A stretch of DNA of 33,899 nucleotides from assembly GCA_012728115.1 (NCBI GenBank), contig JAAYFS010000029.1, forward strand, positions 1 through 33,899, given 5' to 3'. The DNA is from Bacillota bacterium (GTDB lineage Bacteria; Bacillota; Limnochordia; Darwinibacteriales; JAAYFS01). The translations under genes were made by a program, and so were the position numbers. The notes under the pieces were generated by a model. That model saw only the letters and a program-made list of their open reading frames with translations, made no database searches and had not been told where the DNA came from. Shown here piece after piece: positions 1-33,899 of the stretch. Each line of letters opens with the position of its first letter. Positions within the stretch are counted from its first letter, which is position 1.

Positions 1-206
1 GCCTTATATCTCATACGGCACGCTCCTTTATAGGTTTTGAATAGTAACTTCGTAATAATTATAAAAAACATAGACGTAGTAGTCAAATCCATTACTTGCT
101 AACATTGGAGGCAGGAAACATTAATCATTAGTAGAAACTAAACTTGTTGCAAAAATTTGTTAAGGATAGCTTACACAGCTTTAATTTATAGAATGGGGGT
201 ATTTAT

Positions 207-1598
207 GTGAAAAAAGTAACGGTGAAAACCTTGTTTCAGGAATCAGAGAATTGGATTAACAAAAAAATAAGAGTCTCAGGTTGGGTTAGAACGGTCAGAG
301 ATTCTAAAAGCTTCGGCTTTATTGAGATAAATGACGGCACGTTCTTTAAGAATCTTCAGATCGTGTTTGACGATTCGTTACCAAATTTCAAGGAAGTCGC
401 TAAACTTGGAGTTGGTTCAGCGATAGTGGTTGATGGCGAACTTGTTGAAAGCCCAGGCGCAAAACAACCATTCGAGCTCAAAGCTACCGCTGTCGATATT
501 CAAGGACCTGCAACAGACGATTACCCGCTCCAGAAAAAACGTCATTCGTTTGAGTTTCTACGTACCATCGCACACTTAAGACCACGTACCAATACATTCT
601 CAGCTGTATTCCGCGTCCGGTCGCTTCTTGCTTTTGCGATTCATAAATTCTTTCAAGAAAGAGGATTTGTGTACGTAAATACACCGATCATAACCAGTTG
701 CGATTGTGAAGGAGCGGGTGAGATGTTTAGAGTTTCGACTTTAGCTCTGAATAATCTACCTCGAACAAAAGAAGGAAATATCGATTTCGGTGAAGACTTC
801 TTCGGTAAAGAGACCAATTTAACGGTGAGCGGACAACTCGCTTTAGAACCATTTTCCATGGCCTTTAAGGATGTATATACTTTTGGGCCAACATTTAGAG
901 CAGAAAATTCTAACACAACGCGCCATGCCGCTGAATTTTGGATGTTAGAACCCGAAATGGCTTTCGCTGATCTAAATGACAATATGAATCTAGCCGAGGA
1001 AATGTTTAAGTACCTAATTAATTACTGTTTCGAACATGCCCCAGAGGAGATGGAGTTTTTTAATAGCTTCATTGATATAGGTTTGTTTGAACGCTTAAAT
1101 AATGTTGTTAGTTCTGACTTCGCCCGAATAACTTATACTGAAGCGATCGAGCTTTTACAGAAAGAAAAGGTTGATTTTGAGTATCCAGTAGAATGGGGCA
1201 GAGATTTGCAGACAGAACACGAACGTTTTCTCACTGAGAAAATTTTTCGAAAACCCGTGTTCGTAACTAACTATCCTAAAGATATTAAAGCCTTCTACAT
1301 GCGGATAAATGAAGATAATAAAACCGTTGCGGCGATGGATCTTTTGGTCCCAGGCGTTGGTGAAATTATTGGAGGAAGTCAACGCGAAGAAAGGCTAGAT
1401 TACTTGATTAAGCGTATGGACGAATTACAACTTAATAAAGAAGAGTATTGGTGGTATTTAGATACTAGAAGATATGGAACAAACAAACATGCAGGTTTCG
1501 GTTTAGGATTCGAGCGAGCAATAATGTACCTGACAGGGATAACAAATATCCGCGACGTAATACCTTACCCTCGCACAGTAGGATCAATAGAGTTTTAG
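207..1598 (+). CDS. asnS: Asparaginyl-tRNA synthetase
   Basis: Charges tRNA-Asn with asparagine in the cytoplasm. The 463-residue protein has an N-terminal OB-fold anticodon-binding domain (about residues 15-100, starting around [16 protein letters not shown]) and a class II catalytic core. Motif 2 is seen as the [20 protein letters not shown] stretch near residues 230-250, and motif 3 as [13 protein letters not shown] near residue 430. [12 protein letters not shown] and the late [11 protein letters not shown] are typical of AsnRS rather than AspRS or LysRS. The start is GTG at 207 behind a GGGGG ribosome site at 195-199. I see no T-box leader in the 206 bases upstream, so regulation is not visible here. 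A strong terminator follows directly. Length and motifs match the family. Confidence 0.96.
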
Positions 1599-1610
1599 TA
1601 GTTTGGAAAT

Positions 1611-1643
1611 ACTGCCCTCTAAATTTATTGGAGGGCAGTTTTG
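1611..1643 (+). terminator. Intrinsic terminator of asnS
   Basis: A 9-bp perfect stem (ACTGCCCTC at 1611-1619, GAGGGCAGT at 1631-1639) is followed by TTTT. It begins 12 bases after the asnS stop. Confidence 0.85.
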
Positions 1644-1650
1644 CTAAAGG

Positions 1651-1694
1651 AAGAAACCAATATTTGTAGAAACCTAATGAGGGGTTTCTTTTTA
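1651..1694 (+). terminator. Second hairpin with T-run, possible terminator or attenuator of the ABC operon
   Basis: AGAAACC occurs twice (1652-1658 and 1668-1674). Both copies can pair with the single GGTTTCT at 1683-1689, which is followed by TTTTATATTTT. It sits between the asnS terminator and the SD of the ABC ATPase gene. It may be a back-up terminator, or an attenuator if transcription of the ABC operon starts upstream of it. Confidence 0.5.
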
Positions 1695-1716
1695 TATTTT
1701 GGTAGGAGGACATGTC

Positions 1717-2658
1717 ATGGAAAATTTTGTACCAAATAACCTTACTAAGGCTATAGAAGTTGTCGATCTTACGAAGCATTATGGAGATGTTAAAGCGGTT
1801 GACGGAATATCTTTTTACATAAAAAAGGGTCAGGTATTTACGCTTTTAGGACCAAATGGGGCGGGAAAGACCACCACGGTAGAGATTCTCGAAGGCTTAA
1901 AAGAAGCGGACAGTGGCGAGATCTTCTTCTTAGGTAAATGTTGCAAAAAGATCGGACGCGAAGAAAAAGAAAAGATTGGTGTCTTACTTCAGGAAACAAA
2001 TTTCATTGAGCGAGTTAAAGTAAAAGAAATGGTTTCGTTGTTTGCATCTTTTTATCGTAAATCTTTGCCAGTGATAGAGGTATTGGAAACCGTTGCGCTT
2101 ACTGAAAAAGCGGATGCTTATGTAGAGACACTTAGTGGTGGTCAAAGACAACGCCTAGCTATCGGACTAGCCCTAGTAAATGATCCTGAGATTGTCTTTT
2201 TAGACGAGCCAACTACAGGGCTGGATCCTCAAGCAAGAAGAAATATTTGGGAACTGATCGAACGATTAAAAGACGAAGGGAAAACGATATTCCTAACAAC
2301 GCATTATATGGAAGAAGCAGAGCGGTTATCGGATTATGTTTATATAATGGATCGTGGTAAAATTATTGCCCATGGAACTCCGAGGACGCTGATCAACAAT
2401 ACTGGAAAGGATAATGTCCTCGAATTTTCGCGCGGAAATCTTTCGGATGAACAATTAGAGGAGCTTAAGAAATACTCTTTTCGCATTGCGATAAATCACA
2501 ATCAGATTTCGGTTTATGCTTCGGAGCTAACAAAATCGCTGAGTGGTTTACTGGAGTGGGCCAGATCCAATAGTTTTGAACTAAAGGACTTTGCCATTCG
2601 CCGCCCAAATTTAGAAGACGTATTTCTAACCCTTACAGGGAAGGGGTTGAGGGATTAA
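1717..2658 (+). CDS. ABC transporter ATPase (DrrA/CcmA-like, ABC-2 exporter)
   Basis: Cytoplasmic ATPase subunit that powers an ABC-2 type exporter made with the two downstream permeases. Seen in the 313-residue protein: Walker A GPNGAGKT (45-52), Q-loop around LLQETNF (90-96), signature LSGGQRQR (from 139), Walker B IVFLDEP with the following TTGLD (about 162-173), and the H-loop TTHYMEEAE (about 195). A roughly 90-residue C-terminal extension is usual for DrrA-type subunits. The ATG at 1717 is chosen because AGGAGG at 1704-1709 lies 7 bases ahead; a TTG at 1699 in frame is upstream of that site. The stop overlaps the next ATG (TAATG), so the permease is translationally coupled. The substrate (drug, lipid or peptide) cannot be read from sequence. 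Confidence 0.92.
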   Translation: MENFVPNNLTKAIEVVDLTKHYGDVKAVDGISFYIKKGQVFTLLGPNGAGKTTTVEILEGLKEADSGEIFFLGKCCKKIGREEKEKIGVLLQETNFIERVKVKEMVSLFASFYRKSLPVIEVLETVALTEKADAYVETLSGGQRQRLAIGLALVNDPEIVFLDEPTTGLDPQARRNIWELIERLKDEGKTIFLTTHYMEEAERLSDYVYIMDRGKIIAHGTPRTLINNTGKDNVLEFSRGNLSDEQLEELKKYSFRIAINHNQISVYASELTKSLSGLLEWARSNSFELKDFAIRRPNLEDVFLTLTGKGLRD

Positions 2659-3899
2659 TGAATGCGATATTGGCGGTGTTTCGTCAGTTTTTTCTGATCG
2701 AACTACGCGATAAGTTTTCACTTTTTTGGAACATGGTCTTTCCTTTAATCATACTCGTAATTCTGATTCAGGTTTTTGGTGGCATGACAGAAGTTGCCGA
2801 ATCAGTAGTGTTAGATATTAGTATCGTCAATCAGACGAATACCGATTTATCGCATGAATCTACAGGTTTTTCACACGTGATTAGTAAGGTTGTTAGTGAT
2901 ATATCAGCGGAGGATGCTAGCTGGTTGCGCTTGCACCAAGCGGAAAAAGGGCAATCGCCCGAAGAGTTCTTAGCGCAAGAACTTAAGAATTTGGAGATGG
3001 GTAGAAGGCATGCGGTGATAGTAATACCGAATACGATCGATAAAGACGTTTACCAAAAGGTAATGTCGTATTATATGCCTCTAGCGCCGCAATCCGAACC
3101 AGGTGAACTGATCGTTTATTCGAATCCAGTAAATCAAATGTCAGCTATCGCTGAGGATATTATTACTCAAATCGTTTACGAGCTAAATATGCAAATGAAT
3201 TTTGATGCAGAGTTAGCAGATCCAGCTAATACGGTAGAATTAAAGCGAAATTATGTTGAACCAGCTAATGGCGTAGGACGAACTTTTTCAATGGCAGATT
3301 ACTTGGTTCCAGGAATTATGTTATTTGCATTCTTAGGAAGTGGCTTGGAATTAGTGGTTGAGAGATTAACATTAGCTCGGGAAAGAGGAGTATTACGCAG
3401 AATCTTTGCTACGCCATTACGGGCTATTCAGTATTGTACAGGTTTGATCCTACATATCGCTCTTTTTTCATTTGTTCAGGTAGTTTTAATCCACTATTTT
3501 GCAAGGTATGTTTTTGGAGTTGATATAGCTACCTTCACCCTTGTTCCTCTCTGTTATTTGGCATTCGCCTTACTTACATTCCTTTGCGTAGGTTTAGCGA
3601 TAGTAGCACTTAGCAATACCGCAAATTCCGCCAATACGTTAAGTAACGCTTGTGTATATCCTTTTATGTTTTTAGGTGGTCTATATTTCCCAGTAACTGA
3701 TATGCCTTTCCCAATAAATTTGCTTGTAGCACTTAATCCAGTAACTTACCTAATAAACGGACTTCGCGATAGTTTAGGCGTTTTTCCATCGCCTACATCA
3801 ACAGTACTAAACATTATTGTGCCAGCCATATGGATCATAATCACACTTGGCTACGCGCTACGTAATCTTCGCTGGGAAGCAAAGGGGGGCGCTAGATAA
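2658..3899 (+). CDS. ABC-2 type transporter permease, first of two
   Basis: Membrane subunit of the exporter powered by the preceding ATPase. The 413-residue protein has the ABC-2 layout: a first hydrophobic helix at about 20-40 (LFWNMVFPLIILVILIQVFG), a large external loop of about 170 residues (about 45-215), then five or six membrane helices from residue 215 to 405. RLTLARERGVLRR near residue 240 and the late FLGGLYFPVTDMP are typical of the family. Its ATG overlaps the ATPase stop by one base and its stop is one base from the next ATG, so the three genes form a tight operon. It probably forms a heterodimer with the downstream permease. Confidence 0.88.
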   Translation: MNAILAVFRQFFLIELRDKFSLFWNMVFPLIILVILIQVFGGMTEVAESVVLDISIVNQTNTDLSHESTGFSHVISKVVSDISAEDASWLRLHQAEKGQSPEEFLAQELKNLEMGRRHAVIVIPNTIDKDVYQKVMSYYMPLAPQSEPGELIVYSNPVNQMSAIAEDIITQIVYELNMQMNFDAELADPANTVELKRNYVEPANGVGRTFSMADYLVPGIMLFAFLGSGLELVVERLTLARERGVLRRIFATPLRAIQYCTGLILHIALFSFVQVVLIHYFARYVFGVDIATFTLVPLCYLAFALLTFLCVGLAIVALSNTANSANTLSNACVYPFMFLGGLYFPVTDMPFPINLLVALNPVTYLINGLRDSLGVFPSPTSTVLNIIVPAIWIIITLGYALRNLRWEAKGGAR

Positions 3900-3900
3900 C

Positions 3901-4971
3901 ATGATAAAACGCTACTTAGTCATAACAAAAACATTGATCGCTAGTTTCTTTAGGGATTGGCAGGATTTATTCTTCACAGTTGCGCTTCCTCTAGTATTCT
4001 TATTAATTTTCGGTTCCCTTTATAGTGGGATGGACGAGAATAGAATTACAAACGTCGCGGTCTATATTAATGGGGCTGAAACTTCGGAGGAATTGTGGCT
4101 GGTTTTGGATTCCACTCCAGCGATCAGCTCTTATCAAGTTAATTCTTTAGAGGAATTACAAGATGATGTCAAGATGTTTCGAGCTGGGCTAGGATTAACG
4201 TGGGACGGTGATTCCCTTGGGGTATATACAAATCCTGTTAGAATCCAGGACAATGCCTATTTCGAGCAGCTTGCCCAAGTAATCAAGGCTTCCTTAGACA
4301 AAAATCGAACGGGGATTGTTGAATTAGTGCGAACCAAACGTAATCATATCATGGGTGGGTCGCTTTTTAACCTCGACTTTATGTTTCCAGGGATAATCGC
4401 ATTAGGGGTTCTATCCTCTGGTTTGTTTGCAATATCTTCTTCGTTCATGCATTATAAGGATAAAAAGATTCTTAAGCGATTAGCTGCGACTTCAGTAAGA
4501 AAAACGGAGTTTGTTGCGGGTTTACTTACCACAAGGCTTCTCACGAGTATAATCAGTACTGCATTAGTCTTAGCTTGTGGGGTATTCGTTTACGAAATAA
4601 ATTTTCAGATAAACTGGGCTCTTTTTATTCCCTACGTGGTTGTAGCGACCATCTGTATGATGGGTCTAGGTTGTTTGGTAACTTTGATTGCTAAAACTGC
4701 TGAAAATGCGGTCCAGATATCTACCATTATGTTGACGATCATGGTTTTTTTCTCGGGAGTATATTTCCCTATTGATTTCCTTCCTGAACACCTGCAACGC
4801 ATCGGCGCTATTTTGCCACTTAGTTATGTATCAAAAAGTTTCCGCTATACCATGGGAGTTGAGCTCATGGAACATAGCCGCTTCTTGATTGAAAATACTT
4901 TATTATTTATTACCTCGCTTATTCTGATTGTATTTGTCACAGTCAAAAGGCGGTGGACCGAAAAAGGCTAG
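3901..4971 (+). CDS. ABC-2 type transporter permease, second of two
   Basis: Second membrane subunit, 356 residues, of the same fold as its upstream neighbour: one N-terminal helix (about 22-38), an external loop to about residue 155, then membrane helices to the C-terminus. FFSGVYFPIDFLPEHLQ near residue 285 matches the FLGGLYFP region of the first permease. The ATG at 3901 follows GGGGGG (3884-3889) by 11 bases; an open frame extends upstream into the first permease but has no ribosome site of its own. Two unequal permeases with one ATPase suggest a heterodimeric channel. The stop codon lies inside the terminator palindrome shared with the convergent gene. Confidence 0.87.
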   Translation: MIKRYLVITKTLIASFFRDWQDLFFTVALPLVFLLIFGSLYSGMDENRITNVAVYINGAETSEELWLVLDSTPAISSYQVNSLEELQDDVKMFRAGLGLTWDGDSLGVYTNPVRIQDNAYFEQLAQVIKASLDKNRTGIVELVRTKRNHIMGGSLFNLDFMFPGIIALGVLSSGLFAISSSFMHYKDKKILKRLAATSVRKTEFVAGLLTTRLLTSIISTALVLACGVFVYEINFQINWALFIPYVVVATICMMGLGCLVTLIAKTAENAVQISTIMLTIMVFFSGVYFPIDFLPEHLQRIGAILPLSYVSKSFRYTMGVELMEHSRFLIENTLLFITSLILIVFVTVKRRWTEKG

Positions 4972-4992
4972 TCAATTTTGACTAGCCTTTTT
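4961..4992. terminator. Bidirectional terminator between convergent genes
   Basis: A 15-bp perfect inverted repeat (AAAAAGGCTAGTCAA at 4961-4975, TTGACTAGCCTTTTT at 4978-4992), with A-run and T-run at the ends, so it works in both directions. It contains the stop codons of both the plus-strand permease and the minus-strand heparinase-like gene. Confidence 0.93.
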
Positions 4993-6850
4993 CCGAGAAA
5001 ATTAGTTCCCAAGTTCCACTATTGATCTTAGAGCTGGTAGTTAACAGTATTCGATACAATTTATTTCCCCAGATCGGGGTTAGACGCTCGTCAGAAATCA
5101 GCAGAGTTTCAATTCTAGGTGATAAGATTTCTTCTTGATATTCCATCGATAAGACAACTTGATCGGAAGTTTTGAAAAGCATTTTGCCTGGTAAAGAGAG
5201 CTCTACTGAGCAAGGAGTCATCAAACTTAGACAGATTTCCACTGGCTCGCCAGTAAGTTGGAAGGAATCAAGGATTTTTATATATGGCTCTTTTGATCGT
5301 TCAAAGAAAAATCGGCGGTGCCAGTACACTATTTGTGCTTCGGCAGGATAAGCCTTAGAAATATCTAAAGAGAAATCTACGATATCGGGATTAACCTGAT
5401 AGATAACATCGTTAGCGCAAAAGGTTCTGCCAGCACATTGTTGATAAGTATTAATTGTAGGTAGATTATGGTATGAAGATTGCATCGTCCAGATTTCATA
5501 TCTTCTACTACTAAAGGTTTTCGCTGTATAAGACTCTACCCCGACATCAATAATAGCTGGCAGCCCATTTGAAAAAATTACAAAATTCCCAACATCATTA
5601 TGATTATGTTGTTCAGCGTTATGACCACCTTTAGCTGCTAGGGTTAGTCCAGAACCGTTTTCATGCTGGCGAGCTACCATAACCTGAATTCCATCGAGCC
5701 AGGAATCACGTTCATACACCGCTTCTCCTTCAGGATTAGGTGAAAGTAGATCGGGGGCACAAAACAGGGCGGAGAGGATCCTAAAAAGCGAAAAATGTTG
5801 ATCCGCTAATCTTCTTTCTTTTAATAAACCTCGAAATGCTCTCTTGCCTAGATTCATGAGCTTTGGATCCGATATTCTCCTACCATAGCTATATGTAACT
5901 GCGGGATCAGGCCATCCTTTGGCATCTCCATCAGCGAAATTTACGAAATAGTTTTCAAAAATATTTACCCGATAGATGTATCTACCGATATTCTTGATAA
6001 GTTCTTCGTTATAAATATCGACCGCACCGTCAGTTGAGAGAATAAGAAGTTCAAGACAGTCAAAGAGGGACCCAGCTGCACGATTCCAGTAACTTGGTCC
6101 TTCGTCACAACCACCATCAGCAAAATACCCGTCTAGAAATATATCTAGACTATTCATTATTTTTTCAATGCCAGCGAGCTTTTTTTCCTTCGATTCTTCG
6201 ATCAAGAGAAAGGCTGTCAGGCAATTGGAGTTGATCCACGGATTCCAATTACCGACTGAACTACCTGGCTGGATATTAAATCCCATCCAAAAATAATTTT
6301 CAGTTAGATAAGGATTAATCAAGCGCTGTTTAATCTCGTGCTGGATCCTAGCGGTGATGATAGGGGTTATCTTGTCAAATTCTGAACCCAAAAGAAAATG
6401 GATCCAGGAAAGCAGAGAACCCGTTTCCGCCGCAAAGAGATCAATAATCTTTCGATTGATATCGGGAAGAATTAGACCATAGTTGTGTGCGGGTAGCACC
6501 CAACTTGATTCTTCGCAGACCAACCAAACTCCGTTGATAATATCATCAAGAAATCTTCCTTTACCTTCGATGCATTCAGCCAGAACTAAAGAACCAAGAA
6601 CTGTTCGGCGTAAGAAATAGATTGCTTCAAAACGGGTACGATTTCCATCACGAAAAAAGTCCATGTAGCGCGTTGGGGGCAAAGTGCCCCAACTATAATT
6701 CAAATACATATTAGCTGCTTCAAGAATCGGTTTCGAAACCTCTTGTGGGATGGATCCCCATTTTTCGCGGTCTTGATATTTTGGGAAAGGATTATGAATT
6801 CGAAAATCAATTAATGAATCCTGTACAAGTTTTACCTTCTCTTTTAACAT
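4982..6850 (-). CDS. Heparinase II/III-like polysaccharide lyase family protein
   Basis: Probably cleaves uronic-acid containing oligosaccharides by beta-elimination, as known for the heparinase II/III family; the substrate is unknown. The 622-residue protein shows the expected two-part build: an alpha-helical (alpha/alpha toroid-like) half to about residue 380, with the FADGGCDEGPSYWNRAAG stretch near residue 245, then a beta-rich half. The family hallmark GGHNAEQHNHNDVGNF lies at about 406-421, and its His/Asn residues are candidate catalytic ones. There is no signal peptide, so it would act in the cytoplasm on imported oligosaccharides. The ATG at 6850 has a GGGGG site upstream. No sugar transporter or other carbohydrate gene is beside it, so its pathway is not shown by context. 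Confidence 0.83.
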   Translation of the reverse strand: MLKEKVKLVQDSLIDFRIHNPFPKYQDREKWGSIPQEVSKPILEAANMYLNYSWGTLPPTRYMDFFRDGNRTRFEAIYFLRRTVLGSLVLAECIEGKGRFLDDIINGVWLVCEESSWVLPAHNYGLILPDINRKIIDLFAAETGSLLSWIHFLLGSEFDKITPIITARIQHEIKQRLINPYLTENYFWMGFNIQPGSSVGNWNPWINSNCLTAFLLIEESKEKKLAGIEKIMNSLDIFLDGYFADGGCDEGPSYWNRAAGSLFDCLELLILSTDGAVDIYNEELIKNIGRYIYRVNIFENYFVNFADGDAKGWPDPAVTYSYGRRISDPKLMNLGKRAFRGLLKERRLADQHFSLFRILSALFCAPDLLSPNPEGEAVYERDSWLDGIQVMVARQHENGSGLTLAAKGGHNAEQHNHNDVGNFVIFSNGLPAIIDVGVESYTAKTFSSRRYEIWTMQSSYHNLPTINTYQQCAGRTFCANDVIYQVNPDIVDFSLDISKAYPAEAQIVYWHRRFFFERSKEPYIKILDSFQLTGEPVEICLSLMTPCSVELSLPGKMLFKTSDQVVLSMEYQEEILSPRIETLLISDERLTPIWGNKLYRILLTTSSKINSGTWELIFSEKG

Positions 6851-6995
6851 AGTAAACCCCCATTACCTGTGCTACCGAGGTTATTCTGCATAGTTAACTC
6901 TCTTCCTGCCGTTATTACAAGGTGTTAGTGGATTTTGAGCGAATTAAAAATAAATTGGGATACATAATGATTGTACGAAATAGGAGGAAGTATTA

Positions 6996-7694
6996 ATGAC
7001 TGAATCGATGATCAGGGCAATAGGTTTAACTAAGACATTTGTAAATGGTCCAGTCGAAACCAAAGTATTAAAAGGGATTGATCTAGAAATCCAAAGAGGT
7101 GAATTTGTTGCAATTGTCGGTCCCTCTGGCAGTGGGAAAAGTACTCTGATCGGATTACTAGCTGGATTAGATTCAGTTACATCAGGGCAGATCTTCTTAT
7201 CAGGGATCGATATTTCGAATCTGGATGAGAATAAGTTAACCAAGATAAGAGGAGAACTAATAGGATACATCTTTCAAACATTTAACTTAATCAATACTAT
7301 GACCGCTATCGAGAATGTTGAGGTTCCGTTGATTCTAAATGGAAAGACCTCTGGTTCTAGAAAAAGAGCACGGGAGTTACTGGAGGCGGTAGGTTTAGAG
7401 GATAGACTTCATTATTTGCCTGGCCAATTGTCTGGTGGACAACAACAAAGAGTTGCAGTAGCCCGAGCATTAGCTTGCGATCCACCGATTATTATTGCCG
7501 ATGAGCCCACAGGCAATTTAGACAGTGCTGCAGGTGAACAAGTAATGAATCTTTTGGAAAAAACCGTCAGAGAGACTGAAAAAACCTTGATCGTAGTCAC
7601 CCATGATCTTGAACATGCTAAAAGAGCGGATAGAGTATTAAAAATTAAGGATGGCAAGATCGAGATGGAGGTGAGTGACGGTGCAGTTTTTTAA
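6996..7694 (+). CDS. ABC transporter ATPase, LolD/MacB-like
   Basis: ATPase of the LolD/MacB/FtsE class, which drives FtsX-type permeases by mechanotransmission rather than classic substrate translocation. The 232-residue protein has Walker A GPSGSGKS (42-49), Q-loop YIFQTFNL (about 90), signature LSGGQQQR (about 145), Walker B IIIADEPTGNLDS (about 165-178) and H-loop VVTHDLEHAKRAD (about 200). Start ATG 6996 has AGGAGG at 6982-6987. Its 3' end overlaps the permease start, so the two genes are translationally coupled. No adaptor gene (MacA-like) accompanies them. Confidence 0.93.
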   Translation: MTESMIRAIGLTKTFVNGPVETKVLKGIDLEIQRGEFVAIVGPSGSGKSTLIGLLAGLDSVTSGQIFLSGIDISNLDENKLTKIRGELIGYIFQTFNLINTMTAIENVEVPLILNGKTSGSRKRARELLEAVGLEDRLHYLPGQLSGGQQQRVAVARALACDPPIIIADEPTGNLDSAAGEQVMNLLEKTVRETEKTLIVVTHDLEHAKRADRVLKIKDGKIEMEVSDGAVF

Positions 7695-10221
7695 GTTTGT
7701 CTGGCAAAGAGCGATTCGCGAAATAATGCTCGCAAAACAACGCTCTTTTCTAGTTATTATGTGCATCGCGGTAGGCATCTCTTCGATCGCAGCGATTCAG
7801 TTTTATTCGTCTTCGATTGAGAACTACTTCCAAAAGAATATCAAGGAAATTGCTGGTGGGGATATTGTAATTTCAGCGAGGACAGATCTTACTGACGACC
7901 AGGTGGCCTTTTTGGAGGCTGGTGTCAAAAATAGTAAGTTTGAGTGGACCTATGTTCAACAGGAGCAATCAGTTGTTTTTAATGAGGAGGATTACTTAAA
8001 AAGTGCGATTGTAAACATTACAAAAGTAGATCTTAAAAAGTATCCTCTATACGGTGAAAAATTGGATATTAATGTTGGAGAAGTCCTAATCGATCCAACA
8101 ACGATGGAGAACATGGGTTTGGAAGTCGGTGATTACGTCAGGCATGGTAATGAAAGATTGGTAGTTGGCGGAGTACATGAGACAAGTTCTGGTCTTTTTG
8201 CTAATAGTCTTTTTGGTACTATGGTTCTTCCATATGATGCTTTACCTCAGACAATTTCCCAAGGAACTATCCTAGTGAAAGTATTTGACCAAGAACAGTT
8301 AGATAGTTTGGCTAATCAATTTAGAAGCTTCATCCCTTCCGAGGCTCCTGGTGAAGAAAGGGGACAAGGAAGAAGTTTTTCGGTGCGTACTTATCTTGAA
8401 ACTAGTGAACAAATCAGCGAGATGGCGAATCAAGTTGAAAATTTTCTTTTGATAGCTGGCTTAACATCTTTAGTGCTAGGCGGCTTAGGTGTTTATAGCT
8501 CTGTTAGTATGATGATCAAACAAAAAATGAACGATATCGCTGTAATGAAGTGCTATGGAGGTAAAGGCTGGCAGATTATCCTAATATTTGTAGTACAAGT
8601 GATGGTTTTAACTGCAATCGGAATCGCATTAGGTATCGCGGCTGGTATCTGCCTATTTAGATTTGTTCCTAATGTGATTAAAGAATTAATCGATATTGCA
8701 CCAGAGTTTTACTTAGACTGGGCTGTGATTGGACGAGTAACTATACTGGGTTTTCTAATTGCAGGTCTATTTTCATTCTTACCAGTTATTGATACTCTTA
8801 AGATCAAACCTTTGTTAGTGTATCGGTTAGAAAATATCGATGCTATGTCTCGCAGAAAAAGTTTCGGTACACTCACCCTTGCAGTCGTAGCTCTTCCGCT
8901 AATTTTTGGCAGTGTGATCTCTTTAATGGTGGATTCTTGGACAGTAGGACTAGGTTTTACAATAGGATTGCTGGTGCTTATTGCACTTCTTTATATCCCT
9001 GCTCGATTACTTATTGCTTTTATTTGTCGGATACCAATCAGACGCTCAGTGGCGCTTCGATTGGGTTTGGGAAATATTCGTCATCAGGCAAACAGAACCG
9101 CTTCAGCTGTTATTTCTATTGGTATCGGTCTAGGGGCGATTCTGCTAATTACACTATTTCAAAACAATGTGATCGGAATCTTGGAAAACACTCTGAATGA
9201 CGCGGCAACATATAACATAATAGTTGCTGGTCTTAGTCCAGTGGAACTAAAAGAGATGGAAAGAACACTCAACGAACGCGAAGACGTTGATAAAGTGCTT
9301 CCCATTCCGATGGTGAGCGGTAGTGTTCTAGCAATCAATGGGACTCCGCTTAATGAACTTGGGATTTCTCTGCGCGGAACTCAAATGTTAATGAGGATGT
9401 CCATCCCTGGGCTCGAGCCGAATGATGATTTTCTGATTACTCCTGTTATCGATGGGCAGTGGTTATCATCTGAGGGGAATTTTGGAGATATCGTAATTCA
9501 CGCTGATTTTGCGGAATTAACTTCATTAAAAGTAGGCGATGTTCTCACTTTCATTACTGGAGGGCAAGAACAAGACTTAACAGTTATTGGGATAATGCAA
9601 GAAGAAGAGCGGGGGGTTGTTTTTGGACTTTCCAGTTCGGTTGCTATGAGGCGTTCGGATGTGGAGGTAATGGGTATCGATGATAATTCGATGGGGACGG
9701 TTCTTATTAGGACTGCGCTAGGCTATCCTAGTTCAGCAGTAACGGCAGATTTGCGGGCATACTTTCCGCAGATGGCCAATATGATCCTTGATATAGGGCA
9801 AATATTCGAGTTAGTCTACAAGATCTTTACTACCTCCACCAAGTTTGTTAAATTCCTAGGATTATTCTCGGTCTTTGCGGGAGGAATAATACTTTCGGGA
9901 ATTATCGTTCTTACAAAGTACCAAAGACGAAAAGACATCGCTATTATTCGATGTCTTGGAGGAGAAACTAAGACAGTACTTGGTGCTAACTGGTTCGAAT
10001 ATGCGATGATCGGTTTGATATCAGGAGTACTAGGTATTGTTTCAGCAAATCTTATCGTAAAAGTGATAATGAACCTTCTCCTCCAAGAACAATTTCAAGT
10101 TGAGCTGGTACTTAATGGTCTCTTCTTACTAGCAGCAATTGCATTTACGTCGATCGTTGGCATGATTTCGATAGCCGATGTCTTAGGGGAAAAACCGCTT
10201 TCCGTTCTAAAATATGATTAA
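7681..10221 (+). CDS. Large ABC permease with two FtsX-type modules
   Basis: Membrane partner of the LolD/MacB-like ATPase. The roughly 846-residue protein has a duplicated layout: a membrane helix at about 20-40, an extracytoplasmic MacB-like domain to about 255, three helices (about 260-380), a further pair of helices around 400-470, a second extracytoplasmic domain (about 490-745), and three C-terminal helices. Coupling-helix-like elements occur in both halves (MKCYGGKGWQI near 298, IRCLGGETKTV near 760). GTG 7681 is preferred because GGAGG at 7667-7671 is 9 bases ahead; GTG 7675 in frame would be only 3 bases from it. This size and duplication fit lipoprotein-type or peptide exporters. 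The substrate is unknown. Confidence 0.88.
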   Translation: MQFFKFVWQRAIREIMLAKQRSFLVIMCIAVGISSIAAIQFYSSSIENYFQKNIKEIAGGDIVISARTDLTDDQVAFLEAGVKNSKFEWTYVQQEQSVVFNEEDYLKSAIVNITKVDLKKYPLYGEKLDINVGEVLIDPTTMENMGLEVGDYVRHGNERLVVGGVHETSSGLFANSLFGTMVLPYDALPQTISQGTILVKVFDQEQLDSLANQFRSFIPSEAPGEERGQGRSFSVRTYLETSEQISEMANQVENFLLIAGLTSLVLGGLGVYSSVSMMIKQKMNDIAVMKCYGGKGWQIILIFVVQVMVLTAIGIALGIAAGICLFRFVPNVIKELIDIAPEFYLDWAVIGRVTILGFLIAGLFSFLPVIDTLKIKPLLVYRLENIDAMSRRKSFGTLTLAVVALPLIFGSVISLMVDSWTVGLGFTIGLLVLIALLYIPARLLIAFICRIPIRRSVALRLGLGNIRHQANRTASAVISIGIGLGAILLITLFQNNVIGILENTLNDAATYNIIVAGLSPVELKEMERTLNEREDVDKVLPIPMVSGSVLAINGTPLNELGISLRGTQMLMRMSIPGLEPNDDFLITPVIDGQWLSSEGNFGDIVIHADFAELTSLKVGDVLTFITGGQEQDLTVIGIMQEEERGVVFGLSSSVAMRRSDVEVMGIDDNSMGTVLIRTALGYPSSAVTADLRAYFPQMANMILDIGQIFELVYKIFTTSTKFVKFLGLFSVFAGGIILSGIIVLTKYQRRKDIAIIRCLGGETKTVLGANWFEYAMIGLISGVLGIVSANLIVKVIMNLLLQEQFQVELVLNGLFLLAAIAFTSIVGMISIADVLGEKPLSVLKYD

Positions 10222-10236
10222 GTATTCACTGACGGG

Positions 10237-10914
10237 CTAGTTACTTTTTTCATAGTAATAGCGCATTAGGTAGATAAAAGGTGTGTCTAAGATGGAGATA
10301 ATCCACTTTACGACTAACTGTCCGATCATTACCCCAATGACATTTTCTAAAGGCATCAAACCAATAAAAGCGATCGAACAAAAAAGAATGGTATCCATTA
10401 ACTGGCTAGTTAACGTGGAAAGAGTATTGCGTAGCCATAAATGTTTTCCTTTTGTATAAAGTCGGATTTGATGATAAAAGTAAACATCCCAGTTTTGGCT
10501 AACAAGGAAAGAAATAAGGGAAGCCAACACAATTCGCCAGGTCGAACCAAGCACGGTTGCTAGGGCCTCCTGGCCTTCCCAAAATGGTGCTGGGGTCCAC
10601 GCTATGGTTACATATACGCCAAATACTAAAATGATTGAAGAAGCAAATCCAGCAATAACCGATTTTTGTGCTTCTTTAACACCATAAAATTCATTGATCG
10701 CATCGGTGATCAAAAAAGAAATACCATATACTATTACACCCGCTGGAACAGTTGTTGGTCCGAACAAAACGATTTTATTAGCAAAAATATTAGCCATTAC
10801 GACCAAAGCGGAATAGATCGCAATCAAAAAAGAAACGCCGTGTTTCTTCCCTATAATCACTGCAGCACTAGTTAAAGTTAAAGATCCGATAATCCAAAAA
10901 AGGACAAGTAGCAT
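10237..10914 (-). CDS. Queuosine precursor transporter family protein (VUT/YhhQ-like)
   Basis: Integral membrane protein that probably imports a queuosine precursor (preQ0, preQ1 or queuine), as established for YhhQ family members. The 225-residue sequence has about six hydrophobic helices and the family features ANIFANK near residue 45, TDAINEFYG near 75, and a late QLMDTILFCSIAFIG near 165. ATG 10914 is chosen because GGAG lies 8 bases ahead; a GTG at 10923 in frame overlaps that site. I looked for a preQ1 riboswitch in the upstream leader and did not see one. It converges with the FtsX permease gene with only 15 bases between the stops. Confidence 0.85.
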   Translation of the reverse strand: MLLVLFWIIGSLTLTSAAVIIGKKHGVSFLIAIYSALVVMANIFANKIVLFGPTTVPAGVIVYGISFLITDAINEFYGVKEAQKSVIAGFASSIILVFGVYVTIAWTPAPFWEGQEALATVLGSTWRIVLASLISFLVSQNWDVYFYHQIRLYTKGKHLWLRNTLSTLTSQLMDTILFCSIAFIGLMPLENVIGVMIGQLVVKWIISILDTPFIYLMRYYYEKSN

Positions 10915-11119
10915 TAGTATCACTCCATCGTTTTAGTATATCCAGCAAAAATCGCCATTACCACTATATAATAGAACGAAGAAAAAATCCATGCATATTT
11001 CTTGATGCCAAAGCGTTACATTAATATATTGATTGGCAAAGATTTGGAGTAGTATGAGGGCTTATTAAACTAGTAATAACTTTAGAGTGCTAATATAGCG
11101 TTAGAAAGGAAGGTATTAA

Positions 11120-11959
11120 ATGAAAAAAAGAAGGTATCTTTTGCTTGGGTTAGTCATTTTATTGAGTTTAGCAATTTCAAACTTGGTTTCGGCATCCGCT
11201 TTAACTCGAGAGTATGTGATTAAACAAGTTGGCAAATAGATCGGTTCGATTAGCATAGTTGTTTCGGAAATTAACGGGAACATTATCCTAGAATCACTTG
11301 CTAAGTATCCTAGCTTCAATGGAGAAGTCCTCGCCAAGTATACTTTCCCAAACGAGGATTTCCCACGTTATCCATCCGAGGGTGCTTGGTTAGCTAGTGA
11401 AGTAGTTACCGAACGTAGCGATCTTAGGGGCGTCGGGTTATTAGCGGGTGCTGGCTATCCTTATTTCGATACCATTAAGAGGCAACTCGATAATCAAACA
11501 AGGGAAGCTGTGGCTTTAGGTTTATTTGACGAAAGTTTGATTAAGCGAGTCGAAAACGCACTCGATGAAATGTATCAAGCGATTCTACGGGACGAAGATC
11601 TGAATCTATCTTCCTATCAATTACCAGTTAAAATCGAGCAATTACTCCTCAGTTTCTATTACCAAAGGGACTTAGCTCGGGAATGGCTATTAGCTGATCC
11701 TGCCAAGACTTTGAGCAAGGTTTCGGTGCCAGTCCTTATTATCCAGGGTACGGCTGATATTCAGGTTGAAGTAGATGATGCGTTGCTACTCGCAGCCGCT
11801 TTGCCTGAGGGACAACGCGAATTATTCATTTTTGACGATGTTGACCATATCCTTAAAAAAACGTACGGACAGCCACTTTCGTATGTAGATCCCGATCGTA
11901 GTGTGGAACCAGAGATCTTAGAAACAATCGCCGATTGGATTTTAAGAATGAGTGAGTGA
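11120..11959 (+). pseudogene. Broken secreted alpha/beta hydrolase gene
   Basis: An ATG with AGGAAGG upstream starts a clear signal peptide (MKKRRYLLLGLVILLSLAIS, then NLVSASA), but a TAG stops it at codon 40 (11237-11239). The same frame is then open for 240 codons with no start codon near the break. The downstream part keeps alpha/beta hydrolase C-terminal landmarks: VPVLIIQGTADIQV with the acid Asp and FDDVDHILK with the His. The segment YPSEGAWLAS looks like a decayed GHSEGA nucleophile elbow, and the preceding beta-strand core seems shortened. At about 280 codons it is shorter than I expect for an intact member. A GTG at 11510 could yield a 149-residue fragment, but it would lack the nucleophile. 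I read it as a pseudogene; a sequencing error at the TAG would not restore the missing core. Confidence 0.72.
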
Positions 11960-11987
11960 ATAATTTAATACTTAATAACGATATCGA

Positions 11988-12019
11988 TGCCTTCCGTAAA
12001 ACGGAGGGCATATTCTTTT
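11988..12019 (+). terminator. Intrinsic terminator after the hydrolase pseudogene
   Basis: A 10-bp stem (TGCCTTCCGT at 11988-11997, ACGGAGGGCA at 12001-12010, one G-T pair) with an AAA loop, followed by TATTCTTTT. Confidence 0.8.
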
Positions 12020-12070
12020 GCGAATATACGTTTTATGTTCAGAAAAATATTCGTGTAGCGAAAGGATTAT

Positions 12071-12120
12071 CTAACAAAAAGGTTAAATAATGGATAAGAT
12101 CTTAATTCTTTGTTAGGAGG
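12071..12120 (+). promoter_or_regulatory. Inverted repeat ending at the SD of the Svx-like gene
   Basis: CTAACAAA (12071-12078) and TTTGTTAG (12109-12116) form a perfect 8-bp inverted repeat, with further imperfect pairing inside. The right arm shares AG with the AGGAGG ribosome site at 12115-12120, so a folded leader could limit access to the TTG start at 12128. Function is inferred only from position. Confidence 0.4.
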
Positions 12121-12127
12121 TAAGAAG

Positions 12128-14818
12128 TTGGGACAGGATCTTAAGTATTGGGATATGCCAGTTTATACGGGGAATAAATGGAGTTCTCCATACGAGTCAA
12201 GGACATGGACCTTAAAGGAGGAAATTCCAGGATACGGCACTCAATTTGAAGCTACATTCGTTGGAATGTCGGGATTTGATACACCGCATAGTCAGTCTTA
12301 CGTGGTTTTTCTAAGACACGATGGAAAAAAAAGAGCTTTGCCATTAGCAAAGTTTTGTGTTGAGGATCAAGAGTATGCACTTAAATTGCAACAAGAAATT
12401 ATCGAAGTGACGAAAAAAGCTCGGATTGGAAAAGAATTGGCTACATACAAAGCTAAAAGTGGCTTAGATACTAATTCGGCCGATGGAACAAACGCGAGAA
12501 AACCTGGTATCTATGGTAGAGGTGCCTGGAACGTTGTACCTAGTGAAGAAGAAGCGACTGTTGAAACCACCAAATATTTCCGCTTTATTGCAGGAAAAAA
12601 AGGTGATAGCAAGTGGTTTGATAAGGAATTTCGCGAAAAGACTAAGCAGTACTTTGATTGGATGTATGAGTTTATCGTTTATGAATTAGGGGCACCTGGA
12701 CCGTTCTGTGACGAAGCCGAAAAGTATAAAATCGATGTGATGGTTCTTAATACTGGTTTGGGTGAAGGTTGGGCTTTCGGTGGTACCTCAATGTGGGTTA
12801 CTGCTGATGTGTTGGAAATAGGATCGGGCTACATTCCTCATGAGTTTGCGCATGTGCTTCAGCATTACTCTGGAGGAATGCGCAATTGTGGTTGGGGATT
12901 CTTCGAACAACATTCGCAGTGGGTTTCTCACCAATATAATCTTGGTGAAGTAAATCATCTGCCAACCCATGCAAGCAAATGGAATTACCACCTATCCTCC
13001 AATATGAACATCTACATCGCCTATATCTTTATGCAATTCATGACAGAACAACCCGAAATCGGTCCTAATTATATGATCAGGTTGTTTTATGATTCAAAGC
13101 GTGAAAATGACGATAAAATCAGACGTGAGCATGGAAAAACGCTTGAGGATCCTTTCCAAGCGTGGATGCGGTTTGGAAAAGAAGATGGAGTTTTTGAAGA
13201 TCCTGCCAAAGGATTTGGCGATATTATCGGAAAAATGGCTGCTCACAATGCGACATGGGACTATGTCTATGGATATACCTATAAACAAGCGGTTCCGCCA
13301 ACGAGGTATAACCGTGTCATTCTTGAACCAGTAGTGGATCGACCAGGTTGGTATCGTTGTCCAGATGGTTTTGCACCACAACAATATGGTCATAATGTGA
13401 TCGAGTTAGAATTAGCAGAAGATGCGGAAGAGATTAAACTAGATTTCCATGGAATTCAAGTGGATGATTCAGCTGATTGGCGAGCTACCTTAGTTGTGGT
13501 AGATAAAGAATGCAATGTTCGCTATAGCGAGATGATTAACAAGGGTGAGACCTCGATAAAGTTGACAGGGGATGAGGTTGAGGCTTATCTAACAGTTGCT
13601 GCTACACCTTCAACTTACAAACCAGTAAACACTAGAAAAGATGGTTTTAGAGCTATTATTAAATATCCTTACGAGGTTAAACTAACAGGAGCTGTTCCAG
13701 CCCAAGTTGTCCCAGATCGTATTGCTTTCGACCAAGTTGAAGGAAGTGCACATCCAAATGGTGGCGGTTTTGTGGCTAACTCCGCGATGGTTGAACCAAG
13801 TGTGTATGTTGGTAAGGATGCTTGTGTTCTTGGCGAAGCAAAGGTGAGCGGTAACGCTCGCATTGAAGATTTCGCTGTGGTCACTGACCACGCCGAAGTC
13901 TCAGGGTTTGCTGTAATTGGTGGAAATGCTTTGGTAAGGGACAAAGTAAAGGTAAGCGGAAATGCAGTCATTAGAAGTTCTGAGCTGAAAGGCGAATTAA
14001 CGGTTACCGACTCCGCAAGAATTATTGATGGAATGCTGGTTGAAGGTAGTGGGTTGGTAAATGGAAGAGCAACTCTTAAAGGAAGAAGTTATGTATCTAC
14101 TTCCACCAAAGATGTAAAAGCAACTATCACTGGAAACACCATCATCGGAATTAATGCCGAATGGAGACCAAGAAACGACAAACCAATCACCAGTGGAATT
14201 TTCACCGAGCATCCTCCTTGGAGAGATGAGGATCTAATATATGTTCCTGGTGGCCTGTACTTACACTACGATTTCAGTGATAAAAATCCATATGTCGTTA
14301 AAGATCGTGTTTATTATACCGACGGGGTAGTGAGAGGGAATCCAGAATACGTAGTAGATTGTGGAATATCTGCTATAAACTTAAATGGAAGAGATCAGTA
14401 CGTTGTTCTAGAACGGGATGCAGCTGAATTCGATAAATTAACGGTTGAAGTAACATTTAAATGGTTAGGTGGAGAAGCAGATCAGCCAGTCTTCGACTTT
14501 GGTAGCGGTTCCGATAGAATGTATCTCACCCCATGCAACCAGGACGGAAAGCCAGAGTTTGCTGTTTTAGCAAATGGAGAAAGGGTCAGTGTAGCTGGTG
14601 AACAAGCTCTGCGTGTTGGAGAATGGGTAAGAATCAAAACGGTCTTTAATAGTGCAGTAATTAGTCTCGAACTTAAAGGTAAAGGAATTGGTAAGGCCCA
14701 TAATAGTTGTATTAATCCTTTATCGCTCCGTCCAGTCGCTAACTACATCGGTAGAAATCAAGACGGTACTAAGTTCCTCAATGGTTTGATTAGCGAGTTT
14801 AAGATTTATGGTAAATAG
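12128..14818 (+). CDS. Svx-like putative zinc metallopeptidase with SHD1-like, beta-helix-like and LamG-like regions
   Basis: A multi-domain protein of 896 residues. Residues about 20-90 (RTWTLKEEIPGYG to ALPLAKFCVEDQEY) resemble an SHD1 domain (Arg-Trp start, dGk..lplakf..eDqeY end). Residues about 150-490 resemble the Svx/AvrXca family and hold the zinc motif HEFAH (238-242), with a possible third ligand in FFEQHSQW. About 550-677 is a run of short beta repeats (VSGNARIEDFAVV, VSGFAVIGGNALV, VSGNAVI) as in left-handed beta-helices. About 707-896 looks like a concanavalin/LamG fold (LHYDFSD, FLNGLISEFKIYG). No signal peptide is visible. The TTG start is set by AGGAGG 7 bases ahead. The gene stands alone between two terminators. 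Peptidase activity and target are inferred from the family. Confidence 0.75.
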   Translation: MGQDLKYWDMPVYTGNKWSSPYESRTWTLKEEIPGYGTQFEATFVGMSGFDTPHSQSYVVFLRHDGKKRALPLAKFCVEDQEYALKLQQEIIEVTKKARIGKELATYKAKSGLDTNSADGTNARKPGIYGRGAWNVVPSEEEATVETTKYFRFIAGKKGDSKWFDKEFREKTKQYFDWMYEFIVYELGAPGPFCDEAEKYKIDVMVLNTGLGEGWAFGGTSMWVTADVLEIGSGYIPHEFAHVLQHYSGGMRNCGWGFFEQHSQWVSHQYNLGEVNHLPTHASKWNYHLSSNMNIYIAYIFMQFMTEQPEIGPNYMIRLFYDSKRENDDKIRREHGKTLEDPFQAWMRFGKEDGVFEDPAKGFGDIIGKMAAHNATWDYVYGYTYKQAVPPTRYNRVILEPVVDRPGWYRCPDGFAPQQYGHNVIELELAEDAEEIKLDFHGIQVDDSADWRATLVVVDKECNVRYSEMINKGETSIKLTGDEVEAYLTVAATPSTYKPVNTRKDGFRAIIKYPYEVKLTGAVPAQVVPDRIAFDQVEGSAHPNGGGFVANSAMVEPSVYVGKDACVLGEAKVSGNARIEDFAVVTDHAEVSGFAVIGGNALVRDKVKVSGNAVIRSSELKGELTVTDSARIIDGMLVEGSGLVNGRATLKGRSYVSTSTKDVKATITGNTIIGINAEWRPRNDKPITSGIFTEHPPWRDEDLIYVPGGLYLHYDFSDKNPYVVKDRVYYTDGVVRGNPEYVVDCGISAINLNGRDQYVVLERDAAEFDKLTVEVTFKWLGGEADQPVFDFGSGSDRMYLTPCNQDGKPEFAVLANGERVSVAGEQALRVGEWVRIKTVFNSAVISLELKGKGIGKAHNSCINPLSLRPVANYIGRNQDGTKFLNGLISEFKIYGK

Positions 14819-14823
14819 TTAAG

Positions 14824-14855
14824 AAATAGCCCCTTTGATTAGGGGCTATTTTTGA
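14824..14855. terminator. Terminator after the Svx-like gene, probably bidirectional
   Basis: An 11-bp perfect stem (AAATAGCCCCT at 14824-14834, AGGGGCTATTT at 14841-14851) followed by TTTG. The A-rich left side lets it also end the convergent minus-strand gene. Confidence 0.88.
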
Positions 14856-14857
14856 AC

Positions 14858-15163
14858 CTACCGTAATTTTGATTCTAATTGGGAGAGGATTTGGTTCAGC
14901 TGATCTAGCTGATGAGTAGCATTTTTCTCAGCATGGGCCAAATTCTGTAATTGACCAGCTGCTTGCCCTTCTCTTTGCGCCATTGCCTGGGCATTAAGAG
15001 TATCGTTTTGATTAAGTGCGAACTCGTTACCTGCTTCCATATCAGCTAGCTTGTTAGCACTCATTGAGTTTCGTTGTTCAGCTTGCTTTAATTGGTTTAT
15101 GATGTTACGCGCTTGCTGAATTGATTGAAGTGCTTGTTGATTGTTTTGCATATTCTTAGGCAA
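14858..15163 (-). CDS. Gln-rich helical small protein of unknown function
   Basis: I do not recognise this 101-residue protein. It is rich in Gln, Asn and Ala, has no Cys, Trp or Pro beyond the N-terminus and no membrane helix, and is likely all alpha-helical, with heptad-like spacing at the end (HQLDQLNQILSQLESKL). The TTG start at 15163 is set by AAGGAGG about 7 bases ahead; an ATG lies four codons further in. It is 83 bases downstream of the DUF2512 gene on the same strand and may be co-transcribed. Its SD is the 3' arm of a 12-bp perfect inverted repeat, described separately. It could be a spore or stress protein by composition, but that is a guess. Confidence 0.7.
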   Translation of the reverse strand: MPKNMQNNQQALQSIQQARNIINQLKQAEQRNSMSANKLADMEAGNEFALNQNDTLNAQAMAQREGQAAGQLQNLAHAEKNATHQLDQLNQILSQLESKLR

Positions 15164-15165
15164 AG

Positions 15166-15231
15166 AATTCCCTCCTTCGGTAGTTCAGAATTAGTATTAC
15201 ACCTAAAGGAGGGAATTAGCTTAGTATTCCC
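15166..15231 (-). promoter_or_regulatory. Leader hairpin that would hide the SD of the Gln-rich protein gene
   Basis: On the transcript, AATTCCCTCCTT (15217-15206) can pair over 12 bp with AAGGAGGGAATT (15177-15166), which is the ribosome site. The loop is 28 bases. The same ATTCCC can instead pair with an upstream GGGAAT (15231-15226), giving two mutually exclusive folds. No T-run follows, so a terminator is unlikely. A translational switch or thermosensor is inferred. Confidence 0.5.
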
Positions 15232-15246
15232 TGGGATAAAGCCAAA

Positions 15247-15600
15247 TCAAGGAGCAACCTTCTCAGATTTTTGGATATATCCATGGAAGAAATACTCGCC
15301 AATTGCGATTAAAACGGCCAAAGCAGCTAATGTACCAAATGTACTCCGAAAGGCTGTTGTAGCAATATCAAAAAGATAAGCTATCAGTGCTGCGAGCACT
15401 CCATCACTAATGGAGGCAATTAGGTTACCTGCAGCTGGGAGAATCATTAAATCCCCAATCAAGTAATTTCCGACTGTTGCCAAAATCGCGTAAACAAGTA
15501 CTAATGACCAAGAATTGCTATCAAAGAGGGCGAGTGTGAATAATGCGATAGCGAATGTCATTAGAAACTTCCAAATTAGGGCTTGCCCAGTAGCGCTCAT
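15247..15600 (-). CDS. DUF2512 (YndM-like) membrane protein
   Basis: A 117-residue membrane protein of the DUF2512 family, whose role is not established. Four hydrophobic helices are visible (about 8-28, 31-50, 57-78 and 85-105), with the family-like YLIGDLMILPAAGNLIASISDG stretch in the middle. ATG 15600 is chosen because GAGG lies 8 bases ahead; a GTG at 15609 in frame is too close to that site. It is followed on the same strand by the small Gln-rich gene. Nothing in the context fixes its function. Confidence 0.8.
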   Translation of the reverse strand: MSATGQALIWKFLMTFAIALFTLALFDSNSWSLVLVYAILATVGNYLIGDLMILPAAGNLIASISDGVLAALIAYLFDIATTAFRSTFGTLAALAVLIAIGEYFFHGYIQKSEKVAP

Positions 15601-15715
15601 TATGATCACCTCAGAAACTATTATTTCCTATCGTTCAAAGGATGATACGCTCGCGAACTAAAGGGCAAACCCGAAATAAGTAGGGCTATCTTAATGCCTA
15701 AAACTAAGCCTTTTA

Positions 15716-16618
15716 CTAACGAAGAGCCTCGACGAGACTGTTCCCATTAAAACGCATCATATCGATATAGCTAGGAACTTCTTCGGTTAAAGTATCACTG
15801 TAAAGTACACTGATTTTGCCACTAACTTCTTTTGCTAACGCATTGGCATAACGATGACTACTAGAAATCTGCGGTTCGACAAAAATTACTTTGCGACTAA
15901 ATTTCTTCATCATATCTGTAAGCTTAGCCATTTCCAAAGCAGTTGGTTCTCGATCGGGATTAGTTACTAAAAATCCCTCCACGCTCAATCCATACCGTTC
16001 CGCAAGATATCCGAATCCATCGTGGTACGTAATAATCCTGCGGTTTTCTTCAGGGATTGATTTAATTTGCGAGATAAGCCAATTATCAAGTTCTTGAAGT
16101 TGATTAAGGTATTCCTCAGCGTTCTTCTGGTAAACTCCCGCCCCATCAGGATCAATTTCGCTTAAAGCCCGCTCGATATTGCGAACATATTCCATCGCAA
16201 ATTGCACATTGAGCCAAAAATGTGGGTCTCCTTCGTGATGAGAATGAGGATCATGAGAAGCTCCAGGACGAGCTTTTAGGCCTTCCGAAAGTACAATAAT
16301 AGGAAGATCTGCTTGGGCTACATTTTCGATCAAACGTTCAAGCCACAGTTCAAATCCCAGACCATTGGAAAACAAAATATCGGCAGAAGCGACGTTTTTA
16401 GCATCTGCTGGGGTTGCTTCCCAGGTATGTGGATCCGCCCCAAGCGGTACGATAGAAACAACTTTCACTCGTTCTTTGCCAACCTGTTTCACCAGATCTG
16501 CTAGAATAGGAAAGGTTGCTACAGCACGAATTTCAGATGCACTAGCAATAGAAAAAGTACTTAAAAAGATCGAAAACGCTAAAACGAAAAGAGTCAGTCG
16601 TTTCTTTATGCAAAACAT
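15716..16618 (-). CDS. Zinc/manganese ABC transporter substrate-binding protein (ZnuA/TroA family)
   Basis: Extracytoplasmic metal-binding protein that would deliver Zn(II) or Mn(II) to an ABC importer. The 300-residue precursor has a signal peptide (hydrophobic stretch about 8-27, ending SIASA). Candidate ligands are His64 in ADPHTWE, the His in GDPHFWLN (about 135), the His in ITYHDGFGYLAERYG (about 198) and Asp in LYSDTL (about 280). A short His-rich loop (HDPHSHHEGDPH) favours zinc. ATG 16618 has GAGGTG upstream; the frame is open for 14 more codons from ATG 16660. No lipobox Cys is present, unusual for a Gram-positive binding protein. The permease and ATPase genes are not in the window, so it is an orphan here. 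It diverges from the PerR-like regulator, which may control it. Confidence 0.88.
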   Translation of the reverse strand: MFCIKKRLTLFVLAFSIFLSTFSIASASEIRAVATFPILADLVKQVGKERVKVVSIVPLGADPHTWEATPADAKNVASADILFSNGLGFELWLERLIENVAQADLPIIVLSEGLKARPGASHDPHSHHEGDPHFWLNVQFAMEYVRNIERALSEIDPDGAGVYQKNAEEYLNQLQELDNWLISQIKSIPEENRRIITYHDGFGYLAERYGLSVEGFLVTNPDREPTALEMAKLTDMMKKFSRKVIFVEPQISSSHRYANALAKEVSGKISVLYSDTLTEEVPSYIDMMRFNGNSLVEALR

Positions 16619-16661
16619 GTAATCACCTCTTAATCGATGCCTATAATCATCTACCTGCATT

Positions 16662-16682
16662 TTAATCCATCTAAATCCTCCT
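16662..16682 (-). promoter_or_regulatory. Strong SD with a two-codon ORF in the znuA-like leader
   Basis: AGGAGG (16682-16677), six bases, then ATG-GAT-TAA (16670-16662). One base later comes ATG 16660, which reads in frame into the binding-protein gene. The gene's own SD and ATG lie 42 bases further on. It may be a reinitiation leader or chance. Confidence 0.35.
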
Positions 16683-16767
16683 GTAAATAGTTGTCTAGTT
16701 TATTTGTATGGAAATCTTCGTATCTACAGAACCTAACAGTAAAACTAATAAAAAATAAAAATCCCTC

Positions 16768-16796
16768 TTGACAATGTTAATAATAATAGGTATTAT
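16768..16796 (+). promoter_or_regulatory. Sigma-A type promoter of the PerR-like gene
   Basis: A perfect -35 TTGACA (16768-16773), a 17-base spacer, and -10 TATTAT (16791-16796). It would drive the regulator and the dps gene that follows it. Confidence 0.85.
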
Positions 16797-16799
16797 TAA
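16777..16799 (+). promoter_or_regulatory. Candidate metalloregulator operator
   Basis: An inverted repeat of TTAATAATA (16777-16785) and TATTATTAA (16791-16799) with a 5-base centre, covering the spacer and -10 of the promoter. The placement suits autorepression by the Fur-family regulator. The 9-5-9 spacing differs from the usual 7-1-7 PerR/Fur/Zur boxes, and the AT-rich sequence makes the assignment uncertain. Confidence 0.55.
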
Positions 16800-16851
16800 A
16801 TTGAAATCAAAACAAAATTGGATTGATAACAGTTAAAAAAGGTGGAATGCT

Positions 16852-17289
16852 ATGAAAGAGACCCATGTAACTATGGGAGATTCAGCAGCATTTCTCAGAG
16901 AAAGAGGAATAAAACCTTCATATACCAGGCGTCGGATTCTAGAGTGTATCGCTAACTGCGCCTCTCATCCGACAGTAGAAATGATTTTCCAAGAATTGCA
17001 TGATGAACTTCCCACCCTTTCCAAAACAACTGTGTACAATGTTTTAAAGCTATTTGAGGAACATGACATAGTACAAAGTGTAGTAATGGATGATCAAGGT
17101 ATTCGCTACGAGTTTAACACTGAATTTCATGGTCATATGAAATGTATTAAATGCAAGCAAGTATTCGACATTGATTTAGACGTTAAAGTCCTTGAATCAA
17201 AAGAACACGAGATTCTTACCACTAAGGTGGTTCTAACGGGAATCTGTTTCGATTGCCGTTTTACAAATAACAAATCTAAAACAAATTAG
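16852..17289 (+). CDS. Fur-family transcriptional regulator, PerR-like
   Basis: A metal-dependent DNA-binding repressor of 145 residues. The winged helix covers about 10-85 (HPTVEMIFQEL, LSKTTVYNVLKLFEEH) and the dimer/metal domain follows. Two CxxC pairs for structural zinc are present (MKCIKC, GICFDC). The sensing-site pattern His (SHPT), Glu (RYEF), His-x-His (FHGHMKC) and Asp (FDID) is close to PerR, with Glu where Bacillus PerR has Asp. The neighbour is dps, a typical PerR target, while the divergent gene is a zinc-type binding protein, so Zur cannot be excluded. ATG 16852 has AAGGTGG upstream. Autoregulation is suggested by the palindrome over its promoter. Twelve bases separate it from dps. 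Confidence 0.87.
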   Translation: MKETHVTMGDSAAFLRERGIKPSYTRRRILECIANCASHPTVEMIFQELHDELPTLSKTTVYNVLKLFEEHDIVQSVVMDDQGIRYEFNTEFHGHMKCIKCKQVFDIDLDVKVLESKEHEILTTKVVLTGICFDCRFTNNKSKTN

Positions 17290-17301
17290 GGGGTATTTTG
17301 A

Positions 17302-17772
17302 ATGGAAAACAGAATAGGTTTATCACAAGAAGGTACCAAGAAGGTTGCTGAGCATATGAACACTTATCTCGCAAATCTCCATGTATTGTATACTAAGCTT
17401 CACAACTACCATTGGAATGTTGTAGGACCAGAATTCTTTACACTCCATGCTAAACTAGAAGAACTGTATGATGGAGTAGCAGAGGAAATCGATGAAGTTG
17501 CTGAAAGAATTCTTATGATTGGTCATCGCCCTGACGCTTCCCTGGCAGATTATTTGAAAAAGGCGACCATCAAAGAGGAGGCAAGCGAACCAGTATCAGG
17601 ACGGACAATCGTTGAAACACTGTTAGCCGATTATACTTCTCTAATTAAGGATTTGCGGAAAGCTATTGTTGATGCTCAAGAAATTGGTGATGAGGTTTCT
17701 GCGGATATGATGATCGGTGCACTCGCAAATCATGAAAAAACTGTCTGGATGCTAGATTCCTACTTAAAATAG
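17302..17772 (+). CDS. dps: Dps-family ferritin-like DNA-protection protein
   Basis: Forms a dodecameric cage that oxidises and stores iron and limits peroxide damage, as known for Dps. The 156-residue protein has the Dps ferroxidase signature between subunits: KLHNYHWNV at about 32-40, then HAKLEELYDGVAEEIDEVAERI at about 49-70 with the acidic ligands. It follows the PerR-like regulator by 12 bases, with a GGGGG ribosome site, and they share the upstream promoter and operator, so peroxide or iron control is likely. It ends at a strong terminator. Confidence 0.95.
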   Translation: MENRIGLSQEGTKKVAEHMNTYLANLHVLYTKLHNYHWNVVGPEFFTLHAKLEELYDGVAEEIDEVAERILMIGHRPDASLADYLKKATIKEEASEPVSGRTIVETLLADYTSLIKDLRKAIVDAQEIGDEVSADMMIGALANHEKTVWMLDSYLK

Positions 17773-17783
17773 CTAGATAATTT

Positions 17784-17826
17784 GAACCAGATTACTCTCA
17801 TTCCTGTAGAGTAATCTGGTTCTTTG
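17784..17826 (+). terminator. Terminator of the regulator-dps operon
   Basis: A 15-bp perfect stem (GAACCAGATTACTCT at 17784-17798, AGAGTAATCTGGTTC at 17808-17822) followed by TTTGTTGT. Confidence 0.92.
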
Positions 17827-17833
17827 TTGTACC

Positions 17834-17862
17834 TTGCGTTACAATTCTAGATGTGGTAGGAT
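17834..17862 (+). promoter_or_regulatory. Possible tyrS promoter
   Basis: TTGCGT (17834-17839), a 17-base spacer, TAGGAT (17857-17862). Four of six matches in each box. It lies just after the dps terminator and before tyrS; no T-box leader is seen. Confidence 0.45.
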
Positions 17863-17910
17863 TTAGGAAATGGATGTCCTTGTTGTAGTTGTGAACGGAG
17901 GAGTAGGAAA

Positions 17911-19137
17911 ATGGAAAACGTATTTGATATTCTCAAAGAAAGAGGTTTTATTGAGCAAGCTACCCATGAGGATGAGATCAGAGAGTTATTAGGTAAAGAA
18001 AAGGTAACGTTCTATATCGGCTTTGATCCTACAGCCGATAGTCTTACCGTTGGTCATTTCTTAACCGTAATGGCTATGGCTCATATGCAGCGTGCAGGTC
18101 ATCGGCCGATTGCTCTCGTTGGTGGCGGCACTGGAATGATCGGTGATCCAACTGACAAAACCGATATGCGAAAGCTGAACACCAAGGAAGTTGTGGAATA
18201 CAACGCCGCTTGCATCAAGAAGCAACTTTCGAAGTTTATTGATTTCAGCGATGATAAGGCCTTAATGGTGGATAATTCCGAATGGCTAGCGAATCTAAAC
18301 TATATTGATTTCTTACGCGAAATCGGTGTTCATTTCTCCGTAAACCGTATGTTGACAGCAGAGTGTTACAAATCCAGACTCGAAAGAGGTCTAACCTTCT
18401 TAGAGTTCAATTATATGATCATGCAATCATACGATTTTCTTGAGTTAAATAGGAGATATAATTGTGTCCTTCAGCTTGGTGGAAACGACCAATGGTCGAA
18501 CATTATTGGCGGTGTAGAATTGATCAGAAGAGTTAGTTCGAAGCCAGCCTACGGTATGACCTTTACCCTTCTTACCACTGCTGATGGAAGGAAGATGGGT
18601 AAGACTGAAGCGGGTGCGGTGTGGCTAGATCCTAATAAAACTACCCCATACGAGTTTTATCAATACTGGCGAAATATAGAAGATGCTAGTGTGGAAAAAT
18701 GTCTAGCATTGATGACTTTCTTATCGATGGACGAAGTGAGACGTCTAGGTTCTTTAGAAGGCGCCGAGATTAATCAAGCTAAGGAAGTCTTAGCTTATGA
18801 ATTAACCAAGATTGTTCATGGTGCCCAAGCAGCCGATGAAGCCCAAGCTGCAGCTAGAGCGTTGTTTGCAGGTGGTAAAGACGAAGGAGCAATTCCAACG
18901 AGCGAGATTCCTAAAAATGATGTTCTCGCAGGAATGGATCTTATCTCTTTACTGCAAAGAATCGGTTTAATCTCTACCCGTTCAGAGGGGAGAAGGTTAA
19001 TCCAACAGGGTGGTATTTATCTAAACGGGGAACAAGTAAAAGAGTTCGATTATCCCATCTCCGAAGAAGATTTTCAGGATGATGAACTGATGGTCCGAAA
19101 AGGAAAAAAGGTTTACCATCGTGTACAATTAGTTTAG
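17911..19137 (+). CDS. tyrS: Tyrosyl-tRNA synthetase
   Basis: Charges tRNA-Tyr in the cytoplasm. The 408-residue class I enzyme has the HIGH-like VGHF (47-50), the KMSKS-like KMGKT (about 228-232), the tyrosine-pocket stretch [17 protein letters not shown] near 165-180, [10 protein letters not shown] near 190, and a C-terminal S4 RNA-binding domain from about residue 340 ([19 protein letters not shown]). KMGKT instead of KFGKT places it with the TyrZ-like bacterial group. ATG 17911 is preceded by GGAGG with 9 bases spacing. It is a single-gene unit with its own terminator. asnS is 16 kb away, also without a visible T-box. Confidence 0.97.
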
Positions 19138-19152
19138 AACCATAAAACTTCC

Positions 19153-19194
19153 AAAAATGCTTCCTGTCATAATGATAGGAAGCATTTTTGTTTT
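19153..19194 (+). terminator. Terminator of tyrS
   Basis: AAAAATGCTTCCT (19153-19165) pairs with AGGAAGCATTTTT (19177-19189), followed by GTTTT. It starts 15 bases after the tyrS stop. Confidence 0.92.
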
Positions 19195-19379
19195 CGGCCT
19201 TAAACTAGCTTTGCTCCAGTTTAAAATTTCATAATTAATATTCGATTGCGAAATATTGTTACAGTACTTATTAAACAGAAATTGGGTAGGAAAAACTTAG
19301 AAAATATAGAAATAATACCCAAAAGGGGGGGAAACAGGACATAGTTATAGTGAGAAAACGATTTCTTGGGGGGGAAGGG

Positions 19380-19517
19380 ATGCCTTACTATAGCTTTCGA
19401 GAAATTTGGACACCCTTAAGGTTATTTGGGGTCAGGGTGTTCAGAGAAGTAAGTGAAAGAACTATTTGGGTCAAGGTACGTGGTCGTAGACGTAGAAGGT
19501 TTTATAGAGGGCGCTAA
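19380..19517 (+). CDS. Candidate 45-residue Arg-rich peptide
   Basis: ATG 19380 follows a GGGGGGGAAGGG purine run and opens a 45-codon frame. A GTG at 19350 in the same frame would give 55 residues, with LGGEG just before the Met. The peptide is aromatic and strongly basic: PYYSFREIWTPLRLFG, then a half-repeat LFGVRV / IWVKVR, ending RGRRRRRFYRGR. There is no signal peptide or membrane helix. A GC-rich hairpin with a T-run overlaps its stop, which supports a real transcript end. It lies between tyrS and the C39 exporter, so it may be an exported or nucleic-acid binding peptide. No family is recognised, and it could be a chance frame. Confidence 0.45.
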   Translation: MPYYSFREIWTPLRLFGVRVFREVSERTIWVKVRGRRRRRFYRGR

Positions 19518-19534
19518 TTGGACGCCCTTTTTAT
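19509..19534 (+). terminator. Terminator after the Arg-rich peptide
   Basis: GGGCG (19509-19513) and CGCCC (19523-19527) with a 9-base loop, followed by TTTTTATTA. The stem is short but all GC. Confidence 0.6.
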
Positions 19535-19895
19535 TATGGAAAAATACAAGGCAGCAGCCATTCTCGACATACTTTAGAATATAGTGACCATATCTTGAAG
19601 AGTTGGAAATGAAGGTAATTATGTTATTAGATTAGAAGTCGTTCCGCGACTTTTGGACATGATTTATCTAGATTTGATTCTAGTGGTATCTTTACAAGGA
19701 TCGGTAGGTTCTAGCGTAGACTTAGTGCCATTAGCGCATGTGGTATTGGTAATAGTGAGCGAGGGGAAGCAAGTTTTTTTAGGAACGACAATGCCTGGAA
19801 AAGAAGCTTTAATAAAAGCATGACTCAAACCCGTAAAACTAAAAACGAAAGAGGAGAATGTCTTCGTTAATAATAGAACGAAAATACAGAAAATA
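19535..19895 (+). other. Gene-poor stretch before the exporter operon
   Basis: No confident gene. One frame is open from after TGA 19596 to TGA 19821 (74 codons) and reads like protein (LEVVPRLLDMIYLDLILVV near its start, LGTTMPGKEALIKA at its end), but no start codon has a ribosome site. It may be a gene remnant or chance. Confidence 0.3.
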
Positions 19896-19924
19896 TTGAC
19901 AATAAATCATTTTAGTGGTATTAT
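19896..19924 (+). promoter_or_regulatory. Sigma-A type promoter of the C39 exporter operon
   Basis: TTGACA (19896-19901), a 17-base spacer, TATTAT (19919-19924). Both boxes are the same as in the PerR-like gene promoter. AGGAG follows at 19944-19948. Confidence 0.82.
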
Positions 19925-19975
19925 TTTAGTAAAAAAACAGTACAGGAGCGATGGAAGTTCAGAAAGTATTATTGC

Positions 19976-22123
19976 GTGAAACAACGTGATATCACCGATT
20001 GCGGTGCCGCATGCCTAGCAACGATATGCAAACAGCATGGATTGGGCTTATCGGTCGCGAAGATCAGGGAGATAGCGGGAACAGATAAACATGGGACAAA
20101 CGCTTATGGACTGATCAAAGCTGCCGAGAAACTAGGTTTTACTGCAAAAGGGGTTCGAGGGGACCGGGATGCTTTATTTAGTAAATTCCCTTTACCTGCA
20201 ATAGCCCACGTTATCGTTGATGGCTCGCTTTTTCATTATGTGGTTATTCATAAAATCGCAAAAAAGAAGATCGTGATCGCTGATCCTGCGAAAGGTATTG
20301 TAGCTCTTTCACCAGAGGATTTCCTTAAACAATGGACTGGAATACTGATTTTGCTAGTGCCTAATGCACAGTTTAAACGGGGCGACCAAACACAAGGAAT
20401 GTTTCAGCGATTTTTTGGATTATTACTGCCACAACGAAACTTGATTGTCAGTATCTTTTTGGCCTCCTTAATGTACACTTTGCTTGGTATTCTAGGTGCG
20501 TTCTATTTCAAATTCTTAATGGATGAGATTCTCACCTATCAGTTATTTAAAACTCTGCATATGGTTTCAATCGGAATCATTTTACTGAATATTTTTAAAA
20601 TCATTCTTGGAGCTTTTCGTTCACATCTATTACTTTACCTTAGTCAGAAATTAGACATTGCCTTAGTGCTTGGCTATTTCAACCATGTATTGCAATTGCC
20701 GATGAATTTCTTTACCAACCGTAAAGTCGGTGAGGTTATTTCGCGTTTGATGGATGCCAGTAAGGTACGAGAAGCGATATCGGGAGCAACCTTAACCATA
20801 ATGATCGACACTTTGATGGTTATTGCCGCTGGAGTCATCCTGTGCATGCAAAACAGCGTTCTTTTTGGAATATCGTTGGCGATAGTAGTAATCTATGGTT
20901 TGGTCGTACTTGGTTTTAATATACCGATCCGCAATATTAATCAAGAACAGATGGAAAACAATGCGCAATTAACGTCCTATCTTGTGGAGAGTTTAAGTGG
21001 AATAGAAACACTAAAAAGTTTCAATGCTGAGAGCAGAGCTAGTTTTGAAACGGAAAAAAGGTTCATTAAACTTATTAGAAGTGTCTTCAAAGGAGGTTGG
21101 TTGGCAAACCTAAGTAGCTCATTGACAAGTTTTGTTGCATCGCTTGGTGGGATAGTAATTCTTTGGGTTGGCAGCTTCCTGGTCCTAAATGGCGCAATCA
21201 CCCTCGGTCAATTAATCACGTTTAATGCTTTGCTCGCCTATTTTCTTGATCCAGTTAAGAACTTGATTAACTTACAGCCAATGATGCATACTGCTATCGT
21301 AGCTTCGGATCGACTAGGCGAGATCTTGGATCTGGAGTCGGAAAAACTCGAAGATGAGGATAGGAAGGTGCGTTTAAAGGCACTGAGTGGCAAAATTGAA
21401 ATAAAAGACTTAGATTTTCGTTACGGAATGCGTCAGCCAGTGCTACAAGGTATTAACCTTGAAATAAACCCTGGGGAGACAGTTGCCTTGGTTGGTGAAA
21501 GCGGGTCGGGGAAGACCACACTAGCAAAGCTGATTCTTAATTTTTTCCCATTTGAAAAAGGTGAAATCATTCTTGATGGCTACCACATTCAAGATTTAAA
21601 CAAAGAGTTTTTGCGCGACCAGATCGGTTATATTTCTCAGGATATATTCTTGTTCAATGGGACAATTCTTGAGAATCTGTGTTTGGGGCTTGAAGGTATT
21701 GATTTCGAAAAAGTGATCTCGGTAGCTAAGGCGGTTGGGGCTCATGAATTTATTACTAAACTACCATTTCGGTATCAGACGATGATTGCTGAAAATGGAG
21801 TTAATCTTTCGGGAGGTCAGAGACAACTTCTCGGAATAACTCGAGCATTGTTGAAGGAACCAGATATCTTGGTTCTGGATGAAGCTACTAGCAATCTAGA
21901 TTCATTTTCGGAAAGAGCAGTTCAGAAAGCGTTGCAGGATTTTCGCAGAAAAGGAACCACAATTATTATTGCGCATCGTTTAAGCACTGTCAGAAAGTGT
22001 GACAAGATCTTTGTTCTAGCTAATGGTAGAATTATTGAAACTGGTTCGCATGAGCAGCTCTTATCTAGAAAAGGTCATTATTATCAATTATTTATGCAAC
22101 AGTACTTGGTGGAAGGAAGGTGA
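19976..22123 (+). CDS. C39-peptidase ABC transporter (bacteriocin processing and export)
   Basis: Cuts the leader of double-glycine peptides and exports the cores across the membrane. The 715-residue protein has an N-terminal C39 peptidase (Cys9 in TDCGAACLA, His87 in FHYVV, Asp103 in IADPAKG), six membrane helices (about 150-440) and an ATPase domain with Walker A GESGSGKT (about 505), LSGGQRQL, Walker B DILVLDEATSNLD and IIAHRLSTV. The GTG at 19976 is the only standard in-frame start, but it has no SD. The in-frame codons just upstream read RKYYCV, a sequence family members usually have inside their N-terminus, so the real start may lie upstream (see findings). HlyD-like and TolC-like genes follow in one operon. 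Likely substrates are the peptides encoded at 30519-31015. Confidence 0.92.
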   Translation: MKQRDITDCGAACLATICKQHGLGLSVAKIREIAGTDKHGTNAYGLIKAAEKLGFTAKGVRGDRDALFSKFPLPAIAHVIVDGSLFHYVVIHKIAKKKIVIADPAKGIVALSPEDFLKQWTGILILLVPNAQFKRGDQTQGMFQRFFGLLLPQRNLIVSIFLASLMYTLLGILGAFYFKFLMDEILTYQLFKTLHMVSIGIILLNIFKIILGAFRSHLLLYLSQKLDIALVLGYFNHVLQLPMNFFTNRKVGEVISRLMDASKVREAISGATLTIMIDTLMVIAAGVILCMQNSVLFGISLAIVVIYGLVVLGFNIPIRNINQEQMENNAQLTSYLVESLSGIETLKSFNAESRASFETEKRFIKLIRSVFKGGWLANLSSSLTSFVASLGGIVILWVGSFLVLNGAITLGQLITFNALLAYFLDPVKNLINLQPMMHTAIVASDRLGEILDLESEKLEDEDRKVRLKALSGKIEIKDLDFRYGMRQPVLQGINLEINPGETVALVGESGSGKTTLAKLILNFFPFEKGEIILDGYHIQDLNKEFLRDQIGYISQDIFLFNGTILENLCLGLEGIDFEKVISVAKAVGAHEFITKLPFRYQTMIAENGVNLSGGQRQLLGITRALLKEPDILVLDEATSNLDSFSERAVQKALQDFRRKGTTIIIAHRLSTVRKCDKIFVLANGRIIETGSHEQLLSRKGHYYQLFMQQYLVEGR

Positions 22124-23281
22124 TTGTTGATCAAAGCTTATATCATTGACCTGTCACAGTTAAGCGATAGTCGCGAAATAATGGAGGCAAAACCTCATCC
22201 GTTTCTGGGTTGGTTTATTCTTATTTTATTGTTCATTATTGGAATCGGATTAGCATGGAGCTACTTTGCTGTTATTGATGAATATGTGAAAGCTACTGGA
22301 ATCGTAAGGCCTGCTGAGGGTCGAAGAATAATAATTAATGAGATATCAGGCAAGGTGGAAGAAGTATTTTTCCATTCGGGAATGAAGGTAGCAGCTGGAG
22401 ATGTTTTATATACTTTAGATCTGTCTTCTTTGGTTCATGAGTTTGAAGCAAAAAAGGATCAGCTAAAACAACTTCAACAAGAGCATGCGAATTTAGAAAC
22501 GCTTAAGCGAAGTGTTTTTGAAGGAAGGAACTATTTCATTGATTCAAACCCCGAACAAGTACGTTTCCAAACATACCAAACTACTCAAGATAGATTAGAA
22601 TCTATTTATAATGAAAGTCTGCAACTGTGGCAACGCTTAGAAAGACTATTTCAAACAGGAGCGGTAGCCAAATATGAAGTGGATGAAGTACGAAAACAGG
22701 TAGAAAGAGCTAAACATGAGTTAGAGAAATATCGTCTAGATTCGTTGGTGCAAATAGATGATGCATTAATAAATAAGCGGATGCAAATTGAACAATATGA
22801 ACGTGAACTTAAGCTAGTTGAATTAAGATTGCAGGCTAAAGAAATTGTCTCCCCGATCGATGGGATAATTAATCCAATAAAAGAGCTTTATAGCGGAGAT
22901 ATTTTAGCTAGTGGTGTAGAAATTGCAACAATCGTACCAGAACAGGCGAGCCAGTTCGTTATTGAGTTAATGGTTCCTAATCATGAGATAGCAAAGATCA
23001 ATTTAGGACAGGAAATCTCACTTCGCTTTTTGGGCTTGCCATTTAGGGAATATGGCGGCTTAAGAGGAACCGTTGAGACGATAGCGACAGATGCCCAATT
23101 TGATCCAGTCTCGGGAATCAGTTATTACTTGGTCGAGGCAAAAATGGAGGCAAATTTTCCAGAAAATTCAGACGGGATACACCATTATTTGCGTAGCGGA
23201 ATGATCTGTGAGGGATATATCATTACCAGTTCCAAGAAATTATTGCATTGGCTACTTGGCAAACTTGATTTTTTAAACTAA
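22124..23281 (+). CDS. HlyD-family membrane fusion (adaptor) protein
   Basis: Adaptor that links the ABC exporter to the outer component. The 385-residue protein has a short cytoplasmic N-terminus, one membrane helix at about 28-48 (FLGWFILILLFIIGIGLAWS), a lipoyl-like half (VRPAEGRRIIINEISGKV, and later EIVSPIDGIINPI at about 240), a coiled-coil hairpin (about 105-235) and a C-terminal beta-barrel domain with FLGLPFREYGGLRGTV near 305. It starts one base after the transporter stop. TTG 22124 is used; TTG 22127 is equally possible behind GGAAGG. The layout matches HlyD/LcnD adaptors of bacteriocin exporters. Confidence 0.9.
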   Translation: MLIKAYIIDLSQLSDSREIMEAKPHPFLGWFILILLFIIGIGLAWSYFAVIDEYVKATGIVRPAEGRRIIINEISGKVEEVFFHSGMKVAAGDVLYTLDLSSLVHEFEAKKDQLKQLQQEHANLETLKRSVFEGRNYFIDSNPEQVRFQTYQTTQDRLESIYNESLQLWQRLERLFQTGAVAKYEVDEVRKQVERAKHELEKYRLDSLVQIDDALINKRMQIEQYERELKLVELRLQAKEIVSPIDGIINPIKELYSGDILASGVEIATIVPEQASQFVIELMVPNHEIAKINLGQEISLRFLGLPFREYGGLRGTVETIATDAQFDPVSGISYYLVEAKMEANFPENSDGIHHYLRSGMICEGYIITSSKKLLHWLLGKLDFLN

Positions 23282-23296
23282 GGGTGGATGTACTTG

Positions 23297-24340
23297 ATGA
23301 GAATTTCGAATCTTTTTTCGACGCTGACGCTATGTTTTCTTTTTCTATTCCCTCAAACGGTTAATGCTCATAACAGATTTGATCTCGAAACGCTTTATCA
23401 ACAAGCGCTCCTTAGGAATCGTCAGTACCAAAGTGCGAAAATTGAATTTGAGATCAAAAGGCTTCAGTTAATCCAAACAGAGTTCGAACATGAACGTCAG
23501 GGGGCAATTATTGCCTTAAGGCGAGCGGAAAGTTCTTTTTTAACTGCTGAAAGAGAGTTGGAGATGATTGCGAAAGACTTAAGACTTATGGTTGAATCGC
23601 AGTACTATTCTTATCTAAACCTGCTTGAACAGATCGCCATAGTTGAAAAAGAGATTGCTTTATTAACCGAGGAGGTTCAAATAGCGGAGGCGAGTTTCCG
23701 TGAAGGGAAACTCACTCAATATGATTTAGACTTACTGAGACAGGAGTTAGGAGTTCTTGAGTTTCAACTTCAATCTCTAAATCGTAAAGTGGAATCAGCA
23801 AAAATACAGATTTTGGTTGTGGTTGGAGTGCCTTTAAATACGGAGTTTGAGTTAGAATCCGCATTTGGGCAGATAAAACTTCAGCCAATAGAAATCGAAT
23901 TTGAAATAGCCACAATAATTAGGTTGCTAGAAGAAAACAATGTCGAGCTTTTACGACTTCAAGATGAACTACAGATCGCTGAACTTGAGCAGAGTGTTGC
24001 TGACTTTTCCTCCCCAGTTATTAAAGAAATCAAGTTTCTTCAAAATCAGGTATTCCAACTTCAGTATCAAAAAACTCTCGATGAACTAGTATTACATACT
24101 CTCGAAATAATAGAACACTTGAGGAGTCTTGAAGAACAGTACGAACTTACTAAAAGAAGGATTAAGAGTGCTGAGGAACATAAACGATTGCTTGAGGCAA
24201 AATGGCGAGAGGGTCTGATAATCCATACGGCTGTATTAAGGGCGGAATTAGATTTAAAAAAGCTAAATTTCGAGTTAAGGCAAATCGCAAACGAGTATCG
24301 GTTGGCAATCTTGACTCTCTGTAAGTTCGGTTTGCTTTAA
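23297..24340 (+). CDS. TolC-like protein lacking beta-barrel segments
   Basis: Third component of the exporter operon. The precursor of 347 residues has a signal peptide (MRISNLFSTLTLCFLFLF, ending VNA) and then is almost entirely helical. Two TolC-type repeats are visible: DLETLYQQALLRNRQYQSA to ILVVVGVPLN, and IIRLLEENNVELLRL to the C-terminus, each with the EG/T turn (FREGKLTQYDLDLL, WREGLIIHTAVLR). In TolC, each repeat has a beta-hairpin of about 40-60 residues after the first helix; here the helix runs on without it. This explains the short length against the usual 420-480. ATG 23297 is chosen over ATG 23288 because AGGGTGG ends right before the latter and 9 bases before the former. A periplasm- or wall-spanning tube without an outer-membrane barrel is inferred. 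Confidence 0.78.
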   Translation: MRISNLFSTLTLCFLFLFPQTVNAHNRFDLETLYQQALLRNRQYQSAKIEFEIKRLQLIQTEFEHERQGAIIALRRAESSFLTAERELEMIAKDLRLMVESQYYSYLNLLEQIAIVEKEIALLTEEVQIAEASFREGKLTQYDLDLLRQELGVLEFQLQSLNRKVESAKIQILVVVGVPLNTEFELESAFGQIKLQPIEIEFEIATIIRLLEENNVELLRLQDELQIAELEQSVADFSSPVIKEIKFLQNQVFQLQYQKTLDELVLHTLEIIEHLRSLEEQYELTKRRIKSAEEHKRLLEAKWREGLIIHTAVLRAELDLKKLNFELRQIANEYRLAILTLCKFGLL

Positions 24341-24403
24341 AGGAACAAAGCAATATTTCTCGAAGATAGTAGTGCTAGTCGATTGTACGGGTAGGTGAGC
24401 ATG

Positions 24404-25528
24404 ATGAAGTACAAGATCGTAGATCTATTTGCTGGTATCGGCGGTATTCGCAAAGGGTTTGAATTAACTGGCCGATTTGAGAATGTAATGGCTGCAGAAA
24501 TTGATAAATATGCTTGTCAGACCTATCAACATTTGTTTGATGAGGATCCATATAACGATGTTACCAGTGAGAATTTTAAGCAACGCTTGGAATTAATTAA
24601 CTACGATATACTTTTAGCTGGATTTCCGTGCCAGGCTTTTAGTATTGCGGGAAAGAAGGAGGGTTTTCGCGATCGAACTCGTGGGACCTTATTCTTTGAT
24701 ATAGCTGATATTCTCGAACGGACTAGACCGAGAGCATTCCTGTTGGAGAATGTCGAAGGGTTAGTACGCCATAAGCGAGGACAAACGTTTAGGATAATCT
24801 TAGAGACATTAGTGCAAGAGTTGGACTATGCTGTTGTCGGTGTTTCCGAATGTAATGGGGAATTAGAATATGAACCAAACGAATTCTTAGCCAATTCCCG
24901 ATTTTTTGGCATTCCTCATAATAGACCGAGAGTATATATCATCGGCTTTGATCGCAAAGCATATGCTAATTCATTAATAGATTTTGGTGACCTGCGGATT
25001 CCGAAGATAACCAAGAAGAAACCTATTTACAACGATATTACTGATCTATTAGATTTTGGGGCAGCTCCAGAATTCTATTTATCACAAGGATACCTAGATA
25101 CTCTAAAGAAACATAAAGAACGACATCAAAATAAAGGGAATGGGTATGGCTATATTGTGATAAACGATCCGAATGATCCCTCTCCATATTCTAACGCGAT
25201 TTTAGCAACGGGAGGTTCTGGTAAGGAACGAAATTTGGTTTTTGATCCCCAACCAGGTATCGCAGGGTTGAGTGTTAAGGGCAAGAAAAGTCCATTAAAT
25301 AACGAGGGGATTCGGTTAATGACTCCTGTTGAATGGGGAAAACTGCAAGGATTTATTAATTATGCTTTTATTGAAGATGGAGTAGATACGTTTTCTTTCC
25401 CAAAAATGGTTAGTAAAGCGCAGCAATATAAACAATTTGGTAATTCGGTAACTATCCCAGTGATTGAGGAAATGGCAGAATTTATGCTCAATATACTCGA
25501 TTCGGCTGGTTCAGGATCTCAAGCATAA
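24404..25528 (+). CDS. Type II DNA cytosine-5 methyltransferase (probably CCGG-specific)
   Basis: Modifies cytosine in the recognition site of the adjacent restriction enzyme. The 374-residue protein has the m5C motifs in order: I DLFAGIGGIRKGFE (7-20), IV GFPCQAFS with catalytic Cys76 (73-80), VI LENVEGL (114-120), VIII NRPRVYIIGF (about 178-187), and X GNSVTIPVIEEMAEF near the C-terminus. The target recognition region is about 200-300. ATG 24404 has AGGTGA 5 bases ahead; in-frame ATG 24401 and GTG 24395 are less well placed. It lies 63 bases after the TolC-like gene with no visible terminator, so read-through from the exporter promoter is possible. The CCGG specificity is inferred from the neighbour. 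Confidence 0.92.
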   Translation: MKYKIVDLFAGIGGIRKGFELTGRFENVMAAEIDKYACQTYQHLFDEDPYNDVTSENFKQRLELINYDILLAGFPCQAFSIAGKKEGFRDRTRGTLFFDIADILERTRPRAFLLENVEGLVRHKRGQTFRIILETLVQELDYAVVGVSECNGELEYEPNEFLANSRFFGIPHNRPRVYIIGFDRKAYANSLIDFGDLRIPKITKKKPIYNDITDLLDFGAAPEFYLSQGYLDTLKKHKERHQNKGNGYGYIVINDPNDPSPYSNAILATGGSGKERNLVFDPQPGIAGLSVKGKKSPLNNEGIRLMTPVEWGKLQGFINYAFIEDGVDTFSFPKMVSKAQQYKQFGNSVTIPVIEEMAEFMLNILDSAGSGSQA

Positions 25529-25545
25529 TAGAGAGGAAGAAAGAC

Positions 25546-26619
25546 TTGTTAACGGGCAATAAGGGTGAATGGAGTGAACTTTACACTTTCCTAAAAATCT
25601 TAGCAGATGGAAGATTTCATGCAGCTGATCAAGATCTAAACGAGATCAACTCCCTGTCTTACCCTGTGCTTGCGGTTATTAGAACTGAGGGGGAAACTAC
25701 AAGAGAATATCGCCGTAATTCAGATTATGTTTCGATTGTCGTAAATCGTGAAGAGATTGCCAGAATACCGCTGGAACGTGTTCAAAGGAAGGCTCAATTA
25801 CTTTTTGAGAAGATAAAAGCCAGTAAAGCAACTTTCACTGTTCCAGAAATCAGTTTATTTTTGGCAGATCTTTTTATTGAAAAGCTGAAAGCAAAATCTG
25901 AGGACAAAGGCGATATAAAAGTTATTATTCATGATGCTTATACTGGGCAGCAATCAATGTTTGACTTTAGCATTAAATCGGAACTAGGCAGAGCCCCAAC
26001 GCTTTTTAATTCATCGGGTGCAACTAATTTTATTTTCTCAATCAGAAATATAAACGACGAATTACTTGGTGAGGTAAATGCGCTTAACCCTAATAGGGGA
26101 AAGATCCGCGCAAAGTTACTTAAACTTCACGAACTTGGTTGTGAACTTAATTTTCAAGGGGTTAGTGATCGTACCTTTAACTGTAATTTGCAGCTGATCG
26201 ATAGTTTTCTCCCCGAAATCCTTAGTCACATCGTGTACTACTACTATAGCGGTAATGGATCAAGTATGCAGAAACTTTTGGAGTTATTAAATGAACGGAA
26301 TCCCTTAGAATATGATCTCGGAATTTCCCATCCATTTTATGAATACAAATTAAAGGCTTTTCTCACCGATGTGGCACTCGGAATGATGCCAGGAAGCCTT
26401 TGGGATGGAAGATATGACGCTACGGGTGGATATTTAATTGTTAGGGATGATGGGGAAATAGTCTGTTATCACAATTATAATCGAAACGAATTTCAAGATT
26501 ACCTAATTGCGAGGACGAAACTAGAGACTCCTAGTAGCTCCAAATACGATTTTGGATATGTGTATAAGGAGAATAATAGCTACTATATTAAACTCAATTT
26601 ACAAATCAGGTTTATGTAA
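25546..26619 (+). CDS. HpaII-family type II restriction endonuclease
   Basis: Cuts unmodified DNA at the methyltransferase's site. The 357-residue protein begins LTGNKGEWSELYTFLKILAD and has a length close to HpaII (358); GNKGEWSELYtFLK, the later FNSSGATNFIFSI and GMMPGSLWDGRYDATGGYLIV match my memory of the HpaII family (CCGG). I could not run a search. The TTG start at 25546 follows GAGGAAG, 17 bases after the methyltransferase stop on the same strand, the usual M-R order with no control protein. The near absence of CCGG in this window agrees with the specificity. Confidence 0.78.
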   Translation: MLTGNKGEWSELYTFLKILADGRFHAADQDLNEINSLSYPVLAVIRTEGETTREYRRNSDYVSIVVNREEIARIPLERVQRKAQLLFEKIKASKATFTVPEISLFLADLFIEKLKAKSEDKGDIKVIIHDAYTGQQSMFDFSIKSELGRAPTLFNSSGATNFIFSIRNINDELLGEVNALNPNRGKIRAKLLKLHELGCELNFQGVSDRTFNCNLQLIDSFLPEILSHIVYYYYSGNGSSMQKLLELLNERNPLEYDLGISHPFYEYKLKAFLTDVALGMMPGSLWDGRYDATGGYLIVRDDGEIVCYHNYNRNEFQDYLIARTKLETPSSSKYDFGYVYKENNSYYIKLNLQIRFM

Positions 26620-26735
26620 CTGTTAGATGATGGTTAAATGATCCAAGCAATTGGTTCGATCTAGGGTACTCATTTCTTTGGTTAAAGTAGCATCGATAAA
26701 ATGGCGAACCTGGTAGCTGAGGTATCGCATCCAAC

Positions 26736-26764
26736 TTTTCAAAGCAAAACCTAAATGATACAAT
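26736..26764 (+). promoter_or_regulatory. Possible promoter of the MATE gene
   Basis: TTTTCA (26736-26741), a 17-base spacer, TACAAT (26759-26764). It lies in the 181-base gap after the restriction gene. The -35 is weak. Confidence 0.4.
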
Positions 26765-26800
26765 ATTTTTGGTGCAAGCATGTATGAGAGGAGCCTCAAC

Positions 26801-28189
26801 ATGGCAAGTATTGTGGAAACTCAATCTGTAAAGGAACGCCGTAAGGCGATTTTTCAATTAGTATGGCCAGCAACGATGGAGAGTCTGTTACAATACCTGG
26901 TGGGGTTGTTAGCCACAGCGATGGTGGGGCGGTTGGGGGCGGTTGCCATCAGTGCCACTGGTTTGAGTAATAGAGTGGTGAGAATTCCAAGCGCACTTGC
27001 GTTGATGGTTACTGTTGGAGTCACTATCTTAATTGCTCAAGCGATCGGAGCGAAGAGGTATGAAAAAGTTGCTAACCTATCTTACCAGGCCTTAGCGATT
27101 TCGATAATCATGGGAATTGCAATTACTTTAATCGGTTTTGTTTATGCTGGCGATATTTTAGCCATGTTTAACGCAGAAGAAGGGCTTCATGAAGTGGCTA
27201 CGAACTTTTTAAGAATAGCTATTTGGAGTATTCCGTTTACACTTCCGTCAATGACGATCGGTGCAGCACTGCGAGGAGCTGGCAATACCAAAACAGCGAT
27301 GTATGTTGCTTTAGTGGTCAATGTCGTGAATGTAGGTATCGGATATATCTTGATTTTTGGTTTCGGACCAGTGCCTGCTTTAGGAGTCTATGGTGCGGCT
27401 ATTTCATTAGTAATTGCCCAGTTTGTAGGACTAATTGTCGCGTGTTTAGCAATGTTTCATCCGAACAGTCCAATTCAGTTACGGACAGTAACTAGTCGTA
27501 GGCTTTCATTTCCGCAGATTACTGAGATAATATCCTTAGGTTTTCCCGCAAGTGCAGAATCACTACTTTGGCAGGCTGCTACCATTGTTCTTACCATGGT
27601 AATAGTTAGGTTTGGAACTGTTGCGCTTGCTGCTCATCAATTAGGACTAGAAGCTGAAGGTCTTTCCTATATGCCTTCAATCGGTTTAGGAGTTGCTTGT
27701 ACCACTTTGGTTGGGCAAGCTTTAGGTGCTCGCGATAGAGAACTGACTAAATTTTATGTCCGTGAAGTATTAACCTGGACTATCTTGCTTACAATCGTTA
27801 CAGGTGGAATCTTGCTTTTATTCCCTCGATTCCTTCTAGGTTTACTTACCAATGATGGTGAAGTAATCGCTCTAGGTTCCTACTACTTGATCCTAATGGG
27901 TTTAATCCAAGTTCCTCAGCAAGCGACAGCGATTTTTAAAGGTGCCTTCAGAGGTGCAAAAGATACCAAAACACCAATGTTGATCGCCTTATTTGGAATA
28001 TGGGTGATCAGGATTCCATTGGCATTTCTGTTAGGAGAAAATTTGGGGATGGGGGTAATTGGCGTCTGGATCGCTATTACTACCGATGTGTTTATTCGCT
28101 TTTTAGTTTCGTTATACTATTTTAGAAAACACAAATGGTTAGAAGATGGCATCTCAGCGAATAGCGAATCAGTTACTAGCGTTTCGTAA
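26801..28189 (+). CDS. MATE-family efflux transporter
   Basis: A multidrug/cation antiporter of the MATE family in the inner membrane. The 462-residue protein has about 12 hydrophobic helices and the pseudo-duplicated layout; LPSMTIGAALRGAGNTKTAM (about 145-165) and its counterpart AIFKGAFRGAKDTKTPM in the second half (about 378-395) are typical MATE repeats, as is the N-terminal QLVWPATMESLLQYLVG. ATG 26801 is set by AGGAG with 7 bases spacing; the frame is open back to ATG 26780, which overlaps that site. It follows the restriction gene after its own likely promoter, so it is probably not part of the restriction system. Confidence 0.94.
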   Translation: MASIVETQSVKERRKAIFQLVWPATMESLLQYLVGLLATAMVGRLGAVAISATGLSNRVVRIPSALALMVTVGVTILIAQAIGAKRYEKVANLSYQALAISIIMGIAITLIGFVYAGDILAMFNAEEGLHEVATNFLRIAIWSIPFTLPSMTIGAALRGAGNTKTAMYVALVVNVVNVGIGYILIFGFGPVPALGVYGAAISLVIAQFVGLIVACLAMFHPNSPIQLRTVTSRRLSFPQITEIISLGFPASAESLLWQAATIVLTMVIVRFGTVALAAHQLGLEAEGLSYMPSIGLGVACTTLVGQALGARDRELTKFYVREVLTWTILLTIVTGGILLLFPRFLLGLLTNDGEVIALGSYYLILMGLIQVPQQATAIFKGAFRGAKDTKTPMLIALFGIWVIRIPLAFLLGENLGMGVIGVWIAITTDVFIRFLVSLYYFRKHKWLEDGISANSESVTSVS

Positions 28190-28223
28190 CACAAACTAAG
28201 TGGGCGAAAGAAAGGATTCCATT

Positions 28224-29375
28224 ATGAATGAGATTGAGAAAAATGTTGACCGAATAGTAAGCGAAAATCCTATTAAAATCATTATTAGTAAACCGAAAAC
28301 AAAGAATAACGAAGTAAAGAGGATTGTGATTGAAAAAATTAAGGATCAGTATCAAGCCGAAAAATTCATTGATAACCAGGTTTTCCATGAAAATCTTGAA
28401 GAGCAGGATCTAGCTTCTTTTATTTGCCAATGGTTAGGTAACGAATTTTTGCAGCTTAATGCTTTTACCGAATCAAAAGAGTTAGCAATAATGATTAGCA
28501 AAAAGGGTAAGGTAGGGCTTGTTCAACGCAAACACCAGAGGAAAATACAAGCTAAGAGCACACATAATAAAGAAAAAGAGTACCTTTTTAAAGAGGGAAT
28601 TTTAATTGAACCATTGGTTGATATGGGAATATTTACCCGAGACGGTAAAGTTATGCAATCAATGCAGGATAAGTATCGTCAGATCAATCGTTTTATTGAA
28701 GTAGTGGATGATGTAGTTTCTAAACTGCAATTTTCTAAGCTCAATGTTGTAGATTTAGGTTGTGGTAAGGGTTATCTAACCTTTTTGCTATACTATTATT
28801 TAACTGAAATAAAGGGCATCGATGTGAGAATGATCGGTGTGGATTTGAAAAAAGAAGTGATAATAAACTGCAATGAGGCAGCAAAACGTTATGGCTACGA
28901 TGGCTTAATTTTTGAAGCAGCAGATATAAGGACCTTTGAACCTGAAATAAAGCCAGATCTTGTGGTATCTCTTCATGCTTGTGATACTGCAACAGACTAT
29001 GTATTAGCAAATGCGATTAAGTGGAAATCCAAAATGATCTTTGCAATGCCGTGTTGTCAACATGAGTTAAACAAACAGATTTCCACAGATAAATTCAATA
29101 TTCTAACCAGGTACGGATTATTAAAAGAAAATCTTTCAGCAATTTTGACCGACGCGATTCGCGCTAATCTCTTAACTTATTCAGGCTACAAAGTTCAGGT
29201 GCTAGATATCGTAAATCCGATGAATACACCAAAGAATATACTAATTCGTGCGGTACGATCTAATATCCCTCAAGAAACAAGAAGCCGAGCGATAACTGAA
29301 GTAAAAAATTTAACAGGGGAGTTTAATCTAAAACCAACCTTGGTTAATCTCTTGCAATCAAAAAAAGTAAATTAA
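28224..29375 (+). CDS. Class I SAM-dependent methyltransferase, Methyltransf_32-like
   Basis: A 383-residue protein whose second half carries a Rossmann methyltransferase domain: motif I VVDLGCGKGYLTF (about 180), an acidic motif II around IGVDLKKE (about 213), EAADIRTF (about 240), and VSLHACDTATDYVL, then MPCCQHE (about 288). The LHACD and PCCQHE pair resembles the Methyltransf_32/METTL25 group, often linked to RNA modification. The first 110 residues are basic and unlike anything I recognise; they may bind RNA. ATG 28224 has AAAGGA upstream; GTG 28200 in frame has no good site. The gene follows the MATE gene by 34 bases and ends at a strong terminator. The substrate is unknown. Confidence 0.82.
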   Translation: MNEIEKNVDRIVSENPIKIIISKPKTKNNEVKRIVIEKIKDQYQAEKFIDNQVFHENLEEQDLASFICQWLGNEFLQLNAFTESKELAIMISKKGKVGLVQRKHQRKIQAKSTHNKEKEYLFKEGILIEPLVDMGIFTRDGKVMQSMQDKYRQINRFIEVVDDVVSKLQFSKLNVVDLGCGKGYLTFLLYYYLTEIKGIDVRMIGVDLKKEVIINCNEAAKRYGYDGLIFEAADIRTFEPEIKPDLVVSLHACDTATDYVLANAIKWKSKMIFAMPCCQHELNKQISTDKFNILTRYGLLKENLSAILTDAIRANLLTYSGYKVQVLDIVNPMNTPKNILIRAVRSNIPQETRSRAITEVKNLTGEFNLKPTLVNLLQSKKVN

Positions 29376-29378
29376 GCT

Positions 29379-29414
29379 AACGTTAGTGAGCGGTAATGCC
29401 ACTAACGTTTTTTC
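29379..29414 (+). terminator. Terminator after the methyltransferase
   Basis: AACGTTAGTG (29379-29388) pairs with CACTAACGTT (29400-29409), followed by TTTTC. Confidence 0.88.
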
Positions 29415-29430
29415 TTTGAACTACTTCGTT

Positions 29431-29471
29431 CTTAGTGCATAAAATACAATAAACAAAGCACTAAGGTGGGG
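29431..29471 (+). promoter_or_regulatory. Inverted repeat around a -10-like box and the SD of the Lys-rich gene
   Basis: CTTAGTGC (29431-29438) and GCACTAAG (29458-29465) are a perfect 8-bp inverted repeat. Between them lies CATAAAATACAAT, which contains TACAAT (29445-29450) and also fits a CATAnnnTA mother-cell sigma -10. The right arm shares AAG with the ribosome site AAGGTGGGG. It may be an operator or an RNA hairpin. Confidence 0.45.
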
Positions 29472-29477
29472 ATCAGC

Positions 29478-29621
29478 TTGTTGACTAGCATGGCAGTGAA
29501 TAAGGGCAATTACATTATCGTGAAGAGCCCATATTATAAACATAAGGTGCTTGTAAAGAAGGTAGTGAAGAGTAGTAAACCATTAATGAACAAGAAAACG
29601 ATCAAATTAGTGATTAAATGA
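29478..29621 (+). CDS. Lys-rich 47-residue small protein
   Basis: TTG 29478 has AAGGTGGGG 7 bases ahead, the same quality of site as its neighbours. The 47-residue product has about 12 Lys and no acidic residue (KGNYIIVKSPYYKHKVLV, then KKVVKSSKPLMNKKTIKLVIK after it). It has no signal peptide. It ends 9 bases before the zinc-ribbon ATG, whose SD overlaps this stop, so the two are probably co-translated. No family is recognised; a nucleic-acid or anionic-surface binding role would suit the charge. Confidence 0.6.
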   Translation: MLTSMAVNKGNYIIVKSPYYKHKVLVKKVVKSSKPLMNKKTIKLVIK

Positions 29622-29630
29622 GGGTTGATA

Positions 29631-29813
29631 ATGGCTACGATTAGATGCCCAAAATGCAAACACCAAGAGGAGTTCGATGGTCAAGGCAAATGGTATGTAA
29701 CATGCCATGATTGCGGTGCAAAATTTGTGATCTATATTGCGCGACCTCAAGTTCCCACAAGACTAAATTTCCCTCCGAACGCAAACAAAGATGTCCAGAG
29801 AACGGATCGCTGA
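29631..29813 (+). CDS. Small zinc-ribbon protein
   Basis: A 60-residue protein with two CxxC pairs spaced as a zinc ribbon (IRCPKCKHQEEF at about 5-16, VTCHDCGAKFVIYI at about 25-38), followed by a Pro-rich, polar tail. ATG 29631 has GAGGG 6 bases ahead, overlapping the stop of the Lys-rich gene; TTG 29625 is too close. Such ribbons often bind nucleic acid or another protein. There is nothing more specific to see. Confidence 0.75.
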   Translation: MATIRCPKCKHQEEFDGQGKWYVTCHDCGAKFVIYIARPQVPTRLNFPPNANKDVQRTDR

Positions 29814-29857
29814 ATAGAATATAGTAAAATCGTTGTTTAAGTGTTAGGAGGGATATT

Positions 29858-30319
29858 GTGGCTTTTACCTTTGAAGCTGCTAATGTTGATAACTTGCTGG
29901 AAGCTGCTGATGTGGAAATCTCGGTTGATGAAGCAGCCATATTTTCGGAGTCGAATTGGTTAGGGCAACCTTTAGCGGGAAGCGCCCCGATTACTGTAAC
30001 CAATTTGGGTTCGGTTAATGTGGATGTCTATTTGACCGCAGACTGGCGCGGAGCAGTCGGTACAAATATTCGTATGGCAACAATTTTGGCCAATCGTTTA
30101 CATGCATTAGTAGAAGTAGGTGCGGAACAGCCTTATGACGATACTTTTGTGAATTTAGTTGATGTATTGATAATTGAAGACTTACCTTTTGATAATGATA
30201 ATAGCCAAGATGTAGCGATAACACTCTCTTTAGAGGCTGGTGCGGAACTAACGAATATTCTACAAGATGTCGGTGTCGAATTTGATCTAATCTTTGTCGC
30301 CTTTGCGGAAGCAGTATAG
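29858..30319 (+). CDS. Acidic beta-rich protein of unknown function
   Basis: I do not recognise this 153-residue protein. GTG 29858 has AGGAGGG 5 bases ahead. It is strongly acidic, lacks Cys, and alternates short beta-like segments (SAPITVTNLGSVNVDVYLTA, then VDVLIIEDLPFDNDNSQDV, later VEFDLIFVAFAEAV). The phrase ITVTNLGSVNVDVYL recalls beta-sandwich surface proteins such as the camelysin/TasA type, but there is no signal peptide, so the resemblance is weak. A weak terminator follows. It sits just upstream of the bacteriocin-like genes and may or may not belong with them. Confidence 0.65.
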   Translation: MAFTFEAANVDNLLEAADVEISVDEAAIFSESNWLGQPLAGSAPITVTNLGSVNVDVYLTADWRGAVGTNIRMATILANRLHALVEVGAEQPYDDTFVNLVDVLIIEDLPFDNDNSQDVAITLSLEAGAELTNILQDVGVEFDLIFVAFAEAV

Positions 30320-30332
30320 CAGAATAAGCGTA

Positions 30333-30369
30333 GCCTTCAGGTAAAATGCCTGAGGGCATTTCCGTTTAT
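30333..30369 (+). terminator. Weak terminator after the acidic protein gene
   Basis: GCCTTCAGG (30333-30341) pairs with CCTGAGGGC (30349-30357, one G-T), then ATTTCCGTTT. Good stem, poor T-run. Confidence 0.55.
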
Positions 30370-30459
30370 GGCTTAGTTGGACAACTATTAGGGAAGAAAG
30401 TACAATAGAAACAATGTAGCGCCACCCATTTCTTAAACGTAAAGTCTAACAATTTAATA

Positions 30460-30488
30460 TTGAAAAATATCAGAAAATAAAGCAAAAT
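30460..30488 (+). promoter_or_regulatory. Possible promoter of the bacteriocin-like genes
   Basis: TTGAAA (30460-30465), a 17-base spacer, CAAAAT (30483-30488). It is in an AT-rich stretch, so chance is likely; it is the best pair I see before 30519. Confidence 0.3.
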
Positions 30489-30518
30489 ATAAATAGAGAG
30501 AAAAAAGGGGGTGAACTT

Positions 30519-30752
30519 ATGAACGAACTCTATTTCGAGCGTAGCGCATTTACCGAAATGAGTACTTATGAATTGTTGGAAGTTAACGGAGGTAGCTTGT
30601 TTCAAACTATTTGTAAATGCGTAGCAGTCATAGGAATCGGAGGAGCGATCAGTATTGGATTGGTGCCAATAATAGGTACATTAGCGGCAACTGTTGTAGG
30701 CGGCGCTGCTGGAATAGCGGTCGAATATTTGTGGGATTCCATTTTTGAGTAG
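30519..30752 (+). CDS. Double-glycine leader peptide, bacteriocin-like precursor 1
   Basis: A 77-residue precursor. The leader ends TYELLEVNGG (residue 25), the ELxxVxGG pattern recognised by C39 peptidases. The 52-residue core is hydrophobic and Gly-rich (VIGIGGAISIGLVPIIG, then LAATVVGGAAGIAVEYLW) with GxxxG-like spacing, as in class IIb two-peptide bacteriocins. It carries a Cys-Lys-Cys near the core start. ATG has a strong AAGGGGGTGA site. The next gene encodes a second such precursor 26 bases on. The C39 exporter at 19976 is the likely processing partner. Antimicrobial activity is inferred. Confidence 0.83.
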   Translation: MNELYFERSAFTEMSTYELLEVNGGSLFQTICKCVAVIGIGGAISIGLVPIIGTLAATVVGGAAGIAVEYLWDSIFE

Positions 30753-30778
30753 AAAAGACTTGGTTGGAGGTGCGATAT

Positions 30779-31015
30779 ATGGAGTTAGTTTACGAAAGTT
30801 CAAATCTAATCAGTCTGAGCGAGAGTGAGTTAGAAAAAATTGAAGGTGGAGGTTTGCTTTCAGCGGTTGCGGGTACTATAGCAGGAGCCTTAGTTGGATT
30901 CCATGTAGGGGTGGTGGCTGCCGTTATTTCGGGTGATCCTTACGATCTCTTAGCTGGAACAATTGCGGGATTATCCGTAGGACTCTTATACGGAGTAAGT
31001 GCTCCTCTACCGTAA
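30779..31015 (+). CDS. Double-glycine leader peptide, bacteriocin-like precursor 2
   Basis: A 78-residue precursor. The leader ends LSESELEKIEGG (residue 24; a third Gly follows), a textbook C39 cleavage site. The 54-residue core is hydrophobic with several small-residue motifs (AVAGTIAGALVGFHVGVVAA, then LLAGTIAGLSVGLLYG), again like one half of a two-peptide bacteriocin. ATG 30779 follows GGAGGTG; a TTG at 30764 is inside that region and is not used. It has no Cys, unlike precursor 1, so the two cores differ and may act as complementary helices in a membrane. Confidence 0.84.
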   Translation: MELVYESSNLISLSESELEKIEGGGLLSAVAGTIAGALVGFHVGVVAAVISGDPYDLLAGTIAGLSVGLLYGVSAPLP

Positions 31016-31030
31016 AGGAGTGAGTAAAAA

Positions 31031-31300
31031 ATGCAATCTCTTTTTCACAAGGAACAAGAGATTTTTTTACGAACTTGGAAGAGGAAGCGCAAGGATGGTC
31101 ATTTTAGATACTCCTTTAAGATGTTCTTGATGTTAATGGGAATAGCTTTCGTAGTGTGTCTTTACAAACGCTTCATCCAGAAAGACTTGCAGAACTATGA
31201 GCTCCTTTGGTATTTCTTAATCTGTGTCGCTATTCCAAACCTCTTCTGGTTCATTAACGAGTGGCGCTTTGCTCGATTGCGGTCAAAGTTCAATAAATAA
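31031..31300 (+). CDS. Small two-helix membrane protein, possible immunity protein
   Basis: An 89-residue basic membrane protein with two hydrophobic helices (about 28-46, SFKMFLMLMGIAFVVCLY, and about 58-75, LLWYFLICVAIPNLFWFI) and a charged N-terminus (RTWKRKRKDGHFRY). AAAGGAG is well placed before ATG 31031, 15 bases after the second precursor, so it is in the same unit. Small basic membrane proteins at this position are often bacteriocin immunity proteins. No family is recognised. Confidence 0.68.
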   Translation: MQSLFHKEQEIFLRTWKRKRKDGHFRYSFKMFLMLMGIAFVVCLYKRFIQKDLQNYELLWYFLICVAIPNLFWFINEWRFARLRSKFNK

Positions 31301-31303
31301 TAA

Positions 31304-31333
31304 TTAAAAACGGGCAGCATAATGTGCTGTCCG
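31304..31333 (-). terminator. Terminator of the marR operon (minus strand)
   Basis: CGGGCAGCA (31311-31319) and TGCTGTCCG (31325-31333, one G-T) with a 5-base loop. On the minus strand it is followed by TTTTTAATT. On the plus strand no T-run follows. Confidence 0.82.
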
Positions 31334-31341
31334 CTATAGGT

Positions 31342-31989
31342 CTAAGGTTCAAATTCGTTTATATTGGGACTTAATATAGTTTGGGGTTGTTTTTTTCTAA
31401 TAATAGTCGCTCCAGTCACAAGCAAGTAAACCGCAATTATTATTGACCCCCCTAAATCTAGATACTTGGTGGCTGGAGCAGCTGGCGCTAGTATAATAGC
31501 GGTTAATGCAGTTGTTACACATATATCGACAGCTGATTTTGCCATGTATAATCTACTTTGAACTGCAAAGATGCCATTTGGATTAAGACGATTGAGTTTA
31601 CGATATCGTAACCAAAACCAGGTGTTGGTTATAACTCCTAGAACTGCTATTATTAATGCTGGGATCACATTTCCTTTTTCTTTGGATATCGAAAAGATAC
31701 TGATTAAGAGCATTGCTAGTCCTGATAAACACATTGCGGTTCCAACGCAAAAATTGGCAAGATACTCTAATCTATTCTTTTGTTCGACACTTGGATTACT
31801 ATCTTTATTCAAAATTCGAAAGACGATTAAGGATACGATAATAGCACCTAGTTCCGCTGAGCGACGAACAAAATCTGCCAGTTGGGTAGCGGAGCGACCG
31901 AAAAAAAGTGCCACTCCTAAAATAAGTGGACCTGGCGAACTTAACAGGGCAGAGGCAATAAGGGTTCGTTCTCCTGAATTTTTTTGCAC
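31342..31989 (-). CDS. Cation-efflux (CDF)-like membrane protein, degenerate
   Basis: A 215-residue membrane protein with about six hydrophobic helices. The order resembles the cation diffusion facilitator membrane domain: ADFVRRSAELGAIIVSLIVF early, NTWFWLRYRKL in the middle loop, and YMAKSAVDICVTTALTAIIL followed by DLGGSIIIAVYLLVTGATII near the end. The usual HxxxD and DxxxD metal ligands are only partly kept (one Asp in AVDIC), and no C-terminal metal domain follows. So it may be a divergent member with another substrate. GTG 31989 has GGGGGGG 8 bases ahead. It starts 4 bases after the kinase gene stop, third in the marR-led operon. Confidence 0.6.
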   Translation of the reverse strand: MQKNSGERTLIASALLSSPGPLILGVALFFGRSATQLADFVRRSAELGAIIVSLIVFRILNKDSNPSVEQKNRLEYLANFCVGTAMCLSGLAMLLISIFSISKEKGNVIPALIIAVLGVITNTWFWLRYRKLNRLNPNGIFAVQSRLYMAKSAVDICVTTALTAIILAPAAPATKYLDLGGSIIIAVYLLVTGATIIRKKQPQTILSPNINEFEP

Positions 31990-31993
31990 AATA

Positions 31994-32704
31994 CTAACCC
32001 CCCCACAAGTGAACTAACGGAATTAATACCGCTGCTGCTGCTAGGGGACAGGTAACAGTATCCATTCCACCCTTGGTATATAACTCTACAGTTGTACAAA
32101 CCGCGGCAGTAATCAAAGAAATTGGGAAATAAGCGTACCAAGCGACCGCGTTATAAATCAGTAAGATCACAAGCACCGAAACAAATGACACCAAAAACAT
32201 CGCAAGACAACCCTCAAGGCTTTTCTTTCCTTCGATCATTTTACCCTCAAGTTTATGTTTACCAAAATGTTTGCCAACTAATGCTGCAGCTGCATCCCCG
32301 AACCCCCAAGCGAAAATTGAAGCTAGTACTAAGTAACGTTCGCCAAGGATACCCCAACATAGTAAGATCAAAAAAGCGAACAAAGAAAAGATCGATATCA
32401 TACTTCGTCTTAGTTCGCCAGTGTTTCGTTCGGTGAGAAGCTTGGATAAACCAGGTATTCGTTGACCCAACGTTAGTATAGGGAAAGCGATCACGATAAA
32501 GCTCAAGGATGCAATTGCGGCGATCCACCAGGTATCAAATCCATAGACCAGAACGAAAGTTGAGCCTAGAAGTATGGTATGCAGGGTTTTGCGGAATATT
32601 TCGGTTGGGATGTCGATAAAGACGCGAATTAAAACAGCAATGAAAATAAAAAATACGAAATAGGAGATTAAAATTGCAAAACCATTAAGAAACTCGGTGA
32701 ACAT
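31994..32704 (-). CDS. Polyprenol/dolichol kinase-like membrane protein (SEC59 family)
   Basis: A 236-residue membrane protein resembling CTP-dependent lipid kinases and phosphatidate cytidylyltransferases. Seen: RKTLHTILLGSTFVLVYG (about 38-55), WGFGDAAAALVGKHFGKHKL (about 132-151) and EGKKSLEGCLAMF (about 157-169), the usual nucleotide and lipid-head motifs, with about seven hydrophobic helices. It would phosphorylate a polyprenol or diacylglycerol at the membrane. ATG 32704 has GGAGGA inside the end of the marR gene, whose stop is 2 bases away, so they are coupled. The role is inferred from the family. Confidence 0.8.
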   Translation of the reverse strand: MFTEFLNGFAILISYFVFFIFIAVLIRVFIDIPTEIFRKTLHTILLGSTFVLVYGFDTWWIAAIASLSFIVIAFPILTLGQRIPGLSKLLTERNTGELRRSMISIFSLFAFLILLCWGILGERYLVLASIFAWGFGDAAAALVGKHFGKHKLEGKMIEGKKSLEGCLAMFLVSFVSVLVILLIYNAVAWYAYFPISLITAAVCTTVELYTKGGMDTVTCPLAAAAVLIPLVHLWGG

Positions 32705-32706
32705 TA

Positions 32707-33141
32707 TTAGTCCTCCACGACCCGTAGGTTATTCTTTATTTGCGCTAGCAATTGCTCAATACGATAAACTTCTTCGTCGGGGATGTCATGTCTAACAAGA
32801 GCATAAAGATCATCGTATATTCTTTTGACTTCATCTTCGATTAATGCGACCTTATTTGTAAGGCAGATATAGTGAGCGCGTCGATCATTATTATGACGTT
32901 CGCGAATAACATATCCTTTTGATTCGAGGGAATTAACAACTCGCGAAACGGCAGCTTTATCAACATCAAGTTGTTCTGCAAGCTGTTCTTGTTGAAGTTT
33001 ATTGCTTCCCGTTAGAAGGAGATAGAGCAGATTGCCTTCGGAGCTGGAAAGGTTTAACGGCTTGAGTTCTTCATTTATGATTTGGCGTACAGTACGTAAG
33101 ATAGCTTTCATGTCTAACCAAACATTGCGAATTAATAACAT
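32707..33141 (-). CDS. MarR-family transcriptional regulator
   Basis: A winged-helix repressor of 144 residues, likely a dimer. The DNA-binding part is about 50-105: LQQEQLAEQLDVDKAAVSRVVNSLESKGYV, then the wing with NDRRAHYICLT. ATG 33141 has AAAGGG upstream; the open frame runs further back across the operator but has no ribosome site. The gene leads an operon with a lipid kinase-like and a CDF-like membrane protein. A perfect palindrome covers the promoter, so autorepression is very likely, with the ligand unknown (many MarR proteins answer to phenolic or oxidising compounds). Confidence 0.9.
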   Translation of the reverse strand: MLLIRNVWLDMKAILRTVRQIINEELKPLNLSSSEGNLLYLLLTGSNKLQQEQLAEQLDVDKAAVSRVVNSLESKGYVIRERHNNDRRAHYICLTNKVALIEDEVKRIYDDLYALVRHDIPDEEVYRIEQLLAQIKNNLRVVED

Positions 33142-33162
33142 TTTTTCAACCCTTTCGATCAG

Positions 33163-33191
33163 ATTATACAGCAAGATAGTTGATAGATCAA
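33163..33191 (-). promoter_or_regulatory. Sigma-A type promoter of the marR operon
   Basis: On the minus strand TTGATC (33191-33186), a 17-base spacer, TATAAT (33168-33163). The -10 is perfect. Confidence 0.82.
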
Positions 33192-33198
33192 CTATCTT
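33173..33198. promoter_or_regulatory. MarR operator palindrome
   Basis: A perfect inverted repeat of 12-2-12: AAGATAGTTGAT (33173-33184), AG, ATCAACTATCTT (33187-33198). It spans the -35 and most of the spacer of the marR promoter. Confidence 0.85.
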
Positions 33199-33205
33199 AT
33201 GAGCC

Positions 33206-33247
33206 AAAAAAACCCTCTGTTTAGTACAAGGTACGGATCAGAGGGTT
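33206..33247 (-). terminator. Terminator of the right-end MATE gene (minus strand)
   Basis: AACCCTCTG (33211-33219) and CAGAGGGTT (33239-33247) with a 19-base loop. On the minus strand it ends in a run of T. It separates the MATE gene from the marR promoter. Confidence 0.85.
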
Positions 33248-33271
33248 GAAAACATGAAACTTAGAATTTTA

Positions 33272-33899
33272 TTAATTAGTAGCTACTTTCAATTCTTCTT
33301 CAGAATGAGTGATAAGAGCTTTCTTTTTCCAAGCACCTATTCGGTAAAAAATGGTAGTCACTACAGCGCCAAGTGTCCAAGAGATCAGTAGAGAGATAAA
33401 GACAGATTCAGGTCTACCTGTAGGATACAATTCACTTCTGGTAAAGTAAGCGATTCCGTAGGCGATTGGGATACGAAGAACAACAGTGGTAAAAATCGAG
33501 ATCCACATAGGTGTAATTGTATCGCCAGCACCTCGCATAACTCCAGACAAACATTGAGTAATCGCCATCGCAACATATCCAACAGCCAAAATTCGCATCA
33601 TTCGCATACTCAAATCAACGAGTTCGGATGTATCTGTAAATACGTTCATGATATAACGACCGAAAAACAGTAATAAAACTGTGATCACAGCAGAAGTAGC
33701 TACCGCAATTTTGGTACCGTCCTTAGTACCTTGAGTGACTCGCTCAAATTTTCTAGCACCGATGTTTTGACCTGCAAAGGTGGTCATTGCATTGCCGAAT
33801 GAGAAATTAGGCATCATCGCAAAACCATCGACCCTCATAACAATTACGTTACAAGCAATAACTGGTTTGACCCCCGAATTATGGAGAATATCTGCTTAA
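33272..33899 (-). pseudogene. MATE transporter, 3' part only; possibly interrupted
   Basis: The C-terminal part of a MATE antiporter. From the window edge the frame reads SGVKPVIACNVIVMRVDGFA, then MMPNFSFGNAMTTFAGQNIG, GVMRGAGDTITPMWIS and the final helices, as in the second MATE half. The in-frame codon at 33898-33896 is TAA, inside sequence that still aligns with the family. ATG 33838 could give 188 residues but has no SD. So the gene is either truncated by the window and also broken by a frameshift or stop, or the last bases are in error. It is not the same gene as the MATE at 26801. Confidence 0.6.

Follow-up and report, generated by a model that had tools for sequence, protein, structure and literature searches.

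The nearest two-peptide system described so far in a diderm is, to our knowledge, Cdz of Caulobacter. For class II microcins, one exporter common to two microcins is known, and C39-ABC transporters (PCATs) also export pheromones. Substrates of PCATs follow the leader consensus L(-12)xxxE(-8)L(-7)xxxxGG, and leader position -4 is paired with one peptidase residue: in PCAT1, Gly135 faces Met(-4), and in LahT a larger Ile faces the smaller Val(-4) (PMC6959990). Limnochordia are diderm (PMC11456536). No report of bacteriocins of Limnochordia was found in the literature searched. If real, bacteriocins from this two-membrane Firmicute class would involve double-glycine peptides that, like microcins, have two membranes to cross.

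Here, we describe a small gene cassette of a Limnochordia genome, located at positions 30519 to 31300 of the window, by which we mean the whole analysed stretch of 33,899 nucleotides from contig JAAYFS010000029.1. The original prediction had taken the cassette for a two-peptide bacteriocin with immunity and remote C39 export. On sequence grounds alone this is still the best-supported reading, since both precursors match the bacteriocin family PF10439, one immunity-like gene is present per two precursors, the genome holds a single C39 domain, the PCAT consensus recurs in three leaders and the same exporter type lies beside double-glycine peptides in relatives. What the sequence supports are the leaders and their match to the PCAT consensus, one C39 system whose catalytic residues are intact, and the pattern of the cassette.

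Judging from how its genes are ordered and spaced and from their good ribosome-binding sites, the cassette, encoded on the plus strand, appears to be one operon of two different precursors and one gene of predicted immunity function. Precursor 1 (30519..30752; 77 aa) is preceded by the Shine-Dalgarno sequence GGGGGTG (30507..30513) and comprises a 25-aa leader, MNELYFERSAFTEMSTYELLEVNGG, and a core of 52 residues. Precursor 2 (30779..31015; 78 aa from its ATG) is preceded by GGAGGTG (30767..30773) and comprises a 24-aa leader, MELVYESSNLISLSESELEKIEGG, and a core of 54 residues; both core lengths agree with those originally proposed. The candidate immunity protein of 89 aa is encoded at 31031..31300, with AAAGGAG as Shine-Dalgarno sequence (31014-31020). 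Intergenic gaps measure 26 nt between the precursors and 15 nt between precursor 2 and the 89-aa open reading frame (ORF). Codon usage is coding-like for the precursors (+0.33 and +0.43 bits/codon) and neutral, with no coding-like bias, for the 89-aa ORF (-0.03 bits/codon). Directly upstream of the cassette (29858-30319) lies a gene with a good Shine-Dalgarno sequence and coding-like codon usage, which encodes an acidic protein of 153 aa with no family match. A terminator-like hairpin on the plus strand (30333..30357) separates this gene from the cassette; such hairpins occur across the scanned region at chance level. Rfam gave no match in the window.

Translation of the ORFs bears out the claim that leader 1 ends in ELLEVNGG and leader 2 in ELEKIEGG. 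Precursor 1 matches PF10439 (Bacteriocin_IIc) with 27.1 bits (E 4e-6), a borderline score that exactly equals the curated cut-off, and precursor 2 with 24.7 bits (E 2e-5), just under this cut-off of 27.1 bits; the matches span leader and core. Over the whole 1.95-Mb genome, only precursors 1 and 2 fell below 1e-3 (E 9e-6 and 1.3e-5, respectively), and the third match, at E 0.02, is another double-glycine peptide. The PF10439 matches to both precursors argue that the cassette is more than a product of chance. A match to the MccV model is weak (E 0.16), none of the NCBIfam class IIb models was matched over its cut-off, and PDB sequence matches for the three cassette proteins were judged to be chance. 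Homologues of the two precursors and of the 89-aa protein were not detected in searches variously of genome contigs, relatives and class genomes, plasmids and viral contigs, so conservation of the triplet gives no argument. Core homologues within larger proteins, or a genome devoid of C39 exporters, had been named as findings that would speak against the prediction; no homologues were detected and a C39 domain is present.

The C39 exporter was found where it had been placed. A C39-ABC transporter (PCAT) with an uncertain start codon is encoded at 19976..22123 (PF03412, E 1.5e-39; TIGR01193, 677 bits), followed on the same plus strand by an HlyD-type membrane fusion protein at 22124..23281 (PF13437; TIGR01843, E 1.5e-45, under its cut-off) and a short-form OEP/TolC-family protein of 350 aa at 23288..24340 (PF02321, E 1e-14). 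This set (19976-24340) ends 6.2 kb upstream of the cassette, in line with the previous estimate of about 6 kb. The restriction system said to lie in between consists of a cytosine-5 methyltransferase and an HpaII-type restriction enzyme (PF09561, E 1.7e-121) at 24395-26619. Over its full length the window PCAT has PCAT1 (4RY2) as its closest solved structure (E 9e-251), and it keeps the active-site Cys, His and Asp as well as the oxyanion Gln. Its C39 domain is the only one found by a genome-wide search; as the genome is 95.8% complete, a further C39 domain may sit on missing sequence.

Leaders and peptidase can be compared residue by residue. Precursor 1 carries Met at -12, Glu at -8, Leu at -7 and Val at -4 in front of GG. 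The three leaders of the genome all have E(-8), L(-7) and GG, with Met, Leu and Leu at -12 and Val, Ile and Val at -4. In the window PCAT, the column paired with leader position -4, located through alignment of the WTGx motif, holds Ile. The -4 residues would fit this Ile, an argument to which we give modest weight, as leaders of this kind often have a hydrophobic residue at -4.

Expression of the exporter is uncertain, since no start codon of the PCAT gene is well placed. GTG 19976 lacks a Shine-Dalgarno sequence at normal distance and the conserved frame is open upstream of it; ATG 19951, preceded by AGGAG, lies in another frame than the conserved PCAT frame. The PCAT of the related Limnochordia bacterium CSBr16_88 likewise has no standard in-frame start codon at the same place. 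The exporter genes are preceded by the best promoter-like site of the scan (TTGACA-17-TATTAT with TG before the -10 element, 11/12; 19896..19924, plus strand); the number of such sites in the scanned region is that expected by chance. A scan of the 838-bp gap in front of the exporter for a decayed double-glycine peptide gave none. An Arg-rich ORF of about 45 aa from ATG 19380 lies between tyrS and the exporter (19380-19517), with a G-rich Shine-Dalgarno sequence before it and a hairpin with a T run after it. For the short OEP protein (23288-24340), a single-sequence AF2 model shows helices and no beta strands, at low confidence; full-length OEP proteins are present elsewhere in the genome. Other short OEP proteins of the genome are encoded at L060:5644-6711 and L061:5853-6938 (three short forms in all, 350-361 aa), each directly next to a gene for a full-length OEP protein (504 and 446 aa).

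Following the two precursors, the 89-aa protein corresponds to its earlier description as a basic two-helix membrane protein. Its pI is 10.2, residues 31-49 and 57-75 are predicted by hydropathy to form hydrophobic helices, and two helices are also seen in a single-sequence AF2 model (pLDDT 76). Immunity to two-peptide bacteriocins is normally conferred by short membrane proteins of one to four helices (PMC6957408), and we consider it likely that the 89-aa protein is the immunity protein of the producer. It matched no family in Pfam or NCBIfam. Assignments as BacA (E 0.08) or LIC_13387 (E 0.035) were rejected as far under cut-off, and a PDB match at E 9e-7 was to a designed toroid (residues 17-51); no stretch passes alone, and the match was put down to chance.

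A second cassette of the same genome lies on contig C28 (14 kb, with no C39 gene). It consists of an 80-aa double-glycine precursor (L035:5514-5756) and a subsequent 62-aa membrane protein (L035:5787-5975) with one clear helix by hydropathy. The assembly is in contigs, and remote here means on another contig. Since the genome is that of a diderm and has this additional, remote cassette, the exporter is likely to serve cassettes at scattered sites. The C28 peptide is preceded by a promoter-like TTGACA-17-TAATAT with the palindrome GGGAATCGATTCCC just past it. As regards an operator shared between the cassettes, this palindrome has no match in the window.

Comparable arrangements were seen in relatives. 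In Limnochordia bacterium CSBr16_88 (SKJB01000065.1), a PCAT 69% identical to that of the window has as neighbours a double-glycine leader and a two-helix protein of 66 aa; in the exporter-side peptide gene (L030:17368-17620), leader and glycine-rich core are in different frames in the assembly. On contig JAAYPF010000096.1 of a Clostridiaceae metagenome-assembled genome (MAG), the same exporter type adjoins two double-glycine peptides. The CSBr16_88 PCAT is 87% identical to the Clostridiaceae PCAT over the C-terminal part and only 45-55% identical to PCATs from four genomes of its own family, which, together with its identity to the window PCAT and provided that the MAG is correctly binned, suggests horizontal movement of the exporter.

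We also searched 73 genomes of the class with a leader model (A3) built from six leaders, which came from the same genomes later searched and from the related Clostridiaceae MAG. Credible matches were obtained only in the window genome (G000) and CSBr16_88 (G017), the one independent match being a peptide on CSBr16_88 contig C54. There, a DUF3267 (HELIH) membrane protein is encoded after the double-glycine peptide (L059:1438-2349); a similar pairing is present at L043. Since TMcin biosynthesis includes removal of a leader by DUF3267 (PMC13252029), a processing or immunity role of the CSBr16_88 protein is worth considering. Assignment of the window cassette itself to the TMcins was rejected: no DUF3267-type protease is present at the cassette, and the leaders are of C39 type. 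A further A3 match, in G022, was discarded for lying inside a 341-residue open frame. The PF10439 matches in G004 and G007 were rejected as bacteriocins of the present kind, since the proteins have a signal-peptide-like start, a VDGE motif and no GG leader; the match in G010 looks like them. Glycine-rich proteins with a signal-peptide-like N-terminus that match PF10439 and have no GG leader are encoded in related genomes at L007, L008 and L009, with a VDGE-F motif in L007 and L008.

Both cores had been called GxxxG-rich. This holds for core 2, in which six GxxxG motifs stand against 1.6 expected from shuffles (P 0.0008), and not for core 1, with one against 1.0 (P 0.69). Core 1 does contain the Cys-Lys-Cys that had been noted, core 2 has no Cys, and the net charge of each core is -2. 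For the unmodified cores, average masses of about 5179 and 5062 Da were computed. The differences between the cores in glycine pattern and cysteines speak for two independent one-peptide bacteriocins, or a toxin and a helper peptide, encoded in one operon, with the 89-aa protein protecting against one or both of them. The C28 cassette, which pairs a single peptide with a small membrane protein, points the same way. A single immunity-like gene after two precursors, however, resembles two-peptide systems, and the weak similarity between the cores (E 0.02 in a tiny database) suits paired peptides as well as duplication; on balance we hold either of these arrangements to be doubtful.

Another reading is a mode of action like that of the Cdz system, in which glycine-zipper proteins are held on the surface of the producer and kill by contact instead of diffusing. 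A diderm host, a type I exporter, two peptides of similar size, a small membrane immunity candidate and the repeated GxxxG of core 2 would all fit (PMC5380434), and PF10439 also matches in the Caulobacter control genome (a genome-level match). Such a mode is nevertheless unlikely. Glycine and the small hydrophobic residues Ala, Val and Ile make up about 75% of Cdz cores as compared to 58% of core 1 and 56% of core 2. CdzI has three predicted helices as against two in the 89-aa protein. Core 1 has no extended zipper, and the combination that defines Cdz, an extended GxxxGxxxG with about 75% Gly, Ala, Val and Ile in both mature proteins, was not found in cores 1 and 2.

That the precursors give rise to secreted double-glycine signal peptides, i.e. 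pheromones, and not to toxins we regard as improbable. The leader type is the same as in PCAT-exported pheromones, and precursor 2 has a weak ComC match (E 0.29). Against this, PF10439 fits better than ComC, the strongly hydrophobic cores of 52-54 residues are long and look membrane-active, and no sensor kinase or regulator gene lies next to the cassette. Non-exported small membrane proteins whose leaders resemble the double-glycine type by chance, a notion prompted by the hydrophobic composition of the cores, are very improbable in view of two tandem independent PF10439 matches (E about 1e-5 genome-wide), a third double-glycine peptide in the genome and the occurrence of the same leader next to the exporter in a relative.

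In the two-peptide reading, which we prefer, the double-glycine leader of each precursor would bind to the C39 peptidase domain of this PCAT (19976-22123) and be cut after GG. The hydrophobic cores of 52 and 54 residues would then cross the ABC channel and, subsequently, HlyD and the OEP-family outer-membrane component. Once released, both cores together would attack the membranes of related bacteria, the producer being shielded by the 89-aa membrane protein. The exporter would act in trans and serve the second cassette of the genome as well. We infer processing, export, killing, joint action and immunity. Points that weigh against this reading are the lack of detected homologues, the absence of GxxxG enrichment in core 1, the acidity of both cores, the neutral codon usage of the 89-aa ORF, the badly placed start of the PCAT gene and the short form of the OEP protein. 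The two precursors probably encode secreted bacteriocin-type peptides, and there is good reason to think that separate bacteriocin-immunity cassettes are served in trans by one PCAT exporter, as far as the DNA can tell; that the two peptides act jointly has about an even chance.

The cores, for which no relatives were detected, are new; the type of system is already known. A wider proposal, which is possible and put forward tentatively, is that this diderm Firmicute carries a modular toxin set made up of a horizontally moving PCAT-HlyD exporter, scattered bacteriocin-immunity cassettes and cores unrelated to known bacteriocins. If true, such a set would bring the two-peptide bacteriocins of Gram-positive bacteria and the class II microcins of Gram-negative ones together in a single type of envelope. 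Cassettes can lie far from the exporter, and mining tied to C39 linkage would therefore miss them; the remote cassettes were recovered here by whole-genome leader and PF10439 searches.

Compared to described systems, the locus resembles class IIb bacteriocins of the lactococcin G and carnobacteriocin XY type in that two double-glycine precursors are neighbours, GxxxG occurs in both cores, a single small membrane protein is the immunity candidate and export by a PCAT is predicted. It differs from them in its diderm host, its acidic cores, the single GxxxG of core 1 and an exporter that is 6 kb away and has HlyD and OEP partners. With CdzC, CdzD and CdzI of Caulobacter crescentus it has in common two peptides of similar length, type I secretion, a diderm host, repeated GxxxG (here in core 2) and a small membrane immunity candidate (PMC5380434); it departs from them by its lower content of Gly, Ala, Val and Ile, one core without a zipper, an unlinked exporter and an immunity candidate of two instead of three helices. 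PCAT1-CtA of Clostridium thermocellum provides the closest solved exporter and the same leader consensus (PMC6959990), whereas the window PCAT has Ile for Gly at the -4-linked residue and is accompanied by extra HlyD and OEP genes. Class II microcins of the microcin V type share a GG-leader precursor, a small membrane immunity candidate, a PCAT, a membrane fusion protein, an OEP-family component and a two-membrane cell (PMC9746304). The present system is set apart from them by its Firmicute host, a PCAT closest to Clostridium PCAT1, the weak MccV match and the short OEP protein. Since Limnochordia are diderm and the genome encodes Omp85 (E 8e-59), the whole set resembles class II microcin systems in its predicted machinery and class IIb bacteriocins in its two precursors with one immunity candidate; in layout it recalls class II microcins or Cdz.
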